From the NCBI GenBank assembly GCA_964036665.1, contig OZ038526.1:18600001-18664000 (forward strand): a DNA stretch of 64,000 nucleotides, given 5' to 3'. This document shows, one piece after another, positions 1 to 64,000 of this stretch. Position numbers and translations under genes: made by a program. The notes below the pieces were generated by a model, which saw only the letters and a list, made by a program, of their open reading frames with translations, did not search any database and was not told the DNA's origin. The stretch comes from Gordius sp. MW1. Taxonomy: Eukaryota; Nematomorpha; Gordioida; Gordea; Gordiidae. How positions within the stretch are numbered: position 1 is the stretch's first letter; the number at the start of each line of letters is the position of its first letter.

Positions 1-303
1 TTTTTAATTCACATTTGACGAACATGGCCCTAAAAATACCATAACATATTGGTACATTTCGTCCGACCTCTGACCCCTTAACATGCTCATCTAATCGAAT
101 ACATGTAGCCAAATTCATATACGATTTAACCGCCCTTGCATACAAAAATTTAAACATTTTGGCATGCCCAACAACGACTACAACACTAAAACCCTAAGTG
201 CTAAGTGTTTTATAGATCGAATATTTAATACATGTCAAACAAACTAATAAATCCTAAACTAGTCTTTTAAACCCCAACATAAAGTCGCTTAATTCGAAGA
301 ACC

Positions 304-543
304 CTAGCTATCGGGGACGTACTTGCCGTATTTAAGGAGAAGGTAGAGACCTCCCAGTATGGCTGCGGCCAAGCACACGTAGGGAAAGATGAGAGGTTCT
401 TCCTTTGGCCACTTGACGAAGGGGGTCGTATTAGTTAGGTGACGGTAGCCCTTGTTGGAGAAGTAATTGAGGAGGCGATACAAGCGCCACTTCTTCTCGT
501 ACGTGTGCCAATTGTCCGCCAACCTATTCACCTCCTTCACCAT
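304..543 (-). CDS. small single-pass membrane protein, unrecognised
   Basis: The reading frame from ATG at 543 to TAG at 304 gives 79 residues. The N-terminal half is charged, rich in K, E, R and N. It is followed by a GY..L motif, a P-x(2)-EP motif and one C-terminal hydrophobic segment of about 20 residues (YVCLAAAILGGLYLLL), then a short tail. The frame stays open upstream of the ATG to about position 640, so an upstream exon ending near there is possible. It resembles the protein at 4746-5153 on the same strand: both share R-x-Y, GY-x(2)-L, F, P, EP and P at equal spacing before the membrane segment. I do not recognise the family. The arrangement suggests a tail-anchored or single-pass membrane protein with its N-terminus in the cytoplasm, but this is inference. 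Confidence 0.45.
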   Translation of the reverse strand: MVKEVNRLADNWHTYEKKWRLYRLLNYFSNKGYRHLTNTTPFVKWPKEEPLIFPYVCLAAAILGGLYLLLKYGKYVPDS

Positions 544-689
544 CTCTGACTCCACCGGTTGACTCTTGTGGTGCCTGTTGGGCCATGCAAATGCTGGTGT
601 AGTGAAAACCGAGATGGTCGCTTCGAACTTATAATTAATTCACTCTGTCCCCTTAAATGACCTTACCTCATACATAATATATAAACTGA

Positions 690-1012
690 GAGAAAGACAT
701 ATCGCTACCTTAGATTTATAGTGTTCTACCTGCAATATTTACAAAAAGTAAAAGTGATATTAATTTTTATATATTTTATCATAAACTTTTTCAAAAACGT
801 TAAAAAAAATTTTTGGGGTGATTCGCTATAAATTTTAATTTGCTCAACCTGCATATTTCAGTTTTTTCAAGAATTGTTTTGCTCTATTTGCATAAACCAG
901 TGCCAAGCACTCATTTACACGAGAACAAATCTCGTCTGCTTTTAAATTTCAATTGTCCCTACAATTACCTTTTTAACTGTGGTACGTCAAGCATTGATAA
1001 AATAAGAAATAT
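690..1012. repeat. dispersed repeat, copy 1 (second copy at 29212-29760)
   Basis: Interspersed repeat. The blocks TTGCTCTATTTGCA, TCGTCTGCTTTTAAAT and GTGGTACGTCAAGCATT recur in the same order and orientation at 29212-29760. The second copy is interrupted by a palindromic MITE that this copy lacks. There is no coding signal, and the superfamily is not determined. Confidence 0.6.
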
Positions 1013-1349
1013 AATGGATGAGAATAAGAAAAATTAATATAAAATTTATAGCCCGAACTTTAAAAATATAAAAAATTTATATTGATGGTTGCGAACAGAC
1101 AAAATCCATCGAGCACAAAATGTAAATGCTATGATTGATACCAATAATTTTAGGCTTTGTACAGTATCGCCTATGGATAAAGTTAATATTTATTTATTGT
1201 TTTTGCTAAGATCTTTTTACTTAAATCAATAACAGGTAGTGCGTTCTTTAAAAAGTTATGCTTACAATTTAAATGGTTTGTTTCGCAGTACACTAAAAGT
1301 GGCATAACCGTTTATTTTAGCAGCTTTGAGACTATTATTTCAAAATTAA

Positions 1350-2834
1350 AGGGCCATTCCATGACAAATCAAAACGTTTTCGACCGACCATTTCAGATCA
1401 AAATAATTTTTGGTGAGGGTAAGGACTCCTATATCATAATAATTTCTAAAATTTTAGCCATTTTGGGCCAATATTTAAATTATGGAGGTTTAAGGGCCAA
1501 AATCACGTTCGGGAGCGTTTTATGGATTTTACTATTTTTGTCATATTTTTGAAAGTAGTTGCGTTATTCAATCAAATCTTGGTGCAATTTATTCCTAAAA
1601 AATCCTCTATCGAAATAATTTAACCAAAAACATCAAAATTTTGCGGTTAATTTTTTGTGGTCAAATTAGTGAAAAACTTTAAAAACATGTTTACACTGTA
1701 TATATCACCAATTTCACAATGTGCACTCCTTTATGACCCATTATCATATTTCAATTGTAAAAAGTTTGGGATCGGTTACGAGATGGTCAAAAAAATACAT
1801 TTCCCCCAAAAATATTTATAGATGACGGTATAATCAATTATCACAAGAACATATTGTGATGTTTGTTTTTCATCAAATTGCAAATTTATAAAGAATATAT
1901 GGTAAATAAATAATATTGGAATAAAAATATATTGATTCTGCGCAATGGGCAATTATCCGAGTTTGAAAATTAGATCTTGAATTTTAACTTAAATGATATA
2001 AGGGTTAAAATTAATGTGAGGTTGAAAAAAAAATAAATACTAATATGATGGCAAATTTGTTCCTATATTTTTATTTTTGCACTGATAATCCATGCTAAAA
2101 ATAAAAAATTTATGCAGGATGAAAGGTGTTTTAAAAAATTTTGCTTGCTAGTTGTGACCATTTTTTATTTTAATTAAAATTAAAGTTATTTTCAAACTTG
2201 GTTACTTGCCCATCGCCCAGATAAAAGTTCACAATTTAAGCTTATTTTTGTTCTAATATTATTTATTTACCATGTATTTATATAAATTTACAATTTGATA
2301 AAAAAAACAAACACCTTAATAAGTTCTTTTAATAATTGATTATACCGCCATCTATAAATATTTTTGGTGGAAATGTAATTTTTCGAATTGTGGTAGCCGA
2401 TCCCAAACTTTTTATGATTGAAATATGATAATGGGTCATGAAGGAGTGCACATTGTGGAATTGGTGATTTCATATACAGTGTAAACATGTTTTTAAGGTT
2501 TTTCACTAATTTGACCACAAAAAATTAACCGCAAAAGTTTGATGTTTTTGGTAAAATTATTTCGATAGAGGATTTTTTAGGAATAAATTGCACCAAAATT
2601 TGAGTGAATAACGGAATTACTTTCAAAAATATGACAAAAATAGTAAAATCTATAAAACGCTCCCGGACGTGATTTTGGCCCTTTAAACGTCCATAACTTA
2701 AAAAGTATTGGCCCAAATCGGCTAAATTTTCAGAAATAATAAATGAGGCCTACACCCTCGCCAAAAATTATCCAGATCTGAGATGGTCGGTCAAAAATCG
2801 TTTTTTTTTGACGAATCGACATGGAATGGCCCTA
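1350..2834. mobile_element. foldback element with ~570-bp terminal inverted repeats
   Basis: The left arm (1350 to about 1925) is the inverse of the right arm (about 2258 to 2834), with a unique centre of about 330 bp. The termini are GGGCCATTCCATG and CATGGAATGGCCC. Matching internal blocks include GACCGACCATYTCAGATC near both ends, and a block around 1820-1900 that pairs with 2270-2350. The arms have diverged by substitutions and small indels, so the element is not recent. No transposase frame is present, and I saw no clear target-site duplication. Short frames inside the arms are chance. Confidence 0.7.
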
Positions 2835-3797
2835 TATAGGAAACAAAACGGAAAACAAATTCGTGTTCAGCTCAAAAATTTCAATTAACAATTGGCCGTA
2901 ATATATTTTGATTAATGTAATCACCAAAGTGGATGCCAACTCTTACTATATTTCACCAGAATTATTTACATAATTTAAACAAATCCAAATATGCAACTAT
3001 GAGCGAATTTAAAATTTATGTTCCTTAGCTCTAAAACAATTAAACAAAAGTCAAACATACCATTGGGAAAAAACTGACAAATCTTAAACCTGAAAAAAGA
3101 TACCCTATTTATTTTATCGATTGTCTCATTCAATCAATCATCTTAAGATTCCAAATTATTACCTCACAACTTAACGGCAAAAAAGTGCCAATATTATTAA
3201 ATGCCATAGGCATGTGCTTCGAAGAAAATTTTGCTTCGATATAAGGCTATACTGATGGTGTGGAAGATTGTTTGTACAAACAGGTGTTGGTTGGCTGATA
3301 TACCTAGTAGGGCTGTTCCACATTTTAACAACGATTAAAATAAGTCGAGAGTTGGGGTGCGGGGTGTCGTTCAAAGAGGGCGTTTATTATTAGGTATATC
3401 GATTGAGGTGACAATACAAAGCTTGGCAGGGAGATGGAGAGACGCGCTTGCCTTAAAATGCGATTACTCACGATGATATTTGTAATAAGAGCCAAGGGCA
3501 AGGGCGTTACAAAATACTCATTGTAGTAGAGTTAAAAATAGCCAATTTGGGGGGTAAAAATAGCATGCCAAGAAAAATCTCATGTTAGCAAAATTTCAAC
3601 CGTGCTGAGGAAAATTTTTTATCATAATAGGTAATTAAACTGAGCTACAAGGATGTTGTTGATTTTTTAGAATGAAATCTCCTTTTTAAATTAAATGTGT
3701 TTAACAAAATTAAATAAGACGTTGTTTAGAAATATTAATCTAACAAATTGCATTAACAAAATTAATTTATTAACATTTAAAGTAATCTGAATTAACC
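2835..3797. other. intergenic, nothing recognised
   Basis: AT-rich sequence with only short chance reading frames. I found no repeat partner elsewhere in the window. Confidence 0.4.
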
Positions 3798-4365
3798 CGC
3801 GAGAGTATTCATGGAGTTCTATACCCCATGCTTATAAATTAAAATATAAAACGCAATTTAAGTCTAATGAATTTGGTCTTTTCAATAGCTTAATATTTTA
3901 TCAAGAACTAGGTTAGGTAAAAATTTCATAGGTTTTGGCTTAATACTTTTTAAAAAAAAGCTTTTTGGCTCGTGGGGGTTGATTTCACCCCACGAATGGA
4001 AAAAATATATGTATTCTTTGTTTGTTTGATGACATCATTTACAATTTGTGTTTTAATACAATTTGTGTTTTTAATACATTTTGAACATTCTTTTAATATT
4101 AAATCACGTTTATTTTGATATATTTTAAGGTATATGACGTCAAGAGGCAAAATGAGGGGAAGCTCTACTCCCAAAATAAAAATGGGGGTCCAGAAAATTT
4201 TAATAAATTTTGTAATGTTGATTAAATGCATATCAAAATTTATACAGTCAATCTTAAGACCTTTATAAACACATGTTTAAAGTTTGAAAGGTTTTAGAAG
4301 AATACTTTGTAAGTTATAAGAAGTTAAAAAGTGGGGTAAAGTTATACCTCACGAATGCTCTCGCG
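3798..4365. mobile_element. putative MITE with imperfect inverted ends
   Basis: Sequence at 3798-3835 (GCGAGAGTATTCATGG, then TATACCCCATGCTT) is inverted at about 4328-4365 (AAGTGGGGTAAAG, then CACGAATGCTCTCGC). The interior is AT-rich and non-coding. A second, shorter hairpin of CGTGGGG and CCCCACG lies at 3972-3997. The superfamily is unknown. Confidence 0.45.
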
Positions 4366-4745
4366 TTCGCGATTTTCAGGAATACTCTCAAGGGTTAACA
4401 ATGTGTAATAAAATTTAAGCATATATTACAGTATATCTCATTTGGAGTTAACAAGGGGGAAGCAGAAGGTAGCTCTGCTTCCTTGAATAAAAAAGTTCTT
4501 ATAATTTTGACCAACATAAAAATAATAAGTTATCATTTTGCCTCATTTTAATTTTATATTTAAACTTCCTATTTCATGATTTACATCCGAGCCATGTGTA
4601 TGACAATTAAAGCTTATAATGGAACGCATAGAAATAAACTTTAATTTTTAGGTCTGCTATAATTAAGGTAAGTGTTTAATATGGTACTAGTAGTTATTGA
4701 TATAAATCTAAAACAATTTTCTGTTATATACATACTAAATTTAAT

Positions 4746-5153
4746 TTACCTCCAAAACAAAAGCAAGGGTAGTGGTAAGGCTAGGCTTAATAGAGTAATT
4801 AAAAGAGGAATATACACAGGCTCCTTATCTGGCAGATTAAGAAACTTAGCTCTTTGTCTGAGAACTTTGTAGCCATGACCAGTGTAATGGTCTACAACTT
4901 GATAAACTCTATTATTCCTTATGTATGGTTCCCACACTGCACTATCAGGGATCCTCCTTCTTTTCTTAATAACTGTGGCTTCCCCTGATGCAGGGTGGCT
5001 AACTTCTTTAACAGTGGTAGTTTCAGGATAAGCAGTTCTATGATAAGCATTCACTCCAGTAACATCCCTTACACCTTCATCTCTATTAATTCGCGTCGTT
5101 CTAGGACTGGAGTGAGGAGGGCTTCGATATGTAGTACTATCTTGTTCAGACAT
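4746..5153 (-). CDS. small single-pass membrane protein, paralog-like to 304-543
   Basis: A 135-residue frame runs from ATG at 5153 to TAA at 4746. The first 65 residues are polar and rich in S, T, P and R. A KKRRR basic cluster follows, then a region with R-x-Y, HGY-x-VL, FL-x-LP and KEP. It ends with one strongly hydrophobic segment (about residues 113-134, VYIPLLITLLSLALPLPLLLFW) next to the C-terminus. That layout suggests a tail-anchored membrane protein whose soluble part faces the cytoplasm or nucleoplasm. The last 55 residues align without gaps to the end of the protein at 304-543, with conserved R, Y, GY, L, F, P, EP and P. I do not recognise the family, and function is unknown. An opposite-strand frame at 4672-4872 is a shadow. 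Confidence 0.6.
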   Translation of the reverse strand: MSEQDSTTYRSPPHSSPRTTRINRDEGVRDVTGVNAYHRTAYPETTTVKEVSHPASGEATVIKKRRRIPDSAVWEPYIRNNRVYQVVDHYTGHGYKVLRQRAKFLNLPDKEPVYIPLLITLLSLALPLPLLLFWR

Positions 5154-6110
5154 TTGTCAGTTTTAATTACGAGAAAGAATGATAAATAAAAATTTGCAAG
5201 TAATGATGACTTTTATATACGAATTGGTGTCAACGAACAAATAGTTAAATAACAAATATGATCATGAAATGCATGAAGATACATATTAAATCAATAATAA
5301 ATAAGCATAGACTATTATTAGTCTATGTAAATAAGTTTATTGTAAAACTAAATTATATAATTTGAAGTTATGGTATAATTTATGCACATTTTATAAAGTT
5401 GATGTAATAATATAATTAATAAAGTAGATTATAATGACAAATTTTTAATGATATAGATGAAGTATGTTAACCAATTAAGTTACAGATTTATGTACGATTC
5501 TGTAGGTATTTAAGCCTACCTTATTCTAACTAAAGTAACTTTATTAATATCAAACCACAAGATATAATATAATAATCTATGGCACGCATTAGTTTATATA
5601 TCATACTATCGAGGTTAATATGCATAACTCGTACGTTAGTTGGGGGTTATTCAAATTATAATGATTGTGAATAGAATACGGCGGAGTATGAATAGTGTGT
5701 ATTCAAATCGAGTAAGAAGGGTGTTCCAAGGTAACCATAATTTCCCTACAATTCTAAAAAGTAATATAATAGATAATATAATAAAAATTCAGATTATATT
5801 ATATTTATTGTATTATATTTAATTATATTATATTATATAATCGCCTACGTACCAGATTCTCAAAAGACGAGTTTAAAGATAAAGTAGGTTGTAATGGCAA
5901 ATCTTACACAACTTCATTAATAATCCGTCAAAAATTTTGCTGAGAAAACAGTGAAATTAATTTTTTTGGTTAAATCTATCTTTAAACTTATATCACCGAA
6001 GGACCAACAAAAAATCAAAACTTATGTAAGTGGCTGAATCTAGTAGTTAAAAGACGTGTCGTCCAAATAAAGATCTTCTCTTTTTAACTTATATTAGAAC
6101 CATTTATTAA
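5154..6110. other. AT-rich intergenic stretch
   Basis: No coding, RNA or recognised repeat signal. It includes a (TATAT)-rich run near 5760-5840. It may hold the promoter of the membrane protein gene ending at 5153, but I see no distinct element. Confidence 0.35.
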
Positions 6111-6165
6111 TTCCTCAGTCACTCCAAACTTGTACTTTATCCTCTACCAACCTCACATCTAGAAT
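6111..6165 (+). pseudogene. truncated exon cassette (first copy of array)
   Basis: This is the 3' two-thirds of the duplicated mini-exon described at 6910-7257, starting at CCTCAGTCACTCC. It ends AGAAT followed by GTAAGTTT, and two bases before the donor are missing compared with the consensus. The 5' part and acceptor are gone. Confidence 0.5.
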
Positions 6166-6909
6166 GTAAGTTTAAATTTGAACATTTTTTATAGAAGTTA
6201 TAAATCCCCAAGAAATCAATTAACAACTGACGAGATTTATTTAACCAGGCACGAAATAATTTAAATTGTTTTAGAAGGTTATTATAAATTTATTTTGATT
6301 TTAGAACTATAATTCCTTTCTCGGTGTTTCAAGGTCTTCCCCCAAAAAGGGAGGACTTAACTTTTATTCAATTACGCGAAACACAATTAAGAAAGAAGAA
6401 TGAATGAATAATGAATGAATTATGTGTATGAATGCCAATGTCGAACGATCGGGTAAATATAATATTAATTATCGCTCAATCATTATTCTTGGCACATTTC
6501 CAAAGTAAAATTTTTCTAGCTAAAGTTGTTACTCAGCACATTTCCAGCAATTTAAACTAGAAATTGAGTAAGAGGGTAATAAAAAAAGGAATAGGGAAGG
6601 GGGAATAGAAACATGATTTAACATAAACAGGCGTATAGTAACATCATAAACAGGAGTAGAGTGTAAACAAACGTACAGTAACGTAATAAACAAGGGTAAT
6701 CTGTCGTGACTCATTAGTCATCCGATAAATAATAATAATCGTAGCATATAAGTATACGAAGAAATAAACAAACAAAATCAAATAAGCTAATAATCAATCG
6801 TGTGCTACGCGTAAAGTAATAAAAATAAGTAATAATAATTCAGGGAGGGGGAAACACCACAAGAAGTATTTTTATCTTTATATATTAATATTTTATATAA
6901 TATTTATAG

Positions 6910-7257
6910 ATGGCGCCTCTGCCTTAACTACTGCTTCTCAGTCACTCCAAACTTGTACTTTACCCTTTAACATCCTCACCTCTAGAATTTACAAGTTTGT
7001 ATTTAAACATTTATATAAAAGTAACATTTTTATCTTTATATATTTATATTATATTTGTAGATGGTGCCTCTGCCTCAACTACTGCTCCTCAGTCACTCCA
7101 AACTTGTACGTTGCCCTCTACCATCCTCACCTCTAGAATTTGTAAGTTTATATTTGAACATTTTTTATAATATTTGTAGATGGTGCCTCTGCCTCAACTA
7201 CTCCTCAGTCAGTCCAAACTTGTATTTTATCCTCTAAAATCCTCACCTCTGGAATTT
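6910..7257 (+). repeat. tandem mini-exon cassettes, proximal group (3 copies)
   Basis: Three cassettes lie at 6910-6990 (81 nt), 7061-7141 (81 nt) and 7180-7257 (78 nt). Each is preceded by an AT-rich tract ending TTRTAG (R = A or G). Copies two and three are followed by GTAAGTTT; the first has ACAAGTTT, a lost donor. All lengths are multiples of three. Read from the second base after AG, they encode a Ser/Thr-rich peptide starting GASASTT and containing APQS and QTC, and every copy is phase 1 in and phase 1 out. Such symmetric exons can be duplicated or skipped without changing frame. The third copy differs by an in-frame 3-bp loss. This fits duplicated exons of a mucin-like or extracellular spacer protein, but I found no anchoring gene, so a satellite carrying splice-like borders cannot be excluded. 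Confidence 0.55.
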
Positions 7258-7327
7258 GTAAGTTTTTATTTGAACATTTTTATAAAAGTAACATTTTTAT
7301 CTGTATATATTTACATTTTATATTATA

Positions 7328-9504
7328 CTATGAACCCGGCAAACGTTGTTTTGCCATTTACCCGGGTGTATTAGCAGAATATATATCATCTTATAGATAA
7401 ATTTCAATAGATTAAGAATATATCAAATATATTTGGTAAGTGTTTATTATGCAAAGATTTTTATAAAAATAGTTAAAGAGGGTCCAAGGCCCAGGCCCAC
7501 CCAAGAGAGAAAACATGGCCCCATGCCCCCCCCCCAATGGAAAAATCTTTGGCCCCCTGGACCTTCAAGCAATTTTTTTTAATTTTTTGTAATTAAGAAA
7601 CAATATTATAATTATAATATTTGTTTCCGAATAAAACTTTTAATTCTGAACTTAATAATGTCCGAAGAACTGAGATAACATTTATTGGCACTTTGTTAAA
7701 AGTATTTTAATTTTTCTCCTTATTTAACGCGCAAAAAATGATAAATGAGATTTTTTAATTTATTTAGCCACGCAGGAGAGGACACGACCGTCCTATTATA
7801 ATAATAATTGACGTGAAAAATAAACCCTAATTTTAAATATTTTTTAAAGGGCATGGGCAAAGGGGGCCTCAATTATAAAGGTTTTAAAAGAGTGTTGCAA
7901 AATAGTGGATCAGTTATAAATTTTCATGCTCGTTAATCAAATAAAAATATCGCGCCTGCCTTTATGATAAAATATAAACAAAAGGCGGATACGGATACGC
8001 ATATAATTTATTTAACGAAAAATAACAAATAATTGATATTTTTAAGATAAGGTGTGGCGTTGTGCAAAATTCTGCACCTTTGCCCCCTCCCCAAGCAAAT
8101 TTTTTAAGCCAAAATTACCTATAATCAAAAATTAATCAATAAATTTTGGATACATTTTTTTAAAGCTATCGCTAGAGACTACAAAATGGTATTTTTTGAA
8201 ATCATAGTCTGGCCCAAGCCCTCCCCCCCCCCCCAAGGGAAAAATCTTTGGCCCCCTGGCCCTTCAAGCAATTTTTTTTAATTTTTTGTATTCAAGAAAC
8301 AATATTATAATTATAATATTTGTTTCCGAATAAAACTTTTAATTCTGAACTTAATAATGTCCGAAGAACTGAGATAACATTTATTGGCACTTTGTTAAAA
8401 GTATTTTAATTTTTCTCCTTATTTAACGCGCAAAAAATGATAAAATGAGATTTTTTAATTTATTTAGCCACGCAGGAGAGGACACGACCGTCCTATTATA
8501 ATAATAATTGACGTGAAAAATAAACCTTAATTTTAAATATTTTTTAAAGGGCATGGGCAAAGGGGGCCTCAATTATAAAGGTTTTAAAAGAGTGTTGCAA
8601 AATAGTGGATCAGTTATAAATTTTCATGCTCGTTAATCAAATAAAAATATCGCGCCTGCCTTTATGATAAAATATAAACAAAAGGCGGATACGGATACGC
8701 ATATAATTTATTTAACGAAAAATAACAAATAATTGATATTTTTAAGATAAGGTCTGGCGTTGTGCAAAATTCTGCACCTTTGCCCCCTCCCCAAGCAAAT
8801 TTTTTAAGCCAAAATTACCTATAATCAAAAATTAATCAATAAATTTTGGATACATTTTTTTAAAGCTATCGCTAGAGACTACAAAATGGTATTTTTTGAA
8901 ATCATAGTCTGGCCCAAGCCCTCCCCTCCCCCCCCCCCAAGGGAAAAATCTTTGGCCCCCTGGCCCTTCAAGCAATTTTTTTAAATTTTTTGTATTCAAG
9001 AAACAATATTATAATTATAATATTTGTTTCCGAATAAAACTTTTAATTCTGAACTTAATAATGTCCGAAGAACTGAGATAACATTTATTGGCACTTTGTT
9101 AAAAGTATTTTAATTTATTTAGCCACGCTAGAGGGGACACGACCGTCCTATAATAAAAATAAGTGACGTGAAAAATAAGCAAAAAAATGACTTTGATACT
9201 CAATGTTTCAAATCGTAAAAACAGCACATGCCTAAATTTATCACACTACAAACGATAGATACGCCGTACATCATGAGGTTGCGTTTAATTGACATTTTAT
9301 TAAACGTCAAAACGTGTAAAACAAAATATCTCGAAAACTACTGGACCGATTTGGCTCGAACAAATCTTAAAACATGCTCCGGAGTGTCAGGACAAAACTG
9401 TAAAATTTTGAGCCAAATCGGTCTGGTAGTTTTCCAAAATTGGTGGCGGCATACACACAAACATACACCCTAACACACATACAGTTTCATTTTTATATAT
9501 AAGA
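7328..9504 (-). mobile_element. non-autonomous Helitron (C) inserted in exon array
   Basis: Reading the minus strand, the element starts TCTTATATATAAAAATG at 9504, continues with ACTACCAGACCGATTTGGCT, and ends near 7328 with the hairpin GGCAAA...TTTGCC followed by a decayed CTAG. The flanks are A at 7327 and T at 9505. Removing the element restores the array intron ending ATATTTGTAG, so insertion was at A^T, as in Helitrons. The internal sequence is shared with the Helitron at 44019-45488. There is no Rep/helicase coding, so movement must have depended on an autonomous partner. Confidence 0.8.
7530..9180. repeat. ~703-bp tandem repeat inside Helitron, 2.3 copies
   Basis: The block beginning AAAATCTTTGGCCCCCTGG occurs at about 7541, 8241 and 8944, a period near 703 bp. 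The first two copies are almost identical; the third is truncated at about 9180. Each junction is a long C run (7527-7535, 8221-8234, 8925-8938). A two-copy version of the same duplication is in the Helitron at 44019-45488. Confidence 0.8.
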
Positions 9505-9511
9505 TTTGTAG

Positions 9512-9807
9512 ATGGTGCCTCTGCCTCAACTACTGCTACTCAGTCACTCCAAACTTGTATGTTGCCCTCTACACCTCACCTCTAGAAGTTGTTAGTTTAT
9601 ATTTGAACATTTTATATAATATTTACAGATGGAGCCTTTGCCTCAACTACTGCTCCTCAGTCAGTCCAAACATGTATTTTACCCTCTACAATCCTCACCT
9701 CTAGAATTTGTAAGTTTGTAATTGAACCTTTTTATAAAAGTAACATTTTTATCTTTATATATTTACATTTTATATTATATTTGTAGATGGTGCCTCGGCC
9801 TCAACTA
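9512..9807 (+). repeat. tandem mini-exon cassettes, distal group
   Basis: Cassettes lie at 9512-9590 (79 nt, frame broken by a 2-bp loss, donor GTTAGT), 9629-9709 (81 nt, intact, acceptor TTTACAG, donor GTAAGT) and 9787-9807 (truncated after TCAACTA). They continue the array at 6910-7257 across the inserted Helitron. The intact copy again opens phase 1 with GAFASTTAPQS. Having both intact and broken copies suggests partial decay. Confidence 0.5.
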
Positions 9808-10170
9808 GTTAATTAGCAATGAATGAATCATGGGTTGAGATAAAATGACACTAATTAATAAAATAATTATTCAACTTTATATAAATTTTATTTATATGTT
9901 ATATGGCAAATTATGAGCTTGAAGGTACATATAAATGGATACATTGGCAAGATATTCTAAATAGTTAATCTCCCTATTAAGGTGAGAGGGAATGAATTCC
10001 ATAGTATCTAAATAAAATAACATTTGATAAATTAAAATTGATTTCTGCATCCTGGATTGTGCCTTATTTTAAATATATTACTTTATTTATAGTTAATAGT
10101 ATTTAATGGCTTTTAATCATTCACAGTTTTAGCCAAAGCTTCAATGCAAATATTTTAGATATAAATTTAC

Positions 10171-10245
10171 TTTGAGAGGTGAAGATGGTAGAGGGCAATG
10201 TAAAAGTTAGTGACTGAGGAGCATTAGTTGAGGCAGGGGCACCAT
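10171..10245 (-). repeat. mini-exon cassette, opposite strand
   Basis: This 75-nt copy of the cassette has its acceptor TTATAG just beyond 10245 and donor GTAAAT below 10171. It is phase 1 in and out, encoding GAPASTNAPQS and so on. It differs from the plus-strand copies by in-frame losses only, which argues for selection on frame. Confidence 0.5.
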
Positions 10246-10320
10246 CTATAATTATTATAAAAATGTAAATATATAAAATAAAATGTTACTTTTATAAAAA
10301 ATGTTTAAGTACAAACTTAC

Positions 10321-10398
10321 AAATTCTAGAGCTGAGGATGGTAGAGGGCAACGTACAAGTTAGTGACTGAGGAGCAGTAGTTGAGGCAGAGGCACCAT
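10321..10398 (-). repeat. mini-exon cassette, opposite strand
   Basis: A 78-nt copy with acceptor TTTATAG, donor GTAAGTTT, symmetric phase 1, encoding GASASTTAPQS and so on. It pairs with the copy at 10171-10245. The 75-nt spacer between them is AT-rich, like the other introns of the array. Confidence 0.5.
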
Positions 10399-11167
10399 CT
10401 ATAAATATTATATAAAAGTAAATATATAGATATAAATGTTACTTTTATGCGTAATTGTAAACATGTTATTCCTAAATGTGCCTCTTCCCCCAATAAACAT
10501 CATTTTTATACACAGGTTTATTTTTTATAAACTAGAGTTTAAGTTTGAAATATCTTACTTGATAAATTTAAAATAACCGGTAAAGCACAGCGCGTCCTGA
10601 TTGGTCGAGAATAAATAATCAAAATATTTATGTTTTCATGATATTTTGTTATTTGACCATTTGTTGTTTGACTTGATACCAAGTGAATGGCCCTAATGGA
10701 ATTTATATAGAAATATAGATAGGATGCTGAGAAGGAGTGACGACCATGACAAACCTCTTTAACAACATATTTTTAGAAGAGCAAATCCCTAATCATGGAG
10801 GGCAAGTACGATTATACCCATATTCAGGATCGTGGCTATTAAATAGATAACAGTTTAACTTGCCATTCTTTGAAACTTGTGGAAAGTATCTTAATAAAAA
10901 GGCTGAAAAACGAGGTGATTATTGGCTAATCAAGATTTGTGGTCGGCTAATCCAACCGGAATCTTCACACTAAGACAAAGGATAGATAAATATAGTTAAA
11001 ATAGAAGAAACCTACATTTGGTCTTTATCGACCTTGAAAAAGTGCGATTTAAAATGGCGATGCTTGAGAAAACAAAACATCCCTGATGCATATGTACGAC
11101 AAAAATTATATATGAAGCCACAAATTCGTGTGTTAACAGTTAAGTACCATCATATTTACGAAACAAG
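10399..11167. other. intergenic, nothing recognised
   Basis: AT-rich, no repeat partner noticed. A frame starting at 11034 runs into the adjacent MITE and is chance. Confidence 0.35.
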
Positions 11168-11175
11168 GCCCTCAC

Positions 11176-11794
11176 TAGAGTCCTGCATGGGCCGGTTTTA
11201 TCCGGCCCCAACCCAACCCATGTTCAGGTCGACCCAGCCCATGCTCTCAAACTTTTTTCTTAACCCAACCCAGCCCATGCCTAAATATTTTTTCTTACTA
11301 AATTTAATTCACACTTTACAATGTGTAAATATATTTATTTTCATATTAGATATATATTAAAATACAATAAAATGATATAAATTAATCATCTGTGTCAATT
11401 CCATCTTTTAATAATTCAATTTCCATTGGTTCACCTTTAAAATAATTAAAAGTATATAGCTTATAAAATTTTTAAATACCCCCATGTTTTAGATTAAGAT
11501 AGATGTATAGTATGGATTCTAGATTTTCCGGGCTCAACCGTGACCTCCTTGATGTTAATTAAAATTTAAAATTGCAAAACTTAATTAGAATTTGAATTAA
11601 TATATTAATTTTAAAAATAAATTTTTGTTATTCAACAATTCTCAGCCCAGCCCATCAAATTTATTTAGGCCCAACCCAGCCCATTAGAATATATTATTTA
11701 TTTAACCCAGCCCAGCCCATTAAAATATTTATTTTCCTCTACCCAGCCCAACCCATCATGGGTTGATGGGTTTACTGGCCCATGCAGGACTCTA
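11176..11794. mobile_element. hAT-type MITE, GGGC-rich, with 8-bp TSD
   Basis: The termini are TAGAGTCCTGCATGGGCC and GGCCCATGCAGGACTCTA. The target duplication GCCCTCAC is perfect at 11168-11175 and 11795-11802. Subterminal runs of CCCAACCCAGCCCATG alternate with AT-rich sequence. Eight-bp duplications and TAGAG ends are hallmarks of the hAT superfamily. It is the same family as 56705-57474 in opposite orientation. There is no transposase. Confidence 0.85.
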
Positions 11795-12075
11795 GCCCTC
11801 ACTACCCCACCCCTGGTTATCCCGTTATGGTAGCCCTATTAATTTGTGTTCTACTAAGGTTTGTGTATGTGTTCAAGTTATATCTAAGGCTTAAAAACTG
11901 TGAACATTAAGTATTCTCGATCTAGAGGGGTTGGGTTTAGTAAGCAATATTTTTATATTACCTTTTTAAGGGGTCGGGGAATGTGGAGGGGTAGTGTTGT
12001 TAACTCACATGGTTGCTCTTGCATTGTGTTCTACCTCTACCCTAATAGTGGGCATTAATCTTATACCATTTTCAT

Positions 12076-13167
12076 TAGAGAAATGCACGGGTGACCCGAA
12101 ACCCGACCCGATATAGGGTCGGGTTCGGGTTAAAAATTCTGAAATGTCTTCGGGTCGGGTTCGGGTTGAAAATTTTAAAAGGCTGGGTCGGGTTCGGGTT
12201 CAAAATTTTAATATGCTTTTGGGTCGGGTCGGGTTGGATTTAAAGTGTCGGGGCAAAGGTTATGAGTCTTAGAATGCAAAATACACGGGACATTTGTTTT
12301 TAATTAATGCTATTATGTGTAATATTTTTTAATTAATATCGAAATGTATAATTAAAGATCATTCATATAAATAATTAAATTCTTTTTATTTTTTTAAATC
12401 TGATTGTTTTAATTTGGATACAAATTTAAATTTGACTCCTGAAAGGTAAAATATATCAACTAAATGATATTTTTAAATTGCATACAAATTATTTAAAGTG
12501 GTAGTTCATTATTAATTTAAACTACATAAATTAATATTCATAAAACAAATGAAAGTAAGTTTAAATTTATTAAATTGTTCATTTGCAAAACAATATATTT
12601 TAGATTAAATGTGACCCGATATTGTAGATGCTATCATATTTATACCTCTCTATATTAAATCACTCAAATAATTTTAGTAATCAAAATCTGTGGTTTCAAT
12701 TACTTTCGATCGCACTTTAATTTCTCTATTAAATTTTACACACCAGGGGTGGGGCAATAATGATTAAAGGAAGAATAAAATAATCATTTTTTTGTAATTT
12801 TAGCCATAATTTGATAAAATTTTTAATAATTTTTGGAGTTAGAGGGGACAGTTGCCCCTCTTTGCCACCCCCTGGCTACGCCCATCATGCACACCGCGAT
12901 TTTTCTAACACCCACGTTGGATACGAAAATTTGCAACGCGTTCGGGATGGATTCGGTAAATAAATTTAAAAGCTTTCGGGCCGTGCCGGGTGGGGTCCGT
13001 GTTGAAAATTTTTAAATGCTTTCGGGTCGGGTCGGGTTGAACATTTTAAAAGGCCTTCAGGTCGGGTGAAAAATTTAAAATGCTTTCGGGTCGGGCTCGG
13101 GTTAAAAAATTAAAAAAATTTCGGGTCAGGTCAGGTTCGGGTTAAAAAAAGAATTTGTAGTTCTCTA
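12076..13167. mobile_element. hAT-type MITE, GGGTC-repeat termini, with 8-bp TSD
   Basis: It begins TAGAGAAATGCACGGGT and ends GTAGTTCTCTA, flanked by ATTTTCAT at 12068-12075 and 13168-13175. The subterminal regions are repeats of GGGTCGGGTTCGGGTT and CTTTCGGGTCGGG; the centre is AT-rich and non-coding. A degenerate inverted copy is at about 43360-45650, and fragments lie at 52390-52970. It carries a nested insertion at 12745-12889. Confidence 0.8.
12745..12889. mobile_element. short nested MITE with 6-bp TSD
   Basis: CACACC occurs at 12739-12744 and 12890-12895. The sister copy around 43640 lacks the intervening 145 bp plus one duplication. The right end is CCCCTGGCTACGCCCATCATG, the terminus of a family also seen at 24697, 36195, 48083, 55636 and 60530. 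Confidence 0.65.
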
Positions 13168-13314
13168 ATTTTCATCAAGCCTAACGTGCTTTTGCTGCCT
13201 AATAGACCGGTTGACGCACTGGTAGATTAAAGCAGCTTATGGTATATGGTTGAATGAGGTATATACTAGTGTTAACGGCTGGCTGATTTTTCCCAGCGTA
13301 TTGCTAAGCTTAGT

Positions 13315-13488
13315 TGTTGGCGTTTATTTTCACCCAGCCTTTTCAGTGTTAGGTGAATTTTTTTGGGAGGGCTTTGGCGTTTTCCTAAAAAACACCCAAA
13401 GCGTTTTGGGTGAATTTTTTTGGGGCACCTTTGGCGTTCTTTGGGTGTATTAAACACCTAAAGGGTTTGGGTGGAGAATATTATTAAC
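13315..13488. repeat. left inverted repeat (partner at 18003-18167)
   Basis: About 170 bp containing TTGGCGTTTATTTTCACCC, AACACCCAAAGCGTTTTGGG and GGTTTGGGTGG is inverted at 18003-18167. The pair may be the terminal inverted repeats of one ~4.9-kb element that includes the hAT-like frame at 15320-16099, or two solo copies. Target duplications are not clear. Confidence 0.55.
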
Positions 13489-13784
13489 TTTTTGGTTTGG
13501 TTTGGCCGTTTTGGGTGGGGCATGCAAATATATCAATTTGTTTATATTGTTCATCATATTTGCTGTATTTAGATTTAGGTAATGAACTTTTAATTTAAAA
13601 AAAAAAAATAAATGTATCATGACGTCACTGAGTTAAAACTTTTCCCATTGTGACGTCATAATGAAAAGTATTATAATCTAATCTCTAGTAAATTATAGTT
13701 AATTACTATGCATTATAGAGGTAGGGAGTGAATCAATATGTTTTATTTATGAAAAAATTTTTGTGAAGATTTGCCCCCCCCCTT

Positions 13785-14545
13785 TATTTTTTACCCTCTT
13801 TCTCACCTGGGGAGGAACGGCGGGCAGGTGGGGTGTTTGCCCCCCTCCCCTTTATTTTTTACCCTCTTTCTGATGCGGGGAAGAGAAGGGGGGGGGCAGG
13901 GGGGTGTTTTGCCCCCCCCCTAATTTTTTACCCTCTTTCTCACTCGAAGGGGGGGGGGAGCATGGGGGGTGTTTTGCTCCCCCCCCCTTATTTTTTACCC
14001 TCTTTCTCACCTGGGGAGGAACAGCGGGCAGGTGGGGTGTTTGCCCCCCCCCCTTATTTTTTACCCTCTTTCTGATGCGGGGAAGAAAGGGGGAGGGGCG
14101 GGGGGGGGGGGGTGTTTTGCCCCCCCCCCCAATTTTTTACCCTCTTTCTCACTCGGGGAGGGGGCGGGGCATGGGGGGTGTTTTGCCCCCCCCCCTTTAT
14201 TTTTTACCCTCTTTCTGATGCGGGAAAGAGGGGGGGGACAGGGGGGTGTTTTGCCCCCACCCCCCTATTTTTTACCCTCTTTCTCACCCGGGGAGGAGGG
14301 GGGGTGTGGGTGTTTACCCCCCCCCCCCCTCCCCCCTTTTACCCTCTTTCTCACCTGGGGAGGAACAGCGGGCAGGTGATGTGTTTGCCCCCCCCCCCTA
14401 TTTTTTACCCTCTTTCTCACCTGGGGAGGGGGGGGGGGTGTTTTGCCCCTCCCCTTCTATTTTTTTACCCTCTTTCTGATGTCGGGAAGAGGGGGGGTGA
14501 TTCGCCCCTCTTCTTATTTTTTACCCTCTTTCTCACCCGGGGGGG
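13785..14545. repeat. G/C-run minisatellite, ~12 copies of ~65 bp
   Basis: ACCCTCTTTCT recurs about every 62-75 bp from 13791 to 14522. Each unit is a run of up to 13 C, then TATTTTTTACCCTCTTTCT, then CACYYGGGGAGG or GATGCGGGAAGAG, then a G run. Long overlapping frames through it (Pro/Gly/Phe rich) exist only because the unit lacks stops. Both strands can form G-quadruplexes. Confidence 0.85.
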
Positions 14546-14582
14546 GGGGCCGGAAAGCCTTTTTTAACACTTTCAAAATATT

Positions 14583-14810
14583 TTTGGGAAGATTTGCGGT
14601 CACAGTGGTGACAAATGTCATAAGCAAAATTTTATTTGAAAATAGACTTATTATATGACTAAAAGATGTTCTAAAAAATATTTATGGGAAGATTTGCGGT
14701 CACAGTGGTGACAAATGTCATAATCAACATATTCTATTGAAATTTATATTTTTTTGAAGATTTTCTAATATTAGAAAACATATTTTTGAAGATTTGCGGT
14801 CAACAATTGT
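14583..14810. repeat. short tandem repeat, ~2.5 copies
   Basis: GGGAAGATTTGCGGTCACAG is at 14586 and about 14690, each followed by TGGTGACAAATGTCATAA; a third partial copy is near 14788. The period is roughly 100 bp. Non-coding. Confidence 0.6.
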
Positions 14811-15319
14811 CTTAATATACCATATCAATTATAATTTTTTTTAATTTAACTTCATTTAAGAAATAAGCTGTATTATTAAATATAATATTTATATGAAGTT
14901 TTACCAATTTAAAAAAATTTGCCATCATGGGTAAGTAAGTTTTACTATTTAAGTTATCTTGGCATTTAATGGAAAAACTTAAGGTATTTCCAAAAAGCAT
15001 ATCATGCTATTAATTACTATGCTTTCACAAGACACCAACACTCTACGTCCTGTTGACTTAGACCTCGCGTTTACAATGCTTATGAGGATCATAAAAAATA
15101 TAGGACTTTTCTGAGTAATGAGTTAAGCATTTTAATTTAAATTATTGCTTATTATTTAATAAGAAACCTAATTTTCTAATTGCTTATGACTTAATTAGTA
15201 GTTGACATAATAAAAAAAGTTTAATTTTCATTTATTTTATTTATAATATAAAGATTCGCAACTTCTACATACCTTGATAATACAAAATGATTCAAATAAT
15301 ATTTTATTTAATAATAATG

Positions 15320-16099
15320 TAAACGATCACATATTAGCCCAATTTCTTAAACATAAAATGTAATTTACACAAGAAGACGATATCTGATTTCATTTTTTTT
15401 GTTACTAAATTGGATGCAGCAGAAAAGAGTCTTTCGGCCGGTACCGATGTCCCCTGCTGGACTAGATATTTTCTTGCAATTTTAGAAAATCTAGGGTATC
15501 TTCTTTTGTTAATTGCCCATCACTGTAGGATGTCATGCTCCGCTAAAAAATATTATAATTATACAATATAAATTTACCATCCAATAGAGGTTGATCCAAA
15601 TATCTTTCCAACTCTTCGTCTCTATTTTGGCAATCCCTTTCCAAAATAAAATTAGAATTAAAATAATTTACTCTTCAAGTAATTGGAAGGCGATTGCTGT
15701 TGAAGATAAGAGTTCTTGTGAGATCTCAATATCTGGAGTTGTTACAGCTAACAACAAATCAAGTTCTATATCATTAGACTGGGTTAGACAATCCCTTGGC
15801 ATCTTCTCCTTTTTTAGTCGCGAGTCAAGTAGAACCCCAACGTAAAAATTAAAAGAGCCAAAAAAAATTTCATATTGCCCAAGTTTTTCAAGCATGGACT
15901 CGGCTGCTCTTTGAATTTTAGGGTTTGTCTGGGTCAAACCATTTAGATATTTGCGTATTTTGTTTAGGTAAAATACGCACAATCTTATTGAAGGATGTGT
16001 TTGTGTGGAAATAGAATTTGTCATGACATCGAATATGGAAAGAAAGGGCTCAACTTCTTTTAGAAATTTGATATCCTCCTCTGTACATACGAAACTCAT
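15320..16099 (-). pseudogene. hAT transposase, C-terminal part, decayed
   Basis: The frame at 16099-15668 encodes a hAT-like segment with the FDVMTNSISTQTHPS and LNKIRKYL blocks, then an AAESMLEKL segment resembling the region before the dimerisation domain. Further along the minus strand at about 15500-15320, after a stop, the signature TSVPAERLFSAASNLVTKK of the hAT dimerisation domain is readable, interrupted by a stop just before it. The N-terminal BED finger and most catalytic acids are absent. It is therefore a broken transposase, likely part of the element bounded by the inverted repeats at 13315 and 18167. Confidence 0.7.
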
Positions 16100-16530
16100 C
16101 TATACTCCGTATAAACGTAGCATATTTGCTATGCAATTTATGGGCGAGAAAGATGGGAAGGGGCAAGAATGCCTATAGGGGGGTATTAAATGCAAAATGA
16201 TTAGTTAATTATTTATACAAATTTTCCATTTATTCAAAAAAAAATTGCCTTCTCCGGGATTCGAACCCACATCAGTAGAGGCTTAAGCCTTTGTAGGGGC
16301 ACAGGTACCCATATCAGTAGAGGCATACGCCCTTGTAGGGGAGGGCTTAGGGTAATTATCAATGTTAACCAATTCAAAAACGAAAAAAAAATTTCGATTC
16401 ACAATTTGGCCAATGATCATTTTTTTCATTGGTCAATAGCCAGCGGAGGGTCAAAAAGTAATATTATCCATGGTATTAACAAGAACAAAATATTAATTTA
16501 ATTAAAAAAAAAAATTTTTGTCCTCTCCGT

Positions 16531-16600
16531 GATTCGAACTCTTTGCCTCCTATTTACAAGCCGTTCGCTATAACCACTCACACCCTGCTGGTATTAAAAA
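16531..16600 (-). repeat. tRNA-like sequence (SINE head or pseudo-tRNA)
   Basis: The minus strand reads GCAGGGTGTGAGTGGTTATAG, then AGTTCGAATCACGG, resembling the A box/D arm and B box/T arm of a tRNA at normal spacing. The anticodon stem pairs poorly and the acceptor stem does not close, so I do not call a functional tRNA. Confidence 0.4.
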
Positions 16601-16784
16601 AACTGTGTAACTTTTATTTATAATGAAAATAATTTTTTGAATGGTAGAAGTTTTTATGTTATTTATATAGATAATGATATAATAAAGTTGTGTTTTATGT
16701 TTATTATATAAAAAAATGAAACATTAATAGAAAATCAATACATTATAGATAATTTAACAAATATAAATTATTATGGAAAAAATG

Positions 16785-16836
16785 GGGGGGGGGGGGGCGC
16801 AAAAAAATTATAAAATATTTGGGGGGGGGGGGGGGC
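16785..16836. repeat. duplicated poly-G tracts
   Basis: Two runs of about 14 G, each followed by CGC, about 35 bp apart. Simple-sequence expansion. Confidence 0.7.
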
Positions 16837-17879
16837 GCGTGTATAAAAAGGTTAAGAACCACTGTTTTAAAACACTTCAACAATAGGCGTTTTTTGATCA
16901 TCAAATAGTCAAGAATTTGGTTCAGTAATTTATAATGATTTTGGGAGTAGCATTTTTGAAATTTTAGCCTTTACTTAAAAACACTTTGGCCAATGGTCAT
17001 TTTTTTAATTGGTCAGTACCAAGAGACTGTCTATAAATACATACGAGTCAAAAAAAACGAAAAAAAAATTTGCGAATCACATTTTGGCCAATGGTCATTT
17101 TTTTTCATTGGTCAGTACCAAAAGACGGTCTATAAATACATACGAGTCAAAAAAAAACGAAAAAAAAATTTTGATTCACATTTTGGCCAATGGTCATTTT
17201 TTCCATTGGTCAGTAGCCAGCGCATGATCAAAAAGTCATTTTGTCAATGGTATTAACAAGAACAATATATTAATTTAATTTAAAAAAATAAAAATTTTGC
17301 CCTCTCCGGGATTCGAACCCACATTAATAGAGGCATAGGCTTTTGCAGGGGCACAGGGACCCATATCAGTGGAGGCATAGGCCCTTGTAGGGGAGGGCAT
17401 AGGGTAATTATCAATGTTAACCTAATATTCCAATTCAAAAACGAAAAAAAAATTCGATTCACAATTTAGCCAATGGTCATTTTTTTCATTGGTCAGTAGC
17501 CAACGGAAGGTCAAAAAGTCATATTATCAATGGTATTAACAAGAACAATATATTAATTTAATTTAAAAAAAAATAAAAATTTTGCCCTGTCCGGGATTCG
17601 AACCAGCAATTCAGAACGTTCGCCTAAATTCGAACCCACATCAGTAGAGGCATAGGCTTTTGTAGGGGCACAGGGACCCATATCAGTAGAGGCATAGGCT
17701 CTTGTAGGGGAGGGCATAGGGTAATTATCAATGTTAACCAATTTAAAAACGGAAAAAAAATTTGATTTATTTGGCCAATGGTCATTTTTTTCATTGGTCA
17801 GGAGCCAGCGGACGGTCCAAAAGTCATATTATCAATGGTATTAACAAGAACCAAATATTAATTTAATTAAAAAAAAAAA

Positions 17880-17945
17880 TTCGTCCTCTCCTGGGCTTGA
17901 ACTCGAACCTCCAGGTCAGAAGTCTGGGGCAAATAACTTGAGGGG
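17880..17945 (-). repeat. tRNA-like sequence
   Basis: The minus strand shows CCAGACTTCTGACCTGG, an anticodon-arm-like hairpin (loop CTTCTGA), then GGAGGTTCGAGTTCAAGCCC, B-box like. The 5' half is degenerate. It is probably the tRNA-derived part of the surrounding repeat. Confidence 0.3.
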
Positions 17946-18002
17946 TAACGGACGGACGGACGGACACCAAAAAACGAGCCCATAAATTGCATAGCAATTA
18001 AT

Positions 18003-18167
18003 ATCCACCCAAACCTTTTAGTTGTTTAATACACCCAAAGCCAAACGCCAAAGGTGCCCCCAAAAAATTCACCCAAAACGCTTTGGGTGTTTTTTACGAA
18101 AACGCCAAAGCCCTCCCAAGAAAATTCACCTAACACTGAAAAGGTTGGGTGAAAATAAACGCCAACG
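18003..18167. repeat. right inverted repeat (partner at 13315-13488)
   Basis: Inverse of 13315-13488 with few differences. It sits directly against the end of the tandem-repeat element at 18001, so that element probably inserted at or inside this repeat. Confidence 0.55.
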
Positions 18168-20011
18168 CTTGCAGACGACCAATAGAAACCCTTGGTTTTA
18201 CAACACTTATATACTAATCTGGCATCAGCAGAGTTGCTTGAAACAAACCATGGTAACGAGCAGAGTTGTTTGAATATGTATATGGTTTTGAGCAAATTTT
18301 ATCATAGCGTATCATTCTTTTAGGGACGTAGCTTTGTATATAGTACGATTTGAATGTTTATACAAAAATGTTAATTAATAAAATTTGAAATATAAAAATG
18401 ATTAGAGAAAAATTTAATTAGTATTATTACCCAAGTGAAAATGTATGCTGACATTTGGCATAATTGTCGTTTATGCATCTAAATAAATACTTTTAACAAA
18501 ATGGTGGCTCATAAAGTTGTTACAAATATAACTTTACGGTTGGCAACTTGTTTTGGCGGCATTTGTCACAAGTGTCGTTTATGGACCAAAATAAATACTT
18601 ATTTGGTAGTCAAGGTGTCAATTTAATTTTGCCATTATTGTAGTCTATGGATCTTAATAAATACTTCAATTATTAAACATGGAGGTGCCGGTGAAGAGGA
18701 CCAAGGGTCACGTGGGAAGGACAAGTATACATAGTTATGAACGAAGAAGATAAATGAGGGCATGGCGCTTACCCGATCAAGATGGAAAAAACTTATCAAA
18801 CAAACACCACGACTTTGTGACAAATACGAAGATTAAAATAATTTACATGAATATTATACGGTTGTGTTGCAGACCTACACACCTGATCAATAGCTTTACG
18901 ATAATATACAACAATTATTTGCAAACATGCGATAAAAAACGTTAATGATCCCAAAAACTCTTAGCTAAAAATTATATCTTACTATACATTCAACATATTC
19001 ATTATGCCCTTTATTTTTGAAACTCTCGGGTAACAAACACAAAACATACAAACTAGAGCAAAACCAGAACACATTGTAATTGCAAATAATGCAATGTTTT
19101 GCATTACACATATTAAATATGACTTATTCCGCAAAGCTTCACAAATATCCTAGCCAAAAGAAAACTTTTCAGGTTTTATTAATATCATTATATAATATAT
19201 ACCATATGTTCAAATTATTATAAAAACAAAGTATTATTATATTATATTAATTTATATATGAACAAAATTTGCAAGTGAATGAAACTTTCTGTATTATATA
19301 CCATATAAATATTTTGGGAATTAATATATATCCATATACAAAATGAATTACAAATTTTCTCTTTTGCAAGGGAAATTTAAAAAATAGACAAGTCATAAAT
19401 GACGGGGGGGGGGGTAAGGTGAGGGTGGAGAGATGGTAGGTGGTGGGTTATCAGTGTAAGAAAAGGCAGCATCAATGTTATTAGAGTCCGTAAAATTTTG
19501 AGATATTGGATATCTTTTAACAAAACACTTAACGAAAGGGAGCACAGATCAAAGTTAAGCTTAGGGATGAAGGATGGAACGAGACATGAGAAGAGGGAGC
19601 ATGATACAAACTAGTTGGTGCACCAAGTATTGAGTGAAGGAAGAATAGGAGTTAGTAGGGTCTAACGAAATAAAAATAAAAGGCAAATTTGGATGAGTGG
19701 GAGTGGAAGGGGAACACAACACTGCTGAATTGAAGGCAACAAATAGGGGCATTTTGAAATACAGGGATAAAATTTAAAGAGAGTGTGTGAGACATAAGGA
19801 GAGAGAGAGAGAGAGAAAAGGGAGGAGTTAGTTAGGCGATGAAAGTTTTGATATTCGGTTGATAAAAATGCACATATAAACATCTATATGGTGGGGTGGT
19901 GTTGATGGTATGGTAATGAAACAAGATCGAAATGGTGTAGTAAGTTAACGAAAACATCGAGCGACGAGCCCTGGATTGGGGGTATGTATAGGTGCGTGCG
20001 TCTGAAGGAAT
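18168..20011. other. downstream flank of CNOT4, no gene seen
   Basis: Contains three loose copies of a GTCGTTTATG(G/C)AYC, then AAATAAATAC motif (18465-18660), a G run at 19404 and a (GA)n tract at 19800-19816. It includes the 3' UTR of the minus-strand CNOT4 gene below 20012, but no single poly(A) signal stood out. Confidence 0.4.
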
Positions 20012-23000
20012 TCAATTGCCATCAAGATTGTCGGACGACAGGCCGCCCGAATTTTGGGCTCCTCCGTTACCGCATTCGGACCCAGACCCGACGCGACCTA
20101 GCCCGTTGACCGACGACCACATGGATAAGCAAGGGTCGGGATACAAAGGACCGGAGCCGGGCAAAGTTGAAAAATCGTTGACGAGCGGGCCGCCGTAACT
20201 CATTGGGTTGGAGGCATTGTAGATTGAGGTACTATTCGGACCAATCCCTAGTAGATCGGTCGCGCCGTGTCCCCCAACACCCATTATCATGTTGTGGGAG
20301 TTGTTGTTAGCGTTGTAGGTATTGGCCATATGATCCCCCATGTAGGGATGGTGTTGGTAGGACGATGTACCCCCACCCTTCAAGCAATTATTGTAGCCGG
20401 GGCCGCTGGCATTGGAATGGGCGTCGTGGATGGGCACGTTGTAGGGACCCTCGCCCCTGCCGTGGTAATTGGCGTCGCTGGCGATAGCCGGATTAGTGGA
20501 GGGGGTCGTGGTCGATGAGTTAAGGTAGACCGGTGGTGGGTGGGCAGCTTGAAAATTGGTCATATCCATTTGGGGCATAGGCGGCTGTTGCTGCTGAGAA
20601 TAATTTTGACTGTGGTTACCCTGGCTTGCCATCACGATCGGGGATACGTGCATGTGCAGTTGGTCCATTAGCGGTCCGTTGCTGTAAGGTGCGTTGCTGG
20701 GGATCATATTTTTGTTAGTGTTGTAGCCATCTGGTAAATAAATCAGCAATTTGACACTCAGACGCGTTAATAATTCAATGTAACGATTTAAATATCATTT
20801 CGCGCTAGTTTAAATTAAAAAGTAGTTAAACCTTCTTAACTTGAACAGCTAAACTATACAAATAGAACGAAAAGTCCTAGCTAATCAATATGTGCGATGC
20901 GTCAAATTTAATTCGACGACGACAGTTGTGCCAAAATATATATGTATTAAAATGAAATGTCATGCCTAAGGTAAGATGGTTGTTCTCAAATTGTTGTTGT
21001 CCATTGCAATTATTGCCCTGCGAACCGCCGTTGAAGTGCTGCTGCTGTAGCTGATTGCCGTGTTCGTTGCCGTAGATTTGGTTTTGCGGGTAGTTATACT
21101 GATTGGACGAGATGGCGAGCGGAAATTGGCTCGGGTGGTGGAACAACTTGAGGGGCGACATACCGGCGGCAGCGGATAAAAGTTGGTTGAAGGGCGGGCT
21201 CAGCATCGATCTGAGAAACAGGCTGTGGGGCGAGGGAGGAGCCGCGCTCACCAGAGAATCCATGAAAGCCGGCGGGGTTGTGGACGAACACTTCTCGAAG
21301 CCCTGACCTACACCCTTCTTGTACAGCTGCGACGTGCCACCGTGGCTATTGCCAATGTCCCCCTGGTATTGATGATGTTGATTCTGTTGCTGCTGATTCA
21401 AAAAAGCCGCGGCGGCGTTGAATGGAGGGATGGTGGGGATGCGAAATCCGTTTAAGGCGGGTGCGGTTGCTGCAGACATAGAAGCAAAATTTATGAAGGG
21501 CGACTGGCTTTGAATGAAGTTATTATTGGCGGGCGACATGGCGGGATTGAGGGATGCGTGGCAGACGGACATGGCTTTCAGGGCGTCCGCCATATCCTTG
21601 ACCCCAAAGGGGGAGGGCGTCGTAATGGGTCCGGCTAAGGGGGCTTGAATGTTGGAGGCAAAGTTTAGGCCAAATTGATTGAGTTTTTTGGAGGAGGAGG
21701 GGGGAGGATGGAGGGGGGTAAAAGAGTTTTGGTTGTGGAAAAGGCCGCGAGGCCCCATTTGACCGCCGGCCAGAGTTCTGGGGTTAGGGGCGCCGGTGTT
21801 GAGATTGCTGTGTGTCGAGTTGGGCGGGAGGGTATTGTTGGTGCCGTTGGAGGCGGCTGGATTGTAGGCCGCGGCGTTGAACATGTGCTGAAAGGGGAGA
21901 CCGTTGTTGATGCCCAGGGTTAGGGCATTCACTAGATTGCAAAAGGTCGTAACGGCGCCCGAGCTATTGGACTGGCCCATTTGATCCTGGGAGGTTAAGG
22001 AACTGAACGCCATCATTTGCTGCAAACGGGCCAAGATTTGAGCTTGGGACATGGTTGCCAACCCACCTAGATGCAAGGATTTGGAAAGGGGAAAAAGACA
22101 TTTTAAATGAATAAAATTCACCTATATTATAAAGCATTTACCGATAAAATTGTGTTGAGCGGTTGGGAGAGGGGGGTTGTTCATGGTAGAACCCGGGAGA
22201 TTGCCTCCGTTAGTCATGATGTATTGTTGAATCAGGTTGGAAAGGAGAGCGCTATTGAACAGGGACCCATTCTTGTCGGAGGAAGATGACGACGCCTCGT
22301 CGAGCGCGTTGTTCGAGGGCAGGACATTCATGGCGTAATCGTTGGTGGTATTGCTGCTATCAAAATGATGCGAGGCGTTGCGGTCGGTGGGGTGGGAGTG
22401 GTGACGATTGGTGGAGGCGGGGGCGGCACCGGTGAGAGAAGAGCTTAGGGGTACACCACCACCAGAGGAGGAGGCCGATGACAGAAAATTAAGCATCATG
22501 GCGGCCGCGGGTGGGCCTAGCAAGGGAGTCAGGCCGGGCATGGTGGAAAAGCGCTTATCGTTACCCGAGCCCGACCCTGCATGGTGCTGGCTTTGATGGC
22601 CGACACCCTCATCGTAAGAAGAGTTGAGGGGTGTGAGGGGAGCAGCTCCCAGGGGATATTGAGAGAGCAAGGGGTCGAAGTGAGGCAAGAAGGGGGCGGA
22701 TTTGAGGGGGGAGGAGGAGGAAAAAGTGTAGTTGCTGACCCCCTCATCGCCCGCTTTGAGGGTGTGAGCGTTGGGGGAGGGGAGGTGGTGGTTGTAGGGG
22801 TTATCGGGGAGGACGGTCCCCGTTTTGTAGGGCGACGTAGTGACTTCTTGGAAGCGCTGAGCGTTGCCCGGTATTTGCATGACGGTATTATTATTGCAAT
22901 TGGTGTGGTGTCGAGGCTCGTGGTGGGGCCGCTGTTCCTGCTGGATGAGTTCAGCGAGAGCTTTGGTAGATTCGTTGTACGGATCGAAGCCTGCAATTCA

Positions 23001-26000
23001 TATCAGTGACCAAAGAAAATATTTTTTCAAATATGCTTTTACATATTCAAATTTAATGCTAAATACCAAAAAACTCAGAATTTTTAATACAAATGTGCAA
23101 GTGTAAGCCTAACATGCTAGCGCATTATGAAAAAAACGCGATTAGTATACGTTTTTGGGTCGAATCAGGAAAAAAAAGAAGGCCCCGTACTATACTGGTT
23201 CAATATAATAATTATGACGACGTTCTCCTACGCAGAAACATTCCAGAATTTTATAAAAATCTAATACATCGTTCAATCGTTAGCGGATTCTTGGTCATTT
23301 TAAGAACATGATTTCAACAATTAGATGCAAATATGTCTACAATTGTCAGTTTATTGTAACTTTAAAAAATTAATAGTACTCGGGTGTACCTAGGTCATCC
23401 TCGATGTGCTTCTGCGAGGGACCAAACCCGAAAGCCTCCTGCCAGTCGGGGAAGGTGGCGTTGGCCAAATTGGTGTCGCTATCGCCACGACCTTCATCCC
23501 CATTCATTTCGCTGTCTTGAACGGACTGTACGAGGGCATCCTTGGTATTACTATTATCCTCTGTTCCACCACCCTCCGCTATTGCACGCTGCTTCGTGTG
23601 TTGTTGCTGCTGCGGAGGGTACGTGGTGGCTAGTGATTGGTGATCGTGCAACCGGAGAGATGGTTGATCCAGGTGCGAGCACAACTTTTCAGCCGACAAG
23701 GCCCGCAAACTGTGAGGCTTAACTACTTCGGCGGGGGCTGGAGTCCGAGTCCCGGGCCTTTGGTCCGCGAAATCGGCGCCGCTCGACAGGTCGGCGCTGA
23801 GTACTTTGCGCTGGCCGTCGCGCAACAGTATTTGGTAGCGTTGCTGCTGCTGAGGTTGCTGAGGTGGTTTTGTTATGCCCCCTTCATGAAAGTTGTCCCC
23901 GTGATGATCTATCCTATGGTGACTGCCCGCCACAGATGATTCTGCCTTGCACCGTTGCGAAGTCGCTTCTTCAGTTGCCTCGAGGTTTTGATCGTACCCA
24001 TTGCCACCGGATAACTTATCTATGTGAATGCAAAATTTCCAAGCATAATAAAATATGTTTAACTAATTTGGTATCAACACAGTGTGATAACGTTTAAATC
24101 CAACCAATTCAAGACAACCATATTGCTGCTTTAACATACAAAACCCAAATTCAACATATACTTTTAACTAAAGTTAAAATGCGCGGCTGGAATTTGAAAC
24201 TTCGTTCACCGTCATATCAGCCTCATATCAACCAATTGATATTAAAGAAATGTAGCCTTAATCATTAAAACTAGTTTAATATCGAAGTATACTAGCACAA
24301 AAAAGACATATTATGGTGTAGAAATCAAAAAATGTGTGTACCTGTGTAGATTCCGCCAGTGATGTTTTTGATGTAATCCAAGATGTCTTCGGGAGCAGTG
24401 TCGGGGGCGCCTTCCCTAGAAATCTCCTTTAAACCTAGGTTGGCATCGGCCCTGCTGTAATCCTGATGCAAGTATTGGGATAAAAAGTGCGAAGAATCGT
24501 GTGATCCTCGGTAAGTATGCTGCTGTGATTGTTGGTGGTCGTAGCTTCCACCTTCACACATCCCCGGTCCACTCAAATGTCGCGTGTGACCCGGCCTTCG
24601 CGCGCTCGGACTTTAAAACATTAAAAAATTCAGAAAAAACTAAATACACGGCTATGTATGTGAGAAAATATTACGGAACGGCATATTATTTAAGTCATGG
24701 ACGTAGCAGGGGGGGGGTCTCTAAAACCCATACAAACTTATATATTTGGCTAAGATTTCAAAAAATTACCATTTAGCCCCTCCCTAGATCATTAATGTCC
24801 CCTCCCTAAACAAATATTGTCCCGCCTATACATCCTATCCTGGCTACGCCCATAAGGCTTTTGGCATCCTCGATTCCACAATTTAAAATAATAAGAGATA
24901 TCGTAGAGTCTTTTAAATGTATTCCAGAGCTCATTATTTTTATTAAAAATTCAGCCATCAAGAAAAATAGACGGCAATCCAAAACTCAGATGGTATATGG
25001 ATTATGACTAATCATTTGAGACTTCAAATTAAGTTAAGCACCTAATTTTACGTTGTAGAGTTAATATCAATACTATGTTAATCTCCGCGAAGGCGAGTGA
25101 TATTGATGACCATAAAAATTAGAGCCTAAATTTACACGAATGGCGGTAAGTCCTGCGTGCCGAAAGGCGCCGAGTCGTGGTGCGGTGGTTGTGCATGGCG
25201 CTCCTGGTATGGGTCGGGGGGCGGCACCACGGACCCTGCTAAAGCCTGTGGCTGACTCTCGTTAGGGTGCTCGGCGGCGGCAGCAGCTGCGGCAGCCATT
25301 TTTTTCTTGAAAATCAGTTCCATTTGCAAGGAGAGCGATTGGGAAATTTTCAACAGGGCTTCTTGCGACGCGATCTTGTCTTCGTCGACCGGCTTTGTTG
25401 GGTCCGGTTTACTTTTACTAGCCCGCACGTGCTTGGGATGAATCGCGTTGGAGTTACTGCGATGGATGAAAACAGAGGATAAAAGTTAAGCGATTACATT
25501 AAAACTGATGGGACCCCGTTCACTTTGCGATATGATCGAAGCGCAAATATATGGTGGTGGGAACGGGAAAAGTTTATCGACATTTTGCATTTCGAAATAT
25601 TAAATAATTTTTCCAGTACCAGCAAAACACTCTAAATAAAGCTAAAAATAGTGATTTGAATAGCAAAAAGGGGTTTATAAACTAAATTAAATTGAACATG
25701 TTCAGAACGACGTCCAAAAATGTCCGTTTTTATTTAAACGCCTCGGGGTCTCAGGGACAAACCCGGACCAACGGTATGGCAATTTACGAGCTAAAACGCG
25801 CGCAACATTTTGTGGAAGGTAAGGCCATTTCTACCCGTCCGAAAGATGGCCATTTTGGATGGGACGAGGCAATGCGGAGGTGACAGGGATAGAGGTCTGT
25901 TCGCTATTAGTATCGCTCAAGGTGTTGTAAGGTGGCGACATACACGGGGCCACTCCGACCTGGTTGTTGCAGGGGTTGTCGGTACAATTCAAAATGGCCG

Positions 26001-26484
26001 CCACCTGGTTAGGTGGAGGAGGGGAGGAGGACGGGGGTGGTGAGGCATTGTCCAGGAGGTCCACGTTGTTGGTGTAGTAGTAACGGGTGTTATTGTTTTC
26101 GATGAAGGGCCCGTTGTCGGGGAGGAGCGAAGGGAAAGAAGGTTTAGAAGGGTCGTTGGAAAAGGGGGGCGTGGAGAGCAGAGGGTCGGGGCAAGGCGGC
26201 CCTTCGCTGGTAGGATTGTTACTGGGGTAGTGTGTGATGGTCGTCATTGTTGCCTGCTGCTGACACGGATAATTGTTGCAGGATGGATGTTGTGGATTAG
26301 TGAGGGTTGAGGATTGATTTAAGGTTGGGCACGATGTTGTGGTAGTAGTGCTCGATGGGGTGGGATTGGTGCAGAGGGTCTGTTCGAGCAGTCTCATCTC
26401 GTATTCTTGATGACGACCGGCTTGCATCTCTTCCTTGGTAAAGCTTGCCCCCTCCTCACCCATCTCATGCAAGTACATACAATC
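20012..26484 (-). CDS. CNOT4: CNOT4 exons 8-14: finger end and long disordered C-terminus
   Basis: Exon 8 begins DCMYLHEMGEEGASFTKEEM, completing the CCCH finger and following conserved helix, then turns into Thr/Pro/Asn-rich sequence. Exon 9 has a short helix (ASQEALLKISQSLSLQMELI) and an Ala run. Exon 11 carries polyGln and ends in the conserved DWQEAFGFG block completed in exon 12. Exons 12-14 are low-complexity Ser/Asn/Gln/His/Gly, including MSQAQILARLQQMM. This tail has no clear counterpart in vertebrate CNOT4 but resembles the long tails of insect orthologs in composition. Confidence 0.8.
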
Positions 26485-27951
26485 CTGATTTGTGGTCAAC
26501 AGTTTTGCACAAAAGATTAATTTGATATAAAAGTTTTTGCATTTATGATTGTTAAATTTTCTAAAGCATGCCACTAGATAGACAATTTCTTTGCAATTTG
26601 TAGGTCAACTACATCATTTTATAAGAAATTTTAAAAATGTATCATTTAAAAACTTAATATAATACACATAAGAATATTGATTTAGAAGTTAGACTTAAGT
26701 TGAGATACGCAAAAACGATTGATGGAGGCATCTAATAAGTAGCAAATAAGGCATAATTGAAATAAAAATAGATTCACAATTAAATAACATGACAAAATTA
26801 GTTCAACATTAGGCATGATATTTGCAGGGCAATTCAAAAAAATATTTATTTGCTAAAATTTACAGTTTTAGGGCAAGAGGATCCTTTTAAAAAATGACTA
26901 CAATATTTAGTGGTCCCCAGAGATGACTTAATAATGCGACCATCCATGATATTATGTTGGGTGATATACTGAATGGCTCTTAATGCATCTTCCATTTTTA
27001 CATAAGTTATATAGGCACTGGCTGTTGGACCCTATTATAAAGTAAAATGTGTCACAACAAATTTAAAATACAATTTAAACAAAATGCACTTAAAAATTAT
27101 TACTATAAAATAAAGTCAGAATTGTACATGTAAAGATATTTAGATATTATAAACCATTTATTTTATAAATAACATCCAAAAATTACAAAAAAGAGGATAT
27201 AGTAAAAACTTAACCATAACAATAATTTAAAAAACAAAAAAATTACTCCAGATCCAGCATATGTTGTACTGGTATTTATAACAATCTTGTGAATTTTTCC
27301 AAAACGCCCAAAATATTCATGCTTCTTTAAAACTTCTGGATCTGCCAATTTTTGAGTTAAACCAACAATAAATACCAAATTCTTCTGAACAACCCTATTT
27401 TTTAGCATAACAATTTTTAATGCCACAACATATAATATATGATTATGTATCATACCACTTACCTAACTTGAGACAGTAATTTACGGCTTTCAGAAACTTT
27501 CTGTTTCTTTTGTATATCTTTCTGTCGTTTCTCATTTTTAATTTTTTGTAACCTATCAATTATTTGGAAATCTAATTTAATGTTACTCTTCAGCTGTTAA
27601 AGGCTTATACTCTGCAGGATCTTCTGGATATTGCTAAAATTTGATTAGACTATAAAACTTATAACCATCTACCTTTCTACAAGCCGGGCATAGACCATTT
27701 TCATTTGTCCTGATCCTATGCCAGCAAAACCTGCATATCTAAAAGATTTATTTTTTTTAAATTTATAAAAATTTCTTTTTATAAGTGTTAAATAAATCTT
27801 CCAAACCTGATAGCCACATGTACATGGGTAAAAATTAATATCATCCATTTCCAAAGGTTCCATGCAAAGAGGGCACTTCATTTAAAAAAGTTTAACAGCT
27901 AATAAATTAAATACAAACTTCTGATTGATCTGGAAACTTTTCTAGTGCCAT
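20012..27951 (-). CDS. CNOT4: CNOT4, CCR4-NOT complex E3 ubiquitin ligase (14 exons)
   Basis: Exons (minus, 5' to 3'): 27951-27919, 27875-27807, 27738-27673, 27633-27587, 27552-27463, 27394-27247, 27031-26864, 26484-25835, 25456-25136, 24610-24342, 24019-23390, 22990-22142, 22066-20966, 20730-20012. All phases agree and the sum is 5160 nt, 1719 residues. A C4C4 RING (CPLCMEPLEMDDINF...CPACR) occupies residues 12-55, an RRM starting RVVQKNLVFIVGL about 102-190, and a CCCH finger (C-x8-C-x4-C-x3-H) about 194-212. The conserved DWQEAFGFG...LGFDPYNESTKAL block spans exons 11-12. In other animals CNOT4 ubiquitylates targets on stalled ribosomes with UBE2D and binds NOT1. The protein is over twice the human length because of Asn/Gln/Ser/Pro-rich disorder. 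The first exon (MALEKFPDQSE) and the last donor are the weakest parts. Confidence 0.9.
24697..24853. mobile_element. 157-bp MITE in a CNOT4 intron
   Basis: ATGGACGTAGCAGG with a G run at 24697-24718 is inverted as CCTGGCTACGCCCAT at 24839-24853. It is a member of the GGGCGTAGCCAGG-ended family and lies wholly in intron 9 (24611-25135). Confidence 0.6.
26864..27552 (-). CDS. CNOT4: CNOT4 exons 5-7: coiled linker, RRM and start of CCCH finger
   Basis: Exon 5 (27463-27552) is the Lys/Gln/Glu-rich helix after the RING. Exon 6 (27247-27394) opens the RRM with NLVFIVGL (RNP2) and ends YAGSG. Exon 7 (26864-27031) continues GPTASAYITY (RNP1 region) to SLGTTKYCSHF, then the first two cysteines of the CCCH finger. 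Junction phases are 2, 2, 0 and 0. Confidence 0.88.
27587..27951 (-). CDS. CNOT4: CNOT4 exons 1-4: RING domain
   Basis: The eight zinc ligands are all cysteines, as in other CNOT4 proteins (CPLC, CTC, CRFC, CPAC). Introns here are 43, 68 and 39 nt, and the next is 34 nt (27553-27586). An ATG at 27881 also opens the frame (MKCPLC), but splicing AG at 27876-27877 to the 33-nt exon at 27919-27951 restores the E-CPLC junction seen in other animals, so I prefer the upstream start. Confidence 0.8.
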
Positions 27952-29211
27952 TTCTAGAGTAAAATTAAAATGGTCACTTTTAAATTTTAAAGTAATAGAA
28001 TGTCTTTTGTCATATTTAGAATGCTTCACGTTCTTATTATGATAAATCTTATATTTATAATACGGTTATGCTCTAAGTTGCGGTGAGTAACTTTGGTTTT
28101 TAAAAGTAATAAAGTACGCCTATGAAATCATACTTTGAACTATTAGAAAATTATAATAAGGTTACAAATTGCTAAAATATTGTAATATTTAAGGTTTTTA
28201 TATAATGATTTCGATAAATCAATCCAATAAATAGCATTTAATTTAAATAAATTATTTTATTTGAATAGTTTAGGTAGTTATTACAAGCTATAAAATATAT
28301 TTCACTTGACAAATTAATAGTCAAATGTAGTTGAATTTCTTTTCTTTCTAAATCTGAACATTTTGTCATTCACTATTGCTCCGACCAATATAAAAAATCT
28401 TTACAATGAAGGTTAACCTGATAGTTACACCTACTCAATTTATTTTTCTTAACCTTTGTTTATGTTTAAGAAAAATATTATTAAAGGGAAATAAATTAAA
28501 AGTTACCATTTTAAAACTCGTAGGATAAGTAATGAATATATTTGTTTAACGAAAATTATCGAAAATTGGATTGGTAAATTATAGTGAATAAGGGAGAAAT
28601 TTGCTGATGATCAGGCGCATTGTAATTAAAATATTTAGCCCCTCTACCCTGTAAAAACTGAGAATCACCTGAAGCAAATTGGATAATAATCTAAGCATTT
28701 TGGTAGGCGATAACATGCTAAAGGAAATTTTAATTAAAACCCGTTTTCTGTGCTATAATAACCACCATTTAAATAGCGGTGGGCCATATTTTTTAATAAA
28801 CTTTATTAATTTGTAGGTCAAAACCCAGTTCTGACATATTGTAAGAGCGGTAGTTGTAAATTTATTGATCCTTATGCTAGTATCCAGACACACCAATACC
28901 CACTTTTTTGTAGCGTTATGATAACAATCTGTTAAGAAGTGATATTGTCTTTCCATTGATTAAAGTGTTTTGAGAAGATAATACTCTAACACTTTAAAAT
29001 CAAGCACATTAATTACTAAACCCTATTTCATATTATTCTGAAAAAGTTATAAATTATTTGCACATTTACAAATGGAAAACATCGTTTAATTATCACGAAG
29101 TTGCAAAATTAACAATTATTCCCTGTGCTTCATGATAAATGTGTTGCAGGATCTTTTATTTTTTGACTGCGTTCTCTCTTGGTTAAATTATTAAAGGCTG
29201 ACTTGAAATAG
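27952..29211. other. upstream region of CNOT4, nothing recognised
   Basis: AT-rich and non-coding as far as I can see. It presumably contains the CNOT4 promoter and 5' UTR. TTTTACTCTAG at 27955-27965 (minus) could be a 5' UTR acceptor. Confidence 0.3.
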
Positions 29212-29760
29212 ATATATTTTGGTGCTTGACTTCATTAACATACCGCTACCTGAGAATTGGAGTGCTCTATCTGCAATTTTCGACAATTTTAAAGTAAAAG
29301 TGCTATTCGCTAGATTTTTTTATGTTTTATCATAAACTTGTTAAAAAATGTAGAAAAATATTTTTTGGCTTCGCTATTAAGTTCTTATTTCGCTTAAATC
29401 GCGAATATCAATATTTTTTAGAAATTGGTTTGCTCTATCTGCAACTACCCAATCGCAATGGCTGGTGCCCTATCAACTCGCCGAAAACAATCTCGCCGAA
29501 AAATAATGTCTCCCAGCTAAAAAAAGGCCCCCAAGCTTATTAACCCTAACCCATCAATCACAAATTTGGGGACATTTTTTAGCTGGGGGACATTATTTTC
29601 GGCGAGATTGTTTTCGGCGAGTTGACGGGCCACCGCAAGGGCTCACTTAATCAGGTGAATAAATCGTCTGCTTTTAAATATTAATTCGAATAATATCTCT
29701 AAGTTACTTTTCACATTGTGGTATGTCAAACATTAATAAAATAAGAACTATTTCCGCTTC
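29212..29760. repeat. dispersed repeat, copy 2
   Basis: Homologous to 690-1012 (TTGCTCTATCTGCA, TCGTCTGCTTTTAAAT, GTGGTATGTCAAACATTAA). It is interrupted by the palindromic MITE at 29467-29633. Confidence 0.6.
29467..29633. mobile_element. palindromic MITE
   Basis: About 50-bp inverted ends: CTATCAACTCGCCGAAAACA at the left and its inverse, with few changes, at the right, separated by about 60 bp. The copy of the host repeat at 690-1012 lacks it. Left- and right-end fragments of the same family occur at 38171 and 42606. Confidence 0.75.
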
Positions 29761-29997
29761 TGTTCAAAATAACGACCGTTCATAATACTGACAACCAATC
29801 AAATTCATAGACAATTTCGCAATCGAAATTTATATAATATGTCACATATCTTAAGTAAACAACCAATCATTATAACGTTGATTTTAACGTTTATTTTAAA
29901 ATTTTACCATATCACAAAGTGCAATCAATATTTTCATTTATTATTCATGCCTACAAGTGCAATTTCATTTATTTTCAAATTTATATTATATAGGCCA

Positions 29998-30690
29998 GAA
30001 TGATCACCCATCTATCTCTGCATCTAATCAACTGCTGCTTCGAGCCTTAATTGTGCAGGGACAGCCACAAAGTATTGTATTGCTGCATTTGTTCTAATCT
30101 TTTTTTAGATCAGCAGATTGCTAGTCATAATACACTAAGAAGCCAGTCATTAGGTGTTTCAACCAACTATCCGAGAATACTGCCTACAGTTTTAGTTAGG
30201 CAAGAACAGCCATAAAGTATTGTATTGCTGAATTTGTTCTAATCTTTTTTTAGATCAGCAGATTGCTAGTCATAATACACTAAGAAGCCAGTCAATAAGT
30301 GTTTCAACCAACTATCCTAGAATACTGCCTACAGTTTTAGTTAGGCAAGAACAGCCACAAAGTATTGTATTGCTACATTTGTTCTAATCTTTTTTTAGAT
30401 CAGCAGATTGCTAGTCATAATACACTAAGAAGCCAGTCATTAGGTGTTTCAACCAACTATCCGAGAATGTTGCCTAGAGTTTTAGTTAGGCAAGAACAGC
30501 CATAAAGTATTGTATTGTTTAATTTTTGTATTTTTTTCAGCAAAGTGTGGCCACTCCTAATACACAAATTAGCCATTTTATACCTACTGATAATCCACAA
30601 ATTATGGATGTTACCAACAAATGGACAGAGGTATTTTTTGATATTTATACTACCTAGTTTTTTATTTATTTCATTATCTTCACAAAATAT
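29998..30690 (+). repeat. 145-bp tandem units resembling duplicated exons
   Basis: Three units of exactly 145 bp occur, with CTAGTCATAATAC at 30121, 30266 and 30411. Each has a T7 tract ending TTTAG or ATCAG, then an open stretch, with candidate donors GTTTTAG or GTATTG. A diverged fourth unit starts after TTTTTTTCAG at 30540 and ends GAG/GTATTT near 30630. Its translation (QSVATPNTQISHF) resembles the repeat peptide (QIASHNTLRSQS). One reading gives 75-nt phase-0 exons with no stop. Another gives 108-nt phase-1 exons, two of which contain TAA. I cannot tie them to a gene. Confidence 0.45.
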
Positions 30691-31569
30691 GTATTTATAT
30701 CTAAGATTCAACTAATTTATATTTATTAATCTAGTGGCTTCCCCAGAATATCTTAGGCCCCAAAAAGGAGGATTAATCTTGTATTACTCCTCATACCTAT
30801 ATATGACAAGTCAAAAGAGGCCCAACAAATCTTATTACAAATGTTTTACTGCCTCTTGCCCTTCAACAGCTTCAGAGTCTATGGCATATTATTAATTTAT
30901 TATAAATTTGTTTAGTGTTTCTTATTTCTTGAAATTAAGTTTGGTAAAAAATAAAATTTTTCACATTTTTAAAAAGTTATTGATAGTTACCAGATTTTCA
31001 CAACCAGCTATAACATTTTCTAATTAGATCTTTTTAAAACAAGAACAAGATTTTAAAGCATTTTTTTCTAGGCTCTTTTGTAAGCATTAAATGTAAAAAT
31101 TGGGGTAAGAGTTTCATCCATCAATCATCTTATATATCAATATAACAGTACATCAATAAGTAAACATTAGTTGAGGTGGATAAAAATAAAATAGATATAG
31201 TTAGTGATTCAGGTATAAATAAATTTGCTTTAAAATAATAGCAAAAACTAAATACAAAAGCTTATCTCATCACATGCACATTGATACTAATCATATTTAG
31301 TAATGATCCCTTTACAATCTTTAAGGATCTAATTAAGTTATATAGCATCATAAATTGTATGTATGATTTCTATTTAATCTAATGGCTAAAGAGATTGCCC
31401 TCTTAAAATTTAATATGTTTTCTATTAAAGTACAAAAAAAACTTTAGCAAATCTCTTATATGTTTAAGCTGAGATTATCCTCTCAAATATCAATTATCAT
31501 TCTAAATATTCCATTAATCAACTTGTAAACAAGAATCTAAAGGCATGATATAGCACTCGGATGATATCC
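30691..31569. other. AT-rich stretch, nothing recognised
   Basis: No repeats or coding signal noticed. Confidence 0.35.
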
Positions 31570-32090
31570 TTTATATAATAAATTTATTATATATTGCTTA
31601 ATTATACACCACCCTATACCAAACTACGTATATTAGTTATATAATTTAGTATTTAATATATTGAGTATGTATAAATTGCTTTTATATTACTACATATATT
31701 TTATTATATACACTTAATTATATACGACCCTTTACCAGACTAACTTGTATTTATTAATTATATAATCTAGTATTGAATATATTAAGTATGTATAAATTGC
31801 TTTTATATAATTACATATATTTATTATATTAACTATATACTACCCTATAACAAACTAATTTGAATTTTCTAATTATATAATTTAGTATTTAATATATTAA
31901 GTATGTATGAATTGCTTTTAAATAATTACATATATAATATTATATACACTTAATTATATACCACCCTATACCAAATAATTTGTATTTATTAATTATATAA
32001 TTTAGTGTATAATATATTATATTAAATATGTAGTAATTGCTTATATATAATTCTATATATACTATTATATACAATTATTTGTTTAAACAT
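31570..32090. repeat. AT-rich tandem repeat, ~4 copies of ~120 bp
   Basis: ACCACCCTATACC and variants recur near 31606, 31727, 31848 and 31961. Each is followed by TTAATTATATAATTTAGTAT and GTATGTATAAATTGCTTTTA. Copies are diverged. Confidence 0.7.
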
Positions 32091-33159
32091 ATGTTCATAT
32101 ATTTTTTGCTAATTTTGATTGTAGATTTAATGTCTAATTTGTAAAGCTGTCAGTATTTTGAACTGTCGTTATTTTGAACATGATTCACTATTTCGGATAA
32201 AAATAGGTAAAATTAAATAAAAAATACAGCCATAACTTTTACAATAGTTCTAAGGGCCTAAATAGAAATTGATAATGAATTTGCAAGACAAAATCAAATG
32301 AAACTATGGCTAGGAAAAGAAAATTTTTAAGAGAGAAAGAAAAAGAGTATGTTAAAATCTTTCAAAAAGTGTTAAGGAATAATTAAGGATTGTAAAAATG
32401 CAAAAAATAAATGATCAAGAACAGATGGAAATATATAGAAGATTCTAGGAAATGCTTGATTCAAAAAAAGGCTTGTATTATAGCAAATTTATAGTATGCC
32501 TGCCGAGTCAAAGAAGGCAATTAGTTTTCCGGAAAACATATACATTCCAATATTATTTTGAACAAAAAATGATAGAATAAGAGTTTTCAATTATTTTGTA
32601 TCTGTATATAACTTATATTATAATATAATTAATAAATTGTCTAAAACTAGCCTTGGTATAATAATGCTTTTCAAAGAGGTAGCATTTATATGTAAGAAAA
32701 ATAATATTAACCCTTGTATAAAATTAACCCCGGTTAGGGTGTCAGAGCTTAATAAAGGATATTAATCATGAATGTATTAGAAATTTAATTATTTACATTT
32801 ATCACCTAATAAGTTTTTTATTTTGATAAATTTTGCCGCGTAAAATTGTTTTAAAATTATAAAAAATTTAAGTTATTGGCTTAATATAGTCATAATAATA
32901 AATAACTAGTTTTATAATCTCATATTTATTTTATTATTAAAGGTTATATGTCATGATTTTATTTTTAATGTCTACAGAATCGTAAAACTTGTCGTTAAAA
33001 ATGCAGATATAGAGCAAAGTAGCTAAACAAAATTGTAATAAATAAATTAAAAAAATCCATCTTTTATTGATAAAAGACATAAAATCCCAATTTTGGGCTA
33101 AAATATTACAGTTGTTAATAGTCTACACTATTTAAATTAATTTCAAGCCATATGAATAA
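32091..33159. other. AT-rich stretch, nothing recognised
   Basis: No gene or repeat structure that I could support. Confidence 0.35.
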
Positions 33160-33569
33160 AACTCGGGCCTTCAGCCCTCGTGGGAAGGGGGAGGGGAGAA
33201 GGAAGGGGGGAAGGGAAGGGGGGACGACTCATCTATACTTCGTTTAAATGTATCATATTTGCTATGCAATTTATGGGCGAGAAAGGTGGGAAGGGGCGAG
33301 AATGTCTATAGGGGGGGGGGTATTAAATGCCTGATGATTAATTAATTATTTATACAAATTTTCCATTTATAGGCAAAATGTAATATAGGCAAGGGTTAGG
33401 GTTAGATTTAGTGTTTGCATCTAGTTGCGTATTACATTAGTTTTTATGGCCTTTAGTGATTATGGGTCTAACAAACATTATATTATAAAACATCACAATG
33501 TTAAAAATTTGCAGAATTGTTGGGAGAAATTTTTAGTTGAATTTGAACAATTTTTAATTAAAAAAATGA

Positions 33570-35340
33570 AAAATTTGGCCAATGATCATTTTTTCTCCAT
33601 TGGTCAGTACCAACAGATACTCTATAAGTCAATGATAGCCAAAAAACGGAAAAAAATTTTGATGCTTACCTTGGCCAATGGTCATTTTTTCCCATTGGTC
33701 AGCAGCCAGCACACGGTAAAAGTGGATATAAATTCATAAGAGTAAAAAAAACGAAAAAAAAATTTTTGAATCACATTTTGGCCAATGGTCATTTTTTTCC
33801 ATTGGTCAGCAGCCAGGACACGGTAAAAGTGGATATAAATTCATAATAGTCAAAAAAAAACGAAAAAAAAATTTTCGAATCACATTTTGGCCAATGGTCA
33901 TTTTATTCCATTGGTCAGCAGCCAGCGGACGGCCAAAAAGTCATAATAGCAATGGTAGGAACAGGAACCATAATAGTAAAAAAAAACGAAAAAAATAATT
34001 TCGATTCACATTTTGGCCAATGGTCATTTTTTCCATCGGTCAGGAGCCAGCGGACGGCCAAAAAGTCATAATAGCAATGGTAGTAACAGGAACAATCATA
34101 ATAGTCAAAAAAACGAAAAAATAACCTCGGATTCACATTTTGGCCATTGGTCATTTTTTTCATTGGTCAGCAGCCAGCGGACGGCCAAAAAGTCTTATTA
34201 TCACTGATAGTAACAAGAACAATCATAAGAGGCAAAAAAAACTCCGGGATTCTAACCCAAAAACTAGTTAAATTGCATAGCAATTAAAAGTAAACGACTT
34301 TTATTCATGTTTATTATATAATAAAATGAAACAATAATAGAACAAGCGGACGGCCAAAAAGTTATAATAGCAATGGTAGGAACAGGAACAATCATAATAG
34401 TCAAAAAAACGAAAAAAATAATTTCGATTCACATTTTGGCCAATGGTCATTTTTTCCATCGGTCAGGAGCCAGCGGACGGCCAAAAAGTCATAATAGCAA
34501 TGGTAGTAACAGGAACAATCATAATAGTCAAAAAAACGAAAAAATAACCTCGGATTCACATTTATTGGTCATTTTTTTCATTGGTCAGCAGCCAGCGGAC
34601 GGCCAAAAAGTCTTATTATCACTGATAGTAACAAGAACAATCATAAGAGGCAAAAAAAACTCCGGGATTCTAACCCAAAAACTAGTTAAATTGCATAGCA
34701 ATTAAAAGTAAACGACTTTTATTCATGTTTATTATATAATAAAATGAAACAATAATAGAACAAGCGGACGGCCAAAAAGTCATAATAGCAATGGTAGGAA
34801 CAGGAACAATCATAATAGTCAAAAAAACGAAAAAAATAATTTCGATTCACATTTTGGCCAATGGTCATTTTTTCCATCGGTCAGGAGCCAGCGGACGGCC
34901 AAAAAGTCATAATAGCAATGGTAGTAACAGGAACAATCATAATAGTCAAAAAAACGAAAAAATAACCTCGGATTCACATTTTGGCCATTGGTCATTTTTT
35001 TCATTGGTCAGCAGCCAGCGGACGGCCAAAAAGTCTTATTATCACTGATAGTAACAAGAACAATCATAAGAGGCAAAAAAAACTCCGGGATTCTAACCCC
35101 AAAACTAGTTAAATTGCATAGCAATTAAAAGTAAACGACTTTTATTCATGTTTATTATATAATAAAATGAAACAATAATAGAACAAGCGGACGGCCAAAA
35201 AGTCATAATAGCAATGGTAGGAACAGGAACAATCATAATAGTCAAAAAAACGAAAAAAATAATTTTGATTCACATTTTGGTCAATGGTCATTTTTTCCAT
35301 CGGTCAGGAGCCAGCGGACGAGCAAAAAAGTCATAATAGC
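33570..35340. repeat. satellite-like array, ~110-125-bp units with ~420-bp higher-order repeat
   Basis: TTGGCCAATGGTCATTTTTT occurs near 33576, 33671, 33778, 33887, 34013, 34436, 34855 and 35276 (last two slightly altered). From 34013 the array repeats in blocks of 419-422 bp that include a deleted unit and ACTAGTTAAATTGCATAGCA. Each unit can fold through CCAATG and CATTGG. Frames inside repeat the peptide KSHNSNGSNRNNHNSQ and are not genes. Confidence 0.85.
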
Positions 35341-35348
35341 AATGGTAG

Positions 35349-37370
35349 GATCAAAACCTAGGTTTTGATCACCCCAACCTGAGGTTTGGGTTAAGGCTGG
35401 AAAAAGACCTTTAAGGTCTTTTAGCTTCCCCAACCCAAACCTGGGGTGGAACCCCCAAAAAACCTTAAAAACCTTAAGGTCTTTTATACCCCCAAACCTT
35501 AACCCGGGGTTGAGGTTAGGTTGACCTGGGGATAATGTTTTGTAGTATAGAGGTGAAATAAGAGCATATTATTTTTTAGATATTAATATATTTGTTTTTT
35601 TAAAAATAAATTCATTATTTTTAAAAATTAAATTTATAATGAAGGCAATGTTATTTCTTATTGATGAGAATTTAATTTCATAATATAATCAATGCGTAGC
35701 TAAATTAAAAAAATTATGGGGATTATTTTACCGCCATCTAGGTTTTAAAAAAATTACAATATTACGCATAGCGTATGTGAGGAATATTGCATTGCTGTCT
35801 GGGGCTGAATGGGGTGTGCGTGTGTGTGTAGTGTGTGTTATTGTTATATACTTACCCCAAGTCCCAACACAACCTAATACACCCAAACACAACCTAATAC
35901 ACCCAAACACAACCTAATACACCCCAACACAACCTAATACACCCCAACACAACCTAATACACCTCAACACAACCTAATATTCCCCATTCCACCCCGTTCA
36001 AACCTATAGAACGCCTTATGCCTGCTGAAATTAACTCTTCCCCTCCTAAATTTATTGGGTGGGTACAAAAACAAATACAATTCTTGCGCAACGCACGATA
36101 TTAAATAAAAGAACTATCTTCAAATTTAGGTCATTGTCGAGTTAAGGTTAAGTTTCAATGGCTTCAAAAATTTATTATATATTACCTCAGGTGCCTAGCC
36201 AGGGTTTTTATGAGGGGGGGGGATCTGACAAAAAAAAATTTTAAAGCGTAATTTGTCATAAATTTAATTAAAAAAAATTTCACCTATATATAAAGTTTTA
36301 ATAACTGCTAAAAAGTCTTTGATGTAACTAAACGATAATTTTTAACCATTTTAATTGTAATCAAAAAAGTTGAAGAGGTAAAAAAAAATTGAAGTTTAAC
36401 ATTAGGCTTTTATTCGTGCTTTTTACAATAATTACTAGATGGCTTGTATTATATTGATTCACTTTTTAGTATTTAAAAAAACATTTTTGAACAAATTTAT
36501 TTATTCAGAAAATTTAAAAAATTAAAAAAAGGATTTAAATTCCCTTCCCCCCTTAAATTTTTATTAATCAACAACATTAAGTAGAGTAGAAGAGAAGCGC
36601 AATCGTGCGTTGCGCAAGAATTGTATTTGTTTTTGTACCCACCCAATAAATTTAGGAGGGGAAGAGTTAATTTCAGCAGGCATAAGGCGTTCTATAGGTT
36701 TGAACGGGGTGGAATGGGGAATATTAGGTTGTGTTGAGGTGTATTAGGTTGTGTTGGGGTGTATTAGGTTGTGTTGGGGTGTATTAGGTTGTGTTTGGGT
36801 GTATTAGGTTGTGTTTGGGTGTATTAGGTTGTGTTGGGACTTGGGGTAAGTATATAACAATAACACACACTACACACACACGCACACCCCATTCAGCCCC
36901 AGACAGCAATGCAATATTCCTCACATACGCTATGCGTAATATTGTAATTTTTTTAAAACCTAGATGGCGGTAAAATAATCCCCATAATTTTTTTAATTTA
37001 GCTACGCATTGATTATATTATGAAATTAAATTCTCATCAATAAGAAATAACATTGCCTTCATTATAAATTTAATTTTTAAAAAATAATGAATTTATTTTT
37101 AAAAAAACAAATATATTAATATCTAAAAAATAATATGCTCTTATTTCACCTCTATACTACAAAACATTATCCCCAGGTCAACCTAACCCCAACCCCGGGT
37201 TAAGGTTTGGGTGTATAAAAGACCTTAAGGTTTTTAAGGTTTTTTTGGGGTTCCACCCCAGGTTTGGGTTGAGGAATCTGAAAGACCTTAAAGATCTTTC
37301 AGATTCCCCAACCCAAAACCCACCTCGGGTTTGACCTCGGGAAAACCCAACCTAGGTTTTGATCACCACT
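35349..37370. mobile_element. foldback element, ~750-bp near-perfect arms
   Basis: The left arm (35349-36100) is the inverse of the right arm (36601-37370), with a 500-bp centre. A 60-codon chance frame is identical in both arms (35728-35910 minus, 36791-36973 plus). The ends are GATCAAAACCTAGGTT. The flanks, GCAATGGTAG on the left and TAGTAACAGG on the right, rejoin into the array consensus GGTAGTAACAGG, suggesting a TAG target duplication. Arm identity near the inner part is close to complete. Superfamily unknown. Confidence 0.8.
35867..35990. repeat. 18-20-bp minisatellite in left arm
   Basis: CACAACCTAATACACCC is repeated about six times. It is mirrored at 36717-36840 in the right arm as GTATTAGGTTGTGTTGGG. 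Confidence 0.85.
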
Positions 37371-38170
37371 AGTAACAGGAACAATCATAATAGTCAAAAA
37401 AAAATCGAAAAAATAAACTCGGATTCACATTTTGGCCAATGGTCATTTTTTTTCATTGGTCAGCAGCCAGCGGACGGCCAAAAAGTCTTATTATTAATGA
37501 TAGTAACAAGAACAATCATAAGAGTCAAAAAAACTCCGGGATTCTAACCCAAAAACTAGTTAAATTGCATAGCAATTAAAAGTAAACAACTTTTATTTAT
37601 GTTTATTATATAACAGTCAGAAAGCCGGTGTAATAGATAATTTAACAAATCTTCTATATAACACACCGAGGGAGATAGAGATGAGGGGTGGGGTACCTCT
37701 TATGCATTAATTTAAAAAATAACACAGCGAGGGAGATAGAGAAGAGGGGTGGGGCACCTCTTATGCATTAATCACTTAGAGCAATCTTCCTTCTTATCTA
37801 TACTGGTAAACAAAACCTAATATACCCAATGCAAATAGATAGGGAGGGTGTATGCGGACGCGGACAAACAAAAGCGGACGCGGACATACAAAAGCGGACG
37901 CTGACAAACAAAAGCAAAAGCGAGCCCATAAATTGCATAGCAATTAATACGTTTAGATTTTATGGCATTTCAAACTTTGAACTCAATTATCTCAGTTTGG
38001 AGTTTTGTGCAGATAGAAAGAACACTCCAATTCCCAGGTAGCGATATTGTTAATTGTTTGGATAAGTTTCTAGTAATTTGTCGTTTAAACAGACGGTCGA
38101 AATAAGTAAACGATACATGTCTCTACTATAGACAAATGTTTGAAATGGAATGCCTTTTAGCATAAGAGGG

Positions 38171-38260
38171 TGGCCCGTCAACTTGCCGAAAACCATCTTG
38201 CCGAATTGAATGTCCCAATGTTATTAAATGTCCCCAAATTAAAAAATGTACACCAACAAA
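38171..38260. mobile_element. left end of palindromic MITE
   Basis: GGCCCGTCAACTTGCCGAAA then TGCCGAATTGAATGTCCC matches the terminus of the MITE at 29467-29633. The matching right end is at 42556-42606. Confidence 0.5.
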
Positions 38261-38321
38261 AAGCATATTAATCGTTCAATTTCGGATTAAAGTTATTATT
38301 TATGTATTTTTTATAATACAA

Positions 38322-39124
38322 CTAGCTGACCCTGCATACGTTGTTTTGCTAAAATACAATTTTCTTTAATATAATAAAATTCGAGAAAACTTCAGCCTTG
38401 TATGTATGAAGTCATTTTGTATATGATGCTATAAATCAAACTGGCCGGGAAATGTACGATATTTTTAAAACGAAAAGGTATTTTAGGAATCTGAAAAAGC
38501 TATTTTACCCCTGGCCGCCCAGGGCATCTACGGCTAAATTTTTGCGCGAATCGGGCCGGTAGTTTCAGAGTTTAGCCCTTTTTTAAAACGAAATCTCCGA
38601 TATTTTTTAAACGAAAAGGTATTTTAGGAATTTGAAAGATCGACCACGTGATAATAATGGCAAAAATTGCATAATTTAAATTTTATTTATTTAATTTAAA
38701 ATAATTTTGACCGTATACTGTAATTTTTTTTATACTTTTAAATATCTAATTCGAGAAAACTTCAACCTTGTATGTATGACGTCATTATTGTATATGATGC
38801 TATAAATGAAACTGGCCAGGAAATGTCCAATATTTTTAAAACTAAAAGGAATTTTAGGATCCTGAAAAAGCTATACCCCTGGCCGCCCTGGGCATCTACG
38901 GCTAAATTTTCGCGCGAATCGGGCAGGTAGTTTCAGAGTTTAGCCCTTTTTTAAAACGAAATGTCCGATATTTTTCAAACTAAAAGGAATTTTAGGATTC
39001 TGAAAATGCTATTTTACCCCTGGCCGCCCTGGGCATCTATGGCTAAATTTTCGCGCGAATCGGGCCGGTAGTTTCAGAATTTAGCCCTTACATACATACA
39101 TACACATATACATACATACACTAT
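38322..39124 (-). mobile_element. non-autonomous Helitron (A)
   Basis: On the minus strand the 3' end is at 38322: hairpin GCAAAACAACGTATGC, then GGGTCAG and CTAG, followed by T. The 5' side has (TATG/TACA)n, then GAAACTACCGGCCCGATTCG repeated three times with the GCCCAGGGCGGCCAGGGG block. Same family as Helitron B. The exact 5' end near 39124 is uncertain. Confidence 0.7.
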
Positions 39125-39164
39125 ACTTTTAATTGCTATGCAATTTATGGGCTAGTTTTTGGTT

Positions 39165-39225
39165 GTCCGTCCGTCGTCCGTCCGTCCGTCCGTCGTCCGT
39201 CCGTCCGTCGTCCGTCCACCAAGTT
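39165..39225. repeat. CCGT/CCGTCGT microsatellite
   Basis: Repeats of CCGTCCGTCGT adjoining the element terminus. The same tetranucleotide, on the other strand, precedes the end at 18001. Confidence 0.85.
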
Positions 39226-40005
39226 ATTGGCACCAGCCTTTTTTAAATTAAATTAATATATTGTTCTTGTTAATACCATTGATAATGACTTTTTGACCGT
39301 CCGCAGGCTACTGACTATTGAAAAAGTTACCATTGACCAAATAAATCGAAATTTTTTGTTCGTTTTTGAATAGGTTAACATTGATAATTACCCTATGCCC
39401 TCCACTACAAGGGCCTATGCCTCTACTGATATGGGTCCCTGTTAATTAAATTAATATTTTGTTCTTGTTAATACCATTGATAATATGACTTTTTGACCGT
39501 CCGCAGGCTACTGACCATTGAAAAAAATTACCATTGGCCAAATAAATCGAAATTTTTTGTTCGTTTTCGAATAGGTTAACATTGATAATTACCCTATGCC
39601 CTCCACTACAAGGGCCTATGCCTCTACTGATGTGGGTCCCTGTGCTCCTACAAAAGTTTTAATTGCTATACAATTTATGGGCTCACTTTCCATTTTCCGA
39701 TTGTCTTGTCACGCGCCGAATGTCTTGCACCGAATGTCTTGTCACGCTTTTTTTAACAGTATAGATATTGCTATTATTAATTTAACTAGTTTTTAGGTTC
39801 AAATCCCGGTTAATTTAACTAGTTTTTGGGTTCGAAACCCGGTTTTTTTTTGACTATTATGATTGTTCCTGTTACTACCAATGCTATTATAACTTTTTAG
39901 CCGTCCGCTGGCTACTGACCGATCGAAAAAATGACCATTGGCCAAAATGGGAATCGGAATTATTTTTTTCGTTTTTTTTGACTCTTATGATTGTTCTTGT
40001 TACTA

Positions 40006-41614
40006 TCTATATATATAAAGTAAAGTGTATATATGTATGTATATATGTATATATGTATATATGTATATATGTATGTAAGGGCTAATCTCTGAAACTACCG
40101 GCCCGATTCGCGCGAAAATTTACCCCTAGGTTCCCAGGGCGGCCAGGGGTAAAATAGCTTTTTCAGATTTCTAAAATTTCTTTTAATTTTCGAGATATTG
40201 GGTTTTATGCGTTTTGACGTTCAATAAAATGTCAATCAAACGCACCTCCTCGCGTTCGTCGAAAATTTGAATATACAGACAGTTCTGTAGTAAAAGTGTA
40301 TCACTTATAGTAGTTTGTAGTAAAACGTAATCTTTTCTTGACAACATAAAATTTATGAATTAAATTTCTTAAACGTCATCTTTTCTTAACGGTGACAATA
40401 TAAAATTTATGAATTAAATTTCTTAAACGTCATCTTTTCTTAACGGTGACAAGACAACATAAAATTTATGAATTAAATTTCTTAAACGTCATCTTTTCTT
40501 AACGGTGACAACATAAAATTTATGAATTAACCTGAAATAAATAAAATTATAGATTATTTGAGAAAATATATAGGTGAAGAAGATGAATTAATCTCATTAT
40601 CATTAAATGAGATTTTTTAAATGAGAAAGATGAAAGTATATATAATTTAAATGTAATATAAAATAGTCCAACGTTGATTATTCTGAGTAAATGCCATTTA
40701 TATATAAATGTCATTATTTATCTATCATTAATTTTTATTAAATGAGATATTTAAATGAGAATAAATTCTAAAACTACCGGCCCGATTCGCGCGAAACTTT
40801 ACCCGTAGGTTCTCAGGGCGGCCAGGTGTAAAATAGCTTTTTTAGATTGCTAAAATTCCTTTTAGTTTTAAAAATATCGGACATTTCTCGGCCTTTTGGT
40901 TTTAAAAATGGGCTAAATTCTGAAACTTCAGATCCGATTCGAGCGAAAATTTAGCCGTAGATGCCCAGATAGGCCAGGGGTAAAATAGCTTTTTAAGATT
41001 CCTAAAATACCTTTTTGTTTTAAAAATATCTGACATTTCCCGTCCAGTTTCATTTATAGCAGCATATACAATAATGACGTCATACATACAAAGCTGAAGT
41101 TTTCTCGAATTAGATATTTAAAAGTATAATAAAAATGTTACAGTATACGGTTAAAATTATTGGGGTTTAACAGACTATTTAAATTAAATAAATAAAATTT
41201 AAATTATGCAGTTTTTGTCATTATTATCACGTGGTCGATCATAGAAGCATATTTTTAATAATTATCCATCCTTCAATTAATTATTTTATTATATTAAAGA
41301 AAATTGTATTTCAAATAAATCAGCTAACTAGAAAAAAAATGGTATTATTGTATAATAGGTAACAGCATTAATTAGCAATTTTTTCAAAAACATTTAATTT
41401 TAGTCGGATTTGATGACTAAAACAGAATTTGCAGTTGGTTTATCTTATTATATAAGTATATACTAAAAATGGTGTGTTCATAAAATCATTCGGACCTTTC
41501 ACATTATAAATTATTTCATATATGACCCCATTTTAGAAAAGTCTTATTAATAGCTTTTACTTAATTAACCACTTAAGGACTGAGCCAAAGCAACGCTTGG
41601 CCGGGCACAGCTAG
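40006..41614 (+). mobile_element. non-autonomous Helitron (B), complete ends
   Basis: It starts TCTATATATATAAAG after TTACTA and ends CAGCTAG before TCATTGATAA. The host consensus CTTGTTACTA^TCATTGATAA is restored on removal, giving A^T insertion. The 3' hairpin is GCCAAAG-CAA-CGCTTGGC, about 9 bp before CTAG. Subterminal blocks GAAACTACCGGCCCGATTCG and GTAAAATAGCTTTTT are present at both sides. A ~55-bp tandem triplication around ACGTCATCTTTTCTTAACGG lies at 40360-40520. No Rep/helicase. Confidence 0.85.
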
Positions 41615-42370
41615 TCATTGATAATAAGACTTTTGGCCGTCCGCTGGCTGCTGACCAATGAAAAAAATGACCATTGGCCAAAATGTGAATCCGAGTTTAT
41701 TTTTTCGTTTTTTTTGACTATTATGATTGTTCCTGTTACTACCATTGCTATTATGACTTTTTGGCCGTCCGCTGGCTCCTGACCGATGGAAAAAATGACC
41801 ATTGGCCAAAATGTGAATCGAAATTATTTTTTTCGTTTTTTTTTGACTATTATGATTGTTCCTGTTCCTACCATTGCTATTATGACTTTTTGGCCGTCCG
41901 CTGGCTGCTGACCAATGGAATAAAATGACCATTGGCCAAAATGTGATTCGAAAATTTTTTTTTCGTTTTTTTTGACTATTATGAATTTATATCCACTTTT
42001 ACCGTGTCCTGGCCGCTGACCAATGGAAAAAAATGACCATTGGCCAAATTTTTGATTTTTTTAATTAAAAATTGTTCAAATTCAACAAAAAATTTCTCCC
42101 AACAATTCTGCAAATTCTTAACATTGTGATGTTTTATAATATAATGTTTGTTAGACCCATAATCACTAAAGGCCATAAAAACTAATATAATACGCAACTA
42201 GATGCAAACACTAAATTTAACCCTAACCCTTGCCTATATTACATTTTGCCTATAAATGGAAAATTTGTATAAATAATTAATTAATCATCAGGCATTTAAT
42301 ACCCCCCCCCCCCCTATAGGCATTCTCGCCCCTTCCCACCTTTCTCGCCCATAAATTGCATAGCAAATAT

Positions 42371-42477
42371 GATACATTTATACGAAGTAAAGATGAGTCG
42401 TGCCCCCTTCCCTTCCCCCCTTCCCTTCTCCCCTCCTCTTCTCCCCTCCCCCTTCCCACGAGGGCCGAAGGCCCGAG
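42371..42477. repeat. C/T-rich terminal block
   Basis: CCCTTCCC-rich block ending CGAGGGCCGAAGGCCCGAG, the inverse of 33160-33240. It marks the outer end of the inverted tandem-repeat element. Confidence 0.6.
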
Positions 42478-42555
42478 TATATATATAGATTGATAATTAA
42501 AATAAAAGGTACTCAATTTAGGGCCTTCTTTATAATAATTAAGAGATGTTCGTTA

Positions 42556-42606
42556 ATGTCTCAGGGGGGATTCGGCAATATTGTTTTCGGTAAGTTGATA
42601 GGGCAC
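42556..42606. mobile_element. right end of palindromic MITE
   Basis: TTCGGCAATATTGTTTTCGG then TAAGTTGATAGGGC matches the right end of 29467-29633. With 38171-38260 it could be one MITE split by the whole 38.3-42.5-kb cluster. Confidence 0.45.
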
Positions 42607-43360
42607 CCGATAAGAGCTATTTGAAGGGTTTGCTTATTACGCCCACCATCTGAAGTGTTTCAATCTCGTGATCTCGAAAGGAATATATCGTCTCGCCTTG
42701 GGTGCCATAATGAGAGTCACGGACTAGGATATGGGTCTCGTCTTGTCTCGTCTAGACGAGAAAATATGACATGTTTTCACTATTAAAGTTTTTGTATAGT
42801 CAAATTTTCCCTATTTAAATTGTTATATAAATTAAGGAACATTAAAAGAGTTAAAATGGTGAACTCTTTTTTTATTCTTGAACCCTCATAAACAATTCAT
42901 ATACATATTTGAGCTACCAAGGACTTTTACTAGAACTAGAACTTATAAATATATATAATGACTTGAGATAAAGAATTTATGGTTTTGGCATAATAGTCAA
43001 TTTCATTCTAAATAGTTTATCGCATGTATATTGGATTGTTATAGAAATCGGAAAAATGCAAGTTGCTACTTCTTATCATTATTAATAACATAAAGGCACA
43101 CATCCATTAAAATAGCATTAATATAAGAGGTTTGGGGTTTTTAATAAACATATATATTGCTTATAACAAATTCTTTTACACTCAAGAAGTAAATGGTTTT
43201 ATTTGAGTTTAACCCCATTCTATGTCTAAAGTTATTTATACTTAATCCATTTTAAGTAATTTACCCATAAAATATATTTCTCCAAGCCTATGCACATCTA
43301 TATTATTTTGTAGTACAGAATCACACAGAAAATAAAGTGAATTAGACTGGCAACTAAAGA
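42607..43360. other. nothing firmly recognised
   Basis: CTCGTCTTGTCTCGTCTAGACGAG at 42740-42763 resembles the CTCG-rich fragment near 47800-47870, perhaps pieces of one old element. The rest is AT-rich. Confidence 0.3.
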
Positions 43361-45650
43361 ACTGCTAACTCACTTTTTTTCAACCTGACCCGTCCCAATT
43401 TTTTTTTCATTTTCAACCCGAATTCGATCCGAAAGCATTTTAAGATTTTTAACTCGAACCCGATCCTAAAGCATTTGAAAATTTTCAACCAGAACCTGAC
43501 CCGAAGGCATTTGAAAATTTTTAACACGAACCCGTCCCGGCCCGAAAGCATTAAATTTTTTTAACCGGGCTCCTCCGGAGCGCCTTTCAAATTTTGGTAT
43601 CCGACGCGAGAGTAAGAAAAATTGCCTTGTGTAAAATTTAATCGGCAAATTAAAGTGGGATTTATAAAACAATACCAAAGAATTTGATTACTAAATTTCT
43701 TTGAATGATCGAAGATATATAAATATGATAGCATATACAATATCGGGTCACATTTAATTTGAGATTTAATTGTGCAAATAAATCATTTAATAAATTTTAA
43801 TTTACTTTTAATTGTTTTATGAATATAAATTTATGTAGTTTTTATTAATAATGAACTACGATTTCATACTATTTAAAAACAATTTCAAAATGTTATTTGC
43901 TGATATATTTTAACTTTCAAGAGTCAAATTTAAATTTCCAAGTTAAAACAATCAGATTTAAATAAACAAAAGGTCATTAATTTACTGAATGAATGATCTT
44001 CAATTATACATTACTATACTATATATAAATGAAACTATGTGTGTGTGTATGCCGCCACCAATTTTGAAAAACTACCAGACCGATTTGGCTCAAAATTTCA
44101 CATATTCCTCACACTCCGGAGCATGTTTTAAGATTTGTTCGCCGGATCGGTCCATACGATTGAGTTTGTTTTATACGTTTTGACGTTTAATAAAATGTCA
44201 ATCAAACGCAACCTCATGACGTACTGCGTATCTATCGTGTAGGTAGTGTGATAAATGTGTAGGCATGTGCTGCGGAAAATGAAAACTTTTTACGATTCAA
44301 AACATTAAATCAAAGTCATTTTTTTGTTATTTTTCACGTCAATTATTTTATAGGACGGTCGTGTCGCCCCCTCCTGCGTGGCTAAATAAATTAAAAAATC
44401 TAGTTTTGTCATTTTTTGCGCGTTAAATAAGGAGAAAAATGTAAATACTTTTAACAAAGTGCCAATAAATGTTGATATATCTCAGTTCTTCGGACATTAT
44501 TAAGTTCAGAATTAAAAGTTTTATTCAGAAACAAATAATTATAATTATGATATTGTTTCTTAATTACAAAAAAAAATTGCTTGAAGGGCCAGGGGCCCAA
44601 AGATTTTTCCCTTGGGGGGGGGGGGGTCCTTGGGCCAGACTATGACCTTAAAAAATACCATTTTGTAGGTCTCTAGCGATAGCTTTAAAAAATGTATCCA
44701 AAATTTAATGATTAATTTTTGATTATAGGTAAATTTGACTTAAAAAATTTGCTTGGGGAGGGGGCAAAGGTGCAGAATTTTGCACAACGCCACACCTTAT
44801 CTTAAAAATATCAATTATTTGTTATTTTTCGTTAAATAAACTATATGCGTATCCGTATCCGCCTTTTGTTTTATTTTATCATAAAGGCAGGCGTGATATT
44901 TTTAATTGATTAACGAGCATGAAAATTTATAATTGATCCACTATTTTGCAACACTCTTTTAAAACCTTTTTATAAATTGACGCCCCCTTTGCCCATGCCC
45001 TTTAAAAAATATTTAAAATTAAGGTTAATTTTTCACGTCAATTATTATTATTATAGGACGGTCGGGTCCCCTCCTGCGTGGCTAAATAAATTAAAGAATC
45101 TAATTTTGTCATTTTTTGCGTGTTAAATAAGGAGAAAAATGAAAATACTTTGTGCCAATAAATGTTGATATATCTCAGTTCTTCGGACATTATTAAGTTC
45201 AGAATTAAAAGTTTTATTCAGAAACATATAATTATAATTATGATATTGTTTCTTAATTACAAAAAATTAAAAAAAATTGGGGGGGGGGCATGGGGCCAGG
45301 TTTTCTCTCTTGGGTGGGCCTGGGTCTTGGACCCTCTTTAACTATTTGTTTAAAAATTTTTGCATAATAAACATTTACCAACTATATTTGATATATTTTT
45401 AATCTATTGAAATTTATGTATAAGATGATATATATTCTGCTAATACACCCGAGTAAATGGCAAAACAACGTTTGCCGGGGTCATCTAGTTAATTATAAAT
45501 ATTATATTACATAGCGTTAATTTAAAAGGTATGTTTCGTGTATTTTGCAATGTAAGATTTAAACCTTTGACCCAACACTTTAAATCCAACCGACCTGACC
45601 CGAAAGCATTACAAGTTTTTCAACCCAAACCCGATCCGACACCCTACCAT
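43361..45650. mobile_element. old hAT-type MITE (inverse of 12076-13167), split by Helitron
   Basis: CCCGAACCCGACCC-like repeats at 43370-43570 and 45590-45640, plus AT-rich centre blocks (CATAATAGC, GTGTATTTTGCA), align in inverse to 12076-13167. The Helitron at 44019-45488 interrupts it. The ends are too decayed to show a target duplication. Confidence 0.6.
44019..45488 (+). mobile_element. non-autonomous Helitron (D)
   Basis: It starts CTATATATAAATGAAAC after ATTACTATA and ends with hairpin GGCAAAACAACGTTTGCC, GGGGTCAT, CTAG at 45488, followed by TTAATTATAAATATT. Comparison with the intact MITE at 12076-13167 shows the empty site ATA^TTAATT. The interior carries a ~705-bp tandem duplication shared with Helitron C, with a poly-G junction at 44616-44627. 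Confidence 0.8.
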
Positions 45651-45689
45651 GTGAACGGTTAAATGGCAAAACATCTTTATAATATTGAT

Positions 45690-45845
45690 ATAGCACCAGG
45701 CCACTTAGGGTATTATCACTATTCAAGGACTTAATTATTACTTTTGCATATCACCCCATCTACCCTAATATAGCACCAGGCCACTTAGGTTATTATCACT
45801 ATTCAAGGACTTAATTATTACTTTTGTATAATCACCCCATCTACG
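45690..45845. repeat. ~80-bp tandem duplication
   Basis: TAGCACCAGGCCACTTAGG occurs at 45692 and 45771, followed each time by TTATCACTATTCAAGGACTT and ATCACCCCATCTAC. Only single-base differences. Confidence 0.9.
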
Positions 45846-46641
45846 TTATTTTGTATCATCCCACTATCACGCGTATCACCCCATTATCACGCAACCTTAC
45901 AATATATATCCGAAATTTATATTAAATATGATTTATGGTTTTAAAATTTTAACTATGAGCTTAAGCAAAACAAACTTTTAAATGACTTATGGTTCAATCT
46001 AATGCCTTCAAAGGCAATCGTTCAGGAAGAACAGAGGTCGCGCCGATGTGCTAAAAAAATCATAAGCCATTGTCGCCAAATTTATAAAAAATATTGATTC
46101 ATTAACCACCGATGCAAATATCATCACAACAGACAAATTAATGTAATTTTGCGAAAGTTCAAGGAGCCTTAGTAAGATTTACTACTTCATGACGACTAAA
46201 TCTCTATGTTTATATTATATTTTAATGCTTAAGATAAATATATGCAATAAATATATTAAGAAATTATAATAATGCCCTAAGGGCCACTAAAATTTAATTC
46301 AACAAGCAAATTCGTAAATTCGAATTTTACGCGGTTACTTGGAGGTGTAAATTTACCCGTCATCAAAAGTATTCCAATTATATCAATTTACAACATCCTA
46401 AATAAAAAACTTCTAATAGCTGTTTGTCACACTAAGGTGGTCACCTTCTTTAGATATTTAAATAGGGGTGCCGTTGGCTATCCAGGCCTTACTAGAGACC
46501 TGCAAAATCGATTTTTTTAAGGCCCGGCCCGGGCCCGGAATTAAAATGGGGAAACAGGCCCGACCCGGGCCCGTATTTTAGCATCTTTAAAAACAAGGCC
46601 CGAGCCCGGCCCGGGCCCGGAATTTTGGTAATTGCAGAAAC

Positions 46642-46923
46642 TTAATCAAACTTAATTTTGGTAAAATTTTTTATTAAATAATAAAACGCACATAAAAAAA
46701 TTATAAATGGATAAAAAAATTTTTGATGCAAAAAACACAGGCATAAAAAATTTCCGTGTTTTAGATTTGTTCTCCGCTCTTCATAAATGCGGCCAGCTGA
46801 CGAAAAACACCTCTCACTCGAGGCCAAATCAGGTGTCGAAAAAATCTTACAAACAAGAGGGCTAAGCGCTGGAAATGACCACTGTGGTCTTTCGACCAAT
46901 CCGATAATTTTTTTTTTTCTCAT
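46642..46923 (-). pseudogene. hAT transposase dimerisation domain remnant
   Basis: The frame contains WSFPALSPLVCKIFSTPDLA followed by SSERCFSSAGRIYEERRTNL, the conserved hAT C-terminal dimerisation signature (SER-x-FS-x-AG). The catalytic region that should precede it is missing, so it cannot act alone. Confidence 0.85.
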
Positions 46924-47017
46924 TGATCTTTAACTTTGTGTTGGTGTCAACTTCATTTTCCTCTACCTCTTTCTTCATAGAAGATGTTTCATGCCATATC
47001 CATTCAACAAAATTGGG

Positions 47018-47272
47018 CTATTGAGGATATGAGACCTTTTCTGATTTTTGCAGGATTTGTAAGTTGTTAAAAGTGGCTTGCATAGGTAATTGCCAATTTT
47101 TATTTTCCTGGACTTCTTTACAGCATTTATGTTTTTGGAGATGGGTGTTCCATTTTAACATTATCAAAACTAACATAAATATTGCCTGATGAGCAGGAAT
47201 TATAGGATACATATTCCTGCAAATCTTACAAAAAACAAAATTTATTTTCTTATAATCTTTTCCATACTTCAC
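47018..47272 (-). pseudogene. BED-type zinc finger remnant of hAT transposase
   Basis: CKIC about 40 residues before the HLQKHKC block, with an LKWNTHLQKHKC helix, matches the C2H2-like BED finger at the N-terminus of hAT transposases. It is separated from the dimerisation part by under 100 bp, showing a large internal deletion. The frame has stops at both ends. Confidence 0.65.
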
Positions 47273-47639
47273 TCTTTTCTCTAAGATTTTCTTTTACTCT
47301 ATAAAATTCTTTCTGAATATTTTCAGCTATTAGCAGTAGATTTTTTTTGTTCCATACTTAATTGTTTGTATATTAGAATAAGCGCGAAATGAATAAATGA
47401 GTGTTTAACAGATTCAATAACTTGTAATTAATTTTTTGAAACATTATAGATTGTTTTAAACAGAATAAAAGACTACCTAGACTCTTCTAAATTATTCCGG
47501 GCCGGGCCTATAATTTATAAATTAGGCCCGGCCCGGCCTGGAATTTTAAAGCCTAAAAATGACCGGGCCTCGGGCCGCCCGTGCAGGTCTCTAGGCCTGA
47601 CAGCCGTGTTGACGATATATTTTACATCTTTTTGAAATA

Positions 47640-47712
47640 AAGTGCGGAAAGCGGAATTTGAACCCGCGAGCTCGTTCAAAGACAAAGATTATACTAACTA
47701 CTCCCCCAAGCC
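47640..47712 (-). repeat. tRNA-like sequence, probably SINE-derived
   Basis: The minus strand reads GGGGGAGTAGTTAGTATAAT, CTTTGAA (a possible anticodon loop), then GCGGGTTCAAATTCCGC, a well-paired T arm. The acceptor stem does not pair (TTTCCGC at the 3' side has no partner), so a functional tRNA gene is unlikely. Confidence 0.4.
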
Positions 47713-48082
47713 CCAACGTTTAGCATCCTAAATGTGAATCAAAAAATAAAAACGGCTATATGATTTTAATGGTCAATATAGAAATTTTAGGCCGAGATCT
47801 CGCTGATAAAATCTCGTATCATCCGGTCTCGACGTCAAATATTTCGTCTCGAACTCGACACCAAGTCTCGTCAATATTAAACGATGGATAACAGAGGGTG
47901 GTCAGAAGATAAAGAGCATTGCCACCGAGGTATGGGAAAACATGCTAGTTTTACCATGCTCACAGTGTATTAGCTAATAAATGCTATTAATCTAAACAGT
48001 CGTTTTCTTCAAAAATTACCATAGAGTACCACACGGCGACAGGAATAAGCTCGGCTGGGCCAAAAAGAGTGACCATCAACCA

Positions 48083-48721
48083 GGCGCGTAGCCAGGATTT
48101 TCTCAAGGGGGAAGAAAAATGTAAGAAAATTTTCGACACTTTTATTTATAATGTAACAAAAATAAACTCCGCGTACAATATATGAGAAACTTCAAGGCGC
48201 TATATAACCAGCTTTGGAAAAATCTCTTCTTCATTAATCAGAGCATTTACTATCGCTTTTATACTTAAAAAAGGACATCGACCTTATGCAAGTTATTCAA
48301 CTGGCAGAAAATATTATCATTTAGGTAAAATTAAATAAAGGCAAAAACCAAAGCAAAATTATATGAGTTTGATTTGAAAAATTTCTCAAGTTGCTAATAA
48401 GCAAAATAATAGTCACTCAAACTGTTTACTTGGCATTTTTTTACAGCTAAATGAACGGGTTTGGATAAAAAAACAACAAGTTTTGCATAATTTACAATCA
48501 ATGGTGGAAAATTATAATGGTGGGGGGGGGTGCAAGCTTTTAGTCAAAAATTAAATGCGAAAAATTGAATATTATATTATGTTTCCAGACTTTCATAAGT
48601 GTCTCAAAATCTTTTATGCACTAAACTATAATATTTTAACCCATTTAATTTAATTATTAATCAAAATTTTTTCGAATTTTGGTCAAGGGGGATTCCCGTT
48701 TCTACCCCCTTGGCTACGCGC
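48083..48721. mobile_element. MITE with GGCGCGTAGCCAGG ends
   Basis: GGCGCGTAGCCAGGATTTT at 48083 is inverted as CCCTTGGCTACGCGCC at 48706-48721. Internal G runs and AT-rich sequence, no coding. Related ends occur at 12745, 24697, 36195 and 55636. Confidence 0.75.
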
Positions 48722-49669
48722 CGCCAACATCCGTAGTCATTTTTTTGCATCTATGCAAAATCGTATTTTAAGACGCACCCTTAGGTGAGAACGCACTCCT
48801 CAAGAGTAACTTTGGGTGGGCATGTTTTTAGTGCCAAATTCATATCTAAAAGGCATGCTAAAATCCTGATTTGTCTGGTTTAGGGATGGCACCAATACAA
48901 ATATTGGGGGTGTCAAAATAATAGGCTAAGCAGCGGGTAAAAGTGAAGCGTAAAACCGTATATCTTAATCAAATTCCTACAAAAATTTTAAACTGAAGAC
49001 TGAAACTGACTCATATTTCTGAATAATAAGGTATAAAAATACGAAAAAGGGAAAAGACAAAAATCAAGTTATAAGACCGTTCATTACCTGATAACTATTT
49101 CAAAAAGTTTATATTATATGAGAATTCAATAATTTTCTTAGGCTTCTTTTAAATACCTTAAGGAACATTATTTTGATGTCATTAGCTTTGCAAGTGATAA
49201 ATGTTTATTATAAATTATCGACATCAATGTTAAAAAACTTTTACCCACCATCCCCCCCCCAACCATTACTTAAAGGAAACTCTCTAAATAAATCTTTGCT
49301 GGGCCCATGGTGCAATATAAATTTCATTAATCGTTTATCGCAACAAAATATAAATTGCTAATGCCCCATCTTTCACTTCAGTTTTTACGAATATTCTCCA
49401 AAATCATCACTAGCATTTTAATTTGCAAATTATTGATTCTTAGAGCGTTTAAATTATTTTATTAAGAGATTTTAGAAACTCTCTATTTCTATATTCTCAT
49501 TTTGAATGGAAGATTAATACCTACACAAACTGGCTATCAACTTACACTCAAAATCAATAAAAACTTATCATAGACAATCAATTGAACCATTTTGTAATGA
49601 GTGGTTGTAAAACAATTTTTATTAAAAAAGTATTAATAAAATAACAGATGCAATAACATTGTATATAAT
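48722..49669. other. downstream of the 49.67-51.06-kb gene, nothing recognised
   Basis: AT-rich. It would contain the 3' UTR of the minus-strand gene ending at 49670. Confidence 0.3.
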
Positions 49670-51059
49670 TTAATAGCATTTTCTTGTAGGATAAAGGTTT
49701 GCACTAGGGCTGGGAGAAAAATTGGGAAAACCTCTTTTTGAATATATGACAGGCGTATAAGGAGGCAAAATATGAGATTTGGGATCATCTTTACGTGAAT
49801 GTAAATGGGAATGTGGTGTTGTAGGAGAATGAGAGGGGTATATATTTTGTTGAGAATGTCCGTGTAGATTTTCCTGTAAATTGTTATATTCTAAACTCTA
49901 GAAAAAATATTATGGTATAAAGACCTAAATAAGTTTACTATTATCATGTAAAAACTTGTTATGTTAGTTTATAGTAAATAGCTAATAATAATTATAAATA
50001 TTTTTTAAATAATGCTTACAGAAAAATCATTAAGTTGCAGATAATTTGGGGGTTTTATAGGCAATCTTTCATCAAATGGGAATTTTGGACAATGGGTAGC
50101 TTTATGAAGAACATTATCATAATTTGATACAATTTGTTGTGGTGAATAAATTGTGTTATATTTATTGGCATGTGCTATAGTTCTGAATTTAGATTGACAA
50201 TAATCTGCTGAAGTACTTGCCCTGTCACAATATGCACTAATATTATCATAATAGGGGTTCAAATAGTGTTTTTGACTGATATCTATAGAGTGGGATAAAG
50301 AGTCATAACAATTTTTAATTGCTTGACATTCTGTACTGCCCTTATCCACAGTGTAATACTTGTAACATTTATCAGAGTATATAGGATCAACATGATTTGT
50401 AGTAAGCTGCATTGGTTTGTTAGACCTTAATGTTTTCTCTTTAATAATGTTATCATTAAGTGCTAACAAATGTCTTGCATCTCTTAAAAATAATTCTTCT
50501 AAATTGTGTTTGGATGTTTCTATATTAATTGCTTTTGACATGACATTTTTATCATCATTGTGTAAAGTTTCTTTAACCAATAAGTTGTTGGCTAAATTGA
50601 CATTCCTTGCTATGTTATTATGGTACACTTGCAAAGTCTGTATGCTTTTGTTGGCATTAACTGCAAAAAAAACAATGACAATAAAATGGAAAATTCTCTT
50701 AAAATCTTAGTAAAAAATAAAAGTTTTTTAACTACCTGACTTTGAGGGGGATATTATGGTAGTTTTGTTATCTATCAAAGGCAAATTATCATGAATATTT
50801 TCATTACACTCCTTCCAGGGTAATTTAGTGTTACTAAATTTCTATAAATTGTATCTCGACTAAACTTACTATAATTTAAGCAGCAACCCTAAATCATTAA
50901 CTTTTTTTTCATAAACCTCTAAATAATGGTAATAGTATGAGTAAATATTAAAACTTACTGTTCCAATTATTAAATAACCGAAACTCTTTATTTATTTCAT
51001 TTGCCAACTCTTTCAATTTAAAATCGTTACATGGTAAAACTTCATTATTTAATCTCAGC
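49670..51059 (-). CDS. unrecognised protein, at least five exons, 5' end not found
   Basis: Exons (minus): 51059-50959, 50918-50870, 50833-50736, 50660-50020, 49897-49670. Introns are 40, 36, 75 and 122 nt. Phases agree throughout, and the donors include GTAAGT twice. About 370 residues are readable. The N-terminal part is charged (KLKELANEINKEFRLFNNWN); the large exon is Asn/Tyr/His-rich with paired cysteines (SDKCYKYY, ECQAIKNCYD, SAYCDRAS). The C-terminus is Pro/Ser/His-rich and ends PTRKCY before TAA at 49670. There is no signal peptide or membrane segment in the part seen. I do not recognise the family. The upstream end lies beyond 51059; the acceptor there needs a phase-2 exon I could not place. 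Frame continuity across four tiny introns is the main support. Confidence 0.6.
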
Positions 51060-52389
51060 CTAAAAGCATTAAAATACAAAAGTAGTTTGATACTTTTTAG
51101 ACTTTTTGCTAATAATTTTTCCCATATTATGGGGCTATTTGGTTACATGGACACCCCCAAATCCCCCGATAAAGCAATCAATCGCATTTAAATACAATTT
51201 TATATGATATCCTCCCATTTTTAAAAGAGATGGAGATATTTTAATTCTATAATCATAGACTACTAGTTTATGCATATAACGCTTTTTTTCATAAATTGGA
51301 GTGCTTTTAGATCTTTATTAAAAACTATTTTTTATACGTACTTTACATTCCTACTCAAATTAAGAACGCCACTAAAAAATAAGTATATAAATACATTATA
51401 AATTAGTAAATATTTTAATTACTTGTTTTAATTAAAACATCACTTGTATACGTCAAGCTAAAAAGCATATAATAACCTACTAATTATTAAATTTACATAT
51501 TATTGTTTTAATGGGTAGGGAGTGAAAGGACGGGGTAGGGCTCCAATAGAGCCACTGGAGCCAATCAAGGACCAAATAGATAGAAGCTGGATTAGAAAAC
51601 ATGATTAGAAAGAAAAAGAGTGAAGGATGGGATTATATCTTGTTAACTCGAAAGAGAAACATTTAAAGCAAGCGGACGGTCAATAGCATCATTTATGAAG
51701 AATGAAATTGTAACAATAAAAAATTTAAAGTTAAAGCTGGAACAACAAATAAGAAAAAAGTTGTTTAAAACAAAGCGATGTGATTCGTCATTAAGTATTT
51801 TTTGAGGATCTAAATTGGTCAATGGAACTATAAATTAAGGTTTATTTTTTTCAAAAACCTTTCCAATAAGAGAGGGCTCTTCTTAATTTTTCCCACGGAT
51901 GTAAATAGTTATTTATAAATATTTGGATTAAACATGTCAATTATTCAAAAATTGTTGAGTTAACTAATTTCGATTCTTCCGTGGCGTGCATTAGGTGCCG
52001 GTGTCGCAAAATTTGTTCCGATTTTTTTAATCTTGATCAATAGAAGGCATGTCCGAACATATTTTTTAATAAGCATAACTTTATCTACTTGCCCTTACTA
52101 ATTGCTTTTTTATTCTCCATTACCTCCATACTCAATGTTTTTCACTTAGCACATCCGTATCCCTTCTTAGTATAAGTCGATACTATCTTAGAGGATAGCC
52201 TTAGATGGTTATTCGTCATATGATCAAGCTACTTTAGCCTCTAGATCGTCTTCATCTCAATGGCTTGTGTCTTTTACTCTTGTCTGTAAAACCAGTGTTT
52301 CACTTCATTTAAGCGGCAGTAGTTTACCAGAAATTCCAATTAAATTGTGACTGAGTGCGACAGCTAGCTAAGACGTCCTTAACTGTGGG
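51060..52389. other. nothing firmly recognised
   Basis: Should contain the 5' end of the gene at 49670-51059. No repeat or coding signal I can support. Confidence 0.3.
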
Positions 52390-52970
52390 GACTTAAATTA
52401 AAAATTTGAAATGTTTTCGGGTCGGGTTTGGGTTAAAAACTAAATCGAGTCTAAGGTTTCACCTTATACAAAATACACAGAACAATATATTTTTTAGCCC
52501 ATTAATGTTTTCTCATTTTATATAAATGCTGTATAATGTGTGGAGTTGTTATATTACACTAATAATTAAAATTTTAAAATTTATGATATTTTAGAATGGT
52601 GGAGAGTTTGTTTATTCTTATAACGCGCTTTAGCTCTTGGCCATCCCTGCTTCTTCTTCAAGTACATGATTTATCTGCTGGGCGAGATTTAGAATAGATA
52701 ATTTGAGATTCAAAATTGTGAATGCAACTTTATTAACCCATAAATTCCATAGCAATCAATAAATCGTTAAATAAATTTAGTACTCTGGCGTCAATTAGTT
52801 TCTTAATGCTTAGAATTTAATTTGCTGAATAAATATTACACATCGCATGTTTTTTTACTTTTGTGTCGGGTCGGGTGGGTTTGTATTGAGATATTTTAAT
52901 GCTTTCGGGTTTGAAAAAACAATTTCGAAACCTGTCGGGTTAGGGTGGTAAATAGGTCCAGGCCCCTAGT
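52390..52970. mobile_element. degenerate GGGTC-repeat MITE fragment
   Basis: TTTTCGGGTCGGGTTTGGGTT at 52413 and GTCGGGTCGGGTGGG at 52863 bracket AT-rich sequence, as in 12076-13167. The ends and target duplication are lost. Confidence 0.45.
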
Positions 52971-53351
52971 CGTATAAAAACAAGCTTAATTGATAATTAC
53001 TAATATTTAAACGGGACATGTTCATTTGAATAAAGCTTCTACCGATTTATTTTCAAAGACGCTACTATTGTCCAGTTAAGCAGCTAAATATGAGGAAACA
53101 ACAGGCGTCAATCCAAACAAAGCCCATCAAGGGGATAAAGATCGTCGCTAAAGTTCAAACCAAAGGTTGTGTGGCTAATATGAAGAATTGGCTGTCATTA
53201 TTACTGGCAAATATATTAACAGTACCTATCAGAAATATTTTAGATTAAATTTGCACCCAACCCCTGGCAAAGGCTTTCAAAAGTAGTAGGGGAGCTCTTC
53301 ACCTTTATCAAGCTAAACCCGATTATAAACTTAAGCTTTTAATTGGGTTGT

Positions 53352-53800
53352 CAGTGTGCTTGGCTAGATATGGGGGCGGGAGTGGAAGAGGGTGAGATAG
53401 TGATGCATTAGTGAACATCTCGTTCGCAGTATGTACTCTAATGTGCTCCCTTTTCCAGACATAGTGCGACGAATCTTTATAAGGGGGAGGGATTCAAGTA
53501 AACGCGAATAAATTTAAATATAGAGGTGAAACAAAAAAACTAAAATAATGTACCTATAAATGAAACTTTAATCTACAGGAATAAATTAACATTATTAGGT
53601 ATAAATTAATCCGTGGCAATATTGCCTCAAAAAAGGTTAAAATGGGTATTTTTTGCATCTTCAACCTCGTTTATATAAAAAACAGGAAGTTTTAGAAAAA
53701 GACTAAGATATTATTATCCAGCGAAAAATTTTCTATCAAGTTATTGATCTGATTGCGGGATAAAATTACAAAGTTAAGATTTGTAGACCTGTGTTATCAG
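53352..53800. repeat. dispersed repeat, copy 1
   Basis: GTGCTTGGCTAGATATGGGG through GACATAGTGYGACGAAT and AAATATAGAGGTG to AGACCTGTGT matches 55194-55640 in direct orientation; about 450 bp. Confidence 0.75.
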
Positions 53801-54259
53801 TTATGCTAAAAAAACTTTTTGCCAGATTGTCTAACGATAGTAGACGCACTTTGCACACCCTTGCTAATAAATTTAAAGGCAACAAGGCCAGAAATTTAAT
53901 CCAGATCGCCTTAAATTAAACATAATTTACCAACATCGTATTATTTTTAAAAGGAAGAGTGCGCCCTAACGCCTCTTATTTGGTCCCTCTACAGAATGGT
54001 TTATTTTTTAAATGGGATTTCACGTGCATCCACTTTGGTTCATCACATTTTAATTATATCCCTTTTGCTATTGAAAAGGAGCGTAGGACTGCAAAATATT
54101 TTGCCCTTTTGGCATCCAACACGTCGTTATAACAAACCATCAATTTTAAAGAAATTATAAAACGTTAAAGACTCTACTTGCCTTTAAACAATTATGGATT
54201 CAGGTCCATACAATAAGCTTTTACCGGTTGTCCCTTTTAAGACGATAAATCAAAACCTT

Positions 54260-54830
54260 TCATCCTTCCTTTTCGTACAATCTATAAAAAATTATTTGAA
54301 GATTTAAGAAGCAAAAAGCTCAATATTATCAAAGAATGGGGGACGCATAAAAAAGAACCACCGAAGGTGAAATTGAGTTGACGCACCCTCAAAAACCGCA
54401 CAGAGTCAAGCGTCATTATGCAAGAAAAGTGCTATGGCCTGGAGAGTGTAAGACGACAGCAATCTAGGTGGGCTACCGGTGGTACTATTGAAGAAGAACA
54501 ATAGATGCTTAAGGTTAATTATTAATTATCGCTCTACCTTTAACAATATAAAGGTAAATATAGTCATTATCCACGCTCATATATTAGATGTGGTATTTAT
54601 TGAAAAAAGAAGCCAAAACCGACCTGCAGTTTAAAGCCACAAGCCAACGATTGTTTTCACGCATAAAGGATTCTTTAAAGTCAATCATACGCCTTTGTGC
54701 CGCGGTCATAATTAAAAAAAAGGATTAGTTATCAAAAGGTACGAAGAGAATTGCAGTGTACCTAGACGGCATATTTATAACGGGCGATATGAAAGAAATA
54801 CACAACTAACGGGTGCTCGAGGTATTTATA
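54260..54830 (+). pseudogene. decayed Ty3/gypsy reverse transcriptase
   Basis: Scattered blocks in several frames: PVVLLKKNN-x-CLRLIINYR near 54475-54530, a FTHKGFF motif near 54655, and VYLDGIFITG near 54760, where the catalytic YxDD has become YLDG. There are multiple stops and frameshifts. Upstream boundaries are unclear. Confidence 0.6.
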
Positions 54831-54979
54831 ACCATACAAATATGGAGGGTTGTGCCAACCATAACTAATTGCCTTTTTGGGGTTAAAGAAAGACATTTTT
54901 AGTTATAAGAAATTAAAATAAATAAATAACACAGCTCAACAAATAATGACTTTGTGATTACATCCCACAATCCGACCAA

Positions 54980-55190
54980 TAATTCTGATAAAGAATTTTG
55001 CGCTGAAAATATATCACCCTTATATTCAAATTTATACCAGTTTGCGTAAACCCTTCTCATTATCAAAATTTGTCCCACGATGTCTGGTAAACGGAGTACA
55101 TTAGAGTTCATACTGCGTACGCGATTACTAACACACATATCTCTCTCCCTTTACTTACTCTCTCTCTTTCTCCTCCACTCCCGCCCCCTT
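54980..55190. repeat. inverted copy of the 53352/55194 repeat
   Basis: ATGTCTGGTAAACGGAGTAC at 55080 is the inverse of the 55285-55310 region, forming a palindrome centred near 55190. Confidence 0.65.
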
Positions 55191-55193
55191 CAT

Positions 55194-55640
55194 GTGTGCT
55201 TGGATAGATATGGGGGCGGGAGTGGAAGAGAAGGAGAAAGGGAGAGAGATATGTGTTAGTAAACAGCGCGTGTGTGGTATGTACTCTAATGTACTCCTTT
55301 TTCCAGACATAGTGTGACGAATTTTGATAAGGGGAAGGGGTTCACGTAAACGCGTATAAATTTAAATATAGAGGTGTAACAAAAAAATAAATTAATGGAC
55401 CTATAGAAGAAACTTTAATCTACATGAATCAATTACTATTTTTCACTAAATATTAAAAATGCCGTGGCAATATAGCCTCAAAAAGGCTTAAAAAGGGCAT
55501 TTTTGGCACATTCAACCTCGTATATCTAAAAAACTGGTAATTGTAGGAAAAAACTTATTATTTTTCAGGGCAAAATTCTCTATCAGACTTATTGGACGGA
55601 TTGCGGGATGTTTTTTTTGTAGACCTGTGTAATCATGGGC
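55194..55640. repeat. dispersed repeat, copy 2
   Basis: Direct repeat of 53352-53800, 1.84 kb away. It lies between the RT and RNase H remnants of the dead gypsy element, so it probably inserted into it. Confidence 0.7.
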
Positions 55641-55700
55641 TTACCCAGGATTGGGATTAGAGGGGAGTTACACTCCTGCCTCCCCCTGACTACGCCCATG
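55636..55700. mobile_element. short GGGCGTAGCCAGG-family MITE
   Basis: CATGGGCTTACCCAGG at 55635 and CCCCCTGACTACGCCCATG at 55682-55700 form inverted ends around about 30 bp. Confidence 0.5.
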
Positions 55701-55919
55701 TTAATAATGTCCAATTAATAACGTCACGAAATTATTGGAAAACAAATATGAAAGAATAACATTTTGTGGGTCGACACCTTATTTTATGAATTATAAAAAC
55801 CTAGTTAAGATGGGACCACCTTGGAAATGGATGAAATGTATCACTAAGGTGGTGAACAACAGTTGCTTTTAATGGTATCAAGCCATCACTCACTTTGGGA
55901 ATTTATGTAGAGACCATAT

Positions 55920-56200
55920 TACCATTGAGAATTGGAGAGTCGTGGCATATGCCTCAAAAGCCCTAGGCAAAATAAGTTTGATGAATGAGCGTAAAGCGCT
56001 TGCGATGGTGTGTGGTTTTAAAAAGGATAACATACAAGGGCGAATTTATCGTATTGATAGAGGCTTATTAGGATTTAAGATTAACTTTTGAGTACAACAA
56101 AAAATTTAAGTACGCGGTGGATTTATTGTCTAGTAAATCAAATGAACATGAATATCACGTAAAAAACACAAGAAGACTATTAATTTAATAATCATTAAGC
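55920..56200 (+). pseudogene. decayed Ty3/gypsy RNase H
   Basis: NWRVVAYASKALGKISLMNE then RKALAMVCGFKK at 55929-56030 matches the RNase H motif around the ASKALT...EKEALA block. The following part has stops. Likely the same dead element as 54260-54830. Confidence 0.65.
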
Positions 56201-56704
56201 GGTAAATAAACAGGACGCCTTAGGGTTATGGCATGTATGGATAAAGAAAAATGAGAAGAATGGTCACCTGTGTGCTAAGGCGCCACTAAGAAAAAAAACT
56301 TGCCAAGTTATGTGAATTAGGACCAATATTTGCCAAATTGGTAATAGTAAATAAGCGCTACACTAGGAGGCAGAATTGCAGACGGCGAAAAAAGCACCAT
56401 TTTGAGAGGGACAACATAGCACTAGACATTGAATTAAGGTACATATAGATTGGGTCCTTATTAATAAAGATCAATAAAAATTTAGGTTAATGTTTGGGAA
56501 ATGACGTCATAAATCTGACTTATTGCTTTTCTTTGAATACTCATTTAACAAACATATCATAATTTATAAAGGATTATGTAAGTAAAAATACCTTGGTGTG
56601 CTAATTTATGTACTACTTAATCTTAAAACCTTTTGAAGGAAGAACCTTGTTCTTAAAATTCGTTACACCACGACACAGTCCAGCTTAGCTAAGGGGGGAG
56701 AAAC

Positions 56705-57474
56705 TAGAGTCCTGCATGGACCAGTAAACCTATCAACCCGCCCAGCCCAGCCCATAATGGGTTGGGCTGGGTCAAGGAAAATAAATATTTTAATGGGCTG
56801 GGTTGGGCCTAAATAAATTTGATGGGATGGGCTGAGAATGTTGAATAATTAAAATTTGATTTTAAAATTAATATATTAATTCAAATTATAATTAAGTTTT
56901 GCAATTCTGAATTTTAATTAACATCCGTCGCTTCGCATTTCACTAATTTATTTTATTCTATTAACGTGTTAAAACCGCCAACTTTTAAATATATTGATAA
57001 CGACAATGCTAAAAGCACTTCAAATATATGGAAAGTATTTATGTTGGAAGTAGGAGATAACAACAAACCAACAGGAAAAGTTAAATACAGGCTCTGTAAT
57101 GCTATCTAATAGGTAAAACAAGATTGACTATTATCATAATCCAAAACCTGGGGATATTTAAAAATTTTATAAGCTATATACTTTTAATTATTTTAAAGGT
57201 GAACCAATGGAAATAAAGATGGAATTGACACAGATGATTGATTTATATCATTTTATTGTATTTTAATATATATCTAATATGAAAATAAATATATTTATAC
57301 ATTGTATAGTGTGAATTAAATTTAGGAGGAAAAAATATTTAAGATGGGCTGGGCTGGGTTTTTTAGGCATGGGCTGGGTTGGGCTTAAAAAAAATTTGTG
57401 AGCATGGGCTGGGTTGGGTCGATCTGAACATGGGTTGGGCTGGGCTAGCAAAAACCGGCCCATGCAGGATTTTA
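56705..57474. mobile_element. hAT-type MITE, sister of 11176-11794
   Basis: TAGAGTCCTGCATGG...CCATGCAGGATTTTA, with target duplication GGAGAAAC at 56697-56704 and 57475-57482. Subterminal GGGCTGGGTTGGGC repeats; inverse in orientation to 11176-11794. A chance frame at 57263-57502 corresponds to one in that copy. Confidence 0.85.
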
Positions 57475-57482
57475 GGAGAAAC

Positions 57483-59379
57483 AGAAGGTAGCTTTCATAC
57501 ATTACATAACTGAACGAAGGGGGGAGGGCGGAGAAAAAGGTAGTGTTTACTGAAATAAACAGAGAGTGAGAGATCTATCCCAAGCAGATGCATAGTCGCA
57601 TGCGCTAATACCATATGCCATTGTCCGGAATCCCCTTGTCTATAAGGTTTTGTATGCTTTTTTCCATTTGCTCACAACGGCGAATATTAATTTTAAGATT
57701 CTGTGCAGACACTTTTAATAATTTGGGACTAAGTATGCCGCCCAAGCGCGACCATTAAGGCGCACTGTTGTAACCGCTAAATATCCCCTCAAAGCAAAAG
57801 TATAAAAAAATTCTTTTCATTAATAAATAAAGTAACACTTTGTCGTATACCCCTGTCGTATCTGTATATACTCGTATATATGCATTCTTCCTTCCCCCCT
57901 TCCATGTCCCCTTATACAAAAGTTACGGATTTCCCCCCCCCCCGCGCTTCCAAGAGTTGTAATACCGCGTATCTCATACATACTTATTCGATCCCCCCTT
58001 CTTTCTTTATACATTAATTGCAAGTTCGTTGATTGTTATATTACTTAGCACTGTCGGATTTGATCTTACACGCGCTAATTAATATAGCTCGTATCTTTAA
58101 AACGTAGAACATAAACGTCTGCTCGATCCTACACACTTCGAAATTTTTTATACTGATTTGAATAATATACAATTGTGTATTTGCAATAAAGATAAAAGCA
58201 TCTTCTAAAAAAACATAAAACACTTATAATTACTTGGTAAGTATATATAATTTTTCTTTTTAAATTAGATTGTCGATAAAAAGATTTAAATCTTTATTTT
58301 TTTCGGAATTCACTTACAAAAAAACTTGATTTAGTATCTTCCCCAAAAGATTAACTGGCCCTCCCACACCTAGTAAGTAGCAATGTAATAAAATATAGAG
58401 ATAGTTTTCGGCTATCTGAATACTAGATATCCCTTTCATATCATAATAACAGCTATATACCCTTAATATGCAAACACAGCAAAAGGATTTTGACATTCAA
58501 CGATTCAACTAGTAGATAATATTGCAACTCAAATTTATTCTTTAAGGAACAGTTTTGATGAACAAGATTTTTTATTAGTCAAAGCTAAATTTTATGATTT
58601 AGATGTAAGATCTAAACCTCTATTTGCCAAGAGGCAAAATATTCTCAGCTGAATCCATTAAGGTTTATTATAAAACTGTTTATCCCCTACTTTATTTCTT
58701 CATTATTAACTAAATGAAATGTTTCTTATATAAAAATAAGCTCTACCTAACTTTCAAATATTGTTTATGCAAAACCACACAATTATTGTGACAGAAACTT
58801 GAAAAAAGGTGGAATTTTACTGAAATGATTTAAATGACACTAACTAAAATAGAAAAATTTCTGCTGTATGGCTTTGTCTCAAACTTAAGAGACCTTTATT
58901 CCAAGGATTGCTCTCGAACCCTAACAACTTACAAAATATTATAAAAACCACTGCCTAATTTAACCACACCTTTCTGTCTCCCCATAACCGCATGCGTTAC
59001 TGAACGAACAAAATTTTCCATGAATGCCCACCGATAGAATGGATTGGCATGTAAAAAATTCATCGGAAATGTGCCCACCTTAGGTCAAATTCTAGGTAGA
59101 AAATGGCTGGGCAAACAAAAATTAACCCTGTGTTATAATGACTGTTTTTTTAAAGTTTTATATTTTGAACACAGAATTCATATCTTACTAGAGGTCAGAT
59201 TTTTTATAATTTGCCCTAACCCGGATCGGTACGATTTTCTAACTAATTGCCAGCCAGGGCGCGCGTAAAGCCTACTAAGAGTCCTCCCAAGCATTACGTA
59301 ATCTCCTGCACACCAAAAACACATTTTTTTGCTGATAACCTTAGACCTTTATTTTTTATTAAGTTTAATACCATGTCAA
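57483..59379. other. nothing recognised
   Basis: AT-rich, no repeat partner noticed; short frames look like chance. Confidence 0.3.
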
Positions 59380-60110
59380 GACGTTGGTCATGCTCGTTTT
59401 ATTAGATCCGGTAACCAAGATTTCGTCTAAATAATAAATTACACCCTCCATGTTTTCAAACAAAGAAGCCATGGTTTTTTGAAAAATCGGCGCTGACACA
59501 CTAAGACCAAAAGGTAATCTTTTGAAAGCAAACAACCCTTGGTTAGGGTTAATAGTTTAAACTAACGCCCTCTTGCAATCAACCTTTAATTGTAAATAGG
59601 CGTTTGCAAGGTCGATCTTAGAAAATTTGCACCACGCAAATTAGATAAAATACAATCTAATCTAGGTAATGGGTATTTGACGTCGACCACATATTTATTG
59701 ACCTAATCCGCGGATACCCTAATTGACCCATCCGTTTTCTTAACTGGAACCAGTGGGGTAGCCCACACGGAAAATTTAACGGGTTATATTACGCCGTCGG
59801 CTAGCCATTTATCCAAAACCTGTTGTACCTGTCACGCCACAAAAATGGAACACGCCTCGCTGGGGAAAACAAGTCTAATTTAAAAAAAATACCTTTCTTT
59901 AAACAACCTAGCTTATCTTTAAATATTGGTGCAAACTTCTCTTAAATTAGATCTCTTGAACCCTTTTGTAAAGAATATTAAATTTAGCACCCCAAGCCCT
60001 ACCAGATTTACAGAGGGACTTTTATACCTAGCCGTCAACAACGAACTCTCTCCTTTGGAGTTCCGTCTCACAGCCAAATGACCCCTAACCAAAAAAGAGC
60101 AATTAACACG
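59380..60110 (-). pseudogene. decayed Ty3/gypsy pol (RT), second lineage
   Basis: On the minus strand WATPLVPVKKTDGSIRV is at about 59770-59715, then VDVKYPLPRLDCILSNL, a QGLFAFKRLPFGLSV-like block near 59510, and YYLDEILVTG at about 59440-59408, where the second catalytic aspartate is replaced. Stops and a frameshift interrupt it. The YPLPR and VVKK-type blocks differ from the intact element at 61-64 kb, so it is a different lineage. Confidence 0.75.
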
Positions 60111-60914
60111 GGAGTAGATTATGTTTCATACCTTCCTAATTACGGGTTTTTTGCAAAGCCTATCACCCACACCCCACCAATTAGTTAACGGACCCAATTT
60201 GCATATCTAAGACCATCCTAAAATACTTTCCACAATCTATATAACCTCTCACCTTTTTTAACTTTATAGTAAATTAATACTAAAATAAATATTCAAATCA
60301 TATATTTATCAAATAAAAAAATAGCCATTATCTTTATATTTTCAAAATGATATCAGTTTAATCTTCAGTTTTTTAGAGAATAAACACGGTTAAAAAAGAA
60401 GTGACAAAATAATATAAAAAAACAAAAATGCACTAAATAAAATCTATTAGGCCCGAATAATTCGGACCGAATTAATAGAACCTTGTCAAGATACCCGCCC
60501 TGGATCGCCCAAATACATTTTTAGACAGTGGCTTCGCCAGGCCGAACTTTTTTCATCTCTCATCTATATATTATAACTATAAAAAAATTGAACTTTCCCC
60601 CCTCCCCTTAAGAAAATCAGGCTAAGCGCCTGGTCTTGAATGATAAGGCAGTGTTATAACCAGTTTTACCTTCCAAGTCTGAAGACTTTTAAATTCAATG
60701 CTTTTTGCCGTTATTGAGCGTGACAAGCATACTAGGAAAACCATAATAACATAATTGCCATAAAAAGCTTATGTTAGAAATCTTCTCATTAACCTAAAAT
60801 ACACATCGACTAGTATAATTTAATTTATCTCATCCCATTTAAAAAATACGTGTACTCTTTCCCTGGGTCCCTTATATCGAAGTTATCTTGAAGTTTTAAA
60901 TTTAAGAGCCATTG
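60111..60914. other. mostly unrecognised
   Basis: A GGCTTCGCCAGG fragment at 60530 with an AAGCGCCTGGTC inverse near 60625 may be another short MITE. Confidence 0.35.
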
Positions 60915-61018
60915 GAACAACCAGAGCTGTTAAAGTTACTTTACCACAGTAACTAGTTAAGTTGCAGTTACTTTCACAAAAAATGTAACTAACTACAGTT
61001 ATAGTTACAAAATTTCAA
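60915..61018. repeat. GTTAC/GTAAC-rich inverted repeat fragment
   Basis: Dense alternation of GTTACTTT, AGTAACTAG, GTAACTAACTACAG and TAGTTAC. This pattern is seen in ends of hAT-type non-autonomous elements. It is cut off by the LTR that follows. Confidence 0.35.
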
Positions 61019-61321
61019 ATGTAACTGATACAGTTTGTGGCGTTTTAGACATTGGCGAGATAAAGTAGCGAACGGACATTCACTTAACTTTTTTACTTGT
61101 CGATTAAAAATCATCCATCCATGAACAATTCCTTCCGTCATCATAAAATTCATCTTATCGCTCAAATAACATTCATCGCTAATATCTCAAATAACATTCA
61201 TCGCTAATATCTCAAATAACATTCATCGCTAATATCAATATTTGTTTATTAATATTTCATTTGCATTATTATCGCGCGTGTGAAGATACAGAAAATAAAC
61301 AACTACCTAGCAATCATTACA
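61019..61321 (+). mobile_element. 5' LTR of Ty3/gypsy element (start approximate)
   Basis: The right end is CATTACA at 61321, one base before the primer binding site. The left end is probably the TGT at 61019 or 61035; without the 3' LTR it cannot be fixed. Three tandem copies of a 25-bp unit (AACATTCATCGCTAATATCT) lie at 61165-61240. AATAAA at 61293 could be the poly(A) signal. Confidence 0.55.
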
Positions 61322-61322
61322 T

Positions 61323-61341
61323 TGGTGACCTGAGACGTGAT
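61323..61341 (+). promoter_or_regulatory. primer binding site, tRNA-Trp-like
   Basis: TGGTGACCTGAGACGTGAT resembles the complement of the 3' end of animal tRNA-Trp (TGGTGACC, then GACGTGAT). tRNA-Trp priming is usual for the CsRn1/Kabuki group. It overlaps the gag start codon. Confidence 0.6.
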
Positions 61342-62182
61342 GGAAACAAACTCAACAATTCCAGACTCTAATGAACCAAGAGAAAGCGCAGTTCATGTGA
61401 GAATTCCTGAATTCCATTCTAAAAATATTCGCATATGGTTGTCACAGGTAGAAGCCGTGTTTCACACACGCAACATATCCTCGCAGAAGACTAAGTATTC
61501 CTACCTAGTCGAATCACTACCCCCAGAAGTCGCGGAAGAGGTGGCAGACCTCATATTCACGGTTCCTGAAATTACCCCTTACGACAAACTGAAGGAAGCA
61601 ATCGTAAAAAGACTAGGAGACAGTGATGAAAAAAGGATAAGGAATTTATTCTCTTCGATATTCCTAGGAGACCGCACCCCATCCCAATTGGTAAGATACT
61701 TAAAATCTCGTTTAGGTAATAATGTGATGGACGAAAAGATTTTAAAAAGCCTCTGGATGGATAAGCTACCCCAACATGTGGTAAGCATCTTGGCTACAAT
61801 GGGAGATGACCAATCACTTGATCGTATAGCAGAAGTCGCTGATAGGATTCACGAAACGTTCAGAGTCAGTAGCTTAGCATCAGTAGCTACTCCCTATAAC
61901 CTCACTCCAAATAACCCTACTCCCAATATTCCTATTCCCAATACTCAAACAAACGAAATGCAGGAACTGATCAAAGCTGTGTCACAATTAGAACTCAGAG
62001 TAAATCAATTAACAGGCAATCCCAACGACAGTAGGACGACATGGAGAAGGTCAGGCAGATCTAGGTCATCATCCAGACAACGCCCAACTGACACATGTTG
62101 GTACCATTATAAATTTGGAAAGGAAGCCAGGAAGTGCATGCAGCCATGCAATTTTAACACCAACTCCCAACAAAAAAACTGA
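61340..62182 (+). CDS. gag: Gag of CsRn1-like Ty3/gypsy retrotransposon
   Basis: 280 residues from ATG at 61340 to TGA at 62180. The N-terminal two-thirds is a capsid-like region of the DUF7041 type, with [17 protein letters not shown] near the start and [19 protein letters not shown] after it. A proline/asparagine linker follows, then a basic Arg/Ser stretch. Near the C-terminus (about residues 253-270) is a C-x2-H-x9-C-x3-C knuckle (CWYH...C...C), the CHCC form known from CsRn1-type elements. The coat it builds packages element RNA. There are no internal stops. Translation continues into pol by frameshift at 62173-62179. Confidence 0.88.
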
Positions 62183-62218
62183 CGGGCCGTCCCATATGGG
62201 CGACAATGGGAAACGGCC
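62173..62218 (+). promoter_or_regulatory. -1 programmed ribosomal frameshift site
   Basis: The heptamer A-AAA-AAC (62173-62179) lies in gag frame directly before its TGA. After a 5-nt spacer, 62185-62195 pairs with 62206-62218 (GGCCGTCCCAT with ATGGG-AA-ACGGCC), an 11-bp stem with a 2-nt bulge and 10-nt loop. Pol is open in the -1 frame from this point. Confidence 0.85.
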
Positions 62219-64000
62219 GTACTTTCAGCCGCCTATTCTATTTATTCGACCGGTCCACCCAACGAAAATATCTCGTCGACACAGGCGCTGAAGTTAGCGT
62301 AATCCCACCCCCTCCCAAACATCCATTGATCCCGCATGGCCCAACTCTACAAGCGGCTAACCAAACCAGCATACACACATACGGACAAGTCGTATTGGGT
62401 TTAGACCTTGGTTTGCGACGGGAATTCAAATGGGTATTTTTAGTCGCAAACGTACACACCCCTATAATTGGAGCTGACTTACTGCACCACTATAAGTTAG
62501 TTGTGGACATCAACAATAAACGACTTATAGACAGCACCACACAATTATCGTCGAGAGGAACATCCTCACCACACCAGACGTTCGGCATCCGTGTAGCACT
62601 CAGCAATCACAGCACAAAATTCGATGCAATTCTGCACGAATTTCCATCACTCATATCCCCTCTAAACTTCAACCGACAGATTCCACCCCATGATGTGCTC
62701 CACCACATTCTGACAAAAGGCCCAGCACAGCACTCACGCCCCAGACGATTGGCGCCCGATAAATTAAGTTCAGCCAAGAAAGAGTTCGAATATATGCTGG
62801 AACTTGGGATCATCAGAGAGTCAAAAAGTAATTGGGCATCCCCATTACATCTGGCTGCCAAAAAGTCAGGCGACTGGAGACCGTGTGGGGACTATCGCAG
62901 GCTGAACAAAGTCACATTGCCTGATCGGTATCCCATTCCCCACATACATGATTTTTCCGCCAACCTCCACAACAAAACAATATTTTCCAAGCTCGACCTG
63001 GTAAGAGCATATCACAACATTCCAATTGCAGCAGGTGACATCAGCAAAACAGCCGTGACAACGCCATTTGGTTTATACGAATTCACTAGAATGCCCTTTG
63101 GTCTAAGAAACGCGGCTCAGACATTTCAACGGTTCATAGATGAAGTGTTAAGAGGGCTCGACTATGCCTACGCTTATATCGACGATATACTTATAGCTAG
63201 CACCTCGGAAAAAGAACACGAAAATCACTTAAGGACCGTTTTACAACGACTACAGGACTTTGACCTCCGAATAAGTCCTTTAAAATGCAAGTTTGGAACT
63301 CACGAACTCGAGTTTCTGGGACATCATATATCAAAAACTGGCATCACTCCACTAATGGATAAGGTCGACGCTATCCGCGAATTTCCACTACCGGACTCCA
63401 CAAAGAAGCTTCGCAGATTCTTGGGGATGATAAATTTTTATCGTAGATTCCTACCCGGAATTTCCCGTACCCTTCAACCTTTAACGGACGTGTTAAAGAA
63501 ACCAAAAAAATCTCTAACTTTCAACGACGACCAGATAAAAGCGTTCGAAAAAGCAAAATCAGCTTTAGCAGATTTTACCGCACTTAGTTTCTTAGATACA
63601 GATCCACGAACAGAAATAAGGTTGACTGCAGACGCATCGGACACAGCAGTCGGAGCAGTATTGGAGCAGGTAATTTCGGACCAGGTAAAACCAATATCAT
63701 TTTATTCGGTCAAGCTGCAACCAACGCAAACGCGATATAGCACTTTCGGCCGGGAGCTTCTTGCAATTTATTTAGCTATTAAGCACTTTCGCCACTTTTT
63801 AGAAGGTCGAAGTTTCTCCGTGTATACGGACCACAAACCACTAATTTACGCCTTTAACGCTAAACCTGACCAGTATTCACCTAGAGAAACGAGACAATTG
63901 GACCTAATATCGCAATTTACAACTGATATTCGGTACATCAAAGGTGAAAGTAATACAGTTGCAGACGCGCTCTCTCGGACGGAGGTAGATTCTATCAGGT
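62179..64000 (+). CDS. pol: Pol of CsRn1-like Ty3/gypsy retrotransposon (protease, RT, RNase H), cut by window end
   Basis: Open for 607 codons without a stop, in the -1 frame relative to gag. In order: aspartic protease ([11 protein letters not shown], with the later IIGADLL flap-end motif); a connector; reverse transcriptase with [48 protein letters not shown] and the catalytic YIDDILIAS (about 63175-63200); and RNase H with [13 protein letters not shown] and [10 protein letters not shown]. It makes the DNA copy of the element in the cytoplasm. Integrase and the 3' LTR must lie beyond 64000. With no disabling change in gag or this part of pol, the element looks young. Confidence 0.92.

Follow-up and report, generated by a model that had tools for sequence, protein, structure and literature searches.

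Phantom-type Mutator-like elements (MULEs) of animals carry a FLYWCH zinc finger, target duplications of 8-10 bp and inverted ends (Marquez and Pritham 2010, as cited in the available part of PMC6446971), and Table 1 of PMC6446971 includes aphid Phantom members in which a minisatellite follows the transposase frame. In the mosquito Aedes aegypti, the transposases of Muta1 and Muta5 are predicted from two to three exons (PMC5225508, available portion). Minisatellites in such elements are, then, already known. Minisatellites within genes normally disrupt the frame unless the length of their unit is a multiple of three. A unit made of an entire symmetric exon and its introns is free of this limit: its DNA may be of any length without shifting the reading frame of the protein. 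Here we describe a degraded MULE of the Phantom/FLYWCH type, with inverted ends, from the window (the whole stretch of Gordius DNA analysed, 64,000 nucleotides). On the sequence comparisons below, we consider it probable that its sense-side array consists of phase 1-1 transposase mini-exons encoding a variable linker, that the array at the far end is an inverted, non-coding one, and that the copy in the window is dead.

The first-pass annotation had counted nine short exon-like cassettes on the two strands of the window, and nine there are (Table 1), the tandem ones spaced about 116-158 bp apart. Its measurements also hold: seven cassettes have both borders, six being 75, 78 or 81 nt long and the seventh 79 nt, and phase 1 is open in all of these except the 79-nt copy. 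The donor that it ascribed to them is a GT in six of the seven, but the 81-nt copy at 6910 has ACAAGT. The opposite-strand pair is likewise present, on the minus strand from 10398 (78 nt) and 10245 (75 nt). A search for more copies, as had been proposed, found them: the 28-base cassette start, with two or fewer mismatches, has 94 + 60 matches in the 212-Mb genome, against 0 for the reversed control pattern, and the cassette is therefore far beyond chance.

Table 1. Features of the degraded element and its cassettes, in window positions
Feature	Position	Strand	Basis
Whole degraded MULE copy, gene-sense strand minus	5221-10680	.	blastn against 2868-bp young copy
Left terminal inverted repeat, far from gene start	5226-5268	+	young-copy comparison
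Antisense-side cassette, acceptor end missing	6112-6165	+	
Antisense-side cassette, 81 nt, donor lost (ACAAGT)	6910-6990	+	
Antisense-side cassette, 81 nt	7061-7141	+	
Antisense-side cassette, 78 nt	7180-7257	+	
Stretch inside antisense array, ~700-bp tandem repeats; probably an insertion	7328-9484	.	unmatched in young-copy comparison
Antisense-side cassette, 79 nt, broken frame	9512-9590	+	
Antisense-side cassette, 81 nt	9629-9709	+	
Antisense-side cassette, truncated, closest to gene 3' end	9787-9807	+	
Last exon: second FLYWCH exon start (phase-1 acceptor) fused to transposase C-terminus	9892-10007	-	
Remnant of conserved 63-nt exon D (..QDAEI..), remainder deleted	10041-10062	-	
Sense-side mini-exon 2, 75 nt, phase 1-1, GAPASTNAPQSLTFTLPSTIFTSQ	10171-10245	-	
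Sense-side mini-exon 1, 78 nt, phase 1-1, GASASTTAPQSLTCTLPSTILSSRI	10321-10398	-	
Exon 1 remnant (first FLYWCH finger tail), 61 nt, phase-1 donor AAAA/GTAACA	10443-10503	-	
Right terminal inverted repeat, gene-start side	10634-10680	-	young-copy comparison

A free satellite, unrelated to any element and resembling exons through chance splice-like motifs, would also be spaced in tandem and numerous (a 141-base cassette query gives at least 208 genome matches), and one array of 24 cassettes, at C2:6.38 Mb, lies without a listed element end within 6 kb. However, 56 of the 84 sequences examined contained cassettes, 201 in total; 147 on the antisense side and 28 on the sense side could be assigned to an element end within 6 kb, and the array on C2 accounts for 24 of the 26 left unassigned. 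With 175 of 201 cassettes adjoining element ends, we reject the free satellite as very improbable.

The cassettes are carried by a MULE transposon that is dispersed in the genome, has inverted ends and target duplications of 9 bp, and can bear inward-pointing cassette arrays at its termini. In blastn, the homology of the window to a 2868-bp young copy begins at 5221 and stops at 10682, and the ends of the window copy, GAATTGGTGTCAA and TTGATACC, match those of four other copies. The terminal inverted repeats are imperfect (36-41 bp, 82-88%); the left end of the young copy, for example, matches window positions 10672-10634 in inverted orientation over 41 bp at 87.8%. Genome searches with the two ends gave 41 matches for the left and 35 for the right; some are partial, and the 35 include the window copy. 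Of four other copies whose two ends were both read, three (L062, L063 and L064) have target duplications of 9 bp, and comparison of the flanks gave none in L061 or in the window copy. Arrays point inward from both ends in the window copy, L065/L066 and L067, and occupy one side only in the L061-type copy. Young copies of about 2.87 kb, in which the antisense-side array alone is kept, lie on three chromosomes and show 99.4% identity across 2865 and 2879 bases, and so moved recently. The copy in the window is a dead derivative with internal deletions.

The exon-like features of the cassettes could also suggest a host gene at this locus, in line with the hypervariable repeat-exon gene that was one of two possibilities in the first-pass annotation. 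Dispersed copies with common ends, target duplications, a transposase domain inside one copy and window arrays on both strands flanking a transposase remnant all argue against this, and we reject the host gene, to which we attach almost no credence. What survives of that proposal is the phase 1-1 exon behaviour, in the transposase gene of a mobile element instead.

The two largest copies, L065/L066 on C8 (12 kb) and L068 on C2 (9.5 kb), have been enlarged by Gypsy-type open frames recognised by eye, L068 also by a piggyBac-type transposase (PF13843, 8.3e-11), and L067 contains a non-LTR-type open frame, again recognised by eye.

We infer that the transposase gene, which starts at the right end and runs on the minus strand, would comprise a zinc-finger exon 1, n cassettes, the 63-nt exon D, and a second FLYWCH exon with the transposase. 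Exon order and phase can be read directly in L067, where exon 1 (567-744; 37% identity to the FLYWCH exon of L079) and exon D (4318-4380) are complete. In the window, exon 1 has lost the original start codon and its first half, and the fusion in the last exon, which ends in ..YLQAHNLPYNI and a stop, is an internal deletion also seen in L082 and L083. None of the focal copies found has the gene complete and intact, and in L067 itself the second FLYWCH exon runs into a stop. All joints are in phase 1, so the frame would be kept at any cassette number: with a phase-1 exit from exon 1, symmetric intact cassettes and a phase-1 start of the next exons, an array can change in size without loss of frame. 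Of the nine cassettes, the gene of the window copy contains just the two on the minus strand; the seven on the plus strand form a mirror-image array past the stop codon, and are probably non-coding.

In the focal family the two sides of the element differ in how well exon features are retained. The combination of an AG, a GT and a length that is a multiple of three is present in 20 of 28 sense-side cassettes and 21 of 56 distinct antisense-side ones (Fisher p = 0.005, with 27 of the 147 antisense-side cassettes excluded because they have no two clear ends). On length in multiples of three by itself the sides do not differ significantly (p = 0.14), and the 28 sense-side cassettes include five with a broken frame and one that lacks a donor. 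Because the antisense side retains these features less well, the plus-strand cassettes come nearer to the other earlier suggestion, a satellite that mimics exons, whereas the two minus-strand cassettes are on the gene-sense side; each of the two earlier suggestions is thus right in part. The dN/dS comparison among copies that had been proposed as a check gave no sign of purifying selection in the focal family, pN/pS being 1.51 (0.80-3.59) for sense-side cassettes, 0.97 for antisense-side ones and 1.09 for those left unassigned.

Elsewhere in this genome, related families, with L072-type and L071-type copies at C3:19064000-19070137 and C4:12514236-12520400, bear mini-exon arrays of their own at the equivalent place: arrays like the focal one precede the second FLYWCH exon in L070, L071, L072/L079 and the fragment L073, and a similar array is found in a divergent FLYWCH-like gene (L079 minus), whose exon reading is provisional at the E3/E4 border and at a GC donor between E1 and E2. 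All 24 representative mini-exons have lengths divisible by three, some having been picked with a filter that demanded this and an open frame, and damaged units (one of L071, the frame-shifted exon D of L073 and exon E8 of L079 minus), near-identical repeats of one array, broken focal copies and the unclear first exon of L073 being excluded. Intron scans with no length filter gave exons divisible by three in 8/8, 5/5 and 4/4 cases. Phase 1 of the 24 contains 0 stops in 558 codons, against 30/582 and 45/558 in the other frames; when the mini-exons were shuffled, phase-1 stops averaged 29.5, with a minimum of 13. Exon A of L079 (two copies) compared with that of L071 has pS 0.95/pN 0.41 and 0.92/0.44, with pS exceeding pN in the phase-1 frame only (Fisher p 1.7e-4 and 3.7e-4). 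Against a coding role, exon D of L067 compared with L072 has pS 0.36 and pN 0.28, the two A exons of L079 compared with each other have pS 0.06 and pN 0.11, and the diverged exons of the L079-minus array show no selection signal (ratio 0.96).

These data bear on a further explanation, namely that the cassettes are non-coding subterminal repeats with a transposase-binding or foldback role, as in Muta1 or Tm1, and that the gene either begins at the second FLYWCH exon, with its ATG, or leaves the array out. The inverted arrays at both ends, the recent movement of copies with the antisense-side array alone, and the focal family's want of purifying selection are consistent with it, as are the subterminal tandem repeats of mosquito FLYWCH MULEs (available part of PMC5225508) and the minisatellite of aphid Phantom elements (likewise PMC6446971). 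Against it stand the constancy of phase 1 at exon 1, the cassettes, exon D and the second FLYWCH exon, the stop-free phase-1 frame, and the pattern of change in exon A. Moreover, the second FLYWCH exon of L071 has ATA at the position where the other copies read have ATG, so translation of L071 would need another start. We regard non-coding repeats as unlikely and favour transposase mini-exons.

Family membership rests on several features. The MULE domain PF10551 exceeds the Pfam cutoff in L072 (7.2e-8) and L071 (4.8e-7); in the focal copy L067 it falls below the cutoff (E=0.0011), and the transposase stretch of that copy aligns to L071 at E=3e-45. FLYWCH (PF04500) is above the cutoff in exon 1 of L079 (6.5e-6) and in L072 (6.1e-6), and below it in L071 (1.5e-4) and in a piece of the focal copy L065 (0.0004), which aligns to L072 at 5e-41. 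Focal exon 1 has no Pfam match at E<=1 and aligns to L079 at 5e-18. With a MULE transposase domain, a FLYWCH finger, 9-bp target duplications and terminal inverted repeats, the element has four of the features expected of a Phantom MULE, a group also marked by a DDE catalytic triad and by its place in the phylogeny, and its inverted termini of tandem repeats at both ends are those of Foldback types. The PHD finger of Rehavkus was absent from the exons scanned, the focal transposase being incomplete. A Ginger-type identity, suggested by an integrase-zinc-binding fragment (PF17921, 1.1e-5) in the 2.87-kb copies, was rejected. This stretch has no match above 100 bp in L067 and its peptide has 124 genome matches of all degrees, and it therefore seems to be another repeat carried along.

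We suggest that the sense-side mini-exons, mostly 78 or 81 nt and phase 1-1, would encode a Ser/Thr-rich linker running from the N-terminal FLYWCH exon to the second FLYWCH and MULE transposase exons. The array may expand and contract by unequal exchange or conversion with its frame intact, and each element family would have amplified its own mini-exon. The far-end array would be an inverted copy past the stop codon, with no coding role, and could act in cis as an element end. The comparisons thus support a putative frame-safe coding minisatellite in Phantom-type MULEs of Gordius. Symmetric coding-exon units were not found in such elements in the literature covered (including the available parts of PMC3169594, PMC6446971, PMC5225508, PMC13359780 and PMC9168663), a scope that leaves most subscription papers and Repbase outside, and the words 'exon' and 'intron' are both absent from the main text of PMC6446971.

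As far as the available parts of these papers go, the element resembles Phantom MULEs in its MULE transposase, FLYWCH finger, target duplications and inverted ends, but here a mini-exon array separates two fingers. It shares with Tm1, a Mutator/Foldback element of root-knot nematodes (PMC3169594), 9-bp target duplications, a Phantom-type transposase, composite inverted ends with tandem repeats variable in number, and short asymmetric motifs that lie beyond the inverted portion (GAATT at one end of the present element); the end units of Tm1, however, are of about 14 bp, whereas the unit here exceeds 100 bp and includes an exon-like stretch. Muta1 and Muta5 are also FLYWCH MULEs with subterminal tandem repeats, but of 9-15 bp, and exon arrays were not found in the accessible part of their description (PMC5225508).

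If our reading is true, a transposon gene that behaves in this way in several families of one genome would show the origin and turnover of same-phase mini-exon arrays, and would offer a concrete candidate source for host genes made of many small same-phase exons. The variable transposase linker of Phantom-type MULEs in this animal, which each family would renew by amplifying its own unit, has support from the sequences; that such arrays more generally served as a nursery of same-phase mini-exons for the assembly of multi-microexon host genes, for instance the bicycle genes of aphids, is a speculation that we think has little chance of being right. Bicycle genes encode a signal peptide and a bicycle protein motif. 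Unlike the arrays described here, they are host genes, for putative gall effectors; as in our 24 representatives, all phase 1-1, they have many small internal exons of the same phase, nearly all starting at codon position 2 (PMC9168663, available part).

All nine cassettes that the first-pass annotation had described are present in the window (C8:18600001-18664000 of a 212-Mb assembly), seven of them with both borders: six measure 75, 78 or 81 nt and the remaining one 79 nt. The proposed pattern of an acceptor-like AG and a GT donor holds overall, except that one of the 81-nt copies, at 6910, no longer has its GT donor. More copies were found genome-wide; the first 28 bases match 94 + 60 places with two mismatches or fewer, and a reversed control matched none.

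Array copies on different chromosomes have common borders, and we are close to certain that the cassettes belong to a MULE. Among the young copies of about 2.87 kb, L061 shares 99.4% identity with both L062 (over 2865 bases) and L063 (over 2879 bases). The element begins with GAATTGGTGTCAA... at one border and finishes with ...TTGATACC at the other. Identical 9-bp flanks were seen at the ends of copies L062, L063 and L064; comparison of the L061 flanks gave no identical 9-bp stretch. The window copy is bounded by the same shared ends, at 5221 and 10680, where examination of the flanks revealed no target duplication. Genome-wide, the left end has 41 matches and the right end 35, counts that include the window copy and partial matches. 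The young 2.87-kb copies (L061:5492-8359, its array spacing recurring at no fewer than seven other places) also carry an integrase zinc-binding fragment (PF17921, 1.1e-5), whose peptide has 124 genome matches of all degrees. Paired end matches of equal identity and inverted orientation lie about 153 kb apart at C2:5526181-5535728 and C2:5688284-5697831; this suggests one 9.5-kb element copy inside an inverted duplication, of which only C2:5526181-5535728 was read as sequence.

The gene is best followed in L067, a copy of the window-type family (see table). The stretch between its two inward-pointing arrays matches the MULE transposase domain PF10551 under the Pfam cutoff (E=0.0011). It is nevertheless clearly homologous to stronger members, since it aligns to the related element L071 with E=3e-45, and L071 and a second relative, L072, score 4.8e-7 and 7.2e-8 for PF10551. 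FLYWCH zinc fingers mark Phantom MULEs; they were found over cutoff in L079 (of the same family as L072) and L072, under cutoff in L071, and under cutoff (0.0004) in a piece of the window-type family, L065. Exon 1 of L067, searched alone, had no Pfam match and is 37% identical to FLYWCH exon 1 of L079. On the evidence of its parts, we assign the element to the Phantom MULEs. Adjoining L067 is an RTEL1-like host gene with an apparent 41-nt GC-AG intron (L067:6816-6856).

Gene parts of L067 and of the window copy, and mini-exons 5' of the second FLYWCH exon in related families
Sequence	Feature	Position	Strand	Description
L067	exon 1	567-744		MSNVTQTEKPVYKNG...DHSEIP, phase-1 donor; first from right end
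L067	cassettes	after exon 1		array broken by non-LTR-type open frame (by eye)
L067	exon D	4318-4380		63 nt, IIQDAEIMLDAILGIQSTHQ, phase 1-1
L067	second FLYWCH exon	after exon D		phase-1 acceptor at start; runs into stop
L067	remainder, in order			transposase fragments, stop, mirrored array, other element end
Window	exon-1 tail	10503-10443	minus	
Window	cassette	10398-10321	minus	
Window	cassette	10245-10171	minus	
Window	exon D remnant	10062-10041	minus	
Window	last exon	10007-9892	minus	second FLYWCH exon start fused to C-terminus
L072/L079	mini-exons			72 nt twice, 66 once, array of 63-66-nt exons, exon D
L070	mini-exons			66, 63, 66, 66, 66, 72 nt, exon D
L071	mini-exons			72, 75, 69, 69, damaged unit, 72 nt
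L073 (fragment)	mini-exons		plus	unclear exon, 60, 69 nt, frame-shifted exon D

Counterparts of the L067 gene parts can be made out on the window's minus strand. The window copy is dead: it has neither the original start codon nor the catalytic part, and the deletion in its last exon is common to two further genome sequences, L082 and L083. Its two minus-strand cassettes lie on the sense side and the seven plus-strand ones on the mirrored side. Within this antisense array, the stretch 7328-9484 contains a unit of about 700 bp repeated some 2.3 times, the first two copies being 98-100% identical. An open frame beginning MSEQDSTTYRSPPHSS runs on the minus strand at 4746-5156; its ATG is 67 bp from the left end, and the element may thus lie directly upstream of a host gene. 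Minisatellites containing long runs of G and of C occupy two genome places (window 13924-14567 and the minus strand of L080), and the window has two copies of another minisatellite (34325-34705 and 41615-41986) with one frame open (GHFFHRSGASGRPKSHNSN).

As far as sequence allows us to judge, the cassettes are likely to be coding exons of the transposase in working relatives. When introns were scanned for with no filter on length, every exon obtained was divisible by three in L079/L072 (8/8), L070 (5/5) and L071 (4/4, including one 153-nt exon that spans the damaged unit). All 24 representative mini-exons are divisible by three, with no stops in 558 phase-1 codons against 30/582 and 45/558 in the other frames and a mean of 29.5 (minimum 13) after shuffling; this set is not blind, some members having been picked by length and an open-frame filter, and it leaves out the L071 damaged unit, the frame-shifted exon D and unclear first exon of L073, and one L079 minus exon. 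The first mini-exon, compared between L079 and L071, gave pS 0.95 with pN 0.41 and pS 0.92 with pN 0.44, in the phase-1 frame only (Fisher p 1.7e-4 and 3.7e-4). For the tail that the amplified exons have in common, a region chosen for protein similarity, pS was 0.67-0.78 and pN 0.04-0.37 between the window-type family and L070/L072. Other comparisons count against coding. The selection test suggested by the first-pass annotation, made among window-type cassettes, gave pN/pS of 1.51 (0.80-3.59) on the sense side, 0.97 on the antisense side and 1.09 for unassigned copies; the two A exons of L079 have pS 0.06 against pN 0.11, and its diverged minus exons a ratio of 0.96. Exon D, at pS 0.36 against pN 0.28 between L067 and L072, shows no clear constraint.

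The two sides of the element were compared with 201 cassettes from 56 of the 84 sequences. Of these, the sense side has 28 and the mirrored side 147, and the other 26 belong to neither. Among sense cassettes 20/28, and among distinct antisense cassettes 21/56, have AG and GT as well as a length divisible by three (p = 0.005; length divisibility alone, p = 0.14), a comparison that excludes 27 antisense-side cassettes whose two ends are not both clear and whose p-values are indicative only, the copies being related by descent. All but two of the 26 on neither side come from one array at C2:6.38 Mb. There (C2:6379365-6382144; L002, L042) two facing arrays hold 24 cassettes in total; no element end is listed less than 6 kb away, and the arrays may be the beginning of a free satellite.

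The amplified exon varies by family, with an LPST..TS motif common to the window-type family, L070 and L072. Array patterns of the L072 and L071 types occur 60 + 48 and 21 + 20 times in the genome (controls 0). Array introns measure 35-51 nt in the relatives, 35 nt in the L072/L079 array of 63-66-nt exons, and in the window 44 nt and 75 nt. As a check on how plausible introns this short are, the RTEL1-like host gene offers its apparent 41-nt intron and the L071 transposase a probable one of 39 nt, the latter being an open frame throughout. Beside the L072-type element in L079 lies a second, divergently transcribed FLYWCH-like gene (L079:1-1530 minus, C3:19064000-19065529), with a weak match under cutoff (PF04500, 0.012) and about eight phase 1-1 mini-exons (60-93 nt) that are old and diverged. 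The intron scan there returned ten intervals, seven of them divisible by three and open (one being two exons read as one, another an exon piece); the other three, of 0, 2 and 134 nt, lie near the array end, where calls make no sense.

In the literature searched, we did not find symmetric coding exons as repeat units within a transposase gene. The words "intron", "tandem", "FLYWCH" and "minisatellite" are all absent from the main text of a 2026 arthropod MULE survey (PMC13359780). Published work already describes subterminal tandem repeats in such elements and, in those of aphids, a minisatellite that follows the transposase frame (PMC6446971, PMC5225508, PMC3169594). The mirrored repeat arrays of this element resemble those of Foldback elements. 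By analogy, the mini-exons may also be likened to those of the aphid bicycle genes, which have exons of the same phase and similarly small size (PMC9168663).
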